A DNA stretch of 64,000 nucleotides from Thiolapillus brandeum (lineage in GTDB: Bacteria; Pseudomonadota; Gammaproteobacteria; Chromatiales; Chromatiaceae). Both the position numbers and the translations under genes were made by a program. The notes below the pieces were generated by a model, which was given only the letters and a program-made list of their open reading frames with translations, was not told the DNA's origin and did not search any database. Within the stretch, counting starts at the first letter, position 1, and each line of letters opens with the position of its first letter. Shown here piece after piece: positions 1 through 64,000 of the stretch. The stretch is taken from positions 2,542,001 through 2,606,000 of the forward strand of contig NZ_AP012273.1 of the NCBI RefSeq assembly GCF_000828615.1, given 5' to 3'.

Positions 1-20
1 GGGCAACAGCGCTGTTGCCC
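1..20. repeat. Perfect 20-bp palindrome upstream of the pilin gene
   Basis: GGGCAACAGC is followed directly by its exact reverse complement GCTGTTGCCC. It can fold into a strong hairpin, but no T-run follows, so it is not an obvious intrinsic terminator. It may be the 3' end of an upstream gene's terminator cut by the window edge, or a hairpin in the pilin mRNA leader. Confidence 0.6.
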
Positions 21-40
21 ATGAGAGTCAGGATATGATT

Positions 41-496
41 ATGAGGAAAGACAAGAAGACCTTGGGATTTACCCTCATCGAGTTGATGATTGTGGTGGCC
101 GTAATCGGGATTCTGGCAGCTATTGCCTATCCAGGATATGTGGACCATGTGCGCAAGGCGCGCCGTGCGGATGCCAAATCAGCCTTGACTGAAGCCGCAC
201 AGAAGCTGGAAACCCTGTATGCCAGAAATGCCAGTTATTCAGCAGATCTGACGGACGTAGGTTATGCCCATGCCAACTGGAACACTGTCCCTACCACTGT
301 ACCCAACGCTCAGCGTTACTACAGGATTCGTGTATTGGCACCGTCAGGCTCTTGCCCAATTACCAACTGTTATAAGCTCGAAGCCCGCCCCCGGCTGGAT
401 CAGACCAATGATGCGGTTTCCAGATATCGCCTCTGGTCCAACGGGCGTAAACAGGAGCGGCTAAACAGTACCTGGAAAAACGGATGGCCGGACTGA
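41..496 (+). CDS. pilE: Type IV pilin (PilE-like)
   Basis: This is a major or minor type IV pilin subunit that would be processed by the prepilin peptidase PilD and polymerised into a pilus. A short basic leader ends in TLG, followed by the mature N-terminus FTLIELMIVVAVIGILAAIA with the conserved Glu at mature position 5 (residue 14). A C-terminal Cys pair (SCPITNC) could form a small disulfide loop. The product is 151 aa, usual for PilE. The ATG at 41 was preferred over the one at 35 because AGGA at 30-33 lies 7 bases before it. It ends at a bidirectional terminator and appears to be the last gene of an operon that starts outside the window. Assignment to PilE rather than another minor pilin is likely but not certain. 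Confidence 0.9.
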   Translation: MRKDKKTLGFTLIELMIVVAVIGILAAIAYPGYVDHVRKARRADAKSALTEAAQKLETLYARNASYSADLTDVGYAHANWNTVPTTVPNAQRYYRIRVLAPSGSCPITNCYKLEARPRLDQTNDAVSRYRLWSNGRKQERLNSTWKNGWPD

Positions 497-506
497 GTCA
501 CCACCC

Positions 507-546
507 AGCCATAAAAAAACCGCCATTACGGCGGTTTTTTATGGCT
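507..546. terminator. Bidirectional intrinsic terminator between pilE and the DUF4124 gene
   Basis: An A-run, ACCGCC, loop ATTAC, GGCGGT and a T-run make a symmetrical hairpin extended by CCATA/TATGG on both sides. It has A and T tracts in the right places for both of the convergent genes that it separates. Confidence 0.9.
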
Positions 547-557
547 TACCTGTCAGC

Positions 558-983
558 TCAATCACAATAGGCCTTGATCACCGATTCTGACTCCTTGATC
601 TTTACTGCTATCTCATCAGCATCCAGACGAATGAGCTTTTTGTCTTCAGTCACAAAGCCCATTCCTGGCTTTGCGTTCTGCAGCACTTCCAGATTTTTTC
701 TTCCCTTTTCGCAGTATTTCCTGCGCAACTCCGCATCCAGCGCGGGGTTTCCCTCGTTCCCGGTATCCACGGAAGCCGCTTCTTTCTCCTGGATTTCCTG
801 GGGACTCCTGGTCGCTGGTGGTGGCGCATTGACCTCGATTTTCTCAGACTTCACGCTTTCCGGTGGCGGCGTCTGCGAATAAACCACCTTTCCGTTTTCA
901 TCCACCCATCGATAGACGCCAGCAAGAGCTACGCCGCTCATGAGCACACTGCCTATCAATCCTATCGCAATTGTACGTTTCAC
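558..983 (-). CDS. DUF4124 domain-containing exported protein
   Basis: The product starts with a signal peptide (MKRTIAIGLIGSVLMSGVALA). It is followed at once by the DUF4124 signature GVYRWVDENGKVVYSQTPPP, typical of small periplasmic proteins of unknown function in Gammaproteobacteria. The remainder is charged and probably helical. The GTG at 983 was chosen because AGGGGG sits 5 bases upstream, whereas the GTG two codons earlier directly abuts that sequence. It is convergent with pilE. DUF4124 proteins have no established biochemical role. Confidence 0.8.
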   Translation of the reverse strand: MKRTIAIGLIGSVLMSGVALAGVYRWVDENGKVVYSQTPPPESVKSEKIEVNAPPPATRSPQEIQEKEAASVDTGNEGNPALDAELRRKYCEKGRKNLEVLQNAKPGMGFVTEDKKLIRLDADEIAVKIKESESVIKAYCD

Positions 984-1094
984 CTGCACCCCCTGTTTGG
1001 AATAAACTACCTGTCAACCATAGCAAAGTTCGGCCACTGATGACCATGCCATCTTCACAAAAACCATCCACAATCCAAGCTTCTATTCTCCCTC

Positions 1095-2192
1095 ATGAGT
1101 GATCTGCTGGTCATTGGCGGCGGCATTATCGGTTTGCTCACAGCCCGGGAATTGCGGCTTGCGGGCGCAGAAGTGGCCATTCTGGAACAAAATGATGCTC
1201 CCGCCAGGGAATCCTCCTGGGCGGGCGGGGGCATCATTTCCCCACTCTACGCCTGGCGCTATCCGGACAGTATCACCCGCTTGGCCCGGATCGGACACAG
1301 GGTCTATCCCGGATTGAGCCAGCAGCTGCATGAAGATACCGGCATCGATCCCGAATACACCCGCTCGGGCCTGTTCATCCACACCCGGAAGGAGGAACGG
1401 GATCTGGCCTTGAACTGGGCCAGGGAATGGAACTACCGCATTTCCCTGGAATCCGGAGCAACCCTTCAACAACTGGAGCCCGCCCGGCTCAAACCACCAG
1501 AGCCGCTATTGTGGATGCCGGAAATGGGACAAGTACGCAACCCGCGTCTGGTGAAGGCATTGGTACAGGATCTCAGGAATCGAGGGGTAAGGATTCACAC
1601 CCATGCCCCGGTGGTGGATTTCAGGTATGACAAAGGACTGGTCCGCGAAGCGGTGACACCCACCGCCAGATTCCCGGCGGACAGGATCATTCTCTGCACC
1701 GGCGCCTGGACAACCAGGCTTGCCCGGACATTGCCCCCAGCACCAGACATACGTCCGGTACGGGGTCAGATGCTGTTGTTCAAAACCGAACCTGGACTGA
1801 TCCGGCACATGATGCTGGAAGAGAACCGTTATGTCATTCCCAGGAGGGATGGACGGATACTGTTTGGCAGCACCCTGGAAGAAAGCGGCTTTGACAAGTC
1901 CACGACAGCAGAAGCGCACCAGGAACTGGTGCATCTGGCTATGCAGCGCTACCCTTTGCTCAAAGACTATCCCATAGAAAAACACTGGGCCGGGTTGCGA
2001 CCGGCAGCTCCGGCAGGTATCCCATATATCACCCGGCACCCTCAGATTGAAAACCTGTTTGTCAATGCCGGCCACTACCGCAACGGCGTGGTACTGGCGC
2101 CAGCATCGGCACGCCTGCTGGCAGACCTGGTGCTCGGCAGGGAAACTGCGACAGACCCAACCCCCTATTCCCTGGATGCACCTCGTGGCTGA
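1095..2192 (+). CDS. thiO: Glycine oxidase ThiO (FAD-dependent)
   Basis: This DAO-family flavoenzyme oxidises glycine to dehydroglycine (iminoacetate) for the thiazole part of thiamine in the cytoplasm. The N-terminus has the FAD-binding Rossmann motif IGGGIIGLLTARELRLAG. Later come the segment VRGQMLLF and the C-terminal HYRNGVVLAPASARLLADLVLG flavin-contact region, shared with ThiO. At 365 aa it is of normal length. No thiG, thiS or thiE lies nearby and no TPP riboswitch was seen upstream. The start ATG has no clear Shine-Dalgarno. Its last 17 bases overlap the following sensor-kinase gene, which suggests co-transcription. Confidence 0.85.
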   Translation: MSDLLVIGGGIIGLLTARELRLAGAEVAILEQNDAPARESSWAGGGIISPLYAWRYPDSITRLARIGHRVYPGLSQQLHEDTGIDPEYTRSGLFIHTRKEERDLALNWAREWNYRISLESGATLQQLEPARLKPPEPLLWMPEMGQVRNPRLVKALVQDLRNRGVRIHTHAPVVDFRYDKGLVREAVTPTARFPADRIILCTGAWTTRLARTLPPAPDIRPVRGQMLLFKTEPGLIRHMMLEENRYVIPRRDGRILFGSTLEESGFDKSTTAEAHQELVHLAMQRYPLLKDYPIEKHWAGLRPAAPAGIPYITRHPQIENLFVNAGHYRNGVVLAPASARLLADLVLGRETATDPTPYSLDAPRG

Positions 2193-4347
2193 AACATTCC
2201 GGCATGTACTACGCTTCCTGCTGCTGTCTGCTGTCACCAGCAGCACAGTTGCCGGAGCCGGACTGCCGGAGGTATCCATTGGCGTCCTCAGCCACCGGGG
2301 CGACGAAGCCACTCTGCGCAACTGGTCCCCCACGGCAGACTACCTCTCCCGGGTGATTCCCGAATACCACTTCAGCATCGTGCCCCTGGATTTTCGGGAG
2401 ATTGAACCTGCAGTCAAAAACGGCAGTGTGGATTTTCTGCTGGTGAACCCGGGCATCTATGTGAACATGGAAGTACGCTACCGGATTTCGCGTATCGTTA
2501 CTCTCAACAACCTTATCAACGGTCGCCCTTCCAACATATTTGGCGGTGTCATCTTCACCCGCGCCGACCGCAGGGAAATACAGTCCCTGGAGGATATTCG
2601 TGGCAAAACCCTAATGGCGGTGGACAAAACCTCCCTGGGTGGATTTCAGATGGCCTGGAAGGAACTCAGGAATATCGGCATCAATCCTTATCGGGATACC
2701 GCCATGCTGCGCTTTGGCGGCACCCATGATGCCGTGGTTCGCGCCGTGCAGCGAGGCGAAGTGGACGTGGGAACTGTGCGCACCGGCATCCTTGAACTCA
2801 TGAGTGAAGATGGTTCCGCCTCATCCGGCGAATTCCGGATACTGGGACAGAAACGAAACCCGAAACAGCCCTTCTCCCACAGTACCCGCCTGTATCCCGA
2901 ATGGCCATTCAGCAAACTGCAGCACACCCCCAGTCAGTTGGCACGGCGAGTCGCCGTGGCCCTGTTGCAAATGTCCCCCCTGGAGCCCGCCGCCCAATGG
3001 GGAGAATACGCGGGCTGGACCACTCCCCTGGAATACCAACCGGTACACGACCTGCTGCGTGACCTGCACCTGCCCCCCTATGACCAACCGGCGCGTTTTA
3101 CACTAACGGACGCCATTGAAAAGTACTGGTACTGGCTACTCACCGCCCTGGCCTTCCTGGTACTGATGATCATCATGACGAGTTGGGTGGCACGCCTGAA
3201 CCGGGCACTGAAAAAATCCAAGAGCATGCTCGAACACCAGCACAACCTGATTCTCGATTCTGTGGCTGACGGCATCTACGGCGTTGACCTACAGGGCAAT
3301 GCCACATTCATCAACAAGGCCGTCACAGAGATAAGCGGCTGGCGGGCAAAAGACCTGATTGGCAAAAACCAGCACTATATTCTGCACCATACGCGCATGG
3401 ACGGCAGTATCAATCCCGGCAGCGAATGTCCGGTGTATCTTACCTTCCAGGAAGGCAAACCCCGCTACGTGGAGGAAGATCTGTTCTGGAAGAAGGACGG
3501 CAGTAGCTTCCCGGTGGAATACAGCAGCACGCCAATCCGTGATGAAGAAGGAGTCATCAAGGGATCTGTCGTGGTATTCCGTGATATCAGCGCCCGTAAA
3601 CGGGCTGCTGAAGCTGATCGCCAGTACCAGATGGAACTGGCTCACGTGGCTCGCCTGAGCACCATGGGGGAAATGGCCTCAGGCATGGCCCACGAACTGA
3701 ATCAGCCCCTCACCGCCATAGCCACCAGCGCGGACGCCTGCACCCGCCTGCTGGAATCGGAAGGCGACCATACCGATCGGGTGCTGGATGTACTGGAGAC
3801 CATCAGCACCCAGGCCCGCCGCGCCGGGGGCATCATACAGCAGCTGCGTCAGTTCGTTCGCAAGGAAGAGCCCCGCCATACCCAGGTGAATATCAACCGC
3901 CTGGTGGAAGAGGTGTTGATGCTCATGGAACCGGAGATCCGCAAAGCCCACATCCGCGTGGTTCTCGACCTGGACAACGAGATCCCCCTGGTTCAGGCCC
4001 AGCAGATACAGATCGACCAGGTTATTCTGAACCTGGCCCGAAACTCCATCGAAGCCATGCTGGATGTCCCCGCAGAAAACCGCATACTGACTCTGCGAAC
4101 CCGCTCTGGCGGGGGCAATGCGGTCATTACTTCGGTCGAAGACTCGGGTCCGGGTCTGAATGAAGAGATTCGAGACAAGCTGTTCGACCCGTTTGTCACC
4201 AGCAAACCCCAGGGCATGGGACTTGGGTTGTCCATTAGCATGGGAATCATTGCCGCACACAACGGCAACCTGTATTGTGACGGCAGCTCTCCCAGAGGAA
4301 CCGTTTTTCGTTTTACTCTTCCGGTGAACCAGAACCGCGATGAATGA
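2176..4347 (+). CDS. Sensor histidine kinase with PhnD-type periplasmic domain (TtrS/ThsS-like)
   Basis: This inner-membrane sensor kinase is 723 aa. A signal sequence (residues 1-29) is followed by a periplasmic PhnD/SsuA-like binding domain (about 33-300), one transmembrane helix (about 317-340), a PAS domain (about 360-465) and a HisKA domain with phospho-acceptor His506 in AHELNQPL. The ATPase region has its N-box at Asn623, then EDSGPGL and GMGLGLSIS. This architecture is that of the tetrathionate sensor TtrS and the thiosulfate sensor ThsS. The ATG at 2176 inside the end of thiO gives a proper signal peptide; the longer in-frame reading is an artefact. It overlaps its response regulator by 8 bases. 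Standing directly upstream of sox, it probably senses a sulfur oxyanion; the ligand itself is inference. Confidence 0.85.
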   Translation: MHLVAETFRHVLRFLLLSAVTSSTVAGAGLPEVSIGVLSHRGDEATLRNWSPTADYLSRVIPEYHFSIVPLDFREIEPAVKNGSVDFLLVNPGIYVNMEVRYRISRIVTLNNLINGRPSNIFGGVIFTRADRREIQSLEDIRGKTLMAVDKTSLGGFQMAWKELRNIGINPYRDTAMLRFGGTHDAVVRAVQRGEVDVGTVRTGILELMSEDGSASSGEFRILGQKRNPKQPFSHSTRLYPEWPFSKLQHTPSQLARRVAVALLQMSPLEPAAQWGEYAGWTTPLEYQPVHDLLRDLHLPPYDQPARFTLTDAIEKYWYWLLTALAFLVLMIIMTSWVARLNRALKKSKSMLEHQHNLILDSVADGIYGVDLQGNATFINKAVTEISGWRAKDLIGKNQHYILHHTRMDGSINPGSECPVYLTFQEGKPRYVEEDLFWKKDGSSFPVEYSSTPIRDEEGVIKGSVVVFRDISARKRAAEADRQYQMELAHVARLSTMGEMASGMAHELNQPLTAIATSADACTRLLESEGDHTDRVLDVLETISTQARRAGGIIQQLRQFVRKEEPRHTQVNINRLVEEVLMLMEPEIRKAHIRVVLDLDNEIPLVQAQQIQIDQVILNLARNSIEAMLDVPAENRILTLRTRSGGGNAVITSVEDSGPGLNEEIRDKLFDPFVTSKPQGMGLGLSISMGIIAAHNGNLYCDGSSPRGTVFRFTLPVNQNRDE

Positions 4348-4966
4348 CAGATCCAGCACTATTTTTATCGTCGATGATGACCAGGAGGTCCGCCAGGCAT
4401 TGGCTCTGCTCATGGAATCCGTTGGCCTGCAGGTGGCAACATTTGCATCCGGCAACGATTTTCTGAAACAGTTCGATCCCGAGCAGCCCGGCTGCCTGGT
4501 GCTGGATGTTCGCATGCCCGGCATGAGCGGCCTGGAACTACAGGCACGTCTGGCCGCCGAAGCCATTCATCCCCCGGTCATCATTATTACCGGGCATGGT
4601 GACGTACCCATGGCGGTACGCGCTGTCCAGGCAGGCGCTATCGACTTTATCGAGAAGCCGTTCAACGACCAGGCCCTGCTCGACAGTGTGCATCGCGCCC
4701 TGGACATGGATGCACGCCAACGCGGACGCGCCAGCAAGCTGGCGGAGATACGCACCCGTCTGGAAACCCTGACACCCAGGGAGCAGGAGGTTATGAGAAT
4801 GGTCGTAGCGGGCAAACGCAACAAGGTAATTGCCCTGGAACTCTCAGTAAGCCAATCCACAGTAGAAGCACACCGGGCCCGGGTCATGGAAAAAATGCAG
4901 GCGGGAAGCCTTTCTGACCTGATGCGCATGGTCTTGTCCGTGGAAGACCAGAACCCGGCAGATTAG
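4340..4966 (+). CDS. FixJ/TtrR-family response regulator
   Basis: The 208-aa two-domain transcription factor has an N-terminal receiver with acidic pocket Asp12-14, phospho-acceptor Asp56 in LDVRMPG, Thr84 and Lys106 in FIEKPF. A LuxR/FixJ helix-turn-helix follows at about 140-200 (LTPREQEVMRMVVAGKRNKVIA). Its start lies inside the end of the kinase gene, so the two form a translationally coupled pair. FixJ-type regulators pair with TtrS-like kinases. The nearest likely target is the sox operon starting 337 bases downstream on the same strand. Confidence 0.88.
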   Translation: MNDRSSTIFIVDDDQEVRQALALLMESVGLQVATFASGNDFLKQFDPEQPGCLVLDVRMPGMSGLELQARLAAEAIHPPVIIITGHGDVPMAVRAVQAGAIDFIEKPFNDQALLDSVHRALDMDARQRGRASKLAEIRTRLETLTPREQEVMRMVVAGKRNKVIALELSVSQSTVEAHRARVMEKMQAGSLSDLMRMVLSVEDQNPAD

Positions 4967-5303
4967 GAGCAACTGTCGGATTTAACACTGTTTGACTGCA
5001 AATCCCTGGTTGGCGGAAATGCCGATTATGCAGGAGCAATAATTGGTCAAACGGTCAAACCCGACAGAATCCTAGGGAAAACCCCAATACATTCTCCCAT
5101 ATCTGCCAATTTCCCTTGGCCGCCTTGCCCTGCATACTTCCCGGTACGTCGAGGTGAAGCCTCCAAATTAAAGAGATGGCAACCCCGTCGGACGTGCATC
5201 AAAGTACGTATTCAACTCACAGACAGATTTCGTTGGCAGCACGAATGCTGCGAAAAAGACGACTCTGTGACATCAGTATCCTTACTTATCCCTGGAGGAT
5301 GTA
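4967..5303 (+). promoter_or_regulatory. Non-coding leader of the sox operon with repeated 7-mer and hairpin
   Basis: No gene is visible here. A tandem direct repeat GGTCAAACGGTCAAAC lies at 5045-5060 and the reverse complement of its core, GTTTGAC, at 4990-4996, giving three copies of one 7-mer within 71 bases. An imperfect inverted repeat lies at 5229-5254 (TTCG..GCAGC-acgaat-GCTGC..GAA). GGAGG at about 5292 is the ribosome-binding site of soxX. These are candidate operator sites for the adjacent regulator; no confident -35/-10 pair could be assigned. Confidence 0.5.
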
Positions 5304-5663
5304 ATGACAAAAATCACCCAAAGGCTTGGTGGCACCACCACTGTCCTGGCCCTGTGCGCCGGACTGGCGTTCTCCGCCCAGGCCAGCGCTGATGATCTTG
5401 CCGCCGGCAAGAAACTTGCTTTTAGCCGAACCAAAGGCAACTGCCTGGCCTGCCATCAAATCGAAGGCGGCGACCAGATGGGCAATATTGGTCCCCCGCT
5501 GATCGGAATGAAAGCCCGTTTTCCTGACAGAGCAAAACTACGGGCGCAAATCTGGGACTCTACGGTAGCCAATCCCAACAGCATAATGCCCCCCATGGGA
5601 CGTCACAGGATACTTTCCGAAAAGGAAATCGACCTGGTGACCGACTTTATCCACAGTTTGTAA
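5304..5663 (+). CDS. soxX: Cytochrome c subunit SoxX
   Basis: This is the small monohaem cytochrome of the periplasmic SoxXA complex, which couples thiosulfate oxidatively to the carrier SoxYZ. A signal peptide ends near AQASA. The haem site CLACH is at residues 47-51 and the axial Met lies in MPPM at 95-98. At 119 aa it has the usual length. The start is fixed by GGAGG just upstream. It is first in soxXAKYZB, with soxA beginning 27 bases after its stop. Confidence 0.95.
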   Translation: MTKITQRLGGTTTVLALCAGLAFSAQASADDLAAGKKLAFSRTKGNCLACHQIEGGDQMGNIGPPLIGMKARFPDRAKLRAQIWDSTVANPNSIMPPMGRHRILSEKEIDLVTDFIHSL

Positions 5664-5690
5664 TTGACCGGACGCAAGAGGACAGTAATC

Positions 5691-6545
5691 ATGAAGAAAA
5701 TGTTAACCCTGTTGCTTTCCACCGGTCTGGTGGCAACTGCAACACAGGCGATTTCCAGCCCACAGGAAGATCTCAAACACTTCCGCACCTATTTTGAGCA
5801 ACGTTTCCCCGGTGTTCCTATGGATGATTTTGGTAATGGCATCAATGCCATCGACGCCGATCACCGGATGCAGTGGGAATCCATGGAGGAATTCCCTCCT
5901 TATGAAGCGTTTGTGGATAAAGGCCAGACAATCTGGAAAACCCCTTTCAAGAACGGCAAAAGCTTCGCCAGCTGCTTTGGCAATGATCCTTCCAAGGTTC
6001 GAGTCAAATATCCACATTGGGACAGCAAGACCCAGAAGGTAGTGACTCTTGAAGGCGATATCAACAAGTGTCTGAAAGATAACGGAGAAAAACCCTTTGG
6101 CTGGAAAAAAGGAAAGATTGCTCATCTGAGTGCTTTCCTCGGTTATCAGGCACGCGGCCAGAAAGTCAACGTCAAGGTTCCCAATGATCCCAAGGCACTG
6201 GCGGCCTATGAGAAAGGCAAGCAGTTTTTCTACGCCAAACGCGGGCAGCTCAACATCGCCTGTGCCGACTGCCATGTTTATTACGCAGGCCAGCACATTC
6301 GCGGCAACACCCTGAGCCCGGCGCTGGGTCATGTCACTCACTTTCCCGTATGGCGGGCAAAATGGCAGCATAAGAGCAAGTCCGGCGATGGATTGGGCAC
6401 GCTGCATCGCCGCTATGGCGGTTGCAACAAGCAAGTGAGAGCCCGGCCATTCAAGGCCCAAAGCGAAGAATACCGTGATCTGGAGTTCTTCCACTCCTAT
6501 ATGTCAAATGGCATAACCATCAACGCACCGGGTTACCGCGAATAA
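5691..6545 (+). CDS. soxA: Monohaem-type SoxA, catalytic subunit of SoxXA
   Basis: The catalytic cytochrome of L-cysteine S-thiosulfotransferase conjugates thiosulfate to the SoxY carrier cysteine. It has a signal peptide (residues about 1-23), a single haem motif CADCH at 191-195 and the active-site haem-ligand cysteine Cys245 in RRYGGC. The N-terminal haem site of dihaem SoxA is replaced by a lone Cys (SCFGND), so this is the one-haem form. The ATG at 5691 with AGAGGA upstream was chosen; the reading frame extends upstream to a TTG directly after the soxX stop, but that would spoil the signal peptide. The product is 284 aa. Confidence 0.95.
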   Translation: MKKMLTLLLSTGLVATATQAISSPQEDLKHFRTYFEQRFPGVPMDDFGNGINAIDADHRMQWESMEEFPPYEAFVDKGQTIWKTPFKNGKSFASCFGNDPSKVRVKYPHWDSKTQKVVTLEGDINKCLKDNGEKPFGWKKGKIAHLSAFLGYQARGQKVNVKVPNDPKALAAYEKGKQFFYAKRGQLNIACADCHVYYAGQHIRGNTLSPALGHVTHFPVWRAKWQHKSKSGDGLGTLHRRYGGCNKQVRARPFKAQSEEYRDLEFFHSYMSNGITINAPGYRE

Positions 6546-6563
6546 CACAGAGGTATTGCTACT

Positions 6564-6884
6564 ATGAAAAAGTTAATTCCCATAATCGGGCTGTCGCTGA
6601 TGCTCACAGGTCTTGCCCAGGCATCCGATGACGCCCTCAAGGCCGCCTATGAATCCGAACTGCAAGAAACCCAGGCTGCTGTAGAAAAAGCGGCATCCGT
6701 GGGTGGAGAATGGCGTGACATTCGTTGGAAAAAGTCCAAGAAAAAATTTCTGCCCAATGCCATAAAGGCGGCAAAGGCAGGTGATTACGTGAAGGCGCTC
6801 AATCTCCTGGATATCGCCAAGTTCCAGGCAATAGCCGGATACAAGCAGGCCATGGCCCAGAAGAACGCCGGCCCCCGCTTCTAA
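6564..6884 (+). CDS. soxK: SoxXA-binding protein SoxK (SAXB)
   Basis: This 106-aa exported protein has a signal peptide (to about LAQASD) and an alpha-helical, Lys-rich mature part containing EWRDIRWKKSKKKFLPNAIKAAKAGDY. It resembles SoxK/SAXB, the small third subunit that binds and activates SoxXA in Chromatiaceae and related sulfur oxidisers. It sits between soxA and soxY, the usual place for soxK. No cofactor motif or cysteine is present. Confidence 0.85.
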   Translation: MKKLIPIIGLSLMLTGLAQASDDALKAAYESELQETQAAVEKAASVGGEWRDIRWKKSKKKFLPNAIKAAKAGDYVKALNLLDIAKFQAIAGYKQAMAQKNAGPRF

Positions 6885-6916
6885 ATACAACTGACACAGT
6901 AACTGGAGAAATCACT

Positions 6917-7387
6917 ATGAGTCTGAATGAGAAACGCCGAGTGTTCCTCAAGGGATCACTGGCCGTTGGCGCCCTTGGTGCAGCCGCCGGCATGCTTACC
7001 CCCGGTGCCGTATTGGCCGCCTGGAACAAGAATGCCTTTACTGCCAAGAGCGTCGATGAAGCCATTGCAGCTTCCAACGGCAACCCTGTTACCACGCCAT
7101 CCAAAGACATTACCATCAAGGCTCCGGATATTGCTGAAAACGGTGCCGTTGTGCCTGTTTCCGTGGTAACCAAGATGAAAGGCGTGGATTCCATCACTTT
7201 GTTGGTGGAAAAAAACTCCACCCCATTGTCCGCCATATTCCACTTGCCCAAGGGCACCCTGCCCGACGTATCCACCCGGGTAAAAATGGGCAAGACCGGC
7301 GATGTCATCGCCGTGGTCAAAGCCAACGGCAAACTGTATTCCGCACGCAAAGGCGTAAAAGTCACCATTGGCGGCTGCGGCGGCTGA
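6917..7387 (+). CDS. soxY: Thiosulfate carrier subunit SoxY
   Basis: The sulfur-substrate carrier protein holds pathway intermediates covalently on the cysteine of its flexible C-terminal tail, here GGCGG with Cys154 of 156 residues. The N-terminus is a Tat signal (KRRVFLKGS plus a hydrophobic stretch), so SoxYZ is exported folded. It works in the periplasm as a heterodimer with SoxZ, encoded 21 bases downstream. Length and tail are canonical. Confidence 0.96.
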   Translation: MSLNEKRRVFLKGSLAVGALGAAAGMLTPGAVLAAWNKNAFTAKSVDEAIAASNGNPVTTPSKDITIKAPDIAENGAVVPVSVVTKMKGVDSITLLVEKNSTPLSAIFHLPKGTLPDVSTRVKMGKTGDVIAVVKANGKLYSARKGVKVTIGGCGG

Positions 7388-7408
7388 TCAACAAAGAGGC
7401 AACATAAC

Positions 7409-7723
7409 ATGGCTAAAACCATCAAGATTCGCGCAAAAGCCAAAAACGGCATTACCGTAGTCAAGGCACTGATCACTCATCCCATGGAAACCGGTATGCG
7501 CAAGAACAAGAAGACCGGCAAGTTGATTCCTGCCCATTTCATTCAGGAAGTGGTGTGCAAGCACAATGGCAAGGAAGTCATCAACTGTGAGTGGGCCGGT
7601 TCCGTGTCCAAGAACCCCTACCTGGCATTCAAATTCGAAGGCGGCAAGAAAGACGACGCCATCGAACTTGCCTGGAAGGACAACACGGGCAACGGAGACT
7701 CCATCAGCGCCAAGATTCGCTGA
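7409..7723 (+). CDS. soxZ: Carrier partner SoxZ
   Basis: The 104-aa partner of SoxY lacks a signal peptide and is co-exported with SoxY by the Tat route. The family features are IRAKAKNGITVVKALITHPMETG near the N-terminus, KNKKTGKLIPAHFIQEV, and the C-terminal AWKDNTGN segment. It follows soxY closely and precedes a terminator-like hairpin before soxB. Confidence 0.95.
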   Translation: MAKTIKIRAKAKNGITVVKALITHPMETGMRKNKKTGKLIPAHFIQEVVCKHNGKEVINCEWAGSVSKNPYLAFKFEGGKKDDAIELAWKDNTGNGDSISAKIR

Positions 7724-7738
7724 TCTCCCACACAGGAA

Positions 7739-7774
7739 CCTGCCCTGTTCCAGCCGGAGCAGGGTGGGTTTTCT
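7739..7774 (+). terminator. Terminator-like hairpin between soxZ and soxB
   Basis: A 13-bp stem with a few G-U pairs (CCTGCCCTGTTCC / GGAGCAGGGTGGG, loop AGCC) is followed at once by TTTTCT. It lies in the 78-base soxZ-soxB gap, on the sense strand. It may attenuate transcription into soxB or protect the 3' end of the upstream transcript. Confidence 0.6.
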
Positions 7775-7801
7775 GTATAGCCACCCACAGGATATTCCAA
7801 C

Positions 7802-9568
7802 ATGACCATATCAAGACGAGAATTCGTAAGGCTGATGGGCCTTGCCGGTGCTGCCGGCATGCTGCCTGTTTCTGCTTTCGCAGCCGCACGCAAGCCTTCC
7901 GACCTGTACGAAGTACCCAAATTCGGCAATGTATGCCTGCTGCATATGACAGACTGTCATGCTCAGCTCAACCCCATTTATTTCCGCGAACCCAGCGTCA
8001 ACCTGGGCATTGGCAAGGCGAAGGGCAAAGCACCCCACCTGGTGGGCAAAGCCTTCCTGGAAAATTTTGATATTGCCCCTGGCGGTATCGAGGCTCATGC
8101 ATTCACTTATCTGGATTTCGAAAACGCCGCCAAAAAATTTGGCAAAGTAGGGGGATTTTCCCACCTTGCCACCCTGGTAAAACGCCTGCGCAGCGAGCGA
8201 GGCGACGGCAATACCCTGCTTCTCGACGGTGGCGATACCTGGCAAGGATCCGGCACCGCCTACTGGACCCGAGGCAAGGACATGGTTGGCGCCTGCAACA
8301 AGCTCGGCGTGGACGTCATGACCGGCCACTGGGAATTCACCTACATGGACAAGGAAGTGATTGCCAATATCGGTGATTTCAAAGGTGAATTTGTCGCCCA
8401 GAACGTCAGCGTCAATGAAGACGCCCTGTTCGACTACCGCTTCTCCGATTTCAAGGGTTTCGACGAAGACAGCGGCCTGGCTTTCAAGCCCTACACCATG
8501 AAATCCGTAAATGGCATGCGCGTGGCCGTCATTGGACAGGCCTTCCCTTATACGCCCATCGCCAACCCCCAGCGTTTCATTCCCGACTGGACTTTTGGCA
8601 TTCAGGACGAGCGCATGCAGTCCATGGTCAACCACATACGGGAAAACGAGAAACCCGATCTGGTGGTGGTCATCTCCCACAATGGCATGGACGTGGATCT
8701 GAAGATGGCCTCTCGCGTGAGCGGCATCGATGTCATTTTTGGCGGCCATACCCACGACGGCGTTCCCCGCCCCGTGGAAGTCAGCAACAAGAGCGGCAAA
8801 ACCCTGGTGACCAATGCCGGTTCCAACGGCAAGTTCCTGGGCGTCATGGATCTGGACGTCAGCAAGGGCAAGCTGAAAAGTTACCGTTACCGGCTGGTTC
8901 CCGTGTTCTCCAATCTGCTGGAAGCCGACAAGGACATGCAAGCCTATATCGACAAGGTACGCGCACCTTACAAGGACAAACTGGAAAAGAAACTGGCCGT
9001 CGCCGGCGAGACCCTGTACCGCCGGGGCAACTTCAACGGCACTTTCGATCAGATCATCTGCGACGCGTTGAACAAGGTCAATGACTCACAGATCTCCCTG
9101 TCACCCGGATTCCGCTGGGGCACCACGGTATTGCCCGGTCAGGATATCACCATGGATCACGTTATGGACCAGACCTGTATCACCTATCCGGAGACCTATC
9201 GCCGCGAGATGACGGGTGAGGAAATCAAGGCCATCCTGGAAGACGTCTGCGACAACCTGTTCAACCCCGACCCCTACTACCAGCAAGGTGGTGACATGGT
9301 GCGGGTCGGCGGTCTGGACTATGTGTGTGAGCCCGGCGAAACCATGGGCAAACGCATCACCAATATGACCCTGGACAACGGCACCAAGATTGAAGCCAAG
9401 AAGAAGTACATGGTGTCCGGTTGGGCCACGGTTGGCTCCAAGTCACCGGGCCGCCCCATCTGGGACGTCGTAGCCGACTACCTGAAAGAACAGGGCACAG
9501 TAAAAATCAAGAAGCTCAACACCCCGAAACTCATTGGCGTAAAAGGCAATCCTGGTATTGCCAGCTGA
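7802..9568 (+). CDS. soxB: SoxB, thiosulfohydrolase
   Basis: The dimanganese S-sulfosulfanyl-L-cysteine sulfohydrolase removes sulfate from the SoxY-bound intermediate in the periplasm. A Tat signal (SRREFVRLMG) opens the protein. The 5'-nucleotidase-like metallophosphoesterase core has Asp51 and His53 (TDCHAQ), GGDTWQGSGTAYW, TGHWEFTY and GGHTHDG. A C-terminal domain carries DQTCITYPETYRREMTGEEIK. At 588 aa it is of normal length. It ends the cluster at a strong terminator. No soxCD is found in the window. Confidence 0.96.
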   Translation: MTISRREFVRLMGLAGAAGMLPVSAFAAARKPSDLYEVPKFGNVCLLHMTDCHAQLNPIYFREPSVNLGIGKAKGKAPHLVGKAFLENFDIAPGGIEAHAFTYLDFENAAKKFGKVGGFSHLATLVKRLRSERGDGNTLLLDGGDTWQGSGTAYWTRGKDMVGACNKLGVDVMTGHWEFTYMDKEVIANIGDFKGEFVAQNVSVNEDALFDYRFSDFKGFDEDSGLAFKPYTMKSVNGMRVAVIGQAFPYTPIANPQRFIPDWTFGIQDERMQSMVNHIRENEKPDLVVVISHNGMDVDLKMASRVSGIDVIFGGHTHDGVPRPVEVSNKSGKTLVTNAGSNGKFLGVMDLDVSKGKLKSYRYRLVPVFSNLLEADKDMQAYIDKVRAPYKDKLEKKLAVAGETLYRRGNFNGTFDQIICDALNKVNDSQISLSPGFRWGTTVLPGQDITMDHVMDQTCITYPETYRREMTGEEIKAILEDVCDNLFNPDPYYQQGGDMVRVGGLDYVCEPGETMGKRITNMTLDNGTKIEAKKKYMVSGWATVGSKSPGRPIWDVVADYLKEQGTVKIKKLNTPKLIGVKGNPGIAS

Positions 9569-9601
9569 TAGCGCTGTTTTCCCTCCCTCCTATTGGGATC
9601 T

Positions 9602-9625
9602 GGCGCCTCCGGGCGCCTTTTTTTT
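9602..9625 (+). terminator. Intrinsic terminator of the sox operon
   Basis: GGCGCC, loop TCCG, GGCGCC and eight T residues follow the soxB stop by 33 bases. It is a textbook rho-independent terminator on the sense strand. Confidence 0.93.
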
Positions 9626-9876
9626 GCACAGGGATGTGCTTATGCTGCGAAGGCAGGGATGCCGGGAGCAGTATTGCTGAAGGCGGCACCGCAAGATTGC
9701 TTTTTCTGACGAAAGATGTGCAGGAGTGGCGAGCTACAGGGAAGTAGGTACATCGCTGGTCGCTACGGACATCCTGTCCTCCCGCGACATAAGCACTTCC
9801 TTGTGCAAAAGCAGGGCACTGGGAAATACTCCCGTCATTCCCGGCATTTCCCCCAGCCAGAGCGATGCCGGGGATG
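9623..9876. repeat. Decayed inverted-repeat element in a gene-free stretch
   Basis: The 374 bases from 9626 to 9999 hold no convincing gene. TTTGCACAGGGATGTGCTTATG at 9623-9644 (split here as TTTGCACAGGG and ATGTGCTTATG) recurs inverted at 9788-9809 with 20 of 22 bases matching. Each copy is followed inward by a small hairpin whose stem differs but stays paired (GGCA/TGCC versus GGACA/TGTCC). A further hairpin has arms at 9837-9847 and 9865-9875, and its GATGCCGGG resembles 9658-9666 as a direct repeat. This looks like a non-autonomous repeat rather than a gene remnant. The last part also serves as leader for the next gene. Confidence 0.55.
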
Positions 9877-9999
9877 CAGTGTTCATCATGAGAGGCCAAC
9901 CCTTCATTTTGTCGCTGTTCCCAAACGTCCCCTTGGTAGATAATAAGAACTCTTATCAATCTGAATCCAGGGTCTCCGGCTCAAACCGCAATTTCCGTC

Positions 10000-10854
10000 A
10001 TGCGCCTGTTCGTTCACCAGCTCAGCGTTCTCGATTTTTCCTACCTGCACCCATCCCGGGGGCTGGTTGGGGAAAGCTGGCATGTGGATATCGAACTGGA
10101 AGGGGGGCTGGACGATCAGGGCATGGTACTGGACTTTGGGGAAGTAAAACGCCAGGTGAAGCAACTCATCGACGAGAATTTCGATCACCGTCTGCTGGTA
10201 CCCGCAGACCATAAAGGACTGACCCTGGCAGACAGGCAGCTGAGTTTCGTACTGGATAACGGCCAGCGCATCCGCCACCAGGGGCCCGCAGAAGCCCTGC
10301 TGCTCATCCCGGGCGAGACCATCAGCACCCGTTCAGTGGCCCAGGCCATCCACCAGACTTTGCTGCCCACCCTGCCGGACAATGTCGAATCCCTGCAAAT
10401 AAGCCTGTATCCGGAGTCAGAAGAAGGCGCCTGGTACCAGTACAGCCATGGACTGAAACTGCATTACGGAAACTGTCAGCGCATCGCCCATGGCCACCGT
10501 TCGCGCATCCGCATCTGGCGCGATGGGGCGCGTAACGAAATGCTCGAGCAACTGTGGGCGGAACGCCTGCGGGATATCTATATTGGCACCGAGGAGGACC
10601 TGGTGGCCATTACTTCCTGGAATGATCAGAGCTGTTTCCGCTTCGCCTATACAGCGGAGCAAGGCAGCTTCGAATTGGAGCTGGATGCCGGGCGCTGCTA
10701 CCTCATGAACACGGAATCCACCGTGGAAAACATCGCCCGTCACATTCGCGAAAGGCTGGAGGAAGAACACCCGGACAGTCATTTCCGGGTACAGGCATTC
10801 GAAGGCATTGGCAAGGGCGCCATCAGTGAAAGTATTGGCCCGGCGCCCCAATAA
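10000..10854 (+). CDS. Divergent 6-pyruvoyl-tetrahydropterin synthase/QueD-family protein
   Basis: The first third resembles the PTPS/QueD fold: WHVDIELEGGLDDQGMVLDFGEVK and a later ENFDHRLLVP match the region around the second half of the pterin site. The zinc-binding HGH that normally precedes this stretch reads VGE here, so at least two metal ligands appear to be lost. The rest, to 284 aa, is about twice the length of QueD and contains a probable second domain. Catalytic function as QueD is doubtful and a derived role is possible. It stands alone between the repeat region and convergent gloB. Confidence 0.55.
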   Translation: MRLFVHQLSVLDFSYLHPSRGLVGESWHVDIELEGGLDDQGMVLDFGEVKRQVKQLIDENFDHRLLVPADHKGLTLADRQLSFVLDNGQRIRHQGPAEALLLIPGETISTRSVAQAIHQTLLPTLPDNVESLQISLYPESEEGAWYQYSHGLKLHYGNCQRIAHGHRSRIRIWRDGARNEMLEQLWAERLRDIYIGTEEDLVAITSWNDQSCFRFAYTAEQGSFELELDAGRCYLMNTESTVENIARHIRERLEEEHPDSHFRVQAFEGIGKGAISESIGPAPQ

Positions 10855-11048
10855 GCCTGTTTCCGGACGCGGAGAAGGTCGCTGAACAAGGCCTGGTACC
10901 CAGGCAATGGCACAAGCTCTGCTGCTCCGCAGACGGCGTTGCCACCACCTGCCGCAGGAGTGCTACAGCAACGCATCGACACCTTGCCGTGAAACAGCAT
11001 GGCCCGGCAGAACCAGACCTGTCGGGTTGCCGGGTGACCACGGATACC

Positions 11049-11834
11049 TCAGTCGTAATCCCTGTCCTTCCACTCACGCAGAGCACGGAAAACTTCCCGA
11101 TGCCCCTGCAGGCTGCGTCCTGCCCATTTTTCTGCGGCGGCAATCACCGCTGCTTCCCCGGTACGCAGAAACGGATTGGTCTCCAGTTCCAGAGCCAGGC
11201 TCGATGGCACTGTGGGCAATCCCTGCTGACGCTTTTCCTCCTCGGCTTTCTGGCGTACCCGGATAGCCGGATTGTCCGGTTCCACCCATCGGGCGAACCC
11301 CAGGTTCGCCAGGGTATATTCATGGGCACAGTAGACCAGGGTTTGCGGCGGCAGGGCGGCAATGCGCCGCAGGGAATCACTGAGTTGTTCATGAGTGCCG
11401 CTGAACACCCGCCCACAACCCCCGGCGAACAGGGTGTCGCCGCAGAACAGGGCATCACCCAACCGGTAGGCCAGGTGCCCACGGGTATGGCCTGGTACTT
11501 CCATCACCCGGCAGGCCCCCTCCAGGGGTGCCATGTCAATCTCATTGCCCTCGGCGACAGTCCGCTCCACCACGGGAACCGGCTCACCGCCCGGTCCGCA
11601 GACCACGGCAGTGGGCCACTGGCGCTTCAGTTCCCGCACACCCCCGGTATGGTCACCGTGGCCATGGGTTATGAGTATTGCCGCCAGGGCCAATCCCCGG
11701 GCCTGCAGGTAGTCGATGACAGGGGTTTCGTCTCCGGGATCCACCACCACACAGGCATCGACTCCTTCCTGGCGCAACACCCAGATATAGTTGTCTTCGA
11801 AAGCCGGCAGAGGATGGATGCGCAACATGCTCAT
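11049..11834 (-). CDS. gloB: Hydroxyacylglutathione hydrolase (glyoxalase II)
   Basis: This cytosolic zinc hydrolase cleaves S-lactoylglutathione to lactate and glutathione, the second step of methylglyoxal detoxification. The metallo-beta-lactamase motif THGHGDH has ligands His57, His59, Asp61 and His62. It is followed by [31 protein letters not shown] and the C-terminal [16 protein letters not shown] typical of GloB. The start at 11834 overlaps the hisI stop as ATGA, fixing it over an in-frame reading that extends further upstream. The product is 261 aa. Confidence 0.93.
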
Positions 11835-12274
11835 TTCCCGTACAGGCTTTCCGGATCGATGAGCACCGGCTTGTCCACCACCAGCCGATCCCCCTGAACC
11901 AGATTGTAGAAACAACCCCGACGCCCGGTATGGCAGGCCGGCCCGGTTTGATCCACGAGCAGCAACAAGGTATCGCCATCACAGTCCAGGCGCATCTCCT
12001 TCAAGACCTGCACCTGGCCGGAAGACTCCCCCTTGCGCCAAAGCTGCTGGCGGGAACGCGACCAGTAACACACCCGCTCCCTATCCAGGGTCTCTTCCAG
12101 GGCCTCACGGTTCATCCAGGCCAGCATCAGCACTTCTCCCGTGTCGTACTGCTGGGCAATGGCGGGAATCAGGCCGTCCGCATTCCAGGGAATCTGCGCC
12201 AAAGCCTCGTCCAGGGAAACAGATTCTCCCACAGTCCCGGTTTCCAGTTGTTGCCAGAACGCATTTCCGCTCAT
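11831..12274 (-). CDS. hisI: Phosphoribosyl-AMP cyclohydrolase
   Basis: This enzyme hydrolyses the adenine ring of phosphoribosyl-AMP in the third step of histidine synthesis, in the cytoplasm. Recognisable segments are [38 protein letters not shown], the metal-binding [27 protein letters not shown], and the closing C-terminus. At 147 aa it is the stand-alone HisI type; no hisE is fused or adjacent. It overlaps both neighbours by 4 bases, an unusual operon with a lipoprotein gene upstream and gloB downstream. Confidence 0.93.
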
Positions 12275-12900
12275 GGTATGAACCCGGATTTCTTCATGTC
12301 AGCCACAACAGTGGCGGCCAGCTCACGGATCACATTACCAGAGGAGGAAGGATTGAAACTCTCGGTGACGCCGGCCCAGATCATCTTCCTGTCCTTGACT
12401 GTGAAAACCCGCGTCTCCAGCTGCACCACCTTGTCACTGCGTGTGTAGCCCGGCGTGTACACGGGAGTCATGGTCTGCATGTAGTAGCCGTAATAGCCAT
12501 ACACCCCGCCCATGGCGGGTGCATACTCCATCCGGGGAGCCACATAGGTTTTGCGATCCTCCACATCCTTCAGACTGGTGATGAGTACGGCATCCGCCCC
12601 GGCTTTATCGACCACCGCTTTGAGTTGATTCTCGTCCTTGTATTTCTGCAAGTCAGGCATGAATACATAGCTGGCTTCCGCCTGGCGGCCCCTCGCAATA
12701 AGCTCGGTGATGAACTCATCCTCGAAATGGCGGCGCATGAGGTCATCCTTGAACAACCCGATAACCAACACCTTGTGCAGCTTTTCCCCCTTCCATGCCG
12801 GATCCGACCAGCGTGTCACCAGTTTGGTGGAAGAACAGGCCTGTAATAGCAGCAACACCAGCAACAGGCATCCCCCGGTATAGATTTTCCTCATTTTCAA
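12271..12900 (-). CDS. Lipoprotein of unknown function (DUF4136-like)
   Basis: The N-terminus is a lipoprotein signal with lipobox LLQAC, giving a lipidated Cys followed by [12 protein letters not shown]. The mature protein has an alpha/beta pattern ([40 protein letters not shown]) and a Tyr/Gly-rich central loop ([20 protein letters not shown]). This pattern is seen in DUF4136-type envelope lipoproteins. It is 209 aa and overlaps the hisI start by 4 bases. The function is unknown. Confidence 0.7.
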
Positions 12901-12960
12901 TCCCTCGTCGTCTCAGTTCCCGGAATTCTACCCCATGCCAGGTAAAAACCCACGGCAGGT

Positions 12961-12969
12961 TGCTATAAT
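12961..12969 (+). promoter_or_regulatory. Extended -10 promoter for the DUF1820 operon
   Basis: TGCTATAAT is a perfect extended -10 element (TGnTATAAT), 32 bases before the ATG at 13002. No good -35 is visible, which extended -10 promoters tolerate. Confidence 0.65.
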
Positions 12970-13001
12970 GGCGAATCCTTGTCATCAGACGATCACATAA
13001 C

Positions 13002-13319
13002 ATGCGTATATTTCGCATCACCTTTCACAATCAGGGACAGGTCTACCAGATGCATGCCGAGCAGGTGAGCCAGGGCGATCTCTATGGCTTTGTCGAAATC
13101 AGTGGTCTGTTATTCAATGAACACACCACTGTGGTCATCGACCCTGCGGAAGAGCGGCTCAAGGACGAATTCTCCGGCACCAGCCGCATCCTGGTTCCCA
13201 TGCATGCGGTGGTTCGCATCGATGAAGTGGAAAAACGCGGCCAAAACATGATTTTCGATGTTGGCGATAGGAGTAACATCACGCCCTTTCCCGGTTTTGT
13301 CCCGACACCAGAAAAGTAA
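13002..13319 (+). CDS. DUF1820 family protein
   Basis: This 105-aa cytosolic protein of an uncharacterised family is common in Gammaproteobacteria. The family pattern is seen in RIFRITFHNQGQVYQMHAEQV, GDLYGFVEISGLLF, VVIDPAEERLKDEFSGT and IPMHAVVRIDEVEK-like segments. It probably forms a small beta-rich, Sm- or PilZ-sized fold. Its stop codon overlaps the start of the next gene (TAATG), so the two are coupled. Confidence 0.85.
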   Translation: MRIFRITFHNQGQVYQMHAEQVSQGDLYGFVEISGLLFNEHTTVVIDPAEERLKDEFSGTSRILVPMHAVVRIDEVEKRGQNMIFDVGDRSNITPFPGFVPTPEK

Positions 13320-14269
13320 TGCCAGACAATAACCCAAGCCTGCAGGAACACATCCGCCGTCAGCGGGACATGCTCTACAACATGCTGCTCGACCCCATGA
13401 AGCGGGCAGCACGCCGTTGCGCCCGGGTATGGGATCAAAGGGAAATGCTGGATCAGGCCCTGATAAAAAGCCTCGACCAGGTACCCTACTGCAGCTACCT
13501 GTATGCCATGGACCTGAATGGACGGCAAATCAGTGCCAACGCCTCTCAGGACGGCCTTATCCAGGCTGATTTCGGCCGCGACCGCTCCCAGCGGCCCTAC
13601 ATGCAGGAACTGGATCCCAGACAGGACATGACCCTGTCCAGCGCCTATATCAGTTTGCGCGCCAGTCGTCCTTCACTCACCGCTGTACGCAAAGTGCGGG
13701 TGGACGGTGAACTGGTAGGCTATCTGGGCGCGGATTTTGACCTGCGTGACCTGCCTCTCACCAAGGAGCACTATTCGGAACCCGGCCGTTGGCGGCAAAT
13801 CAAGGGCGACCCGGCCATTCGTTCCCAGGTATTCCAGCAATGCCGTATCCAGAGCACTCTTGACGACAAACTTGATCTGGTGCTGCCGGTGCTGGAGGAG
13901 CTGGTTACTGAACATGGTGCCTTCCAGGTGGAGATTCACTTTTCCAGCAGCCGCGCCACCCTGTGGTTCATGCACGATCCTTATCGCTACCATCTGGTGG
14001 AAATCGATGCTCTTACGGATCCGGACATCTGCCTGGTGTATCCCCATCACGCCTATCCGGATGATGCGGTGATTCCGCGGGACAGTATCCGCCCCATCCT
14101 GCAGACGTTCCGCCACCTGCGTTTTGCGGACGATACCATCTACCTGCGTGCCGGTTCCCTGAATCTGTTCAATGGTATCGTGGGACTGAATTTTTCCTGC
14201 GATGGCTCCCACTATATTCCCCATGACCAGTTCCTGGCGCGGGATTCCAGATTCTGGAACGGCATCTGA
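13319..14269 (+). CDS. PDC/Cache-like sensor domain protein without membrane anchor
   Basis: The 316-aa product opens with a helical segment, then LDQVPYCSYLYAMDLNGRQISAN, GRDRSQRPYMQEL, AYISLRASRPSLTAVRKVRVDGELVGYLGADFDLRDL. This is the layout of a PDC-type ligand-binding domain. No signal peptide or transmembrane helix is visible, unusual for a domain that is normally extracytoplasmic. The C-terminal half has no recognised domain. The start overlaps the DUF1820 stop. The ligand and output are unknown. Confidence 0.7.
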   Translation: MPDNNPSLQEHIRRQRDMLYNMLLDPMKRAARRCARVWDQREMLDQALIKSLDQVPYCSYLYAMDLNGRQISANASQDGLIQADFGRDRSQRPYMQELDPRQDMTLSSAYISLRASRPSLTAVRKVRVDGELVGYLGADFDLRDLPLTKEHYSEPGRWRQIKGDPAIRSQVFQQCRIQSTLDDKLDLVLPVLEELVTEHGAFQVEIHFSSSRATLWFMHDPYRYHLVEIDALTDPDICLVYPHHAYPDDAVIPRDSIRPILQTFRHLRFADDTIYLRAGSLNLFNGIVGLNFSCDGSHYIPHDQFLARDSRFWNGI

Positions 14270-14375
14270 GCCTCTCATTCCAACCGGACTGAAACCCGGC
14301 CCAGGGCATCGTTCAGAAACATTGGCACACTTTTTCTCCCTTGATTCCCCTGCCGGGAAACCGGACTATAACGCC

Positions 14376-14693
14376 ATGAACAGAAAAGCCATCATCGAAG
14401 ACAAGTTACGCTCCGCTTTGGCGCCTTTGCACCTGGAGGTCGAGGACGAGACCCGTAATCACAGCGTTCCTGAAGACGCCCAGTCGCATTACAGGGTCGT
14501 TGCCGTCTCCGAGGTTTTCCAGGGTAAGCCTCTGATTCAGCGTCACCGCATCATCAACAAGGCCCTGGAAGCAGAACTGGCGGGCGGTATCCATGCTTTG
14601 GCGCTGCACACCATGACACCTGAAGAATGGTTCAACAAAGGCGGCGAAGCCCCCCAGTCTCCCCCCTGCCTGGGTGGAGGAAAGAAACAATGA
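14376..14693 (+). CDS. BolA-family protein
   Basis: This small BolA/YrbA-type protein has the class II KH-like fold and usually partners with glutaredoxins in Fe-S handling. Recognisable parts are LRSALAPLHLEVEDETRNHS and SHYRVVAVSEVFQGKPLIQRHRIINKAL, including the RHR segment with a conserved His, then ALALHTMTPEEW. The ATG at 14376 was chosen over the longer in-frame reading. It is 105 aa and its stop overlaps the glutaredoxin-like start (ATGA), giving a BolA-glutaredoxin pair. Confidence 0.9.
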   Translation: MNRKAIIEDKLRSALAPLHLEVEDETRNHSVPEDAQSHYRVVAVSEVFQGKPLIQRHRIINKALEAELAGGIHALALHTMTPEEWFNKGGEAPQSPPCLGGGKKQ

Positions 14694-15052
14694 GTATCAT
14701 CCGCTGGCTACTGGGCAGGATTATCCTGTTCTTCGACTGGCTTACCCAGCCAAAAAGACCTGCCCATAGTCCCGAGCGCCAGGAACAACTGGATGCTCAA
14801 ACCGGCCGCTTGTCCCTGTACCAGTATGCGGCCTGCCCGTTCTGCGTGAAGACCCGGCGTGCCATCCGCCGCCTGGGCCTGAACATCGAACTGCGTGACG
14901 CCAGGAACGATCCCGCCTTTCGGCAGGAACTGGAGCAACAAGGCGGCAAACAACAGGTGCCCTGCCTGCGCATCGAGAACCCGGATGGCAGCATCACCTG
15001 GATGTATGAATCCACCGACATCATCGACTATCTGCGGAAACACTTTTCCTGA
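14690..15052 (+). CDS. Membrane-anchored glutaredoxin-like protein
   Basis: The 120-aa product has an N-terminal hydrophobic segment (IIRWLLGRIILFFDWL) and then a glutaredoxin/GST N-terminal fold with dithiol site Cys49-Pro-Phe-Cys52 (YQYAACPFCVKTRRAIRRLGL). The cis-Pro stretch QVPCLRI and the helix YESTDIIDYLRKHF follow. GGAGG before the ATG fixes the start. It is coupled to the upstream bolA-like gene. Dithiol CPFC rather than monothiol CGFS makes a redox role at the membrane as likely as Fe-S transfer. Confidence 0.85.
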   Translation: MSIIRWLLGRIILFFDWLTQPKRPAHSPERQEQLDAQTGRLSLYQYAACPFCVKTRRAIRRLGLNIELRDARNDPAFRQELEQQGGKQQVPCLRIENPDGSITWMYESTDIIDYLRKHFS

Positions 15053-15129
15053 GAAGCCCTGCTCCCACGGCCACATCGTGGTAAAATTGCCCCATCTCAT
15101 TCTTCACTGGTTCTTCACTGGACGGCAGC

Positions 15130-15789
15130 ATGACCACGCCACACCGACTTCTCACCCGGGCTGAAGCCCAGGTACATCAAAACCTGTTCACCATGACCTC
15201 CCGGGCCCGGCAAGCCCTGGAACAGTCCCTGGAAGCCCTCAAGACCCAAAACGCGGAGCTGGCCCAGGAAGTCGTGAACGAAGACTTGCAACAGAATCAC
15301 CTGATGCGCATCATCGAGCGCGAATGCCTGCAGATCCTGGCCACCCTGGAACCCAAGGCCGGGGATCTGCGTGAAGTGGTGGCCAGCCTGCAGATTGCCG
15401 CCGAATTGGAACGCATTGCCGATCACGCCAAGGATATCGCCAATATCGTTCTGAGCATGGATCCCAGTGATTTTTCAGGCCCCATGGATCGTATCGCTGC
15501 CATGGGCGACCTGTGCCAGAATATGCTGGTGCAGGTGATGGAATCCTATGAAAACCTGGATGCCGCCCTGGCGGAACACGTCGCCTCTCACGACAAACAG
15601 GTGGATGAACTGGACGAGGAAGCCAGCTCCAGCCTGATGATGACCTTGATGACCAGCGCAGATACCAGCATGCACTGCACCCACCTGCTATGGATCGCTT
15701 ACCATCTGGAACGCATTGGCGACCGCGTCACCAATGTCGCGGAGCGCGTGGTATTCATGGTCACTGCCGAAACCCCTGATCTGGGATGA
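15130..15789 (+). CDS. PhoU-like phosphate-signalling protein
   Basis: The 219-aa cytosolic protein is made of two three-helix bundles with the PhoU metal-binding signatures ELERIADHAKDIAN and HLERIGDRVTNVAE. PhoU proteins restrain phosphate uptake and PhoR signalling. No pst or phoBR genes are adjacent, so this may be a secondary PhoU-like protein. The stop overlaps the next gene by 4 bases. Confidence 0.88.
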   Translation: MTTPHRLLTRAEAQVHQNLFTMTSRARQALEQSLEALKTQNAELAQEVVNEDLQQNHLMRIIERECLQILATLEPKAGDLREVVASLQIAAELERIADHAKDIANIVLSMDPSDFSGPMDRIAAMGDLCQNMLVQVMESYENLDAALAEHVASHDKQVDELDEEASSSLMMTLMTSADTSMHCTHLLWIAYHLERIGDRVTNVAERVVFMVTAETPDLG

Positions 15790-17021
15790 TCGCCCCCACC
15801 AGCCTCGGCGCCCTGAGCACCATCCACGAACTGCTTACCCAGCTTATCGAGGATCTGCCCGCCCGTGATGTCAACCGGCGCTGGCATGCCGATCTGCCAT
15901 CCATGGGCTGGCTGCTGGGACGAAGCGTTTATCTGGAACTGTACTGGCTTCGCGAACGCCTCCAGGGCGATGACGATCTGAGCCGTCGGGTACGCTCCAT
16001 CTTCGCCTCTTCCCTGCCCCCTGCAGCAGAGCAGGACAGGGCACTGCCGCCCAAGGAGCACCTGCTCAACTGGGCGCTGGAAATCCAGGATCAACATCTT
16101 ACCCTGCTGGCCAATCCCGCCTCTCTGCCGGAGCACCCCTGGCTGAAGGATGGTTGGCTGGTGGACTATATACTGCAGGTACACGGCAGAATCTATGAGC
16201 AAATGCTCTCCGTGCGTCATGCCAGGGCTGTCACCCAGGATGGCAGCCACCAGGTGCATGCGCCATTGGAAGCCCGCCTCCCGTCTCCCGACAGCACGGA
16301 GATCTCCCAGGGACACTACCGTATCGGGGCCCGGGATGGGGTGGTGTTCGACAACGAACAGCCCATGCAAATGGTCGAGATGCGCAATTTCCGCATCTGC
16401 AATCATCCCGTGGACAACGCCGCCTGGCTGGCCTTCATGGAAGATAACGGTTACCAGAATGATGAATTCTGGAGTGACCCGGGCAGGAACTGGAAAAGCG
16501 GGACGGCTGCTTCACACCCCTGGCACTGGCGCCGCAATGATCAGCAGCACTGGTATGCCCTGGGTCTGAACGGCCCGGCGGAACTGATCCCTGAGATGCC
16601 CGTGAGTGGAATCTGCTGGTACGAGGCGGAAGCCTTCGCCAACTGGGCCTCGGCCCGGCTGGAAGGGTTCAGGGGCGCCGTACTGCCCCATGAATATCAC
16701 TGGGAAGCTGCGGCGCGCATTGGCGGTCTGCAAAATGCCGGAAAGGTATGGGAATGGTGCGCCAATGCCCTGCATCCCTACAAGGACTATGAACCCCCCA
16801 AGGATGTGGAAATGCGCACCCGGGAATTCGATGACCGCCACCCTGCTCTGCGCGGCGGCTGTATTCACACCCAGCCATCCCTCCGGCGTATCAGCGTTCG
16901 TCACGCGGGATTGCCCGAGGCAGGCTATTTGTTCAGCGGCCTGCGGTTGGTGCTGCCACCGGCTCTGGAAGAGGAAGCCCTGTATATCGAACAGTGGCAG
17001 AAATTCCTGACTCCGGCATAA
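15786..17021 (+). CDS. EgtB/SUMF1-like protein with incomplete iron site
   Basis: The 411-aa product has an N-terminal DinB-like helical region (about 1-150) and a C-terminal formylglycine-generating-enzyme/EgtB-type domain (GHYRIGARDGVVFDNEQP, VSGICWYEAEAFANWASARL, LPHEYHWEAAARIG, VWEWCANALHPYKDY, RGGCIHTQPSLRRISVRH). EgtB uses an iron triad of one His from the first helices and an HxxxHxE motif. Here the first position reads GRSVY and the second HGRIYEQ, so only one of the three ligands seems to remain. It is coupled to phoU. A sulfoxide-synthase role is therefore uncertain. Confidence 0.75.
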   Translation: MIAPTSLGALSTIHELLTQLIEDLPARDVNRRWHADLPSMGWLLGRSVYLELYWLRERLQGDDDLSRRVRSIFASSLPPAAEQDRALPPKEHLLNWALEIQDQHLTLLANPASLPEHPWLKDGWLVDYILQVHGRIYEQMLSVRHARAVTQDGSHQVHAPLEARLPSPDSTEISQGHYRIGARDGVVFDNEQPMQMVEMRNFRICNHPVDNAAWLAFMEDNGYQNDEFWSDPGRNWKSGTAASHPWHWRRNDQQHWYALGLNGPAELIPEMPVSGICWYEAEAFANWASARLEGFRGAVLPHEYHWEAAARIGGLQNAGKVWEWCANALHPYKDYEPPKDVEMRTREFDDRHPALRGGCIHTQPSLRRISVRHAGLPEAGYLFSGLRLVLPPALEEEALYIEQWQKFLTPA

Positions 17022-17068
17022 GGGAACTCCGCCACATTGCCACTGTGGGCGCGCCCGGCCCGGAGATC

Positions 17069-17425
<357 letters not shown>

Positions 17426-19033
17426 TCAGTGATAGCCGTTGACGATAGGATAACGCCTGTCGCGTCCGTACGCACGCCGGGTTACCTTGACTCCCGGCGG
17501 CGCCTGGCGGCGTTTGTACTCGTTGATATCCACCATGCGGGTAATGCGCTGCACAGTCGCCTGATCAAAACCAGCAGCAATGATCTCCCGAATTCCCTGA
17601 TCCTCTTCCACATAGCGCCTGAGAATCTCATCCAGGATGTCATAGGGCGGCAGACTGTCCGTGTCCTGCTGCTCCGGACGCAGTTCCGCCGAGGGTGGCC
17701 GGATGATAACCCGCTCGGGAATAACCTCACCATTGCGATTCCGCCAGCGCGCCAGTCGATAGACCAGGCTCTTGAATACGTCTTTCAAGGGAGCAAAGCC
17801 CCCGGCCATGTCACCATACAGAGTGGCGTACCCCACGGACATTTCGCTCTTGTTGCCCGTGGTCAGAAGCATGCGCCCGCTCTTGTTGCTGATCGCCATG
17901 AGAATGATCCCCCGGCAACGAGCCTGAATATTCTCCTCGGTGACATCCATGGGCTGACCCGCGAACTCTTCCTCAAGCATTTTCAGAAACGCCTGAAAGG
18001 CCGGTTCGATAGGGATGATGCTGTGCTTCACACCCATGCGCCGCGCCTGTTCAAGAGCATCTTCGTTGCTCATGTCCGCCGTGTAGCGTGAAGGCATAAG
18101 CACCACCTCAACCTGCTCCGCACCCAGGGCATCCACGGCTATGGCCAGCGTCAACGCCGAATCGATACCACCGGACAGACCCAGCACCACTCCCTGAAAC
18201 CCGGCCTTGCGTACATAATCACGTACTCCCAGCACCAGGGCCGCATAGACCATGCTCTCTTCATCAGGACATTGGGCAATCTCTGCCTCCAGGGGCACGC
18301 CATGATCGTCCAGAAGGAGCACATCCAGGGCTTCTCCAAAAAACCTGCTGCGCTGACACATGCTGCCCTGGCCATTCATGCAAAAAGAGCCGCCGTCGAA
18401 TACCAGCTCATCCTGACCGCCTACCAAATTGACATAGACAACGGGCAAGCCCGTCTCCCGGGCGCGTTGCGCCACGACCTGCTCCCGCTCCCTGCCCTTG
18501 CCCGCCTGGTAAGGCGATGCATTCAGATTGAGAATCAGGCGTGCGCCGACCTCCGCGGCCTTGCGTGCGGGCCCGGTGTACCAGATATCCTCGCAGACAC
18601 TCAGACCTACGGGAATGCCTGCCACTTCCACTACGCAGGCCTGATCCCCCGGAGAAAAGTAGCGTTTTTCATCGAACACACTGTAATTGGGCAGTTCTGT
18701 CTTGAAATATTCAGCAATAATCTCCCCGTCATGTATCACCCCGGCGGCATTGTAGAGCCGACCGGCCTTGCGGCGCGGATAACCAATAACCAGGTCGATG
18801 CCCTGTATCTGCTGACAGATAGTATCCAGGGCCTGCTCCACATCATCGAGGAACTCCGGGCGCAACAGCAGATCTTCCGGGGGATAACCACAGAGGCACA
18901 ACTCGGGAAAAATTACCGCGCCAGCTCCAAGCACGTCTCTGGCACGTACGGCCAGGGCCATGATCTGCCGGGTATTGCCTTTGATATCTCCCACGGTGCA
19001 GTTGGTTTGAGCGAGGGCTAGAACCCTGGGCAT
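17426..19033 (-). CDS. nadE: Glutamine-dependent NAD+ synthetase
   Basis: This cytosolic enzyme amidates deamido-NAD to NAD with ammonia from glutamine. The N-terminal nitrilase-type glutaminase domain includes FPELCLCGYPPEDLL and the catalytic-Cys segment VGLSVCEDIWY. The C-terminal synthetase begins with the ATP pyrophosphatase loop LGLSGGIDSALTLAI, followed by STRYTADMS-type and GNKSEMSVGYATLYGDMAGGF segments. At 535 aa it is the short bacterial NadE2 type. It is followed by glnB, a conserved partner for this enzyme class. Confidence 0.95.
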   Translation of the reverse strand: MPRVLALAQTNCTVGDIKGNTRQIMALAVRARDVLGAGAVIFPELCLCGYPPEDLLLRPEFLDDVEQALDTICQQIQGIDLVIGYPRRKAGRLYNAAGVIHDGEIIAEYFKTELPNYSVFDEKRYFSPGDQACVVEVAGIPVGLSVCEDIWYTGPARKAAEVGARLILNLNASPYQAGKGREREQVVAQRARETGLPVVYVNLVGGQDELVFDGGSFCMNGQGSMCQRSRFFGEALDVLLLDDHGVPLEAEIAQCPDEESMVYAALVLGVRDYVRKAGFQGVVLGLSGGIDSALTLAIAVDALGAEQVEVVLMPSRYTADMSNEDALEQARRMGVKHSIIPIEPAFQAFLKMLEEEFAGQPMDVTEENIQARCRGIILMAISNKSGRMLLTTGNKSEMSVGYATLYGDMAGGFAPLKDVFKSLVYRLARWRNRNGEVIPERVIIRPPSAELRPEQQDTDSLPPYDILDEILRRYVEEDQGIREIIAAGFDQATVQRITRMVDINEYKRRQAPPGVKVTRRAYGRDRRYPIVNGYH

Positions 19034-19164
19034 GATCAGACTATCTCCAGTTCTTGCAAACAGTGGTAAAGTATCATACCTGAATCCGTGGATTCAGGAT
19101 CATATTGAGCGGGCAAGGATAGAAAGCAATATCCCGCCACCACCAGGAAAACTTTGATCTGTTT

Positions 19165-19311
19165 ATGCAACCGAACTCTGCAAAAACTTCACTGGAATTT
19201 CTGCCAACAACCGCCGGCCCGGTGAATCACCCCGACTTGGATCCGGATGCCCTGGAACCCTGGCCGCAGGCGGCCTCCCGGGGAACAGAATCCGGGAGCT
19301 TCTCCTCATGA
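19165..19311 (+). CDS. Possible 48-residue ORF coupled to the PP0621 gene
   Basis: An ATG at 19165 opens 48 codons (beginning MQPNSAKTSLEFLPTTAG) whose TGA overlaps the ATG of the next gene as ATGA. The peptide is Pro-, Ser- and Asp-rich with no membrane segment. No good ribosome-binding site is seen (AGGA is too far away). The overlap and usable codons favour translation, but it may equally be leader sequence. Nothing else is seen in the 274 bases between nadE and the PP0621 gene. Confidence 0.3.
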   Translation: MQPNSAKTSLEFLPTTAGPVNHPDLDPDALEPWPQAASRGTESGSFSS

Positions 19312-19517
19312 AGATCATTTTCCTGCTCTCCGCCATTCTACTCATTTGGTGGATACTCAAGACACTCAGACGCAACCGCATGACGGATGCGGAACCCCGC
19401 ATCAGGAACATGCTACCCTGTGATTACTGCGGCCTGCATGTTCCGGAAGATGAAGCCGTACAACACCAGGGACGATCTTATTGCTGCAGGGAGCATGCAG
19501 AAAGGAACCAGCCCTGA
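19308..19517 (+). CDS. PP0621 family protein, membrane-anchored zinc-ribbon-like
   Basis: The 69-aa product has an N-terminal transmembrane helix (IIFLLSAILLIWWILKTL), then a cytosolic or periplasmic mini-domain with LPCDYCGLHVPEDEA and SYCCREHAERN, whose Cys and His could bind a metal. This matches the PP0621 family, regularly found beside pilS. The function is unknown. Its stop overlaps the pilS start (TGATG). Confidence 0.85.
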   Translation: MKIIFLLSAILLIWWILKTLRRNRMTDAEPRIRNMLPCDYCGLHVPEDEAVQHQGRSYCCREHAERNQP

Positions 19518-21130
19518 TGCGAGCGGACCGAATGGCTGACCGACTCATCGTGGTACCTGATGCCTACAGCCGCCACAAGCGGCTCATGCACCTTTATTTC
19601 ACTTACAGGGTGATGCTGGCCATGGGTTTTGTGGTATTTGCTGCGATCGGAATTGGCCCCTCCTTCCTGGGCACAGCAGCGCCCAAACTGCACATCATCA
19701 CGGTTCTGGTTTACCTTGTTCTCACCATGGCTTCCCTGGGACTGAGTTTCTTCAACCTGGAAGCCATGGAGCTGGAATATTCATTTGCCATTCTCGTGGA
19801 CAGTGCAGTCATCGGCATCCTGCTATATACCTCCGGTGGTCCCCAATCCGGGTTGGGGATACTACTGGGTATTTCCATTGCCTTTGGCGCCCAGGGAATG
19901 CCTTCCCGAACGGCCATGCTTTCAGCAGCCATTGCGACGGCCGCCATATTCATTGAATCCTGGGTGGCCTCGGTAATCAACGGCACCCCGATCCGGCATT
20001 TTTCCCTGCTAAGCATGCTTGGGATCTCCTATTTCATTCTGGCTTACCTGTCCCGCGAACTTTCGACCCGCACCCTGCTCAGTGAACGCCTGGTCAAACA
20101 GCAAGGCAAAGACATCGCTGATCTCACGGAACTGAATGAACAGGTCATTCACCACATGCAGACCGGGGTGGTCATTCTGGATGCCAAAAACAGAATCAAG
20201 ATGCTCAATGACGCTGCCTGGCAGTTTCTGAACCGCCCCATCAGCACCGTCGGCCACACCATGAGACAAATCAGCCCGGAGCTGGAGAAAGCACTGCAGG
20301 ATTGGAAAAAACAACCCTCTTCCCGGCGACGGCATTTGCATACCCAGGCCGAGGGCAACGACCTGATGGTGAAATTTCAACGGCTGGGTGAGACTGAAGA
20401 GGCGGGAACCCTGGTCTTTCTGGACGATGCCTCCCGTGCCGCAGAAGCCGCCCAACAGCTGAAACTGGCCTCTCTGGGTACCCTGGTAGCCAGCATCGCT
20501 CACGAAATACGCAATCCTCTGGGTGCTATCGGCCATGCCAGCCAGTTACTACAGGAATCCGGGGAGCTTCAAGGCACCGATCGACGCATGGCTGAAATCA
20601 TCGATCAGAATACCAACCGTCTGAATGACGTGATCGAGAACATTCTGTCCCTTTCCCGACAGCGTTCGGTAAATCCTGAGCATATCCGCCTGGAACTCTG
20701 GCTGGCAAAGCTGAGCAAGGAACTGGCACGCAATCATATGTTGCAGGACAACCAGATCGTTTACTATCTTTCCCCCAGAGAAACCAGCCTGACCTTTGAT
20801 CCACAGCAACTCTCCCAGGTCATCAATTCCCTGGTGGACAACGCGGTAAAACACCAGCCTGAAAAAGGAGAGCAACTGGTAATCACCATTACCGGCGGCC
20901 TGGACAACACCACCCGGGATGGCTATATCGAGGTCATCGATAACGGCAACAGCATACCCTCAGATATTATCGACAAACTGTTCGACCCCTTTTTCACCAC
21001 CAGCAACGAAGGTACCGGGCTTGGGTTGTACGTGGTAAAGGAGCTGTGCGATGCAAACAATATCCGCATCAGCTATATTCCTGTTTCTGCTGGTGGCAAC
21101 TGCTTCAAGCTCAAGTTTCCACGACAATGA
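19517..21130 (+). CDS. pilS: Sensor histidine kinase PilS
   Basis: This inner-membrane sensor controls type IV pilin transcription through PilR. It is 537 aa. Multiple transmembrane helices occupy about residues 30-195, a PAS-like region follows (about 205-310), the HisKA His329 lies in ASIAHEIRNPLGAIGHASQLL, and the ATPase has NSLVDNAVKH, EVIDNGNSIP and GTGLGLYVV. The ATG at 19517 was chosen since it overlaps the previous stop with AAGGAA upstream; the frame extends 12 codons further. PilR is encoded 21 bases downstream. Confidence 0.93.
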   Translation: MRADRMADRLIVVPDAYSRHKRLMHLYFTYRVMLAMGFVVFAAIGIGPSFLGTAAPKLHIITVLVYLVLTMASLGLSFFNLEAMELEYSFAILVDSAVIGILLYTSGGPQSGLGILLGISIAFGAQGMPSRTAMLSAAIATAAIFIESWVASVINGTPIRHFSLLSMLGISYFILAYLSRELSTRTLLSERLVKQQGKDIADLTELNEQVIHHMQTGVVILDAKNRIKMLNDAAWQFLNRPISTVGHTMRQISPELEKALQDWKKQPSSRRRHLHTQAEGNDLMVKFQRLGETEEAGTLVFLDDASRAAEAAQQLKLASLGTLVASIAHEIRNPLGAIGHASQLLQESGELQGTDRRMAEIIDQNTNRLNDVIENILSLSRQRSVNPEHIRLELWLAKLSKELARNHMLQDNQIVYYLSPRETSLTFDPQQLSQVINSLVDNAVKHQPEKGEQLVITITGGLDNTTRDGYIEVIDNGNSIPSDIIDKLFDPFFTTSNEGTGLGLYVVKELCDANNIRISYIPVSAGGNCFKLKFPRQ

Positions 21131-21151
21131 CCAGCCAAAGGACTGCAAGCC

Positions 21152-22531
21152 ATGGACAATCCCACAGCCCTGATCGTTGATGATGAACCGGACATCCGGG
21201 AACTCCTTGAACTGACCCTGCAACGCATGGATATCGACACCGTAACCGCTGCCGACCTGGGTCAGGCCAGGAACGCCCTGGCCACACGGAACTTCCAACT
21301 CTGCCTTGCGGACATGCGTCTTCCCGATGGAGACGGGATCGACCTGGTCCGGGAGATTCACGAGGAACACCCGGGAACCCCTGTTGCCATGATTACTGCC
21401 CACGGCAATATGGAAACTGCCATACAGGCACTCAAAGCCGGCGCATTCGATTTTGTCTCCAAGCCTGTGGATCTTTCCGTTCTGCGCAACCTGGTCGTTA
21501 CCGCCCTGAAACTTCAGGAACCGGGAAAGCAGCAGATCTGCGAGGATGATCAGGAAGATTCTCAATGCCCTTTACGCGGTGCTTCCGCTGCCATGGACAA
21601 GGTACGCAGCCTTATCAGCAAACTGGCACGCAGCCAGGCTCCTGTGCATATTACCGGAGAGTCGGGCACGGGAAAGGAACTGGCAGCCCGTCTGATTCAT
21701 CAACTGGGCCCAAGAAACGACAACCCGTTCGTTGCAGTCAACTGCGGCGCCATCCCTCATGAGCTCATGGAAAGCGAGTTGTTCGGATACAAGAAAGGCG
21801 CCTTTACCGGGGCCGTTGCCGACAAGACCGGCCTGTTCGTGGAAGCCAATGGCGGTACCCTGTTCCTGGACGAGGTGGCCGACCTGCCCCTGTCCATGCA
21901 GGTAAAGCTTCTGCGCGTTATTCAGGAAAAGATGGTGCGGCCTGTCGGAGCCACCGAAGAGCTGCCTATCAATGTACGCATCATCAGCGCCACCCACCAG
22001 AACCTCGCCCAGCGTGTGCAGGAAGAGGCATTCCGCCAGGATCTGTACTACCGGCTCAACGTCATCGAACTGCACATGCCGTCTTTGCGTGAACGTCCCG
22101 AGGACATTCCCGGGTTGACACAACACCTGCTGGAAAACATCGCCAGCAACTACCAGCAACCCGTGCCGGAACTCCAGCCGGCCGCCCTGGATGCGCTCCA
22201 GCACCACCCCTTTCCAGGCAACGTACGCGAACTGGAGAACATCCTGGAACGAGCCTTTGCTCTTTGTGATGATGGCATCATCACCCTGGATGATTTGGGC
22301 ATGCTGGACCTATCGGTCAGTCCGGAGACGGGCAAGGCCGGCCAGGCGCGCCTGCCGGGAGAAAACCTGGAAGACTACCTGGCCAGGATCGAGAAAGACA
22401 TTCTGCTCGAAGCTCTGGAAGAAACCGGCGGCAACAAGACCTCCGCCGCCAGCCGCCTGGGCATCAGCTTCCGTTCCTTCCGGTATCGTCTGGGCAAGCT
22501 GGGTATCGCAGGCAAAGACGACGAAAAATAG
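21152..22531 (+). CDS. pilR: Sigma-54-dependent response regulator PilR
   Basis: The 459-aa NtrC-family activator has a receiver with Asp54 (LADMRLPDGDG) and an AAA+ domain with Walker A GESGTGKE and the sigma-54 contact loop GAFTGA. A sensor region ALQHHPFPGNVRELENILERA and a Fis-type helix-turn-helix (NKTSAASRLGISFRSFRYRLGKLG) complete it. Partnered with PilS, it activates sigma-54 promoters of the major pilin gene. The pilin gene in this window is 19 kb away. Confidence 0.94.
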   Translation: MDNPTALIVDDEPDIRELLELTLQRMDIDTVTAADLGQARNALATRNFQLCLADMRLPDGDGIDLVREIHEEHPGTPVAMITAHGNMETAIQALKAGAFDFVSKPVDLSVLRNLVVTALKLQEPGKQQICEDDQEDSQCPLRGASAAMDKVRSLISKLARSQAPVHITGESGTGKELAARLIHQLGPRNDNPFVAVNCGAIPHELMESELFGYKKGAFTGAVADKTGLFVEANGGTLFLDEVADLPLSMQVKLLRVIQEKMVRPVGATEELPINVRIISATHQNLAQRVQEEAFRQDLYYRLNVIELHMPSLRERPEDIPGLTQHLLENIASNYQQPVPELQPAALDALQHHPFPGNVRELENILERAFALCDDGIITLDDLGMLDLSVSPETGKAGQARLPGENLEDYLARIEKDILLEALEETGGNKTSAASRLGISFRSFRYRLGKLGIAGKDDEK

Positions 22532-22545
22532 CATGGATGCGCGAA

Positions 22546-24573
22546 TCAGAAATCCACATTGATGCCCAGATTGATGAACTGGTGATCATTGTCATTCTCA
22601 CCATTTCTGAGGGAATAGTTGATTCCCAGGGCCACGCCTTTACTCATGTTCCGACTGTATCCCAGATCCAGCTTCCAGTAGTAATCTGAACCCTCGATAT
22701 CATAGAGTTTGAAGTGGCTGCCGGACAGGCTGTTGAGACCCGCAGTGACGCTGCGACCATCATCGTTCAACTCCCCTTCATAGGACAGGGCCCCATGCAG
22801 GCTTCCCCCGCCAAGATGGTAGTTTGCAAACACACCACCTTCCAGCAACAGGGAATCACGATCCTGGGAAGCAAAATTCATTGAGGTGGAACGCATACCC
22901 CGCTCCCGGTAGCCGTCAACATCCACCTTTTGATAATTAACACTGACGAAAGGCCCCGCCTGAAGCCCGCCGGTTTCAAAGAGCGTGGTTCCCGCCAGCA
23001 CCTTGATGGCCCAGGCATCGGCGCTGGAACTGCCCTGCTCCGAGCGCGTGGTATTGCCCAGGGCAATTACCCGTTCGATATCATCCAGATTGGAATTCAA
23101 GCCGACGCTGAGAATGGCGTTGGCAAAGTAGCTGTCCCGGCGATAATCCGCGAAACCGGATAGCAGGGCGCTATTGGCCTCAAATCCTCCCATGCCCCTG
23201 GCGAAATCCACATCACTGTAGGCGCCCTCAAGAGCACCGCCAAACACCCAGTAAGGGTTCATACGCCAGGCTGCGCCCACCAGCAGGCTCGCATCATCAG
23301 CGCTTACATCCCAGGCCTGGCCGGCCTGGAGATCCTGTCCCCCCATGGCGCCATTGGCAAAAAACGACCAACCGTCCCCAAAACCCATGGAAAGCTGTGA
23401 TTGCACACGCTGCTGGTTACTGCGCACCTGGCCGAGCACGACCTCAGGCAGGTTCGCCACCAGTGCCGGTGCTGTCACCACGGAAACGGCATAGTCCGCA
23501 ATAATCTGGTGGGCAATAGCGGTGGGATGTACGGGATCCGCAAAGAAGAACAATCCCGGAGCACGGGGATCCACCAGGGTATCAGCGGTACACTGCAGGC
23601 TCAGGGGCGTAGTACATGCCGTACCCGTTACGTTGATCAAGCCCAGGGATCCCGGATTCGCCATAGCCTCACCGAACAGGGTATGGATATCCAGGCTGAT
23701 AATGTTTGCGCTGCTGCCGTTGATGCCGGCCAACAGGGCAGCATTGAAAACACCGGACAACCCCGAGCCAAGGGCCACATTCTGCTGATATACGGGAGTC
23801 AGGCTGCCCGCTGGCATTCCCAGCACGGCCTCTGCCGCCGCCAGGGCATTGGCTTGCACCGTGGCCGGATCCGCACCGCCCATGGCAAGTACCGTAGCGG
23901 CCGCCACCAGGGCATCTCCTGCCGCCGGGTTACCCGCACCAGCCCGCTGGACCGCATCCAGGAGCATGGCTGGTGTCGCGCCAATATCAGGCAGATTGGG
24001 CACCAGAATATAACGGGCGCCGGCATCGGAAAGCGCGTTCGCCAAACCCAGCAATTCCTGGGCGCTCCCCCCCATGTTCAGCGCAGCTTCCCCGGGAGGC
24101 AAGCCTACGCCAACCAGACCCATATTGAAAAACACGTCATTGGCGCCACCCCAGATGCTGTACAGGGCATTGCGATCCGCCCCCTTGTGTCCCTGCAGAT
24201 AATAATCCACCTGCTGGGAAATGGGCGTGGCATTTTGCGGTGAGGGTGTCTGGCCCACGCCAAAGGGAGTACTCACCTGAGCACCGCCCTGGGCATAATT
24301 GGTGCCTGAATCATCCGTATTGCCAGGGTTTTCGGGATTGTTGGCCCGGGCATCCCTGTCAAAGAAATCTGCCAGGTGTTCCGCCCAGACCCTGGCCGGG
24401 CTGGTGGTAAACTTGCCATCCCCCCGGGCATCGGGGTTGCCCTTGAAAGCGCCACTGTCCGTGAGGCTGTCACCAAAGAAATAGGTATCAGAAAACTCCA
24501 GGGCCTGAATACTCCCTGTGCTCATCGCCAGGGCAATTCCCGCTGCCAGCACACTGATCCTGTAGTTTTTCAT
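22546..24573 (-). CDS. GDSL esterase/lipase autotransporter (EstA-like)
   Basis: This surface-anchored type V secreted esterase is 675 aa. It has a signal peptide (to about IQALE) and a GDSL hydrolase passenger with nucleophile Ser36 in FFGDSLTDSGAF, GGAND, and Asp/His in FADPVHPTAIAHQII. A C-terminal beta-barrel of about 280 residues with alternating strands ends in NLGINVDF with a terminal Phe. EstA in Pseudomonas affects motility and surfactants. It is convergent with pilR, 14 bases apart, without a terminator. Confidence 0.92.
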   Translation of the reverse strand: MKNYRISVLAAGIALAMSTGSIQALEFSDTYFFGDSLTDSGAFKGNPDARGDGKFTTSPARVWAEHLADFFDRDARANNPENPGNTDDSGTNYAQGGAQVSTPFGVGQTPSPQNATPISQQVDYYLQGHKGADRNALYSIWGGANDVFFNMGLVGVGLPPGEAALNMGGSAQELLGLANALSDAGARYILVPNLPDIGATPAMLLDAVQRAGAGNPAAGDALVAAATVLAMGGADPATVQANALAAAEAVLGMPAGSLTPVYQQNVALGSGLSGVFNAALLAGINGSSANIISLDIHTLFGEAMANPGSLGLINVTGTACTTPLSLQCTADTLVDPRAPGLFFFADPVHPTAIAHQIIADYAVSVVTAPALVANLPEVVLGQVRSNQQRVQSQLSMGFGDGWSFFANGAMGGQDLQAGQAWDVSADDASLLVGAAWRMNPYWVFGGALEGAYSDVDFARGMGGFEANSALLSGFADYRRDSYFANAILSVGLNSNLDDIERVIALGNTTRSEQGSSSADAWAIKVLAGTTLFETGGLQAGPFVSVNYQKVDVDGYRERGMRSTSMNFASQDRDSLLLEGGVFANYHLGGGSLHGALSYEGELNDDGRSVTAGLNSLSGSHFKLYDIEGSDYYWKLDLGYSRNMSKGVALGINYSLRNGENDNDHQFINLGINVDF

Positions 24574-24662
24574 ATCGACCCCCTTTATGGTTTATGCTTG
24601 TTTGCCTGGTTGGGCAAAGTATCAGCCATAAACTCTAAGCCATTCCCGGGGGAGGAGCAACA

Positions 24663-25670
24663 ATGAGTGCAAGTACACTGGACTATCACACCACAGGCAC
24701 CGACTGCTGGCGTCTGGACACAGCCCTCAACCGTCCCGAACATACTGCCTGCTATCTGCTGCATGATGCCGGGGAACTGGCCCTTTTGGACACGGGTACC
24801 AGCAACAACATTCCCGCCTTGCTGGGCACCTTGCGGGACCTGGGTTTTACCGAATCCCAGGTGCGCTGGATCCTGCCCACCCACGTTCATCTGGATCATG
24901 CCGGAGGCGCAGGTGCCCTGCTGGCTGCCTGTGACAATGCCACCCTGGCCACCCATTACCGGGGCCTGCCCCATTTGATCGATCCCGGGAAACTGGAACA
25001 GGGAGCCAGGGCCGTGTATGGCGAGGCATTGTTTTCCCGCGCTTTCGGCAACATCATTCCGGCCCGGGAAGAACGCTGCCAATCCCTGTACGATGGCGAC
25101 AGACTGCCCCTGGGACGTCACGAACTGCTGTTTATCGATACTCCGGGGCATGCCAATCATCATGGATGTTTCTTTCATGAGTCCAAGGGCAACCTCTACA
25201 CAGGCGATACCTTTGGCTTGCACTATGACGATCTGGACTACCAGGGCAAGCCCTGGATCATGGCCACCACCACGCCTGTGGCCTTTGATCCTGACCAGTG
25301 GATGCAGTCCCTGGACAAGATGATGGCCCTGGAGCCAAAACGTGCCTGCCTGACCCATTTCGGCCCCCTGGAGGATCCCATGCGCTGGCAGCATCTGCTG
25401 CGCGAGTCCATCCAGGATCATGTGGATATTGCTCTCGATGAGGAGCGCTTGCACAACAAGGAAGGCAGGGAGGAGCGCCTGGCGGCAGCACTCATGGACA
25501 AAGCGCTGTCCCGGTTGGCCTCGCAAAATCCGGAACTGGACAGGATCCTGGCCACCCGCCTGCTGGAGGATGACATTCTACTCAACAGCAAGGGCCTGGC
25601 CGTCTGGCTCGCCCGCCGGGCGAAAAAGCGGGGAAATCAGGTCGCGAACCCGCAGCTATCGTCTCAGTAG
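24663..25670 (+). CDS. MBL-fold metallohydrolase
   Basis: The 335-aa cytosolic protein has the metallo-beta-lactamase signature THVHLDHAGGAGAL, then DTPGHANHHGCFF, YTGDTFGLHYDDLDYQGK and LTHFG, giving a full set of metal ligands. GGGGGAGGA precedes the ATG. The substrate cannot be inferred. It is divergent from the GDSL autotransporter gene (89-base gap) and convergent with bufC (stops overlap by 7 bases). Confidence 0.85.
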   Translation: MSASTLDYHTTGTDCWRLDTALNRPEHTACYLLHDAGELALLDTGTSNNIPALLGTLRDLGFTESQVRWILPTHVHLDHAGGAGALLAACDNATLATHYRGLPHLIDPGKLEQGARAVYGEALFSRAFGNIIPAREERCQSLYDGDRLPLGRHELLFIDTPGHANHHGCFFHESKGNLYTGDTFGLHYDDLDYQGKPWIMATTTPVAFDPDQWMQSLDKMMALEPKRACLTHFGPLEDPMRWQHLLRESIQDHVDIALDEERLHNKEGREERLAAALMDKALSRLASQNPELDRILATRLLEDDILLNSKGLAVWLARRAKKRGNQVANPQLSSQ

Positions 25671-26443
25671 ATACGGCTGACCAGGCAGTGTCCCACCCAG
25701 GTCTTGAGAAAGCCCGCAGCCCGTAGGGGGGCATGGGTTTCATCCACCCACTCCAGCAGTCCTTCACAGATTTGGGCGAAACTGACCCCTTCCCTGGCCC
25801 GATCCAGAGCCCAGGCTTCATCCACATCCAGACGGCGCCAGCCGGGAACCAGATCCTGGCGCCACAGAACCCAGCCTACAGGACAGGGTTGCTGCTCCAG
25901 CTCCGGCAGCTCAGGATCTTCCCGATCGAGCGCCGCCCACAGCAGGGGAATGTTCCATTCCATATCCAGACGTTGCATGGCCGGACTGAAACCAAAATGC
26001 ATGTCCGGCCACTGATCCGGCGTCCTGGCCACCAGTTCATCAAGGGACAGGGATGGCGAGTGTTCCGCGTCGAACACCAGGCCCTGCGCCCATTCGAAAG
26101 CGGCCATTTCCGCCACTTGTGGAAAATCCATGTAAGGCGGGTTGGTCTTCAGAAACTCCACCATGTGGCTGCCGAACCAGCGAATCGACGTCCAGACGGA
26201 TGGATGCCGGCGAATGTATTCCAGGCAAAGCCGGTAGAACTGATCATCCCCGAGCATGCTCCACAATCCCGGAAAATCCTCTCCCAGGCTATCCACCAGG
26301 CGGGCACGGTAGGCACCGGCATAAAGATCCATGCGTTCTTGGGCATCGGCCTTCTCATCCGATGCAATCGTGGCAGGAACGGTTTCATCCAGGCCGGTCA
26401 GATACCCGGCAAAGGCGTATTGCCAGTCTTCAGTCAGGGTCAT
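25664..26443 (-). CDS. bufC: BufC/HvfC (DUF2063) partner protein of a bufferin maturase
   Basis: The 259-aa protein has an N-terminal DUF2063 domain (YAGAYRARLVDSLGEDFPGLWSMLGDDQFYRLCLEYIRRHPS) of the type that brings a peptide substrate to the MNIO enzyme encoded upstream. The second half contains a WALDRAREGVSFAQICEGLLEW segment. It overlaps bufB by 4 bases, so the two are translated together. No metal motif is evident. The role follows from the known bufferin systems. Confidence 0.88.
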   Translation of the reverse strand: MTLTEDWQYAFAGYLTGLDETVPATIASDEKADAQERMDLYAGAYRARLVDSLGEDFPGLWSMLGDDQFYRLCLEYIRRHPSVWTSIRWFGSHMVEFLKTNPPYMDFPQVAEMAAFEWAQGLVFDAEHSPSLSLDELVARTPDQWPDMHFGFSPAMQRLDMEWNIPLLWAALDREDPELPELEQQPCPVGWVLWRQDLVPGWRRLDVDEAWALDRAREGVSFAQICEGLLEWVDETHAPLRAAGFLKTWVGHCLVSRIY

Positions 26444-27276
26444 GAATCCGCTCCCCGGCTTTGGTGGGCGGTAATCCTCACCTGTTGCAGTTCCTCCAGC
26501 AATTCCGGCAGAGGGGGAATATTGTCATCCCTTTCTATCATGGTGGACACCGGCCCCAGCAGATCACAGGTATTGCCATAGAGGGCCATGACTTCATCAC
26601 GGATGGGCATGTCATGTGTGTCAATCATGATCTTTCCCGAAGCATTGGTGGTATGTCCCGCAAGATGTATCTGCCAGACCCGATCCGAGGGCACCCCCCG
26701 GATATACTGCATGGGATCGAAACCATGATTGATGCTGCTCACATAGACATTGTTGACATCCAGAAGCAGCAGGCAGTCCGCTTTGCGCAGCACCTCTGTG
26801 ACGAACTCCCATTCGCTCATTTCGGAATTCTCGAAACTCACATAGCTGGACAGGTTCTCCATGAGAATACGCCGCCCCAGCACATCCTGGACCCTGCTTA
26901 TCCGCTCTGCCACATGATCCACGATTTCCCGGGTATAAGGCATGGGCAACAGGTCATGGAAATTATGACCACCTACACCGGTCCAGCACAGGTGATCCGA
27001 GATCCATTCAGGTTGCACCCGATCCGCCAGCTTCCTGAGATCCTGGAGATACTCCATGTTCAGGGGATCAGCACTGCCAATGGAGAGGGAAACCCCGTGC
27101 ATGACCATGGGGTAGTCCTGACGGATACGATCCAGATAATGCAGGGGTTTGCCCCCGGCTACCATATAGTTCTCGGACAGAATCTCGAACCAGTCCACGG
27201 GAGGATGATCATTCAGCACGGCCTCGTAATGCTCTTTACGCAGTCCCAGGCCAAAACCAAGAAAGGGACGATTCAT
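26440..27276 (-). CDS. bufB: BufB/HvfB (DUF692) multinuclear iron oxidase
   Basis: This MNIO-family TIM-barrel enzyme uses iron to convert peptide cysteines into heterocycles. Family signatures are GLGLRKEHYEAVL, DWFEILSENYMVAGG, MHGVSLSIGSADPLN, ISDHLCWTGVGGHNFHDLLPMPYT, MENLSSYVSF, LLLDVNNVYVSSINHGFDP and IHLAGHTT, supplying the His/Asp/Glu iron ligands. The ATG at 27276 was taken; in-frame TTG and GTG lie 3-6 bases earlier. It is 278 aa, between bufA2 and bufC. Confidence 0.9.
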   Translation of the reverse strand: MNRPFLGFGLGLRKEHYEAVLNDHPPVDWFEILSENYMVAGGKPLHYLDRIRQDYPMVMHGVSLSIGSADPLNMEYLQDLRKLADRVQPEWISDHLCWTGVGGHNFHDLLPMPYTREIVDHVAERISRVQDVLGRRILMENLSSYVSFENSEMSEWEFVTEVLRKADCLLLLDVNNVYVSSINHGFDPMQYIRGVPSDRVWQIHLAGHTTNASGKIMIDTHDMPIRDEVMALYGNTCDLLGPVSTMIERDDNIPPLPELLEELQQVRITAHQSRGADS

Positions 27277-27292
27277 CACCAATCACTCGCAG

Positions 27293-27324
27293 AAAAAAAC
27301 CGGGAATGCGCAGGCAGACCCGGT
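27293..27324 (-). terminator. Attenuator-like terminator between bufA2 and bufB
   Basis: On the minus strand ACCGGG, a 14-base loop, CCCGGT and a run of seven T follow the bufA2 stop. The stem is only 6 bp, so partial read-through is plausible. Such an arrangement would favour more precursor peptide than enzyme. Confidence 0.6.
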
Positions 27325-27346
27325 CCATATAAAGTACTGAAGGCCT

Positions 27347-27607
27347 TTATTTCTTGATAGGCTCGAAAGTCCCACCGGCCTTGTCGCATTCGGTCTTGCT
27401 CATCTTCAAAAAGCCCTTGCCTTTACAGGAATTCATACCGGCACAGGCATTGGTGGCAGTGGCGCAAGCACCCTTGCCCTTGCAGGAATTGGCGCCCATA
27501 CACTTACCCTGGGCATCATCCGCCATGGCACCCATGGGCGCCCCCGCCAGCATGGCCGCTGCCGCTGCGGCCAGTGCCATACCTTTTGCTTTTTCTACTG
27601 TTCTCAT
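27347..27607 (-). CDS. bufA2: BufA2-type bufferin precursor (copper-binding RiPP)
   Basis: The 86-aa precursor has a cleavable signal (MRTVEKAKG, then an Ala-rich stretch to AMA-D) and a Cys-rich core with six Cys at 36, 42, 48, 55, 61 and 74. The core includes the duplicated NSCKGKG units (41-46 and 59-65). This is the BufA2 family of periplasmic bufferins, whose Cys are modified by BufB/BufC to chelate copper. AGGAGG upstream decides the ATG at 27607; the frame extends 17 codons further. The order A2-B-C is standard; no DoxX-type bufD is present. Confidence 0.88.
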   Translation of the reverse strand: MRTVEKAKGMALAAAAAAMLAGAPMGAMADDAQGKCMGANSCKGKGACATATNACAGMNSCKGKGFLKMSKTECDKAGGTFEPIKK

Positions 27608-27752
27608 CTCGATCCTCCTGACAGGAATTCTTGGTTTGTTTTTGGATTCAGTGAGCAACCAGGCATGTTAGGCCCGACTACCCCACAAAAGCGCCGAGCA
27701 TGTGCCCGGCACCCACAGTATAGACCTTTGCACGAAGGAATATATTTCATTG

Positions 27753-28256
27753 TCAGCCACTTTTTTTCGCCAATCGGGAGAGAAAGGCCGCCTGCTGCGG
27801 CTTTTCTTCCAGTAACACCTCATCACAGAGCAGAAGATCCGGAAAAAGCCTGCGTACCCAACCGGCAAACAGGCCATCATGGTTCGCGCGCAATTCCACA
27901 TTGTCCAGATCGAACAGGGGGGTATTACCCAGGCCGCAGCTGGGCGAGCGGGATTTCAGTATCAGTGCATCCAGCCGTTGGAGCCGATCCATTTGTTCCC
28001 TCATCCAGGCGGACAGGGCCGGAGTGACGTCCAGGCGAGAATCCTCCACACCCAGGGCATGCACTTCCTTCCCCTGAAGCACCAGCTGCACGGGGGGACG
28101 GGGTACGCCCAGTCCCGCTTCTGTTTCAGGGCAGATGGGCACGATCCGGGCATACCGGGACAGTTCATCCCGCACCCAGGCATGAGGGCGGGAATCGCCA
28201 TCATAGCGGACGACATCTCCCAGCAGGCAGGCGCTGACTCCCACCAGAGGTTTCAT
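27753..28256 (-). CDS. DUF523 protein, TudS-like
   Basis: This is a 167-aa protein of the DUF523 family, in which TudS is a [4Fe-4S] thiouracil desulfidase. The signatures are VSACLLGDVVRYDGDS near the N-terminus, PICPETEAGLGVPRPPVQL, and LILKSRSPSCG, which supply the three cluster Cys. The start overlaps the stop of the preceding MBL gene. A desulfuration activity is inferred from the family; the substrate is open. Confidence 0.82.
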   Translation of the reverse strand: MKPLVGVSACLLGDVVRYDGDSRPHAWVRDELSRYARIVPICPETEAGLGVPRPPVQLVLQGKEVHALGVEDSRLDVTPALSAWMREQMDRLQRLDALILKSRSPSCGLGNTPLFDLDNVELRANHDGLFAGWVRRLFPDLLLCDEVLLEEKPQQAAFLSRLAKKSG

Positions 28257-29209
28257 CAGAACTCGGCAGCTTCCACTTCCAGGTAAGCCAGACTGATATG
28301 GCTGCCCACCAGGCTGTCGAAATCCGCCCAGTCTTTCCAGCGGGCCAGTTTGGGCAACAGCCTGGGCTTGATCTCGAAATCACTGAGATCCTGTTCGAAA
28401 TATGACTGCACCCCGGCATACACTGCCTGCAGATAATCCCGGTATTCCGAGGCTGCCTCGGGGCCCGCCGTGGCGCCATGACCGGGCACGAACACCTTTG
28501 CACCCGTGGCCAGGGCACGGTTCAGGTTACGGATATTTCCCTGGAAACTGCCATCGTTGAGGCGCAGCATGCGGCCATAGCCCGCATTGTCGCCCAGGAA
28601 GATCACACCCCTGGCAGGAAGATGCAACATGATATCCGTGTCCGTATGGGACTTACCATCATGCAGGACATGAATATCCAGGCCGCCGATGCTGATCACA
28701 GTGCCTTCATCCACAGGACTGTTGGCAGATACCACCCGGGTTCCCGCGGTAGCCCCCCTGGTCATGTCCATCATCACTTCCAGCCAGTGGGCGCCGGCGC
28801 CCTGCTCCACCCGTTCCATCATTTTGGGATGGGCATAGATCTTCACCTTGGGAAAGGCTTCGAATATCGCCTGATTGCCCAACCAGTGATCCCCGTGAAC
28901 ATGGGTATCGAACACGGCCACCACGGGCTTGTCCGTCACCCTGCGGATCTGGGCCAGCACCATCTCCCCGACCTGCACGCTGCTGCCGGGATCGATCACC
29001 ACCACACCTTCTGTAGTCATCACGAATGCCGGGTTGTTCATGAACCCCTGGTTTTCAGGTGATGGCACTCCCCTGGGACCATGGATCACAAAAACACCAT
29101 CTGCTACCTTTTGGGGACTGTAGGCCGCCTTGAGAGCCGGGGCCTTCTGCTCTGCAGCAACCTGGCCGGTAAATGCCCACACCAGAAATAACGACAAAAA
29201 GATTCTCAT
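28256..29209 (-). CDS. Exported MBL-fold hydrolase (SoxH-like)
   Basis: A signal peptide (MRIFLSLFLVWAFTGQVAAE) precedes a metallo-beta-lactamase domain with DTHVHGDHWLGNQAIF, the IHVLHDGKSHTDTD segment, FLGDN and VPGHG. The GGNQGF-like MNNPAFVMTTEGVVVIDPG and overall layout resemble SoxH and the zinc hydrolases of quinoprotein relay systems. GGAGGAGA before the ATG at 29209 fixes the start against a frame 32 codons longer. It is 317 aa, periplasmic, in an operon with the TudS-like gene. Confidence 0.8.
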   Translation of the reverse strand: MRIFLSLFLVWAFTGQVAAEQKAPALKAAYSPQKVADGVFVIHGPRGVPSPENQGFMNNPAFVMTTEGVVVIDPGSSVQVGEMVLAQIRRVTDKPVVAVFDTHVHGDHWLGNQAIFEAFPKVKIYAHPKMMERVEQGAGAHWLEVMMDMTRGATAGTRVVSANSPVDEGTVISIGGLDIHVLHDGKSHTDTDIMLHLPARGVIFLGDNAGYGRMLRLNDGSFQGNIRNLNRALATGAKVFVPGHGATAGPEAASEYRDYLQAVYAGVQSYFEQDLSDFEIKPRLLPKLARWKDWADFDSLVGSHISLAYLEVEAAEF

Positions 29210-29267
29210 TTGTACTCTCCTCCAATTATTATGTACCGAGTATAACCCAGGGAAACAAAGCCGCCTC

Positions 29268-30608
29268 ATGACCGATCTCGTCAAACGCGCCAAGACCTTC
29301 GCCACCAGCGCCCATCAGCGTATCGATCACCGGCGCAAGTACAGTGAGCAACCCTACGAAGTACATCTCAAGTCCGTGGCCAGCCTGATCAAGGAGATTG
29401 AAGGCAGCGAGGAAATGATCGCCGCCGCCTGGCTTCACGACACGGTGGAAGACACCCCGGCAACCCACCACGACATCGAGCAAGCCTTCGGACCCAGGGT
29501 GGCCCGCCTGGTGTATGAACTCACGGACATCAGCAAACCCAGCGACGGCAACCGGGCCATACGCAAGGCCCTGGACAGGGATCATCTTGCTACGGCCTCG
29601 GCGGCGGCCCAGACCATCAAACTTGCCGATCTCATCGACAACGCCCGGGACATCTGCAAACACGATGAAAACTTCGCCCGGGTCTACCTGGGTGAGATGG
29701 CTGCCTTGCTGGACGTACTGCACAAGGGGAATCAGGAACTCATGCGCCGGGCTCGCAAGCTGTTGGAGAAATGCATGCAGCAGCTGGGTATGCGGAGTAT
29801 TCATCCACCACTGGCCGATAGCAGCCAGAACGGCAATATTGCCACCCTGGGATTTTCCCGGCGGCGGGTTCAACGCCTTTTTTCCGAGGCTTTCACGGCC
29901 AAGGACATTGCCGAACCCCTGCCTTCTTTCGACGGCGACCGTCCTGCCAGAGGGGTACGCGCCCTGATGAAGGAAGCGGGTATCCCAGTCGCCGGTGTCA
30001 GAGACCAGGGCGTCGTAGTGGGATATATGCGTCGGAACGACCTGGAGGGGGAAACCTGCCTGGATCACAGCCGCGGTTTCAGCCCCGACCAACAGGTTTA
30101 CGGGGATGCCAACCTGTCAGAAGTCATCCTGGTTCTGAGCCGTCACGACTACTGTTTCGTCACCATGCTGAATACCGTATCCGGCGTGATCACCCGCAGT
30201 GACATGGAAAAACCCATCGTGCGCATGTGGCTGTTCGGCATCATCACCATGCTGGAAATCCGTTTTACAGAGCTTCTGAAGAAACACTGGCCTGACGGTC
30301 AGTGGATGGAAAAATGTACACCGGCGCGCTTGGAAAAAGCCAGGGCATTGCTGGAAGAACGTCGCCGCCGGGGCGCTCAGCACATCGAACTGGCCGACTG
30401 CCTGCAGCTTTCAGACAAGAGCCATATCCTGGTGCAGGATCAGAGATTTCTGCGCGACTTCGGTTTCAAATCCAGGAGCGAAGCAAACAAAGCCATTCGC
30501 GCCATGGAATCGCTGCGCAACAACCTCGCCCACGGCCAGTCCATTACCACCCAGGACTGGCCGCAGATCGTGCGCATGAGCCAGTGGTTTCCGGGCAACG
30601 CAAATTGA
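29268..30608 (+). CDS. HD (ppGpp-hydrolase-like) + CBS-like + HEPN-like fusion protein
   Basis: The 446-aa product begins with a RelA/SpoT-type hydrolase domain. It has the metal ligands His33, His57-Asp58 (WLHDTVEDT), Glu61-Asp62 and Asp121 (IKLADLIDN). No synthetase domain follows. Residues about 215-340 look like a CBS pair (GVVVGYMRRNDL, TVSGVITRSDMEK). The C-terminal helical region ends in SLRNNLAHGQSI, where Arg417-x4-His422 matches the HEPN ribonuclease motif. The ATG at 29268 was taken over a longer in-frame reading that overlaps the divergent gene. It stands alone, convergent with argG. The combination suggests a nucleotide-sensing RNase or defence/stress protein; the function is not known to me. 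Confidence 0.75.
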   Translation: MTDLVKRAKTFATSAHQRIDHRRKYSEQPYEVHLKSVASLIKEIEGSEEMIAAAWLHDTVEDTPATHHDIEQAFGPRVARLVYELTDISKPSDGNRAIRKALDRDHLATASAAAQTIKLADLIDNARDICKHDENFARVYLGEMAALLDVLHKGNQELMRRARKLLEKCMQQLGMRSIHPPLADSSQNGNIATLGFSRRRVQRLFSEAFTAKDIAEPLPSFDGDRPARGVRALMKEAGIPVAGVRDQGVVVGYMRRNDLEGETCLDHSRGFSPDQQVYGDANLSEVILVLSRHDYCFVTMLNTVSGVITRSDMEKPIVRMWLFGIITMLEIRFTELLKKHWPDGQWMEKCTPARLEKARALLEERRRRGAQHIELADCLQLSDKSHILVQDQRFLRDFGFKSRSEANKAIRAMESLRNNLAHGQSITTQDWPQIVRMSQWFPGNAN

Positions 30609-30614
30609 AGCCTC

Positions 30615-31835
30615 TTATTTGGCTTTGCGAGCCGCCACCCGCAGACGCAGGGCATTGAGCTTGATGAAACCTTCGGCATCCTTCTGATCATAAGCGCCTT
30701 CATCGTCATCGAAGGTGGCAATGGCTTCGTCGAACAGGCTATTGGTATCGGACTTGCGCCCGGCCACGATCACATTGCCCTTGTACAGTTTCACCCGCAC
30801 CACGCCATTGACCACTTCCTGGGTCTGGTCGATGAGGGCCTGCAGGGCCTGCCGCTCGGGCGCCCACCAGAAGCCGTTGTAGATCATCTTGGCGTAACGG
30901 GGCATGAGCTCATCCTTGAGATGGGCCGCCTCCCGGTCCAGGGTCAGGGATTCCATGGCCCGGTGGGCCTTGAGCATGATGGTGCCCGCCGGCGTCTCGT
31001 AACAGCCCCGGGACTTCATGCCCACGAACCGGTTTTCCACGATATCGTCCCGGCCCACACCGTTCTCGCCGCCCACCTTGTTCAGGTATTCCATCACCGC
31101 CGCGGCAGACATGGCCTGGCCGTCGATGGCCACGATATCACCCTTCTCATAGGTCAGTTCCACATAAGTGGGTTCATCCGGGGCCTTTTCCGGGGACACC
31201 GTCCAACGCCACATGTCTTCTTCAGGTTCGTTCCAGGGATCTTCCAGGATGTCCCCTTCATAGGAGATGTGCAGGAGATTGGCATCCATGGAATAAGGCG
31301 ACTTCTTGCCCGCCTTGGCGAAATCCACATCGATACCGTGCTCGGCGGCGTAGTTCATGAGCTTTTCCCGGGACAGCAGGTCCCACTCCCGCCAGGGGGC
31401 GATGATTTTCACGTCCGGCATCAGGGCGTAAGCCCCCAGTTCGAAGCGCACCTGATCGTTGCCCTTGCCTGTGGCGCCATGGGAAATGGCGTCGGCACCG
31501 GTTTCCCGGGCGATCTCCACCAGGCGTTTGGCGATCAGGGGACGTGCGATGGAGGTGCCCAGCAGGTACTCTCCCTCGTAGATGGCATTGGCGCGGAACA
31601 TGGGGAACACATAATCCCGGGCGAATTCCTCCCGCAGATCCTCGATATAGATCTCCTTGATACCCATGGCCTGGGCCTTGGCCCGGGCGGGTTCCACTTC
31701 CTCGCCCTGTCCCACATCGGCGGTGAAGGTCACGACTTCACAACCGTATTCATCTTCCAGCCATTTCAGAATGACCGACGTATCCAGGCCACCGGAATAG
31801 GCCAGCACCACCTTGTTGACTTTATTCTTTGACAT
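30615..31835 (-). CDS. argG: Argininosuccinate synthase
   Basis: This cytosolic enzyme joins citrulline and aspartate with ATP in the penultimate step of arginine synthesis. The ATP-binding loop is [18 protein letters not shown], followed by [16 protein letters not shown], the [31 protein letters not shown] segment and [11 protein letters not shown]. At 406 aa it is the normal bacterial type. A perfect -10 hexamer TATAAT lies upstream on the minus strand at 31868-31873. Confidence 0.97.
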
Positions 31836-32006
31836 AGTGTTTGCTCGCTGAAAAACTAATGGGCGTGATTATAGGGCATCTCGTGCAATTCTGTTTGAGG
31901 GGATTCGTGCAGGAAGTTTGAAAGCAGGGCAGAAACAGCGCCACACCCGCCACCTGCCCAGTGTTCCCGCCTGTACCTGCGATTGCAGGCAAGTTAAGAT
32001 GATCCC

Positions 32007-33056
32007 ATGCATATCCCTCCCCAGAAAGCCAAATTCCTGCGCTCGGCGTTGAAAGAATGGGAAGCCGAGGGCCGGATTTCGGACCAGCAGCGACAGGAAC
32101 TCGAGTCCAGCATTCAGGTGGTTTTCTTCGACTGGCAGAAACTGGCCAGGTATGCCTTCTGGTTCGCCATTGCCAGCACCATCATATCCGTGAGCGCCGT
32201 ACTCAGTGACCGCTGGCTGATGGCCATGATCCAGAAGCTGTTCAGCGCACCGGACACGGTAAAACTGATCTTCAGCACCCTGGTAACGGTATTTCTCTAC
32301 AACCGGGGGCTCAAACGCCGCCGCTTGTACCCGCATAAGCGCTTCAGCAATGAAGCACTGTTCTTTCTTGGCGTCCTGGGTACCGCCCTGTGCGTCGCCC
32401 TGCTGGGAAAGATTCTGGATGATGGCAGTGGCCACTTCTCCATACTTCTGCTGCTGGCAAGCCTGATCTACGGAGGATTGGGCCTGTGGTTCCCCTCCAC
32501 CCTGGTGTGGGTATTCGGCCTGCTTTCCCTGGGCGGCTGGCTGGGAGCGGAAACCGGTTACCTGTCAGGTTGGGGCGCCTATTATCTGGGCATGAATTAT
32601 CCCTTGCGCTTTACCCTGTTCGGTCTGGTTCTGCTGGCCCTGAGTGGTCTGTTCAACCGATGGCCCCGGGGGCGGGCATTCATACACAGCACCCGCGCCA
32701 TGGGCCTGTTGTACTTTTTCATTTCCCTGTGGATGATGTCCATATTCGGAAACTATGGCGATATTGGCCATTGGAACAAGGCCGGTCATGATGAACTGGC
32801 CCTCTGGTCTGTTCTTTTCGGCGCGGCTGCCCTGGCCGCCATCTATCACGGTATCCGCTACCAGGATCCCATGACCCGGGGATTCGGCATCGTTTTCCTC
32901 GGCATCAACCTGTACACGCGGTTTTTCGAGTATTTCTGGGACAGCATGCACAAGGCCCTGTTCTTTGCCCTGCTGGCAGCCAGTTTCTGGTATCTGGGGA
33001 CCCATGCAGAACGTCTCTGGAACCTGGGCCGGCCACAAAAAGCGCCGTCCAGCTGA
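32007..33056 (+). CDS. Multi-pass membrane protein (DUF2157-like)
   Basis: A soluble N-terminal segment ([26 protein letters not shown]) is typical of DUF2157-type proteins, which have a helical bundle before the membrane part. About eight to ten hydrophobic helices follow, with short loops rich in Gly and Trp. It is 349 aa. The function is unknown. It is followed at 104 bases by proS. Confidence 0.7.
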
Positions 33057-33159
33057 AGATCCCAGGCTCAATACATACCGCCGCAGGGCGGTTTACGTTA
33101 GAATGTTCGGCTTTGGCGGGTTTCGTACCTGTCTTGTTCCGACTATCAGGAGAATTTCC

Positions 33160-34869
33160 ATGCGCGTTTCCCAGTTTCCCTTGCAGACACTGAAGGAAAC
33201 TCCGGCGGATGCCGAAATCCCCAGCCACCAGCTGATGCTGCGTGCCGGCCTGATCCGCAAGCTGGCATCAGGCCTGTACGTGTGGTTGCCCCTGGGGCTG
33301 CGGGTATTGCGCAAGGTGGAGCACATCGTGCGTGAGGAAATGGACAGATCCGGCGCCCTGGAACTGTCCATGCCTGTGGTGCAACCGGCTGAATTGTGGC
33401 AGGAATCCGGCCGCTGGGATCAATACGGCCCGGAGCTGTTGCGCTTCCACGACCGCCACAACCGCGAATTCTGCCTGGGTCCCACCCATGAGGAGATCAT
33501 CACCGATCTGGCGCGCAACCAGCTCAAGAGCTACCGCCAGCTGCCGGTGAATTTCTACCAGATCCAGACCAAGTTCCGTGACGAGATCCGGCCCCGCTTT
33601 GGCGTCATGCGCGCCCGGGAATTTCTCATGAAGGATGCCTATTCCTTCCATGTGGACCAGGAATCCCTGCAACAGACCTACGACCTGATGCATGCCACAT
33701 ACAGCCGCATCTTCGAACGCTGTGGCCTGGACTTCCGTCCCGTGGCAGCGGATACCGGCTCCATCGGCGGCAGTGGCTCCCACGAATTTCACGTCCTGGC
33801 GGATGCCGGCGAAGACGCCATCGCCTTTTCCACGGAGAGCGATTATGCCGCCAACGTGGAACTGGCCGAAGCCCTGCCGGATCGCAGGGAACGCCCCGCG
33901 CCATCGAAGGAAATGGAACAGGTGGACACCCCGGACGCAAAAACCATCACGGAGCTGGTGGAACAGTTCGGCCTGCCCGTGGAACAGACGGTGAAAACCC
34001 TGGTGGTGGAAGCCGCTGAGAGGGGCCTCATCGCCCTGCTGGTGCGTGGTGATCACGAACTGAACGAAATCAAGGCGGAAAAACTGCCCCAGGTGGCCGC
34101 TCCCCTGCGCTTTGCCACGGAAGAGGAAATCCGCGCAGCCATTGGCGCAGGTCCCGGCTCCCTGGGGCCGGTGAACCTGTCCATTCCCGCCATTGCAGAC
34201 CGTTCCGTGGCGGTGCTGGCGGATTTCTCGGCGGGAGCCAATATGGACGGCAAGCACTATTTCGGCATCAACTGGGAGCGGGATGTTCCCCTGCCGGAGG
34301 TGGCGGATCTTCGCAATGTGGTGGAAGGCGATCCCAGCCCGGATGGCAAGGGCCGCCTGACCATTGCCCGGGGTATCGAAGTCGGGCACATCTTCCAGCT
34401 GGGCACCAAGTACAGCCAGGCTCTCGGCGCCACGGTTCTGGACGAGAACGGCAAAGCCGTGACCATGACCATGGGCTGCTATGGCATCGGCGTCTCCCGG
34501 GTGGTGGGCGCCGCCATCGAGCAGCACCATGACGACAAGGGCATCGTCTGGCCCATGAGCATCACGCCATTCCAGGTATCCCTGCTGCCCATGCAGATGA
34601 AGAAATCCGAAAAGGTCCGGGAAACCGTGGAAAAGCTTTACCAGGATCTGCAGCAAGCTGGTATCGAAGTACTGTTTGACGACCGCGACCAGCGTCCTGG
34701 CGTCATGTTCGCCGACCATGAACTCATGGGCATTCCCTTGCGTATTGTGGTGGGCGAGCGCAGCCTGGACAAGGGCGAGGTGGAATTCCGCGCCCGCAGC
34801 GCAGGCAAAAACGAGATGATCCCACTGGACAATATCGTGTCCCACATCCAATCACTTCTGGAACAATAA
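33160..34869 (+). CDS. proS: Prolyl-tRNA synthetase, bacterial type
   Basis: This class II aminoacyl-tRNA synthetase charges tRNA-Pro. Motif 1 is near [25 protein letters not shown], motif 2 is [32 protein letters not shown], and motif 3 is [15 protein letters not shown]. The editing (INS) domain lies in the middle (about 225-400) and the C-terminal anticodon-binding domain contains [23 protein letters not shown]. The start follows AGGAGA. At 569 aa it has the usual length. fabA begins 6 bases downstream. Confidence 0.97.
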
Positions 34870-34875
34870 GACAAA

Positions 34876-35391
34876 ATGGAACGCAAAAACGCCTACGACA
34901 AAGAAGACCTCATTAAATGCGGACACGGTGAACTGTTCGGGCCGGGCAACGCACAACTGCCCATAGACAAGATGCTCATGATGGACCGCATCACACGAAT
35001 CGCCGAGGAAGGCGGCCAACATGACAAGGGAGTGATTACCGCTGAACTCGACATCAATCCCGACCTGTGGTTCTTCGAATGCCATTTCCCCGGTGATCCG
35101 GTGATGCCCGGCTGTCTGGGGCTGGACGCCATGTGGCAGCTGGTGGGCTTTTATCTGGGTTGGCTGGGCAATCCCGGCCATGGCCGGGCATTGGGTGTGG
35201 GGGAGGTAAAATTCACCGGACAGGTGCTGCCCAATGCTGGCAAGGTGAAATATACCATTGATATAAAAAGGATTATTTCCCGGAAACTGATTCTCGGCAT
35301 CGCCGATGGCGCCCTTGAGGTGGATGACCGGAAAATCTACACTGCCAAGGATCTTCGTGTGGGCCTGTTCACATCTACAGAAGGCTTCTGA
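34876..35391 (+). CDS. fabA: 3-hydroxydecanoyl-ACP dehydratase/isomerase
   Basis: FabA dehydrates and isomerises 3-hydroxydecanoyl-ACP, the branch point to unsaturated fatty acids. Its catalytic His70 ([18 protein letters not shown]) and Asp84 are at exactly the E. coli positions. [11 protein letters not shown] is also conserved. It is 171 aa. fabB, its usual partner, is not in the window. It is close behind proS, so probably co-transcribed. Confidence 0.97.
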
Positions 35392-35480
35392 GCAACAGAT
35401 CACAGTCTTTCACATGGCTGCATGCCGGCAGTTTTCTTTCCGTATAGGCTTGGGAACCCCTGAACCCATGCCGGAACATC

Positions 35481-36284
35481 ATGAACACTGTCAATCCAGG
35501 TGCGGAGTTGCACCTGCTGCAAATCAGCGACTGTCATTTGTATGCCGACCCCGAAGGAACCCTGCTGGGACTGAACACATTGGATTCCCTGCAACAGGTG
35601 CTTCATGACGCCTGCCAGGATACTTCCCCGGAGTTGGTCATTGTCACCGGTGATCTCGTACATGACGGTTCCCGCACTGGCTACCAGAACCTGGCACATT
35701 CGCTGAAAAGCGCCGGATGTCCGGGCGCTGCCATTCCCGGCAACCATGATCACGTCATGACCATGCAGAACACCCTGGAAAAGCGGGGAATCAGAACCAG
35801 CGGCCATATGGATATGGGCAACTGGCGCCTGGTGCTCCTCAACAGCCAGGTTCTTGGCAGGGAACATGGCCACCTCTCGCAACATGAGTTGGAAATTCTG
35901 GATCATGCCCTGCAGGACGCACCTTCAAACGTACTGGTTTTCCTGCATCATCAACCCATACCCATTGGCAGCCGCTGGCTGGATAAAATAGGCCTGGACA
36001 ACGGCGAAGCCCTGCTGTCCCGGGTGCAGGACGATCCCCGGGTCAAGGGCATCTGCTGGGGACATGTGCACCAGTCATGGGAAGGCAGACTGGGACATCT
36101 GAAGCTAATGGCCACACCATCCACCTGCATCCAGTTTTCTCCCGGACAGCCGGGCTTTGGCCTCGATACCGCTCCTCCCGGCTGGCGCGATATCATTCTG
36201 AGCGCCAATGGCCGGATCAGATCAGAGATACATCATCTCCGGCATATGCCCCAGGGACTGATCGCGGATTCAGCCGGCTACTGA
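35481..36284 (+). CDS. cpdA: 3',5'-cyclic-AMP phosphodiesterase CpdA
   Basis: This cytosolic dimetal phosphodiesterase hydrolyses cAMP. The calcineurin-like motifs are in order: QISDCHLY, VTGDLVHDG, IPGNHDH, FLHHQPIPIGSRW and GHVHQSW. At 267 aa it matches CpdA. Its 3' end overlaps the convergent sfsA gene by 15 bases, with no terminator in between. Confidence 0.92.
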   Translation: MNTVNPGAELHLLQISDCHLYADPEGTLLGLNTLDSLQQVLHDACQDTSPELVIVTGDLVHDGSRTGYQNLAHSLKSAGCPGAAIPGNHDHVMTMQNTLEKRGIRTSGHMDMGNWRLVLLNSQVLGREHGHLSQHELEILDHALQDAPSNVLVFLHHQPIPIGSRWLDKIGLDNGEALLSRVQDDPRVKGICWGHVHQSWEGRLGHLKLMATPSTCIQFSPGQPGFGLDTAPPGWRDIILSANGRIRSEIHHLRHMPQGLIADSAGY

Positions 36285-36977
36285 CAGATCGATTTCAACC
36301 TTCTCACCCACAACTATTCCCGTGTCCGTGTGCACCAGGCGCAGGGCCAGAACTTCCACTCCCTGCCTGACCACCTGCCTGAGAAGCTGTCCATACTCCG
36401 CGTCCACCTGATCGGCCGGACGAAAACAACGGCCCTCGGGACGGTTCAAAGCATACAGGATGACTGCCCGGCATCCCTGCTGGCGCAAAGCAGACAATTC
36501 CATCAGATGTCTGCATCCCCGCTCAGACCGGGCATCAGGAAACGCCAGACACTCCGATTCCAGCAGAGTGACATTCTTTACTTCCACCCAGGCGTCAGGA
36601 AAACCCTCCTGTTGCAACCGGAAATCCAGTCGGCTGTTCTGCCCGGTTTTGACTTCCCTGGTGATTTTTCCATACATTTCCAATCCGGGCACCCGTTGCT
36701 CATGGAACCCTTCCGCCACCACGGGATTGGTACGCTGGGTATTGACCCCCACCCACCCCTGGCCCATGTCCACCCGTTCCAGGGTCCAGGCCAGTTTGCG
36801 GCGGGGATTGTCACTACGGGAAAGCTGCACCGGCGCTCCCGGCACCCAGCAACCGGTCATACGTCCGGTATTGGGCACATGCGCCACCACCAGTTCACCA
36901 TTTCCGAGTTCCACATCGGCAAGAAAACGCTTGTAGCGCCGCAATATATGGCCATTGGTCAGAGGAGGCAATTTCAT
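36270..36977 (-). CDS. sfsA: DNA/RNA nuclease SfsA
   Basis: SfsA is a conserved protein once named sugar fermentation stimulation protein, with an N-terminal OB-like domain and a PD-(D/E)xK nuclease fold. Signatures are RRYKRFLADVEL, VAHVPNTGRMTGCWVPG, WVGVNTQRTNPVV, SRLDFRL, the catalytic AWVEVKNVTLLE, and FPDARSERGCRHLMEL. It is 235 aa, normal length. Confidence 0.93.
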   Translation of the reverse strand: MKLPPLTNGHILRRYKRFLADVELGNGELVVAHVPNTGRMTGCWVPGAPVQLSRSDNPRRKLAWTLERVDMGQGWVGVNTQRTNPVVAEGFHEQRVPGLEMYGKITREVKTGQNSRLDFRLQQEGFPDAWVEVKNVTLLESECLAFPDARSERGCRHLMELSALRQQGCRAVILYALNRPEGRCFRPADQVDAEYGQLLRQVVRQGVEVLALRLVHTDTGIVVGEKVEIDLSVAG

Positions 36978-37060
36978 GGGAAACTTCCAATACGGCCTTA
37001 TTTAAGGCAGGATAAACACCATAGAGTCCGCGTGTTGAGACGGGCAAAGGAGGGTAAAAC

Positions 37061-37813
37061 ATGCATTTTCACACAATTGCCATCATCAGTCTGGGGAGCC
37101 TGTTGCTGAGTACTTCGGCCCTGGCCGGGAACCGCCCCCCGGTACCCGGTTCCTACCGTCCCACAGACGGCAATCAGGTGCCAAACACTTCGGGCAATCA
37201 CCAACAATTCATACCCGCCAACCCTGGCGCCGCCGGATATCCGGCAACCGCACCAGCCCAGGGATACGCCCCTCCCGGCTACTGGAACAACAACGCCCCG
37301 GCCAGCGCACCCTCTTTCAACGTCAACCCCGGGAACATAATGAACAACATGTTCGGTGGAAACAATAATCTGCCCTACGGGTATCCAGGCATGACTGCTC
37401 CCGCCCGGGTAGCGCCCGTGTACGATCCACCCATTCCCGGTGCTGCTCCCTCCTGGAACTATGGCGCCCAACCCACATATACCCAACCGGCTTATACCCA
37501 GCCAGCCGCTCCTGCGTATAACACAGCTCAACCGGGCAATCCTGCCGCGAACGGTTATACACCGCCCGCAAACACCTATACCGGCAGTACCACAATAAGC
37601 CAGCCTCCGCCTGTATCTTCAGCCCCGCCTCCCCTTGAGCCGACCCCCAGTGGACAGGGGCACAGTTCCCTGAACATCAAAGCGGCTCCCCGGCCCTTTT
37701 CCAATCCCCAGGAAGCCGGACAAGCCTTCGTACAGCGCAACAACAGTGTCAGGACAACCTACGGCGGGAACGACAGCCGCTTCCGCCCGCCGGAACTCGA
37801 AGGTACGCCCTGA
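37061..37813 (+). CDS. Exported Pro/Asn/Tyr-rich low-complexity protein
   Basis: A signal peptide (to about STSALAG) is followed by a low-complexity sequence dominated by Pro, Asn, Gly, Ala, Tyr and Gln. It contains short imperfect repeats such as PTYTQPAYTQPAAPAY. No domain or cysteine is recognised; the C-terminal 50 residues are less biased (RPFSNPQEAGQAFVQRNN). It is 250 aa, with a clear ribosome-binding site (GGAGG). The protein may be an envelope or surface-exposed spacer; the role is unknown. Confidence 0.65.
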   Translation: MHFHTIAIISLGSLLLSTSALAGNRPPVPGSYRPTDGNQVPNTSGNHQQFIPANPGAAGYPATAPAQGYAPPGYWNNNAPASAPSFNVNPGNIMNNMFGGNNNLPYGYPGMTAPARVAPVYDPPIPGAAPSWNYGAQPTYTQPAYTQPAAPAYNTAQPGNPAANGYTPPANTYTGSTTISQPPPVSSAPPPLEPTPSGQGHSSLNIKAAPRPFSNPQEAGQAFVQRNNSVRTTYGGNDSRFRPPELEGTP

Positions 37814-37871
37814 GGAACCCGGGCACGGTGGATAGCGCTGAAACACACGCCGAAATCAGGGAAGTGAAGCA

Positions 37872-38315
37872 TTGAACCAAACCCTCAACGCATTCATCAG
37901 CATGGCGGCAGGCAGCATGGTTGCCCTGATCAGCAGCTGGTTGCTGGGTTACACGGCGGCCATACCCATGCCCACCGCATGGTTGGACTGGTTCAACGGC
38001 TCTCTGGGCGGTTATGCCGGTCTGGTGGCATGGGAAATGCTGGTGGTGCAGTTTCCTGGCGTCGGCCTGCTGGCTGCATGTATCGCCTTTCTGGTCGTCA
38101 GATACGTCGCCCTGCCCTGGTGGCAGGCCTGCCTGTTCATCATCGCCGGTGAACTGGGAACGGTTTTTCTTCTGTCCCCCCAAATCATCAGCCTTGGGGG
38201 ATTGTTGCTGCTGCAGCATGCCCATGAAACCGTGCTCATAATCTGCGTGCTCATAGCCGGTTATGTTTCAGCACGCCACAAGGCGGTAGTTCAGCGCGTA
38301 TCAAATCCCCGGTAA
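37872..38315 (+). CDS. Small multi-pass membrane protein
   Basis: The 147-aa product has four or more hydrophobic helices (SMVALISSWLLGYTAAI, GLVAWEMLVVQFPGVGLLAACIAFLVVRYV, ACLFIIAGELGTVFLL, TVLIICVLIAGYVSA). The TTG start at 37872 is preceded by GGGAAG. I recognise no family. The last 25 bases overlap the convergent acylphosphatase gene. Confidence 0.55.
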   Translation: MNQTLNAFISMAAGSMVALISSWLLGYTAAIPMPTAWLDWFNGSLGGYAGLVAWEMLVVQFPGVGLLAACIAFLVVRYVALPWWQACLFIIAGELGTVFLLSPQIISLGGLLLLQHAHETVLIICVLIAGYVSARHKAVVQRVSNPR

Positions 38316-38560
38316 GACTCCGGCTCTGTCAGAGCCTCACAATACACATTATCCACCCGGGACAGGGGAGATCCTTTCCAAAGCCATCGCTGGAGCGCCT
38401 CCAGGGCGTCCTGATCGCCACAAGCCGTGACCTGAACCGTGCCATCCGGCATATTCATGGCCTGGCCCTGGAGCCCCAGCTCCAGGGCCTTGCGGCGCGT
38501 GGTTTCACGGAACCAGACCCCCTGTACCCGTCCGGAAATCTGGCAGCGGATACATTTCAT
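38291..38560 (-). CDS. acyP: Acylphosphatase
   Basis: This 89-aa cytosolic hydrolase of carboxyl-phosphate bonds has the active-site stretch ISGRVQGVWFRETTRRKA (catalytic Arg) and the Asn in AMNMPDGTVQV, followed by GDQDALEALQRWL. The start overlaps the stop of the adaptor gene (ATGA), placing it last in the efflux/thioredoxin operon. Confidence 0.93.
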   Translation of the reverse strand: MKCIRCQISGRVQGVWFRETTRRKALELGLQGQAMNMPDGTVQVTACGDQDALEALQRWLWKGSPLSRVDNVYCEALTEPESYRGFDTR

Positions 38561-39108
38561 GGGGCACTCTCCCTGTCGGGTGTTCCAGCAACCTTCAGAA
38601 CAACCAGAGTCTGAATGTTCAGAGCATTCTGTACCGGCTGTCCTTTCCAGGCTCTGACTTCGACGATCCGGCCGGCAAGGGGCGCCCGGACATGACTGCG
38701 CTCGAGATCCAGCTGTGACTGCAGCGCTTCCTCCGCAGCCTCGGCCTTGCGTGCCTCGGCTTCCAGCCGGCCGATCTGCGCCTTTTGCAACTCATGATCG
38801 GATAGCAGGCCCTGGTCGTAGAGTTCACGGGCCCGTTCCTCTTCACGCAAGGCCTCAGCAAACAGGGCGTCGGCCCGGGAGGCAACCGCATGAGCCCGGT
38901 TCAGCCGTGCGCGGAATTCCCGCTGATCCAGAATCAGCAATTCCTCCCCGGCCTTGACCTGCTGTCCTTCCTGCACCTTTACCTCGGCCACCACACCGGA
39001 AACCAGGGTTCCCAGGGGCAGTACCCGTCCCTGCTTCGTCTGAACTTCAGAATCCGCAATCACCTGTGCCGCCAGGAAAAACAACCACAACAACATCCAA
39101 GCCTTCAT
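38557..39108 (-). CDS. Truncated efflux adaptor (membrane fusion protein family)
   Basis: After a signal peptide (WMLLWLFFLAAQVIADS) come both halves of a biotinyl-lipoyl domain (GVVAEVKVQEGQQVKAGEELLILD and SHVRAPLAGRIVEVRAWKGQPV) flanking a coiled-coil hairpin. The protein stops at 183 aa, lacking the beta-barrel and membrane-proximal domains of ordinary HlyD/AcrA adaptors. The start overlaps the TolC-like stop as ATGA; an in-frame extension upstream was discarded. It would link the outer-membrane channel to a pump encoded elsewhere. Confidence 0.8.
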   Translation of the reverse strand: MKAWMLLWLFFLAAQVIADSEVQTKQGRVLPLGTLVSGVVAEVKVQEGQQVKAGEELLILDQREFRARLNRAHAVASRADALFAEALREEERARELYDQGLLSDHELQKAQIGRLEAEARKAEAAEEALQSQLDLERSHVRAPLAGRIVEVRAWKGQPVQNALNIQTLVVLKVAGTPDRESAP

Positions 39109-40394
39109 CCGTTTTCCCCCTTTTCTTCCTGTCCGTCCAACAGTTTTCCCGCAAGGGCCCGCAACCGCGCCCGGTTGAGCAGCCACTGGAAACGGATTCG
39201 CGCCAATTCCAGTTTCACCGCCGAGGTTTGTACCATGGCATCCCCGAGGTCCGAGGTACGTTCCAGTTCATACAGGGTACGACTGCGATCCAGGTACAGA
39301 TCCCGGTATTCCTCCCGTACCCTGAGTTCTTTCGCCCGGCGCCTGAGCTTCTCCTGATCCAGGTGCAGATCCAGCACCTGCTGGCGAAGTTCCAGTTCCA
39401 GCCGGGACAATCGCGCCTGGCTGTCCAGCAACCTGGCCCTGGCCTTTGCCGCTTCGGCATCCTCCCGGCCACCGCTGTAGAGTGGCATTTCCAGCACCAG
39501 TGCGGCACTGAAAGGGGATGTGGAACGGGTTTCCCGATTATAGTAGTTGGCCAGCATTTCACCCCGCAGCACCGGACCATAGCGCCGGGCGGCGGCTTCC
39601 AGAGTCTGCCTTGCTGCGGTGATGCGCTGCCGCAGGGCTTTCAGAGAGGGATTGCCTTGCAGTACACGGGCATAGAGTTCCCCCACCTCAGGCAGATCCT
39701 GCGCCATATCCGGCACCGGCGGCAGCACCAGGTCTGCTGGCAATTCATCGGGCCGATTCATGGCCAGGGCCAGGCGCAGGCGCATTTCCCTTTGACGGGC
39801 AGCACTGGCAGTGCGCCGACTGAGCACTTTCTCATACTGTGTCTCATGCTTCAGCAATTCCAGATCCGACACCTGCCCCAGCTTGTGCCGCTCCCGGAGT
39901 TTATCCACCCGTACGAAAGCAATGGCAACAGCCTCATTGTCCCGGGTGTACTCGAGATCGGCCAGAAGCACATCAAAGAAGGCCTTCATCACCTTCAGCT
40001 GCTGGCTCTGCCGCGCATCCAGGCCCTGCCAGCGCGCCGCTTCCAGACCCGCTTCCGCAGACGCCTCCCTGGCCCGGGTATAACCAAAATCATACAGGCG
40101 TTTGGCGACACGCAACTGCGCCTGACTGTCATTGGTTTCCTGAAAGTTGGATTGTTCGGCTGGATCGAGATATTGCAACCGCCCTTCCACCAGTACGCTC
40201 AGGTCATCATCACTGCGGGTTTCCTGCAACTCGGCCTCGGCGCGGGCTTCTTCTGCCCGGGCCAGGAGTATCTCCGGGTGCGCCTCATCCGCCAGGGCCA
40301 GGGCCTGCTCCAGGCTCAAAGGCTGAGGCAGGGGATCCGCGCCTGCGCAAAGCACCAGCCTGGAAAGAACAACCAGCAGGAATATCCTTCGCAT
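39105..40394 (-). CDS. TolC-family outer membrane efflux protein
   Basis: The 429-aa product has a signal peptide and the two internal OEP repeats of long coiled helices (LSLEQALALADEAHPEILLARAEEARAEAELQ ... AARQTLEAAARRYGPVLRGEMLANYY, VLEMPLYSGGREDAEAAKARARLLDSQARLS). Trimeric TolC channels span the outer membrane and periplasm. It is in one operon with two thioredoxin-fold genes upstream and the short adaptor downstream. No RND, ABC or MFS pump is encoded here. Confidence 0.87.
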   Translation of the reverse strand: MRRIFLLVVLSRLVLCAGADPLPQPLSLEQALALADEAHPEILLARAEEARAEAELQETRSDDDLSVLVEGRLQYLDPAEQSNFQETNDSQAQLRVAKRLYDFGYTRAREASAEAGLEAARWQGLDARQSQQLKVMKAFFDVLLADLEYTRDNEAVAIAFVRVDKLRERHKLGQVSDLELLKHETQYEKVLSRRTASAARQREMRLRLALAMNRPDELPADLVLPPVPDMAQDLPEVGELYARVLQGNPSLKALRQRITAARQTLEAAARRYGPVLRGEMLANYYNRETRSTSPFSAALVLEMPLYSGGREDAEAAKARARLLDSQARLSRLELELRQQVLDLHLDQEKLRRRAKELRVREEYRDLYLDRSRTLYELERTSDLGDAMVQTSAVKLELARIRFQWLLNRARLRALAGKLLDGQEEKGENG

Positions 40395-40396
40395 TC

Positions 40397-40915
40397 TCAG
40401 TGCTGACGCTTGTAGCGGCTGAAACTCGTGTCTTTCCAGGCATCTTCCACGATGTATTTTCCCAGCAGCATGAACTCTGCAGCGTCCTTGGTCGCTCCGG
40501 TATAGCGCCCGTGTTTCATCGGCTTTCCATCCAGACCGATGAACTGGAACACCGGGGTCGCCCGCACCCGGAACTGCTTGAGGGAGAAATCCTTCATGGT
40601 GGTGGAACGACCCTGAAAATCACTGATTTCGATATCACCTTCGATATCCACACTGAAAATCAGAAAATGCTTTTTGAAGTAATCCTGTATGTCCGGCTGA
40701 TTGAGTACTGTATTCTTCATGCGATGGCAGAAGGGACATTCATCCATCTCAAACATCAACAGGATGCCCTTTTTGCCCTGTTCACGGGCATTGTCCAGCT
40801 CCTCGGAAAAATCACCAAAGGTCTGATCGAAGAAATACTGTTCCGGATCACGGGGTTCTGCAGAAACTGCAGTGCCCAGCACCAGAGCCAACAATAGTAC
40901 TGACAAGACTTTCAT
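40397..40915 (-). CDS. Periplasmic thioredoxin-like protein, CPFC type (SoxW-like)
   Basis: A signal peptide (to about AVSAE) precedes a thioredoxin fold with the active site Cys60-Pro-Phe-Cys63 in MFEMDECPFCHRM, and a cis-Pro in VRATPVFQFIG. CPFC and overall layout recall SoxW and other periplasmic reductases. It is 172 aa and ends 2 bases before the TolC-like gene. Its partner could be a Sox carrier or an efflux substrate; neither is shown. Confidence 0.82.
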   Translation of the reverse strand: MKVLSVLLLALVLGTAVSAEPRDPEQYFFDQTFGDFSEELDNAREQGKKGILLMFEMDECPFCHRMKNTVLNQPDIQDYFKKHFLIFSVDIEGDIEISDFQGRSTTMKDFSLKQFRVRATPVFQFIGLDGKPMKHGRYTGATKDAAEFMLLGKYIVEDAWKDTSFSRYKRQH

Positions 40916-40977
40916 GGCCTCATGTCCTCATGGTGTGAATGTCTATCCCCGTAAGACCGGGGAACACCGACAATTTT

Positions 40978-41463
40978 TTATTTCTTATTGAAATTCTTAA
41001 TAAAAGCTTCGATGGACTTGCCATCGACCGGCCCGACCTGGCGGGCCACTACCTTTCCCTCCGGATTCACCAGATAACTCGTAGGCAGAGCGGGCACCTC
41101 TCCCAGCACTTCTTTGGGATGACTGCCGACCATCAGTATGGGATAGGAAAGAAACTGTTCTTCCACGAATGAGCGCAGCCTGTCGGGCCGGGTATCCTCC
41201 ATATTGAGACCCAGTACGACGGCATCCTTATCCTTGTGGTTGTCATGGAAAACTTCCAGTTCCGGAAGCTCTTCCAGGCAGGGGGGACACCATGTCGCCC
41301 AATAGTTCACCAACACCCATTTTCCCTGATAGTCCGATAGCTTGTGTATCCTGCCATCCAGCCCAGGGTAGGAAAAATCGGCTGCTTCCGCCACCATCAG
41401 GGGAGCCGTAGTTGTCAGTAACAGGAAAGCAACAAGGGTAAATACATGTGATGGGCGTTTCAT
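40978..41463 (-). CDS. TlpA/ResA-type periplasmic thioredoxin
   Basis: The 161-aa product has a signal peptide, then a TlpA-like fold with YWATWCPPCLEELPELE (Cys59, Cys62), a NMEDTRPDRLRSF insertion typical of this group, and the cis-Pro segment PALPTSYLVNPEGKVV. Such proteins reduce disulfides for cytochrome c maturation or protect against stress. It is the probable first gene of the operon that continues into the CPFC thioredoxin. Confidence 0.88.
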   Translation of the reverse strand: MKRPSHVFTLVAFLLLTTTAPLMVAEAADFSYPGLDGRIHKLSDYQGKWVLVNYWATWCPPCLEELPELEVFHDNHKDKDAVVLGLNMEDTRPDRLRSFVEEQFLSYPILMVGSHPKEVLGEVPALPTSYLVNPEGKVVARQVGPVDGKSIEAFIKNFNKK

Positions 41464-41767
41464 GTTCAGGTTCTCTACTCCGGACTATCGGCACAGGCGA
41501 CCTGCTTCAGCCTGCAACAAGTGACATGCAAATACTGACACATTCAGCAATCCATATTCAAACAAACTTGCAGTTCACGACAAAACTGTGAAATCAGCAC
41601 TTAACCCGGGCGCCTTCTCCCGATATTCTGAGGCGGTAACATTTTCCACTGTTTGACAATGTTACTATTCATCTGGCGACATACCATGCCGGGTCAATAA
41701 AACAGGTGCGAGTTCATATTGTGGCTGTTAACATTGACGTGATATATCTAATTTACGGAGAGTTCTG
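41464..41767. promoter_or_regulatory. Divergent intergenic region between tlpA-like and pstS-like genes
   Basis: No gene is visible in these 304 bases. CACTGTTTGAC at 41647-41657 is an exact 11-base match to 4986-4996 in the sox leader; its TTGACA could equally be a -35 element, although no matching -10 is clear. GGAG at 41756 is the ribosome-binding site of the GTG-started pstS-like gene. No Pho-box was recognised. Confidence 0.4.
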
Positions 41768-42754
41768 GTGAAATACATCCTTCTCATGGCATTGGGCTTG
41801 GCATTTGCCATCAGCGGAGTTCAGGCTGCGGATACTCCGGACAAGGCGCCCTCGAATGCCGGGGAACAAGACAATGCCCTCCATTGGGCAGGATGCGGCA
41901 TTACCAAAAAGGCCTTTATGAAAGAACTCTCCACAGAATATGAAAAGATCTACGGGGTACCTTTCGTCCTGGAAGGCGGGGGCGCCACCAAGGGCATTCG
42001 CCGCGTCAAAAACCGTAGTGTGGACTTGGGAGGCTCCTGCCGTCCCAAGCTCTCCGGAGTAGCGGAAGAGCGTTTCGTGCACATGACGCCTGTGGCCTGG
42101 GATGCTCTGGTGGTCATGGTGCATAAGGATAACCCGGTATCCGACATCAGTTTAGGACAGATAAAGGATCTCTACGAAGGAAAGATCACCAACTGGAAAG
42201 AGCTGGGTGGCAATGACGCTCCCGTAGAACTGCTGGTTCGCAAAGGCAAGATTTCCGGTGTCGGCTATACTCTGCGGCGGCTGATCTGGGGCGACCCAAA
42301 CCAGGAATTCAAGGGCAGCAAGGAATACCCTTCCTCCGGTCCCCTGGAAAAAGCCGTTGAAACCAACCCCAATGCCATCGGCATCTCGGGCATCTCCAGC
42401 GCCAGCAAACGCAATGTAAAACTGCTGTCCGTGGAAGGCAAGACTCCCAGTTTCGAGAATATTCAATCCGGCAACTATCTGATGTACCGGCCTCTGTATA
42501 TTACCTACATGACCCGCAACAACCCACGCATCAGGGAAGTCAAACGTTTCATCTCCTTTGCCCTCTCCAAACGCGGACGGGCCATCATCAGAGCTCAGGG
42601 TGTGGTTCCCTATCTGGATGCCGTTGGCCTCACGGCCAAACAGAAAGCCCAGCGCCAGACGGTAAGAGAACTGCAGGAAAAGCATTTTGCCCAACAAAAA
42701 GCAGCTGCTTCAAAATCTGCTGACAAATCAGGGAAAAAGACCCAAAAGCACTGA
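41768..42754 (+). CDS. PstS-like periplasmic substrate-binding protein
   Basis: The 328-aa protein has a signal peptide (to about GVQAAD) and a PBP-like fold: EGGGATKGIRRVKNRSVDLGGSCRP, VAWDALVVMVHKDNPVSDISLGQIKDLYEGKITNWKELGG, AIGISGIS. This is the pattern of phosphate-type binding proteins, including the SGRP-like stretch varied here to GGSCRP. The C-terminus is a long Lys/Ala/Gln-rich helical tail (about 275-328). The start is GTG. There is no pstCAB nearby, so it may be a sensor or anion scavenger rather than an ABC-transporter subunit. Confidence 0.82.
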   Translation: MKYILLMALGLAFAISGVQAADTPDKAPSNAGEQDNALHWAGCGITKKAFMKELSTEYEKIYGVPFVLEGGGATKGIRRVKNRSVDLGGSCRPKLSGVAEERFVHMTPVAWDALVVMVHKDNPVSDISLGQIKDLYEGKITNWKELGGNDAPVELLVRKGKISGVGYTLRRLIWGDPNQEFKGSKEYPSSGPLEKAVETNPNAIGISGISSASKRNVKLLSVEGKTPSFENIQSGNYLMYRPLYITYMTRNNPRIREVKRFISFALSKRGRAIIRAQGVVPYLDAVGLTAKQKAQRQTVRELQEKHFAQQKAAASKSADKSGKKTQKH

Positions 42755-42849
42755 CCCGGACATTTATTGAGAACGCAGGAGAACGCTGCTCGCAGGATTT
42801 GTGGCTGCGGAACGATTCATGGACACTCTGTCTTCGCCCGGTGAGATTC

Positions 42850-44214
42850 TCAATTCCTCATGAAACCGATATCGCTGCCGGCGAAACGGTTCAAATGGGG
42901 AAACAAGCCGTGCAGATCCGCATCACCAACCCCAAACCAGCGTGCCAGAGTCGCATCATACTGATCCGTTGCCAGCGTTGGTATCAGACGCCCGTCACCC
43001 GCGTCATCCGGCCCTTCGAGAGTCAGGTCAGGCATGACGCCATAGATATCCCCGCCAAGTACACTGCCTCCCATGATCAGCTGATGGCCACCCCAGCCAT
43101 GATCCGTACCGTCGCCATTATTGGTCAGGGTACGACCAAATTCCGACGCCGTAAAAGTGGTGACATTATCCAGTTCCCCAGCTTCCGCAAGGGCATCCCT
43201 GAACGCCCGCAGAGCATCAGCCACCGCCCCTAAAAGCTGAGGCTGGGCATCGTTCTGACCGTCATGGGTATCAAAACCTCCCATACCCACAAAAAACACC
43301 TGTCTGGCAATATTGGCGCCCCCCATATCCGCTCTCGACGAGATCACGCGGGCCACCATGGCCAGCTGCCTTCCCAGATCAGTATCGGGGAAAACCGTGT
43401 TCAGAGGGTTTTGCTGTTCCAGCGCACCAGAAATCAGTTGATACAGATCCATGGAACGCTTCTGCACTCCAATGAATTGCTTTTCGAGCAGATTCTGGCG
43501 CGACTGAGCCAACAGACTTCGAATGGCCAGATCCACGGGGCCACCGTCGCCACTGGCAGCCTCCAGAGCTTCCGGCCCACTGTCCGCCAGAGCATATTGC
43601 ACTGTCTTCTGTCCCGCGAGGAACACGCTTTGCCCGGTAAGGGTGATATTCATGGGTAACAGTGACGCTCCGGCATTGAAGAACATATCCGCCAGGCGCC
43701 CCCCCCAACCAATGGGAGTCTGATCACCGGGAATCCCGGTTTGCCACTGAAACGTCTGATCACTGTGAGAAAAGAGTTGCGGAGGCACGGCCACCGATCC
43801 GTTGATCAAGCCTTCCCTGGTGACAGGTTCAACGAGGGTACCTACATTCGCCAGTACTGCCAGCTCTCCATCCTGGTACAGGGGCAACACAGGAGCCAGG
43901 GCAGGATGAAAACCGTATTCGGTGCGCTGATCACTCTGCACCGGGATGGGCAACAATTGATCTTTTGGAATTGCCAGATCACCCCGTATCTGCTGATATT
44001 GGGCATGTGATGCCGTACCCGCAGGCACGATCATGTTGGAAGAATCACTCCCGCCAAAAAGATAGACACACACCAACGCCTTGTAATCAGTGACTACAGG
44101 GGGATCAGCCAACAGCTGTTTCCAGGGCGCCATCAGGGTGGCGGGGAGCGCAAGGGAGCCGCCGGCCAGGCGGAGAAAATCACGACGTGAGAGTTTGCGT
44201 TTATCCATTTTCAT
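42850..44214 (-). CDS. DUF1501 protein with Tat signal
   Basis: The N-terminus is a Tat signal (KLSRRDFLRLAGGSLALP), then a sulfatase/alkaline-phosphatase-like DUF1501 domain: VCVYLFGGSDSSNMIVP, GFHPALAPVLPLYQDGELAVLANVG, VFFVGMGGFDTHDGQ, TFTASEFGRTLTNNGDGTDHGWGGHQLIMGG. It is 454 aa. Genes for DUF1501 and DUF1800 proteins regularly pair, as here (4-base overlap). The biochemical role of this exported pair is not established. Confidence 0.88.
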   Translation of the reverse strand: MKMDKRKLSRRDFLRLAGGSLALPATLMAPWKQLLADPPVVTDYKALVCVYLFGGSDSSNMIVPAGTASHAQYQQIRGDLAIPKDQLLPIPVQSDQRTEYGFHPALAPVLPLYQDGELAVLANVGTLVEPVTREGLINGSVAVPPQLFSHSDQTFQWQTGIPGDQTPIGWGGRLADMFFNAGASLLPMNITLTGQSVFLAGQKTVQYALADSGPEALEAASGDGGPVDLAIRSLLAQSRQNLLEKQFIGVQKRSMDLYQLISGALEQQNPLNTVFPDTDLGRQLAMVARVISSRADMGGANIARQVFFVGMGGFDTHDGQNDAQPQLLGAVADALRAFRDALAEAGELDNVTTFTASEFGRTLTNNGDGTDHGWGGHQLIMGGSVLGGDIYGVMPDLTLEGPDDAGDGRLIPTLATDQYDATLARWFGVGDADLHGLFPHLNRFAGSDIGFMRN

Positions 44215-46013
44215 TTCTGCACCACGTATTCAGGAGATGTGAGCAGGACATACAGCACGGACATCACTCTGAAGGTGCCGGGCGTGGTATTGCCATCCAG
44301 CCACTCATTGTCCATAGCCGTGTTTTGCGCCACGTCCATGAGGACATCACGCATTCCATCACTCATCTGTCCCGCCATGAACAGCAGATCCAGATAGTCC
44401 AGCAGGGCCTGGGGACGATCAGCCAAATCTATCAGGGGATTCAGATCCAGCTCCATGGCATCCGCGCTGGCATAGGGTGAGCCACGATACCCCTGAAACA
44501 GCAGGTACCAGATCTTGTTGGCCGTGCGCGACACATAGGTTTCATTGGTGATCTGGAACTCCGGAGCCACCAGCCCGCGTTCGGAGATCTCTCCCGGCGG
44601 CGCAAACCCGGGGGTAAAAAAGTTGAATACCGATGGTGAACGCAAGGGCGCCTGGGCCAGAAAATATTCAGGGTACCAGTCCCGCACCCAGTCCCCGCCG
44701 ATAGGCATGGCATGCAGCGCACGCCACATCTGGGTCTGGCGCAACAGGGGTTCACGCAGCTTGCCAAAGGTTTGCGGGCGGGTCATGTGTCCATAACGCG
44801 CCTCCACATCCGTGAGTATGGCCTTGACCGTGGCATACAGATCGCCACGCACCCCCTGGCCATTGTCATTGAATACCCGGGCCACCCGGGCAACATAGTC
44901 GGGCGAGGGATTGCTGGTCACCAGATGCTGAATCAGTTGCCGGGAAATGAAAGGCCCTACATTGGGGTGGTTGAAGATCACATCCAGGGCGCGATTCAGG
45001 TCAGTGGCCGCATCTTCATCGCCCACCAGGGCAGGCAGGCGCTTGCGCGGCCAGTCCGAGGAAGCCATGCCTTCCACGGGATAGGCGAGCAGAAATTTCT
45101 CATCCCGGTCATGGTAACCACCTTCCCGCTCCCAATCATGCTGGTTGACATAGGGTTCCATGGGACGCCAGAGAAACTGGTCATCGGGAAAATAGTAATC
45201 CCACTCGGGTGCATCCGCATAGTTCCAGCCGGTGAACACCCGGGCAAAGTTTTCGATAACATCCTGATTATAGGTGGGAATCGGCTTGCCACTGGCATCC
45301 AGGCGGCGGCTGCCATCGATATTCAGATGCCAAAGACCAATGGAAAAAAGCTGCAGAATTTCCCGTGCGTAGTTCTCATCCGGCCGGATATTCTCTTCCG
45401 GCCATGCACGCTGATTCTGGAGATGAGAAAGATACAACCCCATCATGGGGCTGCGGCTCACGTCTTCCAGCAGATCCCGGTAGTTTCCAAGGGCATTGCG
45501 CACGAGAATATCGTAGTATTCGGCCATGCCCACGGCATGAAACCAGGTGAAATCCGTTTCATCAGATACCACCAGAATCTCACTGAGGGCCAACGCCACC
45601 CGTTGACGCAACTGATCCTGGGCAAACAGCGCACGATCCCACCATAGCTCCATACGCAGTTCCTGAAGCAGGGGACCGGTATCCTCATCGCCGTCTCCTT
45701 CGCCATTCTCCAGTCGTTGCTGAACACGGGGACGATGCAGGGTAAGGGGCAGGCTCTTCTGATAATCCAGCCAGGCATCGGCCCCCATGCGCACCACCTG
45801 GTCAATCTCCTCCTGAGTGGCGCCGAAAGTCGCCTGACTGAGCAAGCGGCTGGCCTGTTTCCTTTGCCAGCTTTCGAGGGTCTCAGTGCGTGGAGGCAGA
45901 GTCTGACCTTCCGGCCCTTCCGCCGAGCGGAAAACCATGATCATATCGCTGCCAGCAGCGGTGGATATCATCCCCGCCAGCAGCAGTCCGCAAAACCATT
46001 GTTGTAATTTCAC
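44211..46013 (-). CDS. DUF1800 exported protein
   Basis: A signal peptide is followed by the DUF1800 region: ASRLLSQATFGATQEEIDQVVRMGADAWLDYQ near the N-terminus, RPDENYAREILQLFSIGLWHLN, FARVFTGWNYA, VIFNHPNVGPFISRQLIQHLVTSNPSPDYVARVARVFNDNGQGVRGDL and SVFNFFTPGF. It is 600 aa. The GTG at 46013 was chosen for AAGGAG at proper distance; the frame extends 8 codons further. It is coupled to DUF1501. Confidence 0.88.
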   Translation of the reverse strand: MKLQQWFCGLLLAGMISTAAGSDMIMVFRSAEGPEGQTLPPRTETLESWQRKQASRLLSQATFGATQEEIDQVVRMGADAWLDYQKSLPLTLHRPRVQQRLENGEGDGDEDTGPLLQELRMELWWDRALFAQDQLRQRVALALSEILVVSDETDFTWFHAVGMAEYYDILVRNALGNYRDLLEDVSRSPMMGLYLSHLQNQRAWPEENIRPDENYAREILQLFSIGLWHLNIDGSRRLDASGKPIPTYNQDVIENFARVFTGWNYADAPEWDYYFPDDQFLWRPMEPYVNQHDWEREGGYHDRDEKFLLAYPVEGMASSDWPRKRLPALVGDEDAATDLNRALDVIFNHPNVGPFISRQLIQHLVTSNPSPDYVARVARVFNDNGQGVRGDLYATVKAILTDVEARYGHMTRPQTFGKLREPLLRQTQMWRALHAMPIGGDWVRDWYPEYFLAQAPLRSPSVFNFFTPGFAPPGEISERGLVAPEFQITNETYVSRTANKIWYLLFQGYRGSPYASADAMELDLNPLIDLADRPQALLDYLDLLFMAGQMSDGMRDVLMDVAQNTAMDNEWLDGNTTPGTFRVMSVLYVLLTSPEYVVQK

Positions 46014-46113
46014 ATCGACTCCTTCCCTATTTTCCACCCTTCCCGGGTAGCAGATAACTCTTTCAGATTAGCACAAAAGCCAGGAGAAACCGTTACCCGA
46101 CGCACATTCAGCC

Positions 46114-47316
46114 TCAGGATTCGCCTTTCTCCTGCATTTGCGCCAAAGACGGCGACAGCGCCTCTGCCAGGCAGGCATTGGCTTTCTCGTACAAGGCCGC
46201 CAACCGGGGATCCCGGGGCCAAGCCTTCTCTCCCGGCACTGGCAGACGGTGTCCTGCCGCCTGGTACAAATCGAACAACAGCAGGTCATGGGCATTCCGC
46301 GCCATCAGCCAGCGCCCGCGTTCATTTCTCTCGACCAGTCGCTGTTTGTGCATGGATGCCAGCAGAGCCTCGGCATCTGAAGAACAGGACTGCAGGCGCC
46401 GCATGGAAAGCGCTTTGCCCGTTTGCTGCGCCTCAAACAGCTTTCGCAGCAGGCAGAGCATATTTTCCAGCTCCGCCGCCGGGCTTTCCCCGTGGTGGAT
46501 CACCTGTCGCCAGGCTCCTAGGGCGTAAGTGAATTCCGCGCCCAGCAACACCACCAGCCAGGAAAGATAGATCCACAGCAGAAAAATGGGGATAGCCGCC
46601 AAAGCGCCATAAATGGCTTCATAGGTGGGAAAGGTTGTCACATACCAGGCAAAACCTTTCTTGGTAAGCTCAAACAACAGGGCACCCAGAGTCCCTCCCG
46701 CCAGGGCATGCCAAAACTTCACCGGGCGATTGGGCACCAGCCAATACAACAAGGTAAAAGCGATTCCCGAGCTGACACCGGGCACCCAGCCCAGCAAGGT
46801 TCTCCCCATACCCGTAGATGTCGCCTGGGACACCATGGGCAGGGATATCAAATAGGAACTCGCCAGAACACTGGCCCCCACCAGCACCGGCCCCATGGAC
46901 AGTACTGCCCAATACACCAGAAATTTGTTCAGCGGACGCCGCTTACGCTGTACATCCCAAATGGCATTGAAGGTGTTGTCGATGGTGGACACGAGCATGA
47001 CAGCCACCACCACCAGAGCCAGAAAACCGACACCGCTGAGTTTTGAAGCCTTGCTGCTGAACTCCAACAGATACTGGTGAACCACCTCTCCCGATGCAGG
47101 CATGAAGTTCTGGAAGATGAAATTCTGCACCAGCTCCCCCACCCGCTCCGCAATGGGGAAGGCCGACAGAATGGCAAATACCACGGTCATCAGGGGAACC
47201 AGAGAAAGCAATGTCGTATAGGCCAGAGAGCCGGTACGTTCCAGCCCGCCATGGCTGATGAAGCGCGCCAGCATCCGGCGCATGAAGGTCAGAAGAGACA
47301 ACAAATTTTGCAGCAT
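46114..47316 (-). CDS. YihY/BrkB-family inner membrane protein with C-terminal extension
   Basis: The 400-aa product has the YihY core of six transmembrane helices: GLERTGSLAYTTLLSLVPLMTVVFAILSAFP, VVVAVMLVSTIDNTFNAIWDV, LVGASVLASSYLISLP, GTLGALLFELTKKGFAWYV, IPIFLLWIYLSWLVVLLGAEF. The 100-residue soluble tail resembles a winged helix (ALSMRRLQSCSSDAEALLASMHKQRLVERNERGRWLM). The substrate is unknown. The 260 bases between it and divergent arsC hold nothing recognisable beyond promoters. Confidence 0.88.
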   Translation of the reverse strand: MLQNLLSLLTFMRRMLARFISHGGLERTGSLAYTTLLSLVPLMTVVFAILSAFPIAERVGELVQNFIFQNFMPASGEVVHQYLLEFSSKASKLSGVGFLALVVVAVMLVSTIDNTFNAIWDVQRKRRPLNKFLVYWAVLSMGPVLVGASVLASSYLISLPMVSQATSTGMGRTLLGWVPGVSSGIAFTLLYWLVPNRPVKFWHALAGGTLGALLFELTKKGFAWYVTTFPTYEAIYGALAAIPIFLLWIYLSWLVVLLGAEFTYALGAWRQVIHHGESPAAELENMLCLLRKLFEAQQTGKALSMRRLQSCSSDAEALLASMHKQRLVERNERGRWLMARNAHDLLLFDLYQAAGHRLPVPGEKAWPRDPRLAALYEKANACLAEALSPSLAQMQEKGES

Positions 47317-47582
47317 GTTCACAGATTACTGAAAAACCTTGCTCCAGGGTAGTCAAAAACGACCCGCCGTCTGTCAGGTTTGACCAATCCGGTTCCGGAT
47401 GATGGACCTTTCCGCCTACCATCGCAGTCCGGCCAAACAGGATCCACAGGCCAAAGGCATCAGGCCCCCATGACATCGCCAGTACACACCGGGGGTATCT
47501 TGAATCCTAATAAATGCCGGACACTACACCCACTCCCCCTTCCCGTTTACAATTGACGGAATAATCACAACTGGAGTGGAGT

Positions 47583-49205
<1,623 letters not shown>

Positions 49206-49206
<1 letters not shown>

Positions 49207-49763
49207 TGCGCCTCACCCGCAAGGCCCAGCTCATTGTCGGGGAATATCTGCAACCCGGCGGCCTGGCGGTGGACGCCACTACGGGCAACGGCCACGACAC
49301 CCTGTTCCTGGCCCAGGGCCTGGGCAGCACAGGCAGAGTGTTCGCCTTCGACATCCAGGCCCGGGCCCTGGCGACCACGAGGGCGCGTCTGGAAGCCGCC
49401 GGACTGGATACACAGGTGCAACTCATCCACCGCAGCCACGAAAAGCTGCTGGAAAGCCTGCCTCCGGAAACCCATGGCGGCATCCAGGCGGTGATGTTCA
49501 ATCTGGGCTATCTGCCCGGCAGTGACAAGACCACCATCACCCGCCGGGACAGCAGCCTGGCAGCCCTGCAGCAGGCCACCCGGATTGTCTCACCGCAGGG
49601 CATCATCAGCGTCCTGGCCTACCGCGGGCACCCTGGAGGACAGGAGGAAAGCCAGGCCATACAGACGGCCATGGAAGGGCTGGCCGGCACGCAATGGCAT
49701 TTGAGCGTGTTCGAATCTCCCGGCCCGGTGCTTCTGGTGCTGGCCCCCCGGCCTCATGACTGA
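49206..49763 (+). CDS. Class I SAM methyltransferase, MnmM/YtqB-like
   Basis: The 185-aa product has the SAM-binding motif AVDATTGNGHDTLFLAQGLGSTGRVFAFDIQ, then AVMFNLGYLPGSDKTTITRRDSSLAAL and ISVLAYRGHPGGQEES. These match the YtqB group, one member of which (MnmM) methylates the wobble uridine modification of tRNA. Older annotations call it rRNA methylase. It overlaps hda (TGATG) and yqaA. Confidence 0.85.
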
Positions 49764-50184
49764 TGCAGGCCTGTGGAGCCTGTTTGCCGGCTCATTCCTG
49801 GCCTCCACCCTGCTTCCCGGCGGCTCGGAAGCCCTGCTGTTGTGGCTCAACCTGGAGCAGGAACACAGCTTTCTCACCCTCCTTGGCGTAGCCACCGCAG
49901 GCAATACTCTGGGCGGTCTGAGCAGCTGGATCATGGGCTGGTGGCTGCGCCGCCGTTTTCCCGGAGCCGATCTGGAACACCCCCGGCAACGCCGCGCCCT
50001 GGCCTGGCTGGAAAAACATGGCGCTCCCCTGTTGCTCCTGTCCTGGCTGCCCGTGGTAGGCGATCCCCTGTGCCTGGCAGCGGGCTGGGCGCGGATTCCC
50101 CTGGCCCGGGCCACCCTGTTCATCGCCCTGGGCAAGGGAGCTCGCTATGCCGCCCTGCTCTGGGTATCATCACCCTCAGGCTGA
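49756..50184 (+). CDS. YqaA-family (DedA-like) membrane protein
   Basis: The 142-aa membrane protein has the N-terminal FAGSFLASTLLPGGSEALLLWL, then VATAGNTLGGLSSWIMGWWLRRR and the amphipathic LLLLSWLPVVGDPLCLAAGWARI. This is typical of the small YqaA branch of the DedA/VTT superfamily, which includes lipid scramblase-like proteins. It overlaps the methyltransferase gene by 8 bases. Confidence 0.87.
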   Translation: MTDAGLWSLFAGSFLASTLLPGGSEALLLWLNLEQEHSFLTLLGVATAGNTLGGLSSWIMGWWLRRRFPGADLEHPRQRRALAWLEKHGAPLLLLSWLPVVGDPLCLAAGWARIPLARATLFIALGKGARYAALLWVSSPSG

Positions 50185-50202
50185 ACAAGACAAGGCGCTC
50201 TC

Positions 50203-50439
50203 ATGCAACCCATCGTCATGGATCCCGGCTCCACGAGCCTGGAACAACACCCCGCCCTGGTACTCACCAAACGCCAGTCACGCAAGCGTTTTCCCGAAGG
50301 CTGCGTCACCCTGGTGGACAGCGAGGCCGATGCCATACACGGCTCCCGGCCCGATGAAAATCTGTATGCCGCCCTGGTCTATGGCCCCTCACCCTCCTCC
50401 GAGGGCCTGCGCCTGTACTATCTGGTGCGCTGGCTGTGA
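50203..50439 (+). CDS. Small protein of unknown function
   Basis: The 78-aa product is charged at first (VLTKRQSRKRFPEGCVTLVDSEADAIHGS) and ends in LRLYYLVRWL. It has one Cys and no membrane segment. AAGG stands 8 bases before the ATG, and its TGA overlaps the GTG of the following phosphatase. Its presence in an overlapping run argues for translation. I recognise no family. Confidence 0.6.
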   Translation: MQPIVMDPGSTSLEQHPALVLTKRQSRKRFPEGCVTLVDSEADAIHGSRPDENLYAALVYGPSPSSEGLRLYYLVRWL

Positions 50440-51053
50440 GTTGCCGCCTGGACTTCATCCGTCACGGCGAACCCGAGGGCGGGCGCCTGTACCGGGGGGC
50501 ATCCATCGACGATCCCCTGAGCGACAAGGGCTGGCGGCAGATGTGGCAGACCGTGGGGGAGGACAATCACTGGGATTGCATCGTCAGTTCCCCATTGCAG
50601 CGCTGCCATGGTTTTGCTCTGGCCCTGGGTGAGAAACACGGCCTGCCCGTTGCCATAGAGAAGGATTTTCGGGAAGTCGGTTTCGGCTCCTGGGAGGGAC
50701 GCAGCCCGGCAGATATCCAGCAGCACTGCCCCGGGGACTATGCCGCCTTCTATGGGGATCCGGTGCGCAACCGTCCCCCGGGAGCCGAAGACCTGCCGGA
50801 TTTCGGGCGCCGGGTGGCCCGGGCTTTCGAGGCCACGGCACAAGCCTGCCCGGATCAACGGGTGCTGGTGGTGGCCCATGCCGGGGTCATCCGCGCCGCC
50901 CTGGGACATGTGATGCAGGCGCCGCCCCAGGCCTGGTACCGGGTGAAGGTGGACAATGCAGGATTGAGCCGTTTTCTGCTGGATGAAAAGGGGAAGCAGC
51001 TGGTATTCCACAATCTGCCCCGGCTTCCGCAGGAGACCCTAGCAGGATGTTGA
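50436..51053 (+). CDS. Histidine phosphatase family protein
   Basis: The 205-aa protein has the RHG motif in LDFIRHGEPEGGRLYRGASIDDPLSDKGWRQM, then VSSPLQRCHGFA, FREVGFGSWEGRSP and the second catalytic His in VVAHAGVIRAALGHVM. The pattern is closest to the alpha-ribazole phosphatase (CobC) branch, but no cobalamin genes are near. The GTG start overlaps the previous stop. Its stop codon lies within the first hairpin of the repeat element downstream. Confidence 0.85.
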   Translation: MSCRLDFIRHGEPEGGRLYRGASIDDPLSDKGWRQMWQTVGEDNHWDCIVSSPLQRCHGFALALGEKHGLPVAIEKDFREVGFGSWEGRSPADIQQHCPGDYAAFYGDPVRNRPPGAEDLPDFGRRVARAFEATAQACPDQRVLVVAHAGVIRAALGHVMQAPPQAWYRVKVDNAGLSRFLLDEKGKQLVFHNLPRLPQETLAGC

Positions 51054-51201
51054 AAAAGCCCTTCCTTGGACTTTTTCAACTCGGAAAGACAAAAATGCGA
51101 TTTTGTCTTTCCTCCATTTTCAATGACTTATGGTCATTGAAAATGGCCGCACATCCTTGTGCGGCAATCAGGCTGCCGAAAAATGGTGTTTTTCAACAGC
51201 C
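51045..51201. repeat. 157-bp element of five consecutive hairpins with terminal inverted repeats
   Basis: Both ends carry GGMTGTTGAAAAA as inverted repeats (51045-51057 and 51189-51201, one mismatch). Inside are, in order, stem-loops at 51049-51080 (GTTGAAAAAG), 51083-51112 (12 bp perfect, GGAAAGACAAAA), 51114-51146 (14 bp perfect, CCATTTTCAATGAC), 51147-51164 (7 bp perfect, CCGCACA) and 51171-51201 (11 pairs with an internal mismatch). No coding potential is seen. It looks like a structured miniature element or a structured RNA. Confidence 0.75.
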
Positions 51202-51243
51202 TTCCAGGTGTACAAACAAGGCCTTTTTGACGAATGCAAACCC

Positions 51244-51331
51244 GTAGGGTGCGTTGAGCATCACGAAACGCGCCAATGAGCGACGGCCATCGCCATCCGT
51301 GGTGCAATTCGCGGCGCTCATTACACCCTAC
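51244..51331. mobile_element. 88-bp foldback element (MITE-like)
   Basis: GTAGGGTG and a following TGAGC at the left (51244-51259) are repeated inverted at the right end (GCTCA...CACCCTAC, 51316-51331). Elements bounded by GTAGGGTG are common dispersed miniature repeats in bacteria. It carries no gene and stands between the hairpin element and the convergent membrane-protein gene. Confidence 0.6.
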
Positions 51332-51350
51332 TCATAAAGAACCACCCGTG

Positions 51351-52592
51351 CTACAAGGCGTCTATGGGACGCCGTTTTCCCGGGGAGATGCCCAGATCCT
51401 GTGCCGACTCCCGCAGGGGGGCAAGCCGTTTCGCCAGCAATCCACCATAGATCTCCAGCAACTGCTGCTTGAGTTGGGCCTGCTGTTCATCGATGGCCCT
51501 GTGAATGTCCGCCTCGAAGCGATCGCGGTTCAGGGCTTCGTCCAGTTCAATGGCCACCTTGTCCACCACCAGCCAGGCAACGAGGCCACCCACAGCGCCA
51601 CAGACCACGGCGCCCGGCCCGGTGGGGGAGCACAGGGCCGCACCAGTGCCCGCTCCGGCCAATACCCCACCGCCCTTGACCGCAGATTTGGCGGCCAGCT
51701 TGCCCAGCAGGCTGGCTGCCAGGTTGAATGTCTTGGTTCCGGCCACCTTGGCCAGGGTCTTTTTCATCACCACGGCGCCCAGACCCTTGGCGACCACCAC
51801 GCCGGTGCCCGTGGCCGTCAGGGCAGCAATCAACTGGCGGTTCATATCCCGGGTACTCACTGACAAGCTGTCCACCAACAGGGCATCCAGATCCAGGGTG
51901 TCGCCGATCAAAGGCTCTCCCGGACGCAGGGGCCGGGCATGGGCCTTGAGCAGGAGTTCCAGGTTGTCCGTCAGTTGTACTCCGGTATGACGCAATCGGG
52001 CTGCTGTCTCAGTGTTCAATGACTCGAACAGGTTGTCCAGGTTGGTATCCAAAGCGGCGGGTAAAAACACGGTTTCCCGGAGTTTGTCCTCCAGGTAATC
52101 TCCCATATCGCCACCGATAGCGTGGGCATAGCGCAGGTATTCGCCGGTGAGGGAGTAGTACCAGTCGGCAAAATCCCCGACCCGGTCGTGCACGGGCACA
52201 AAGGCCGCTTCCACCGCGCTATCGATCTGGGTGTCCAGCCACTGCTGCTGATCCCGGGTATCCAGGCGTTCCTCCAGATCCCGGCTGAGTGCCTGGCGCC
52301 CGTCCTCCGGAACCACATACCGGCGGCCATTGAGCACCACATAGAGTAGCCTCTGCACCGGAGGGGCCGCCTGGGGCAGTTGTTTCTCGGCAAGCTGACG
52401 GCTGCCCCGGAGCAGAGCCCAGGTGCTGGCCAGCGCCAGCAGCAGAATGATGGCAAAGAAAACCAGCCAGGCAAGGTGTTTCCGCCCGCCACCGGTTTCA
52501 GCGGCCCCGGGGCGGTCTCCTGGCCCATCTCCAGGGTTATTCCCCGAAGGGTGTTTGCCGACAGGTTCAGTCACAACGCCCTTCCTTGACAT
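51351..52592 (-). CDS. Membrane-anchored protein of unknown function
   Basis: The 413-aa product has a Gly/Pro-rich N-terminal tail (about 1-38), a transmembrane helix (LAWLVFFAIILLLALASTWALL) and a long helical extracytoplasmic region (about 65-260). A Gly/Ala-rich hydrophobic hairpin follows (SAVKGGGVLAGAGTGAALC ... AVVCGAVGGLVAWLVVDKVA), then a helical C-terminus. The start overlaps the end of the next upstream gene by 26 bases, suggesting a two-gene unit. I recognise no family. Confidence 0.65.
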   Translation of the reverse strand: MSRKGVVTEPVGKHPSGNNPGDGPGDRPGAAETGGGRKHLAWLVFFAIILLLALASTWALLRGSRQLAEKQLPQAAPPVQRLLYVVLNGRRYVVPEDGRQALSRDLEERLDTRDQQQWLDTQIDSAVEAAFVPVHDRVGDFADWYYSLTGEYLRYAHAIGGDMGDYLEDKLRETVFLPAALDTNLDNLFESLNTETAARLRHTGVQLTDNLELLLKAHARPLRPGEPLIGDTLDLDALLVDSLSVSTRDMNRQLIAALTATGTGVVVAKGLGAVVMKKTLAKVAGTKTFNLAASLLGKLAAKSAVKGGGVLAGAGTGAALCSPTGPGAVVCGAVGGLVAWLVVDKVAIELDEALNRDRFEADIHRAIDEQQAQLKQQLLEIYGGLLAKRLAPLRESAQDLGISPGKRRPIDAL

Positions 52593-53358
52593 ATTTCAGT
52601 GTCCCCGGAGCACCCAGGGCCCCCAGAATCAGGCGACTCCAGGCCCAGAACACCAGCCCCGACCAGACAAAATACAATAACCAGGCGCTCAGGCTCAGCC
52701 ATCCCCCCAGGGGCAGGTGCTGGATCAGCCACTCCGCCAGGGCATCGCGCATGGCGCCCAGGCGCACCACCGGGGCCAGGAGGTCACAAGGCATGACTAC
52801 GGTTTCGGCAGCCTGGAGCGCAGCATCCTCCCACCCCAGGCCGGTGTAGTCCATCCGAGGCGTGAACAGCTGCGCCACGGCCAGAACCAACACCAGCAGC
52901 ACCGTGTTGACACTCAGGAGCAGCCATCGCGCCAGTATATCCCGGCGTTCTCCTCGCACCTGGGATTCCAGCCAACGTCGCGCCCGGGGATCGAGGACGC
53001 CCAGCAACAACAGATCCAGCCCCAGCACTGCCCACAGCCACAGGGGCCAGCGGGGCGCCTCCAGGAACAGCAACAGCCCCAGCACCACTGCCTTGCACAG
53101 TTGCCAGGCAGTGAGGAAGGATTTACGGCACAGGAGCCGCGCCAGAAAGCTTTCCGGACGCAGATACATGCCTGCCAGGGCACGGCGGCGCATGACGGCG
53201 GTTTCCAGCATGTTCAGGGCCATAAAAGCAGCCACCGGCACCAGCAGCAAAAAGGGCAACCAGCATCCCTCGATGTCATGCCAGATGCCCCATAGGGCCA
53301 GGGGCAGCACAGCGGCCAGGAGGGCCAACAGGGAGGAGAGACTGCCATTCTCTGCCAT
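52567..53358 (-). CDS. Multi-pass membrane protein of unknown function
   Basis: The 263-aa product is hydrophobic, with about six transmembrane helices (SLLALLAAVLPLALWGIW, WLPFLLLVPVAAFMALNML, AVVLGLLLFLE, LWLWAVLGLDLLLLGVL, WLLLSVNTVLLVLVLAVAQLF, WLLYFVWSGLVFWAWSRLI). A periplasmic loop has YTGLGWEDAALQAAE. It overlaps the gene above, and the two probably form a complex. No family recognised. Confidence 0.65.
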   Translation of the reverse strand: MAENGSLSSLLALLAAVLPLALWGIWHDIEGCWLPFLLLVPVAAFMALNMLETAVMRRRALAGMYLRPESFLARLLCRKSFLTAWQLCKAVVLGLLLFLEAPRWPLWLWAVLGLDLLLLGVLDPRARRWLESQVRGERRDILARWLLLSVNTVLLVLVLAVAQLFTPRMDYTGLGWEDAALQAAETVVMPCDLLAPVVRLGAMRDALAEWLIQHLPLGGWLSLSAWLLYFVWSGLVFWAWSRLILGALGAPGTLKYVKEGRCD

Positions 53359-53376
53359 ATCAGGAGTATCCGCCCT

Positions 53377-55731
53377 CTATGGCCCTGCGCCGGAAAACAC
53401 CGGTGTGGAAACGAATGCCGGATCGGCAATGGACTCTCGGAAAGCCGCCAGGGCCTCGGGAGAGGAATCGATGCGCAGGCTGGTTTGGCTGCCTTCATTG
53501 TCCCAGTTTTCATGCCAGTAGGTGACCGCACGGAACTTCAGGTAGGGATTGCTGCGAATCCTGGCGAAAGCATCCCGCAACCACTCGGCCTTGTTGCCCC
53601 GGGGATGATGATCGGTAACCCCCATTTCCAGGATCGCCAGAGGCTTTCGGGAAGAAATTGCCTGAATCTTCCGGTAGGCATTCCCCGCCGTCAGTATCTC
53701 GGTAAAACTGTCCCAGTAGTCTTCTCCCGGATGCAGGGCACCGTACAGGCTGACGCCGATCCAGTCGATGTAATCGTCTCCGGGATAATAGAAACGGGGC
53801 TGATTCCATACATCAGCAGGCTCATCCATGTACATGGTGACATGGAAAAGCCAGGTGATGTTATCGGCTTGCTCGGCACGGAACAGATCGATGATATGCC
53901 GGTAGGCGTCCCGGAAGCGTTCAGGGCCGTCCGGGTAGTCCGGGTCACCATAAGCACCGGTTGCGCCGCCACCGTTCCAGTAGCCATTCCAGGGAAACCA
54001 CTGGCCGTTGACTTCGACGCCGAAGTCCACCAGCAGGGGGATACCGTCTTCCCGGGCTGCCCGAGCCCAGCGGGACAATGGTTCGTCGAAGTCCCCCTGG
54101 ATGATGCGCGCCAGGGTGAAGCGGGTTTCGCGCACATACTCCCGGGTGGTGCTGCGCGGTTGCATGCGCACCAGGGGAATGGCCCCGCTGTCGCGGATAG
54201 CATGAATTTTCTCCCGCGGATAATCCATGCCTTCGAACCAGTACTGGGAAAACGGCGCCCAGGCAATTTTTTTGCCCGCCAGTTTCTCAAAGTCCCGGAT
54301 GCGCCCGGGGGTCACCGTATTCTCTTCCTCGCCGAAGTCCGGGAAAGCCGCAAAATAAATGCGATCATCCGCCGCAGGCACCAGCCTGGCGGCAAATGGC
54401 TCGCCCATGGCTGCCAGTACATCTGACAGACGGCTGCCTCTGAGAACCCGGTCCAACCACAAGACATTGACGATATGCGACTGCCTGGGACGGTAGAAGC
54501 CGTGCTGCCAGTAGTGGGATCCCACCTGGCCATGATTCACGCTGCCCCGGTACTGCAGGGTGGGAACATCCCCCAGGGCCAGGACATGGCGGAACCTGTC
54601 CCCGCCCTCATCCCGGCGCCACACGTCCACACTGCCGGTGAAATCCGCGGCAAACCTGATCTTGAGGATGAAATCCACCCAATGGCCCCGATTCAGGCGC
54701 GCATCGGACAAGGGAAAGGACTTCCACTGCAGGGAACGCCGGGGATCGTCCAGATCGCCGGCATGAAGATTGATATGGAACCCTTCATGGTTGCCCGCAG
54801 CATCGCCGGTTACATCCAGGGCAATGGACGGAGAAGCACTGAGCTCATCCGGTCCGTGAAGCTGGAACACAAGGCCCCAAAGTCCATCTTGGGCGGCTTC
54901 CGGCGTCTGCCAGTCCTTGTCCAGCATCAGGCTGAAGGCATAGAACTTCACCCCGCTGCGCTCATCCTCGAGAATCCGGTTGCCCCGGGCATCGCGCATG
55001 TAGGAAACTTCGGCCCGTTCTCCACAATCCCCGCAATGAAGGGGATCATCCCCGGGACGCACTTCCACCCGCACCGCATGATGTCCCTGGCGCACGGGTT
55101 CCGTTACCCGGATAAAACGCCCTTTGCCCCCGGTATGCAACTCATCCCAGCAGCGGCCGCCGGTCATCTCTTTTTCCCAGTCACAATAGAAGGAAAGCCT
55201 GCCACCGGGATCCGCCACGCCCCCGTCCCCGGTTACCTGGACGTCATCCAGATAGAAGCGTGCCTTTCGGTTACCAGCATGCATCTCGAAGCGAATCCGG
55301 AAATCTCTTCCCGGGCTGAAAGCCCCAAGATCCACATCAGCCTGGCGATAGGCTCCCTGGGTGCCACTGGCATCGATCTGCAATGCCGGGTGCCAGGTTC
55401 CATCATTCACCCGGATCAGCACCCGGTCACCGTCCCTGAAGGACTGCAGGCGATACCAGAAACGCAGATGCACAGCCTGCGTGGCGGACAGATCCAGGCG
55501 CCGGGTAATGCCAGCGCTGCCAGCGCCCTTGAAGCGGACATGGAAACTTCCCCCATGGGCGTTGGCATCCTCCACCACTTGCACCGCGCCGGAGGGCCGC
55601 CACGGAGCCGCCCAGCCCTGTCCAGCCTGCCAGCCACCACTCTCGAAACTGTCCCCGGCCAGCACCTGTGCCCCCGGGGACGATCCGGGGAGCAACAGAA
55701 ATGGCAACAGCATCAGGAGAATCGAACGCAT
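53377..55731 (-). CDS. Secreted polysaccharide lyase-GH26 fusion
   Basis: The 784-aa protein starts with a signal peptide (MRSILLMLLPFLLLPGSSPG). The first domain is jelly-roll/CBM-like (about 25-165), the second resembles heparin-lyase-type polysaccharide lyases (about 175-420; DWEKEMTGGRCWDELHTGG, CGDCGERAEVSYM). The C-terminal half is GH26-like, with the probable acid/base Glu in VDFGVEVNGQWFPWNGYWNG and nucleophile in LAILEMGVTDHHP. The usual HE before the acid/base Glu reads VE here. The start at 55731 is chosen for the signal peptide; the frame extends 40 codons further. The substrate might be an alginate- or mannan-like exopolymer. Confidence 0.7.
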   Translation of the reverse strand: MRSILLMLLPFLLLPGSSPGAQVLAGDSFESGGWQAGQGWAAPWRPSGAVQVVEDANAHGGSFHVRFKGAGSAGITRRLDLSATQAVHLRFWYRLQSFRDGDRVLIRVNDGTWHPALQIDASGTQGAYRQADVDLGAFSPGRDFRIRFEMHAGNRKARFYLDDVQVTGDGGVADPGGRLSFYCDWEKEMTGGRCWDELHTGGKGRFIRVTEPVRQGHHAVRVEVRPGDDPLHCGDCGERAEVSYMRDARGNRILEDERSGVKFYAFSLMLDKDWQTPEAAQDGLWGLVFQLHGPDELSASPSIALDVTGDAAGNHEGFHINLHAGDLDDPRRSLQWKSFPLSDARLNRGHWVDFILKIRFAADFTGSVDVWRRDEGGDRFRHVLALGDVPTLQYRGSVNHGQVGSHYWQHGFYRPRQSHIVNVLWLDRVLRGSRLSDVLAAMGEPFAARLVPAADDRIYFAAFPDFGEEENTVTPGRIRDFEKLAGKKIAWAPFSQYWFEGMDYPREKIHAIRDSGAIPLVRMQPRSTTREYVRETRFTLARIIQGDFDEPLSRWARAAREDGIPLLVDFGVEVNGQWFPWNGYWNGGGATGAYGDPDYPDGPERFRDAYRHIIDLFRAEQADNITWLFHVTMYMDEPADVWNQPRFYYPGDDYIDWIGVSLYGALHPGEDYWDSFTEILTAGNAYRKIQAISSRKPLAILEMGVTDHHPRGNKAEWLRDAFARIRSNPYLKFRAVTYWHENWDNEGSQTSLRIDSSPEALAAFRESIADPAFVSTPVFSGAGP

Positions 55732-55816
55732 ATCAGACTGGATTCGTATCAAGGCAGCCGGGAACATGCCCCATACTGCCATGAAACCCGGCAAACGGAA
55801 ATCTCCATGCGGTGCG

Positions 55817-56728
55817 TCAGGGTTGATCTTCCTGGCCACCAAATGTATCAATGAGCGCCGGAAGAAAAGTCTGGAGTTCTCCGCTCATGAGGGCAAAATC
55901 CGCATCGAAACGCTCGGCGTAGGTTTCCGCCTGGCTTTCCCCGGCCTCGTCCAGCACTGCATCCTCGAAGCGCAGACGGCGCAGGACAAAGTGTTCGTCC
56001 AGGATAAAGCTGACCCGCTCCTTCCAGGTCAGAGCCAGTTTCATGACCCGCTTGCCGGATTGGACATGGGCCTGGATTTCATCGGAGAACAAATCTTCCC
56101 GGCGCACCCGGACGATTGCGCCGTCCTCCACCAGGTCACGCAATTCACATTCGTCGCCGATTTCAATATCCGGCGGTGAAGTTCTTTCCTTGAGCCACTG
56201 GGTCATGGCATCCACGGGGGATTCTTCCGTGGCCAGGGGAACCACGGGAAAACTGCCCAGGCATTCCCGCAACAGACTGATGAGTTCTTCGGCGCGGCTG
56301 GCGGAAGGGGTATCCACCACCAGCCAGCCATTCTTTCCGTCGATATACGCATAGTGGCGGCTGCTCTTGCTGAAGGCCCGGGGCAGCATCTCGAAAATGA
56401 TGTTTTCCTTGAGATCCCGGCGTGCCTTTGCGCCCAGCTTGCGGCCTTCCTTGTCCTCGATCTCGGCGGCTTTCTCAGCCACCAGCTCGCGTACCACGGC
56501 GGGAGGCAGAATTTTCTCCTCCTTGCGGGCGCAGACCATCAGGCAGTTTCCCACCGTATGTACCAGCAAGCCGCCCTCCTCGCCCAGGGGTGGCGTCCAA
56601 CCGGTAAACGCGGGTTCCAGATCTCCCAGGGGACGGGACGGCCTGGCCTCCAGCTGCTCCTCCAGTGCTTCAGGGGTAAGCTCGAAGGGCTTGGTAAAAC
56701 GGTAGAGGCTGAGATTTCTGAACCACAT
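55817..56728 (-). CDS. rdgC: Recombination-associated protein RdgC
   Basis: RdgC forms a ring around DNA and limits RecA action. The family pattern is seen in MWFRNLSLYRFTKPFELTPEALEEQL, FTGWTPPLG, CARKEEKILPPAVVRELVAEKAAEIEDKEGRKLGAKARRDLKENIIFEMLPRAFSKSSRHYAYID and GWLVVDTPSASRAEEL. It is 303 aa, normal length. It is downstream of a radical SAM gene with a 33-base gap. Confidence 0.95.
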   Translation of the reverse strand: MWFRNLSLYRFTKPFELTPEALEEQLEARPSRPLGDLEPAFTGWTPPLGEEGGLLVHTVGNCLMVCARKEEKILPPAVVRELVAEKAAEIEDKEGRKLGAKARRDLKENIIFEMLPRAFSKSSRHYAYIDGKNGWLVVDTPSASRAEELISLLRECLGSFPVVPLATEESPVDAMTQWLKERTSPPDIEIGDECELRDLVEDGAIVRVRREDLFSDEIQAHVQSGKRVMKLALTWKERVSFILDEHFVLRRLRFEDAVLDEAGESQAETYAERFDADFALMSGELQTFLPALIDTFGGQEDQP

Positions 56729-56761
56729 GATGTCCGGTTTCCGGCTGCAAAGGGGCGCACA

Positions 56762-58468
56762 TTATGCCAGCAATCGGCGCGTCATATGCAAGCGCATGTC
56801 GGCATCCTGGGTAATCACATGGAACAGGTGATGGGGACCTGTGGCCTGTTCCAGGTGATGCGGCAGATCATCCCGCTTCTCCGCATAGAAATCCAGCAGG
56901 CGCCGGTCGAAATTGGCCAGAGCCTGGCTCAGGGGATCCTTGCGCTGGCGGGCCAGCACGATGTCTGCACCCTCTTCATAGACATTGCCCAGGCAGATAT
57001 GCACGGCGGAAAACAGGGTGGCCCAGCCATTGAACCAGAACATGAGATCCGTATCAAAACCCTGTCCCGGCGAACGGGGCCTGGACAGCACTTCCGCCAG
57101 GAATTCCTTCTCTTTCACGGCTTCACCCGGTTCCAGAAGTTCCGCCCGGCCATAGGCATCGATGGTGGAACTGGTGAGGAGTATGGGGCTGTCGGGGTAA
57201 TCCTCAAGAACAAAACTGGCATCCTTCAGCAGTTGTCCACGCTGACCCGTGTATGGGTTGGTTTTCAGGCGCCCGGAAGGAGCCGTGGACAACACCTGCA
57301 GCCGGTGCCCGCGCCTCCCCAGCTCTGCCGCCAGGCGGCCAAACACGCCCTGACGGAACAGGTCCATGGAGAAGTTGAGACAATTCTGCTTGTGCAGCAG
57401 GGCCAGCTGTATCCCCGGGTATTTTGGCGCTTCCTCGACGATATTGGCGATCTTCGCCACGGGAATGCGTTCCTTCAACCGTCCTTTCCTGTCCAGAATC
57501 ACTTCCTGGTGGAACTCGTCGAAACTGATCTGCAACAGCACCCGGGCCTTGGGCCATCCTCCGGGACGCCGGGCCAGAGCCTGTTTCATCTCCCCCAGCA
57601 TGGCCTGCACCGCCGTGCGGTCATGGGCAAAGTCTCCGTTGAGGAGAATCGCAAAGGTACGCACATGACGCATGCGCCGGATGGCCTTGTAGAAATGCCC
57701 CATGTGCCGGGTAAGATCGCCACCCGTGAACAACACACTGCTGGTGTGAGCATCCACCAGATCGTAGAGCTGGTCAGCCTGTTCCCGGCCTTTCACCAAA
57801 GGCCGCCAGACAAACATGCAGTGGCGGCAGGTCTGGGGGCAGCCCATATGGGGAATCATGCCAAGTTTTGTGAATTTGACGGATTTTGGCGGCTTTTGGG
57901 CGATTTTATCAATCAACTCCAGCCTTTCCCTGTCCACCTGTTCCAGCATCTCCCCATAGCGGCTGCGCTCCCGGGCCGCAATCCGGGCATAGGCCTTTTT
58001 CTCGGGTTCGCGGAACAATCCAAGACCTTCCCACAGAGTAAGCACCTGTTGAACCAGAGCCTGGGCGTCATCGCCCTGGTGAGCCAGCAGGCGCAGCAAC
58101 TGCTCCCGCTGGGCAGGCCCCGGCCCCGGCGTGGCCAGCCAGTGACCCACATAGCCCGTTACAAAATCCCCGGCAGAATCCGAGCCTTCCAGCAGCTCCA
58201 TGAGAAAAGCACGGCTGCCACCTTTGAAAGACGCCAACAGGGCGGGCCGGTAAGCCTCGGGAACATGCCGGCGCAGCCAGTGCCAGGCATAGACATAGGT
58301 CATGAGAAAGGACAGATCAGCAGCCTGCCCGTTGCCCTTGAGCAGACGCGCCATATCGCCGCCGGTGAAGCGGTTGATCTCCGACTTGAAGCGCTGACGC
58401 ATGTTTTCCAGATAAACGGGAAACAGCTCCGACCGCTCCTGGGCAGTCGCCTGGGGCAATGCACTCAT
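56762..58468 (-). CDS. Radical SAM enzyme of unrecognised family
   Basis: The 568-aa product has a long helical N-terminal region (about 1-200) and then a radical SAM barrel with CPQTCRHC (CX3CX2C, coding bases about 57818-57840), FTGGDLTRHM and the later LLQISFDEFHQEVILD. The C-terminal region ends in HLFHVITQDADMRLHMTRRLL with a conserved-looking Cys in HICLGNVYEEG. Two starts are possible: ATG 58468 (used) or GTG 58537, which would overlap the microprotein gene. The substrate is unknown. No SPASM-type cysteine array is evident. Confidence 0.75.
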   Translation of the reverse strand: MSALPQATAQERSELFPVYLENMRQRFKSEINRFTGGDMARLLKGNGQAADLSFLMTYVYAWHWLRRHVPEAYRPALLASFKGGSRAFLMELLEGSDSAGDFVTGYVGHWLATPGPGPAQREQLLRLLAHQGDDAQALVQQVLTLWEGLGLFREPEKKAYARIAARERSRYGEMLEQVDRERLELIDKIAQKPPKSVKFTKLGMIPHMGCPQTCRHCMFVWRPLVKGREQADQLYDLVDAHTSSVLFTGGDLTRHMGHFYKAIRRMRHVRTFAILLNGDFAHDRTAVQAMLGEMKQALARRPGGWPKARVLLQISFDEFHQEVILDRKGRLKERIPVAKIANIVEEAPKYPGIQLALLHKQNCLNFSMDLFRQGVFGRLAAELGRRGHRLQVLSTAPSGRLKTNPYTGQRGQLLKDASFVLEDYPDSPILLTSSTIDAYGRAELLEPGEAVKEKEFLAEVLSRPRSPGQGFDTDLMFWFNGWATLFSAVHICLGNVYEEGADIVLARQRKDPLSQALANFDRRLLDFYAEKRDDLPHHLEQATGPHHLFHVITQDADMRLHMTRRLLA

Positions 58469-58518
58469 GAAATACAGGTTCTCACGTAAAGATTCAGGAA
58501 AGTGTAGCAGTTCTCCCG

Positions 58519-58608
58519 TCAAACACCGAGCAGCCACGGAAGCAGACTCATCACCAGGCCCAGGGCGGCTATTCCCATGAGAATCTCATCAATATCGATA
58601 TCCAGCAT
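58519..58608 (-). CDS. 29-residue membrane microprotein upstream of the radical SAM gene
   Basis: GGAGGTGAGT stands directly before the ATG at 58608. The frame then reads 29 codons to TGA: an acidic start (MLDIDIDEIL) and one hydrophobic helix with Gly and Pro (MGIAALGLVMSLLPWLLGV). The excellent ribosome-binding site and the membrane-protein-like composition support a real small protein. It may be a leader peptide, a membrane anchor, or a substrate for the enzyme encoded just downstream. There is no Cys and no typical RiPP leader. Confidence 0.6.
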   Translation of the reverse strand: MLDIDIDEILMGIAALGLVMSLLPWLLGV

Positions 58609-58792
58609 ACTCACCTCCAATGATTCCGGCTCCATTGTGCAGCCACCAGTGGCTCAGGAGATGAGCCTGAGAAACCTTGATCTGGATTAAGAATTTTGCA
58701 TTCTGAGGCGATCCCCGGCAGAAGACATGGACATTTTCCAGTCACACTTTTATCCTCCATTCATCATTTCATCAGCAATTCAGGTAACACTC

Positions 58793-59758
58793 ATGGACTT
58801 TTCAGCATTGTTGACCGCCCCTGTCATTGCCGCCCTTGCCGGTCTGGCAACGGTTGCCGCCTGGATCGGTTACCTCCTGGGAAAATCTGCTGAAAACAAG
58901 CGCAAGCTACAGGCCCTGTCAGAAGCCGCAGAGGCCTCGGAAAACGCCCTGGAAGACATCCGCAGGAAACAGGCGGAAAAGATCGATGTGCTCAACCGCA
59001 CCATGACCGATGAAATCAGGAAACTCAAAGCCACCCACGCGGAGCAGTCCGAGCGCCTGAGAAATGAGCACAGCGCCCTTATCGACAAGCTCAATACCGA
59101 TAACCTGGACAACCTCAACGCCCTGAAAAAATCCCACGAGGAGCAGATTGCACAACTGACCCGACAGCACAGCAGCCTGATCGATGAACAGGAGCAGCGC
59201 CGGGCCAATGAACTGAAGGAAGCCAAGGCAGAAGCCGCTCAATTCATCACCACCCTGAAGAACGAACACCAGGACACTCTGGACAGGCTGCGCCGGGAAC
59301 TGGAAGACAACCACAAGCAACGCATTCAGGAACTGCGGGAGCGCCATACTCAGGAAATGGCGCATCAGGAAGAACAGGCCAAAGCCCTGGCTGAAGAACG
59401 CGACAATCTCAAGACACTGGCGGAGGAACTCCAGGAATCTCTCAGCGAACTACAGCTGGAAATCCGCGAAGCAAAACTCAACAACATGTTTTCTGTCTCC
59501 AAGTCCGGCGAAAAACTGATCCGCGTGGTACGCAGCGTTCAGGAACTGGCCAGCGAACTGGACGAAACCTCCCGCGCAGTAACCGACGGCGAGTATTCTT
59601 TCTTTGAAGCCATCAAGGACAAGCGGGACCGGGAAACCGTGCTGGGACTGGCCAATGCCAGCACCTACACCCAGGTGGAAGCGGCGCCTGAAGAGACTGA
59701 TGACAATGCCGAACCAGGCGGGAAGGACAGCCGGGAAGAAAACCACAAACCTGTCTGA
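58793..59758 (+). CDS. Membrane-anchored coiled-coil protein
   Basis: The 321-aa product has an N-terminal transmembrane helix (LLTAPVIAALAGLATVAAWIGYLLG). A long coiled-coil (about residues 30-240, rich in Glu, Lys, Gln and Ala) follows, then a short conserved-looking tail (NNMFSVSKSGEKLIRVVRSVQELASELDETSRAV) and an acidic end. The ATG at 58793 is preceded by AGGTAA; an in-frame ATG at 58727 is possible. The function is unknown; the layout is that of a cell-envelope scaffold. Confidence 0.6.
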   Translation: MDFSALLTAPVIAALAGLATVAAWIGYLLGKSAENKRKLQALSEAAEASENALEDIRRKQAEKIDVLNRTMTDEIRKLKATHAEQSERLRNEHSALIDKLNTDNLDNLNALKKSHEEQIAQLTRQHSSLIDEQEQRRANELKEAKAEAAQFITTLKNEHQDTLDRLRRELEDNHKQRIQELRERHTQEMAHQEEQAKALAEERDNLKTLAEELQESLSELQLEIREAKLNNMFSVSKSGEKLIRVVRSVQELASELDETSRAVTDGEYSFFEAIKDKRDRETVLGLANASTYTQVEAAPEETDDNAEPGGKDSREENHKPV

Positions 59759-59851
59759 GAAAACAGGGTTGTACCTTTGCCTTGGGCGACAGGTTTACTC
59801 TCCAGGCGTAATTCAGACAGGGTGAGTCAGACAACCGCCTGCCCCATACCA

Positions 59852-60090
59852 AACTGATGATACCGATACAGGTGAAGCGGGCTATCGGCCCTTCAGCCAG
59901 CCCGGTGGTGCCTTGCTCCTCCACCTATTCAGCAAGCTATGGAGCGTGCCAGTGTTACTATCTCCACCAACCTGAGCTACGTTGAATGGCTACAGATCTT
60001 TGGTGATGAAAAGATCACCACTACTACTTCAAGCGCACTACCAGCAACGGAAGGATTAAACCCAAACAGACACCCAAAAATGAGACATAA
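59852..60090 (+). pseudogene. istB: Remnant of an IS21-family istB gene
   Basis: In one frame, 59873 onward reads EAGYRPFSQPGGALLLHLFSKL. After a one-base loss the next frame continues with ERASVTISTNLSYVEWLQIFGDEKITTT. A deletion then leads to YYFKRTTSNGRIKPKQTPKNET and a stop at 60090. This matches the C-terminal third of the IstB ATPase of IS21 transposons in the right order, broken by a frameshift and a gap. No istA or IS end was seen. The rest of 59759-60317 holds nothing I can name. Confidence 0.75.
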
Positions 60091-60317
60091 TCGGCTCTCA
60101 CAGGCGAATTGATATTCGATGCAACTACCGGGGCGGTTTTCCGCAAGTATCAACAGGTCGATCCGTCCAGTGCGTTCCAATTTGGACGCCATGTCGTATG
60201 AAACGCAGGAAATTGACCACAACCCGAAGCTGAAACCAGAGACATGGGATCAAACAGTACATTCTGGGAAATCAGGCCACTCAGAATGAATCTGTCAAGG
60301 TTCCCAATAGATTGGGC

Positions 60318-61895
60318 ATGAATCATTACAGTGTAAACAAACCCACTTACCCAAGCACAACATACATTATTTTCTTATCGGTAATGTTGGTTGTCAGTAT
60401 GTTCCTGTTGAAAGGTAATATTAATCTCAATCTGGGTGATGAAGGCCATCTGTGGTATGGAGCCATACAGACAGCACAGGGGGCGGTGCCCATTCTGGAT
60501 TTTCGCTCCTATGATCCTGGTCGATACTATTGGACTGCAGGTTGGTCCCAGATACTGGGTTCCGGATTGATTTCGTTACGTATTAGCAACGCTCTTTTCC
60601 AGATAATTGGATTGGCTCTAGGATTACTGGCTATTTCAAGGATTATCACCAACAGGTTACTACTCGTTCTTATAGGTTTGCTATTCATTGTTTGGATGTA
60701 CCCCTGGTACAAACTATATGAACACAGCCTGGCTCTTGCCGCTGTATATTTCGCATTGCTTCTGACTGAAAACCCTTCAATAAAGCGGCATTTTATTGCC
60801 GGAGTTCTTGTTGGTATTTCTGCCTTTTTCGGAAGAAACTATGGCGTCTATTTTTTCATCTCTTTTCTAAGCTTAATAATTTTTATCCGGATAAAATCTG
60901 AGAATGACAACCTGCTGAACAAACTGGGCATCTGGCTGTCTGGTATTGTGACTGGCTACTTGCCAATGTTTGTTATGATCATATTCATACCGGGTTTCCT
61001 GAATAGTTTTGTTGAATCGGTTCGATTGATATTCAGCCCGGGTGCCCCCGTACTACCAACCCCTATCCCCTGGCCCTGGACACTGAAATTTTCATCACTA
61101 ACCTCACTGGACGATCTGCGCACCTGTGTAATCAGTCTAATGTTCATATTGATACCAGTATTTTATCTATGGTCTGTTATCTATTTCTTTCGTTCCAGGC
61201 TGGATCTGAGCACGCCAGGAGCGAGATTGACTGTCGCGAGCGTTTTTATCGGTATACCATTGATGCATCACGCTGCCGTTCGCTCTGGTTTTCCGCATTT
61301 GGCTCAGAGCATTCATCCGTTCCTGATCACCCTTATTGCCTTGCCCTTCGCTCTCAATGAGAAACATAGAACATGGGTTGCTTCAGGTTCGGCTGTCCTC
61401 ATATTAATAATGACTTTAACGACCATTGTGCCGACCGAGGCTGTTCAGGCAGTTAAAAAGTTTCAGGCATTGAATTCTGACGAGTCTTCCATTGTCAGCT
61501 ATAAACTCGTCGAAGATTCCGTGTGGATACCCAAGCATTATGCAAAATACATTGAACTCATACGGGAGTTTGCTGAAAGAAACCTGGGAGAGAATGAAAA
61601 TATACTAATTGCACCATATGAGCCTGGTCTTTATCCGATTCTGGGAAAAACATCTCCTACCTGGGATCCTTATCCATTATTTCCAGCCAAACCAGAACAT
61701 CAGAGACAAATCATTATCTCTCTACATAAAAAGAATGTAAAATGGGCCCTAATATCCAACAAGGCCATGGATGGCATGAGCCAACGCAGATTTAGTAATA
61801 CCCATAATATCGTGTGGCAATATTTAATGGACAATTATGAAGTCGTGAAACTACCCGGTCTTCCCAGGGACAGCTTACTCTTACACAAAATATAG
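60318..61895 (+). CDS. GT-C type polytopic glycosyltransferase
   Basis: The 525-aa product has about ten to twelve transmembrane helices. An acidic first loop (NLGDEGHLWYGAIQTAQGAVPILDF) has the Asp-Glu pair used by GT-C enzymes working on polyprenyl-phosphate sugars. The C-terminal soluble part (about 395-525) contains EDSVWIPKHYAKYIEL. Codon use is clearly AT-richer than in the rest of the window. The start at 60318 was chosen over an in-frame TTG two codons earlier. Given the arabinose-lipid genes downstream, it is a candidate arabinosyltransferase; this is inference. Confidence 0.7.
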   Translation: MNHYSVNKPTYPSTTYIIFLSVMLVVSMFLLKGNINLNLGDEGHLWYGAIQTAQGAVPILDFRSYDPGRYYWTAGWSQILGSGLISLRISNALFQIIGLALGLLAISRIITNRLLLVLIGLLFIVWMYPWYKLYEHSLALAAVYFALLLTENPSIKRHFIAGVLVGISAFFGRNYGVYFFISFLSLIIFIRIKSENDNLLNKLGIWLSGIVTGYLPMFVMIIFIPGFLNSFVESVRLIFSPGAPVLPTPIPWPWTLKFSSLTSLDDLRTCVISLMFILIPVFYLWSVIYFFRSRLDLSTPGARLTVASVFIGIPLMHHAAVRSGFPHLAQSIHPFLITLIALPFALNEKHRTWVASGSAVLILIMTLTTIVPTEAVQAVKKFQALNSDESSIVSYKLVEDSVWIPKHYAKYIELIREFAERNLGENENILIAPYEPGLYPILGKTSPTWDPYPLFPAKPEHQRQIIISLHKKNVKWALISNKAMDGMSQRRFSNTHNIVWQYLMDNYEVVKLPGLPRDSLLLHKI

Positions 61896-61997
61896 TAGCA
61901 ACAGATATATGAAAGATAGTTATCTATTTTCCTGTTTGCAGAAAACAATTCTCCCAACAGGAATTGATGTGACAGTTTATTAAGTAGAGAAGGCCCC

Positions 61998-62894
61998 GTG
62001 AATGATATAAGCACTGAAGACCGATTAAATATATCAAGCATTGTCATGCTGATGAGACCTTATCAATACATCAAGAATTTTTTTATCTTTCTTCCGCTTT
62101 TTTTTGCTTCCAAAATCACAGATTTGCCCTTACTGTTTGACACTTTCATTGCTTTTCTCGCATTTTCCATCACAGCCAGCTCCATCTACATCCTAAACGA
62201 TTATCATGACATCGAAGAGGACAAGTTACACCCCAGAAAGGCAAAGAGGCCGCTGTCTTCCGGGAAGATTAGCAAACCTCAGGCTCTTCTCATTATGCTG
62301 ATGCTGCTCACTGCAGGCTCCATTCTAATGGCTTGGGTTTCATATAAGGCTTTAGCTATCCTTCTAGTCTATGTCCTATCGAATATAGTTTATACGGTTT
62401 ACTTGAAACATGTAGCGATTCTGGATGTCACGATAATTGCCATAGGGTTTGTTCTACGTCTTTTTGTTGGCTCTGCTGCCACAGATATTCCGCTTTCAAT
62501 GTGGATCGTCATCATGACCTTTTTATTGGCTCTATTTCTTGCACTGGCCAAGCGCAGGGATGATGTAATTATCTATCTCGATACCGGAAAGAAGATGCGT
62601 AAGGCGGTTGATGGCTATAATCTTCAGTTCCTTGATGCAGCACTGGCAATCATGAGTTCGGTAACAATTGTGTCATACACCATCTACACAACTACGGAAG
62701 AAGTTATAGAGCGCATACAGAATGACCATCTATATCTGACATCTCTTTTTGTCATCATAGGTATCATGCGTTATCTACAGATTACGTTCGTGGAGAAAGA
62801 GAGCGGGTCTCCTACTCATATCGTAATGAACGATCGGTTTATACAGCTTACCCTGTTAGGCTGGCTCGCGACCTTTGCATGGATGCTCTATTGA
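61998..62894 (+). CDS. Decaprenyl-phosphate phosphoribosyltransferase (UbiA family)
   Basis: This UbiA-type membrane enzyme joins phosphoribose to polyprenyl phosphate, the first committed step to decaprenyl-phosphoryl-arabinose. Seven to nine helices surround the Asp-rich motif YILNDYHDIEEDKLHP followed by RPLSSGKIS, the pattern of DPPR synthases such as Rv3806c. KRRDDVIIYLDTG is the second polar loop. It is 298 aa, with a GTG start after GAGAAGG. Its stop overlaps the gtrA start as TGATG. Confidence 0.88.
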   Translation: MNDISTEDRLNISSIVMLMRPYQYIKNFFIFLPLFFASKITDLPLLFDTFIAFLAFSITASSIYILNDYHDIEEDKLHPRKAKRPLSSGKISKPQALLIMLMLLTAGSILMAWVSYKALAILLVYVLSNIVYTVYLKHVAILDVTIIAIGFVLRLFVGSAATDIPLSMWIVIMTFLLALFLALAKRRDDVIIYLDTGKKMRKAVDGYNLQFLDAALAIMSSVTIVSYTIYTTTEEVIERIQNDHLYLTSLFVIIGIMRYLQITFVEKESGSPTHIVMNDRFIQLTLLGWLATFAWMLY

Positions 62895-63301
62895 TGCTCG
62901 CCGTTAAATACAGCTTTTTTGCAGCCATTTCCACAATCTTTAACCTGCTTTTTCAGTATCTCACCTTGCTGAGCTATTCCGGATCGGACGCGATTTACAT
63001 AGCCATGTTCTTTGGAACACTCGCAGGATTAGTGTCCAAATACATTCTTGACAAGAAATATATATTTTATCACACATGCATCAACAAATCGGACAACGCC
63101 AAAAAGTTCGTTCTATACTCATTCATGGGCATCTTTACCACTGCTATTTTTTGGATCACTGAATTGGGATGTAATGCGATTGTTGCAAATCCCCATGCAA
63201 AATACCTGGGTGCGGTGGCGGGTTTGACCATCGGTTATACCATCAAATATTTTCTGGACAAGAAATATGTGTTCATTCATAAACAGGAAGTGATTCTATG
63301 A
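62894..63301 (+). CDS. GtrA-family membrane protein
   Basis: The 135-aa product has four transmembrane helices with the GtrA pattern (AVKYSFFAAISTIFNLLFQYLTLL, FGTLAGLVSKYILDKKYIFYH, GLTIGYTIKYFLDKKYVFIHK). GtrA-like proteins are thought to flip polyprenyl-linked sugars across the inner membrane. The ATG at 62894 overlapping the UbiA stop was preferred to one at 62879. The stop overlaps the dprE1 start. Confidence 0.88.
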   Translation: MLAVKYSFFAAISTIFNLLFQYLTLLSYSGSDAIYIAMFFGTLAGLVSKYILDKKYIFYHTCINKSDNAKKFVLYSFMGIFTTAIFWITELGCNAIVANPHAKYLGAVAGLTIGYTIKYFLDKKYVFIHKQEVIL

Positions 63302-64000
63302 GCCTTATGAGTTGGGGAATGTACCCCAGGATCAAAAGCTCCGCATTCAGGTTCGATACGAATGAATCGCTTAAAGAAATCATTTCAACACATAGTGAAC
63401 TGATTTCCTACGGAAACGGCAGGAGCTATGGCGATAGCGCACTAGGCACCAATATCCTTGAAGTCAGACCACACAACTACTTTTTGGATTTTGACGAAGA
63501 GAGCGGATTGCTGCATTTACAGGCGGGGGTGCTGCTATCAGAAATACTGGAATCATTCGTGCCACGGGGTTGGTTCCTGACCATCACTCCTGGCACAAAG
63601 CTCATTACTGTAGGAGGCGCTATCGCTTCTGATGTACATGGCAAAAATCACCATGTAAGGGGTTGCTTCAGCGAATGCGTTAAAGACTTTGAGATAATGC
63701 TTGCCAGTGGAGAAATTGTTACCTGCTCCAGAGAGAAGACTCCTGAGCTTTTTAGAGCCACCTGTGGTGGTCAGGGGTTGACGGGGGTTATTCTTACGGC
63801 AAGGATACGCCTAACCAGAATCCACTCAAGCTATATTGATCAAACCACCATTAAGTCCGGAAACCTGGAGGATACCTTCAAAGCCTTTGAGGAATATAGG
63901 GACTTTCCATATTCTGTTGCCTGGATTGATTGTCTTGCCAAGGGCGCTGATACCGGCAGAGGCCTTTTGATGGCCGGTGATTTCAGGAATGATGGAAAAT
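63298..64000 (+). CDS. dprE1: DprE1-like decaprenylphosphoryl-ribose 2-oxidase (3' end outside window)
   Basis: This FAD-dependent oxidase performs the first half of ribose-to-arabinose epimerisation on the polyprenyl carrier. The visible 234 codons include the VAO-type FAD site ISYGNGRSYGDSALG, the signature GTKLITVGGAIASDVHGKNHH with the His used for covalent or near-FAD contacts, and GGQGLTGVIL. The frame is open to the window end, so the C-terminal substrate domain is not seen. It starts within the end of gtrA, so the three genes are one transcript. A dprE2-like gene would be expected next. Confidence 0.9.
   Translation, partial: MSLMSWGMYPRIKSSAFRFDTNESLKEIISTHSELISYGNGRSYGDSALGTNILEVRPHNYFLDFDEESGLLHLQAGVLLSEILESFVPRGWFLTITPGTKLITVGGAIASDVHGKNHHVRGCFSECVKDFEIMLASGEIVTCSREKTPELFRATCGGQGLTGVILTARIRLTRIHSSYIDQTTIKSGNLEDTFKAFEEYRDFPYSVAWIDCLAKGADTGRGLLMAGDFRNDGK

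Follow-up and report, generated by a model that had tools for sequence, protein, structure and literature searches.

The window, a stretch of 64,000 nucleotides of Thiolapillus brandeum DNA, contains on its forward strand an open reading frame at 29268-30608 that encodes a protein of 446 residues. Three domains were recognized in this protein: an HD domain, a CBS pair, and a Swt1-like HEPN domain. The features are as follows.

29268..30608, plus strand: HD-CBS-HEPN gene, 446 residues; the ATG at 29268 corresponds to the start of the orthologues
29268..29798, plus strand: HD domain of the SpoT/MESH1/small-alarmone-hydrolase type, residues 1-177 (Pfam HD_4; PDB phmmer; VIA Z 23.3)
29436..29453, plus strand: HD active-site residues H57-D58 and E61-D62 (with H33 and D121), invariant in 43/43 orthologues
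29799..29879, plus strand: linker, disordered and poorly conserved, residues 178-204 (low pLDDT at 180-197; 17% mean pairwise identity)
29880..30212, plus strand: CBS pair (Bateman module), residues 205-315 (structural alignment; conserved R245, G248, D258, R310, and D312)
30213..30590, plus strand: Swt1-like HEPN domain, residues 316-441 (predicted helices; HEPN_Swt1 matches in orthologues)
30516..30533, plus strand: HEPN RX4H motif R417-N-N-L-A-H422 (R417, N418, and H422 in 43/43 orthologues)

In an AlphaFold2 model obtained with 23 orthologues, the protein had a mean pLDDT of 86.7 and a pTM of 0.74, with a single disordered linker at about residues 180 to 197. When residues 195 to 446 were modelled alone, the pLDDT was 90.5. 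The structural assignment as a whole is firm. A first-pass annotation of this DNA had read the protein as HD, CBS, and HEPN, and this reading was upheld: for HD by Pfam, a phmmer search of the PDB, and structural comparison of the model, for CBS by structural comparison and the orthologues, and for HEPN by the predicted helices and the orthologues. The residues that it had singled out (H33, H57-D58, E61-D62, D121, and R417-x4-H422) were all found where it had placed them.

The three domains and their conserved residues

The HD domain matched Pfam HD_4 above the cut-off (E 3e-16), and the PDB matches of this part were MESH1, small alarmone hydrolases, and Rel/SpoT. Its model aligned with human MESH1 (5vxa) at a Z score of 23.3, with an rmsd of 1.8 over 166 residues (VIA). 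MESH1 and the small alarmone hydrolases (5vxa, 3nr1, and 6yvc; Z 22-23) share with it the fold, the metal ligands, and the pocket residues, the alarmone-pocket residues kept being R23, K24, Y25, P29, Y30, and N125. Those enzymes are small, essentially single-domain proteins, whereas here a CBS pair and a HEPN domain follow the HD domain in the same chain. By its fold and residues, the fused HD domain belongs to the alarmone-hydrolase class, and hydrolysis of (p)ppGpp or a similar nucleotide is predicted. A bacterial small alarmone hydrolase strips 2' or 3' ribose phosphates off alarmones and NADPH (PMC9765508).

A tree of HD domains was rebuilt with unstable long branches and duplicates left out. 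The HD domains of the fusions formed one clade (100/97), which nested among phage and plasmid stand-alone hydrolases and not with RelA/SpoT; the nearest stand-alone relatives were in phages and plasmids. Four chromosomal hydrolases that had appeared inside the fusion clade in the first tree had a branch length of 4.2 and were gone after the removal of long branches. The phage and plasmid relatives are consistent with a guard function, in which phages would use similar HD alarmone hydrolases against defence signals, and the fused HD domain and the CBS pair would sense the resulting loss or a rise of the nucleotide and unleash the HEPN domain; HD alarmone hydrolases of jumbo phages have been proposed as counter-signal enzymes (PMC7824862). 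However, this reading is purely inferential, and we consider it very unlikely. As a separate observation, in Komagataeibacter phage phiKM1 (L182, 837-2016) a hicA-like gene, a hicB-like gene, and a gene for a small alarmone hydrolase lie in a single run, their ends overlapping or nearly touching.

The CBS pair matched Pfam CBS below the cut-off in the window protein (E 0.0025) and was matched in 11/23 orthologues (best E 6e-6). Residues 205 to 315 aligned with CBS pairs at Z scores of 12 to 13.5, which indicates two CBS motifs folded as a pair. This part aligned structurally with ATP-, AMP-, and c-di-AMP-binding modules and has Asp residues at the ribose site as well as two Arg residues that are nearly invariant; the conserved residues were R245, G248, D258 (27/39), R310 and D312 (30/39). 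Membership in the CARF-HEPN group (Csm6/Csx1) was ruled out by the CBS pair in the middle of the protein; the PADLOC match to CARF-HEPN was weak and limited to the HEPN end.

The HEPN domain was also below the Pfam cut-off in the window protein. HEPN_Swt1 matched 19/23 orthologues, with a best E value of 7.5e-6 and scores of up to 25.3 bits, compared with a cut-off of 27.5. The lists of structural matches were filled by CBS entries, so that they yielded no direct match to a solved HEPN structure. The model placed helices at residues 316-340, 352-367, 403-421, and 428-440, with an insert of short helices between the second and the third. A bundle of the HEPN type, whose absence would have counted against the first-pass annotation, is predicted. 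R417 lies within helix 403-421 and H422 directly after it, and RNNLAH fits the criterion of RX4-6H with a polar residue after the Arg at the end of helix 3. By our own estimate from typical residue frequencies, an RxxxxH pattern is expected by chance about once per 446 residues. We nevertheless take this one as real because the Arg, Asn, and His are invariant jointly with the HD ligands across the orthologues.

The set in which this joint conservation was examined comprised 43 distinct full-length orthologue sequences; 39 were less than 90% identical. All 43 kept the HD ligands together with R417-N-x3-H422, the complete set of invariant residues being R23, Y25, P29, Y30, H33, H57, D58, E61, D62, D121, N125, R417, N418, and H422. 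Conservation of the RxxxxH pair together with the HD ligands, which had been put forward for checking, was therefore found throughout, and no intact homologue lacked the Arg/His pair while keeping the rest. Since both sets of active-site residues are strictly co-conserved, both activities seem to be under selection. The mean pairwise identity was 63% for the HD domain, 42% for the CBS pair, 52% for the HEPN domain, and 17% for the linker. The higher identity of the HD domain than of the HEPN domain would suit a protein in which the HEPN domain lacks activity and serves only for RNA binding or dimerization, the whole being an alarmone hydrolase with an allosteric CBS site; HEPN domains without activity exist (PMC3710099). 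Such a protein is highly improbable, given that R417, N418, and H422 did not vary among the orthologues, and that the Arg and His were invariant also in relatives without the HD domain, at 21 to 26% identity and including proteins of haloarchaeal plasmids. Long frames at L081, L077, and L012 at first suggested extra N-terminal domains; these were rejected, since the frames are simply open ahead of the true start and gave no Pfam match where scanned.

Distribution, context, and loss of the fused gene

Full-length orthologues were found in Gammaproteobacteria, in Betaproteobacteria, and in two genomes of Desulfobacterota. The CBS-HEPN part was present in 19 of the 369 Gammaproteobacteria sampled (about 5%). 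Within the genus, the gene occupies one site, between argG and a gene of the metallo-beta-lactamase fold. Three sister genomes have the same neighbors with the HD-CBS-HEPN gene cleanly absent, and in another, G003, there were only remnants of the gene, split over two contigs. Broken copies were seen elsewhere (L051, L082, and L084). Since sister genomes cleanly lack it at the corresponding position, the gene is dispensable.

Outside the genus, the neighbors varied by lineage and were largely housekeeping genes; over all loci, argG, purF/metZ, folC, and others were among the neighbors. No operon partner was conserved across the orthologue loci, and clusters of neighbors were common only to close relatives. 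With no conserved neighbor, the protein is probably self-sufficient. A location in defence islands, raised by the first-pass annotation, was ruled out for the HD-fused gene by the largely housekeeping neighbors in the window and at the orthologue loci, and was seen only for some relatives without the HD domain.

Such surroundings are also what would be expected of a chromosomal stress regulator with no role in defence, in which the HD domain would lower (p)ppGpp and the CBS-HEPN part would adjust RNA stability to the energy or alarmone state. The single site kept within the genus, the GC content of the gene, which is near that of the window (0.585 versus 0.568), and the two long RelA/SpoT-type synthetases encoded by the host genome are consistent with it. 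However, the small share of Gammaproteobacteria with the CBS-HEPN part, the lack of the gene in several close relatives, the decayed copies, and the nesting of the HD domain among phage and plasmid hydrolases look more like an accessory function. We regard a regulator of this kind as rather unlikely.

Two other loci in the window were noted on the minus strand. At 25664-27658, the gene for an MbnB/TglH/ChrH-family RiPP enzyme (DUF692, E 9e-113) lies in a row with those for a DUF2063 protein and for a short peptide that is Cys-rich and probably secreted; this is a bufferin-like cluster (metal-binding RiPP). At 22546-24573, an autotransporter beta-domain is fused to a GDSL lipase.

CBS-HEPN relatives without the HD domain

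The relatives without the HD domain were found in other surroundings. One of them (L154, 8081-8962) opens a type I restriction operon, where it overlaps hsdM and is followed by hsdS and hsdR. Another (L153) lies near a phage-type integrase, and some haloarchaeal ones lie among transposases, near an HsdR-like gene. The only plasmids with the CBS-HEPN part were haloarchaeal. Matches to the CBS-HEPN pattern in viral contigs were found, none of which was confirmed. A distant DNA search of E. coli genomes with L083 gave no CBS-HEPN match, a result of little weight at protein-level divergence. In all three haloarchaeal plasmids read, a 357-bp gene lies divergently beside the CBS-HEPN gene, with a weak DUF7270 match in one; its positions are as follows.

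L090, 5516-5872: 357-bp divergent gene, haloarchaeal plasmid
L091, 5542-5898: 357-bp divergent gene, haloarchaeal plasmid
L092, 5299-5655: 357-bp divergent gene, haloarchaeal plasmid

In three genomes of Desulfobacterota, a separate HD gene was found directly downstream of a CBS-HEPN gene without the HD domain. Its product is most similar to CCA-adding enzymes, in their HD part.

L098, 2318-2881: stand-alone HD gene of the CCA-enzyme type
L189, 341-904: stand-alone HD gene of the CCA-enzyme type
L100, 908-1492: stand-alone HD gene of the CCA-enzyme type

At L100, the stop of the CBS-HEPN gene and the start of the HD gene overlap (GTGA). L098 and L100 belong to different orders, differ in their flanks, and have HD partners that are 52% identical. 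No HD gene was found nearby at four other loci (L099, L101, L083, and L129), which shows that CBS-HEPN genes can do without an HD partner.

HD domains of the CCA type act on 2',3'-cyclic phosphates, which they remove at the 3' ends of tRNA (PMC10673834). This raises an alternative in which the HD domain acts on RNA ends and not on the ligand of the CBS pair: working on tRNA or on HEPN fragments, it would take off a 3'-pyrophosphate or a 2',3'-cyclic phosphate, so that RNA would be cut and then trimmed or mended. Besides the type of the partner in trans, it is in keeping with the 2',3'-cyclic ends that characterized HEPN RNases leave on their cleavage products (PMC3710099), and with the pyrophosphorylation of tRNA CCA ends by toxSAS, whose products small alarmone hydrolases can neutralize (PMC11782079). 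However, the fused HD domain is of the SpoT/MESH1 type, with the alarmone-pocket residues kept, and no RNA-binding extension is evident on it. We find an action on RNA ends quite unlikely.

Known systems and a candidate self-resetting RNase

The first-pass annotation did not know the combination as a described system. In fact, the architecture is already known in silico. The HEPN survey of Anantharaman et al. (2013) gives a Swt1-like HEPN domain fused to "CBS and HD (alr3009), active" (PMC3710099). Judged by description, alr3009 and Pelobacter propionicus gi 118580987 have the same domain set as the window protein, with a Swt1-like HEPN domain and an intact motif; both are only listed there, their HD domain without an alarmone-hydrolase assignment. 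The suggestion of a link between nucleotide levels and the cutting of RNA holds up but is not new, since the same survey proposes that nucleotides sensed by CBS domains regulate RNA stability (PMC3710099). DS-11, a CBS-HEPN protein without an HD domain, has been tested as an anti-phage system and protects E. coli from phage (2026; DefensePredictor, PMC13092281). Its action needs the CBS nucleotide site (Y157) and HEPN residues, and the study suggests an adenine derivative as the signal that it probably senses (PMC13092281). DS-11 resembles the window protein in combining CBS and HEPN in a single chain that acts alone and differs from it in lacking the HD domain; the two were compared by description, and phage protection was demonstrated for DS-11 alone. 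In the open-access literature, we found no experimental test of the HD-CBS-HEPN combination and no paper with the literal string "CBS-HEPN". What is new here is the alarmone-hydrolase class of the HD domain, the strict co-conservation, the pattern of genomic loss, the restriction and mobile contexts of the relatives without the HD domain, and an additional HD partner, of another type and encoded in trans.

The conservation of all three domains together in dozens of species suggests a self-resetting RNA-cutting switch. The best explanation, to which we give a little less than an even chance, is a self-contained, nucleotide-gated RNase that is reset when the fused HD domain removes the activating ligand. 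We infer the mechanism as follows. The CBS pair would bind a purine nucleotide, and the ligand-bound pair would switch the HEPN domain from off to on, probably as a dimer. The active HEPN domain would cut RNA, by which growth or infection would be stopped. The fused SpoT/MESH1-type HD domain would destroy the activating nucleotide, thus setting the threshold and resetting the switch. This nucleotide would most likely be phosphorylated at the 2' or 3' position of its ribose, as in (p)ppGpp or (p)ppApp. In such a scheme both active sites would work, the HD domain and the CBS pair would share one ligand, and the identities of this ligand and of the RNA target are presumed.

By analogy, DS-11, with the same layout without the HD domain and its need for the CBS site and HEPN residues, argues for the nucleotide-gated RNase. 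The patchy presence of the gene, which sister genomes lack at an otherwise conserved site, was counted in favor of it as well. The reset by the HD domain may find support in the second association of an HD phosphohydrolase with CBS-HEPN, in trans, at L098, L189, and L100. Against this explanation stand the HEPN and CBS scores under the Pfam cut-offs, the relatives with no HD gene nearby, and the housekeeping neighbors of the HD-fused genes.

The Csm6/Csx1 proteins, which are CARF-HEPN RNases responding to cyclic oligoadenylates, share the plan of a nucleotide sensor controlling a HEPN RNase, and some Csm6 proteins degrade their own activator. They differ in that their sensor is a CARF domain, whereas here it is a CBS pair and degradation would be carried out by an HD domain; no CRISPR gene was noticed near the window gene.

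More broadly, HD phosphohydrolases may be a recurrent off-switch of CBS-HEPN RNases, of the SpoT type in cis and of the CCA type in trans, with a 2'/3'-phosphorylated purine nucleotide as the activator; we hold this generalization to be possible but doubtful. Since both types of HD domain act on 2'/3'-ribose phosphates, it would point to (p)ppApp, (p)ppGpp, or the like as the activator of CBS-HEPN immunity. An alarmone-hydrolase fusion of a DS-11-like layout narrows the candidates for the nucleotide that activates CBS-HEPN proteins. If the explanation is true, the chemistry of the stringent response would be connected with a self-resetting switch of immunity or stress that acts by cutting RNA, and the question of the activator is directly testable with one purified HD-CBS-HEPN protein.
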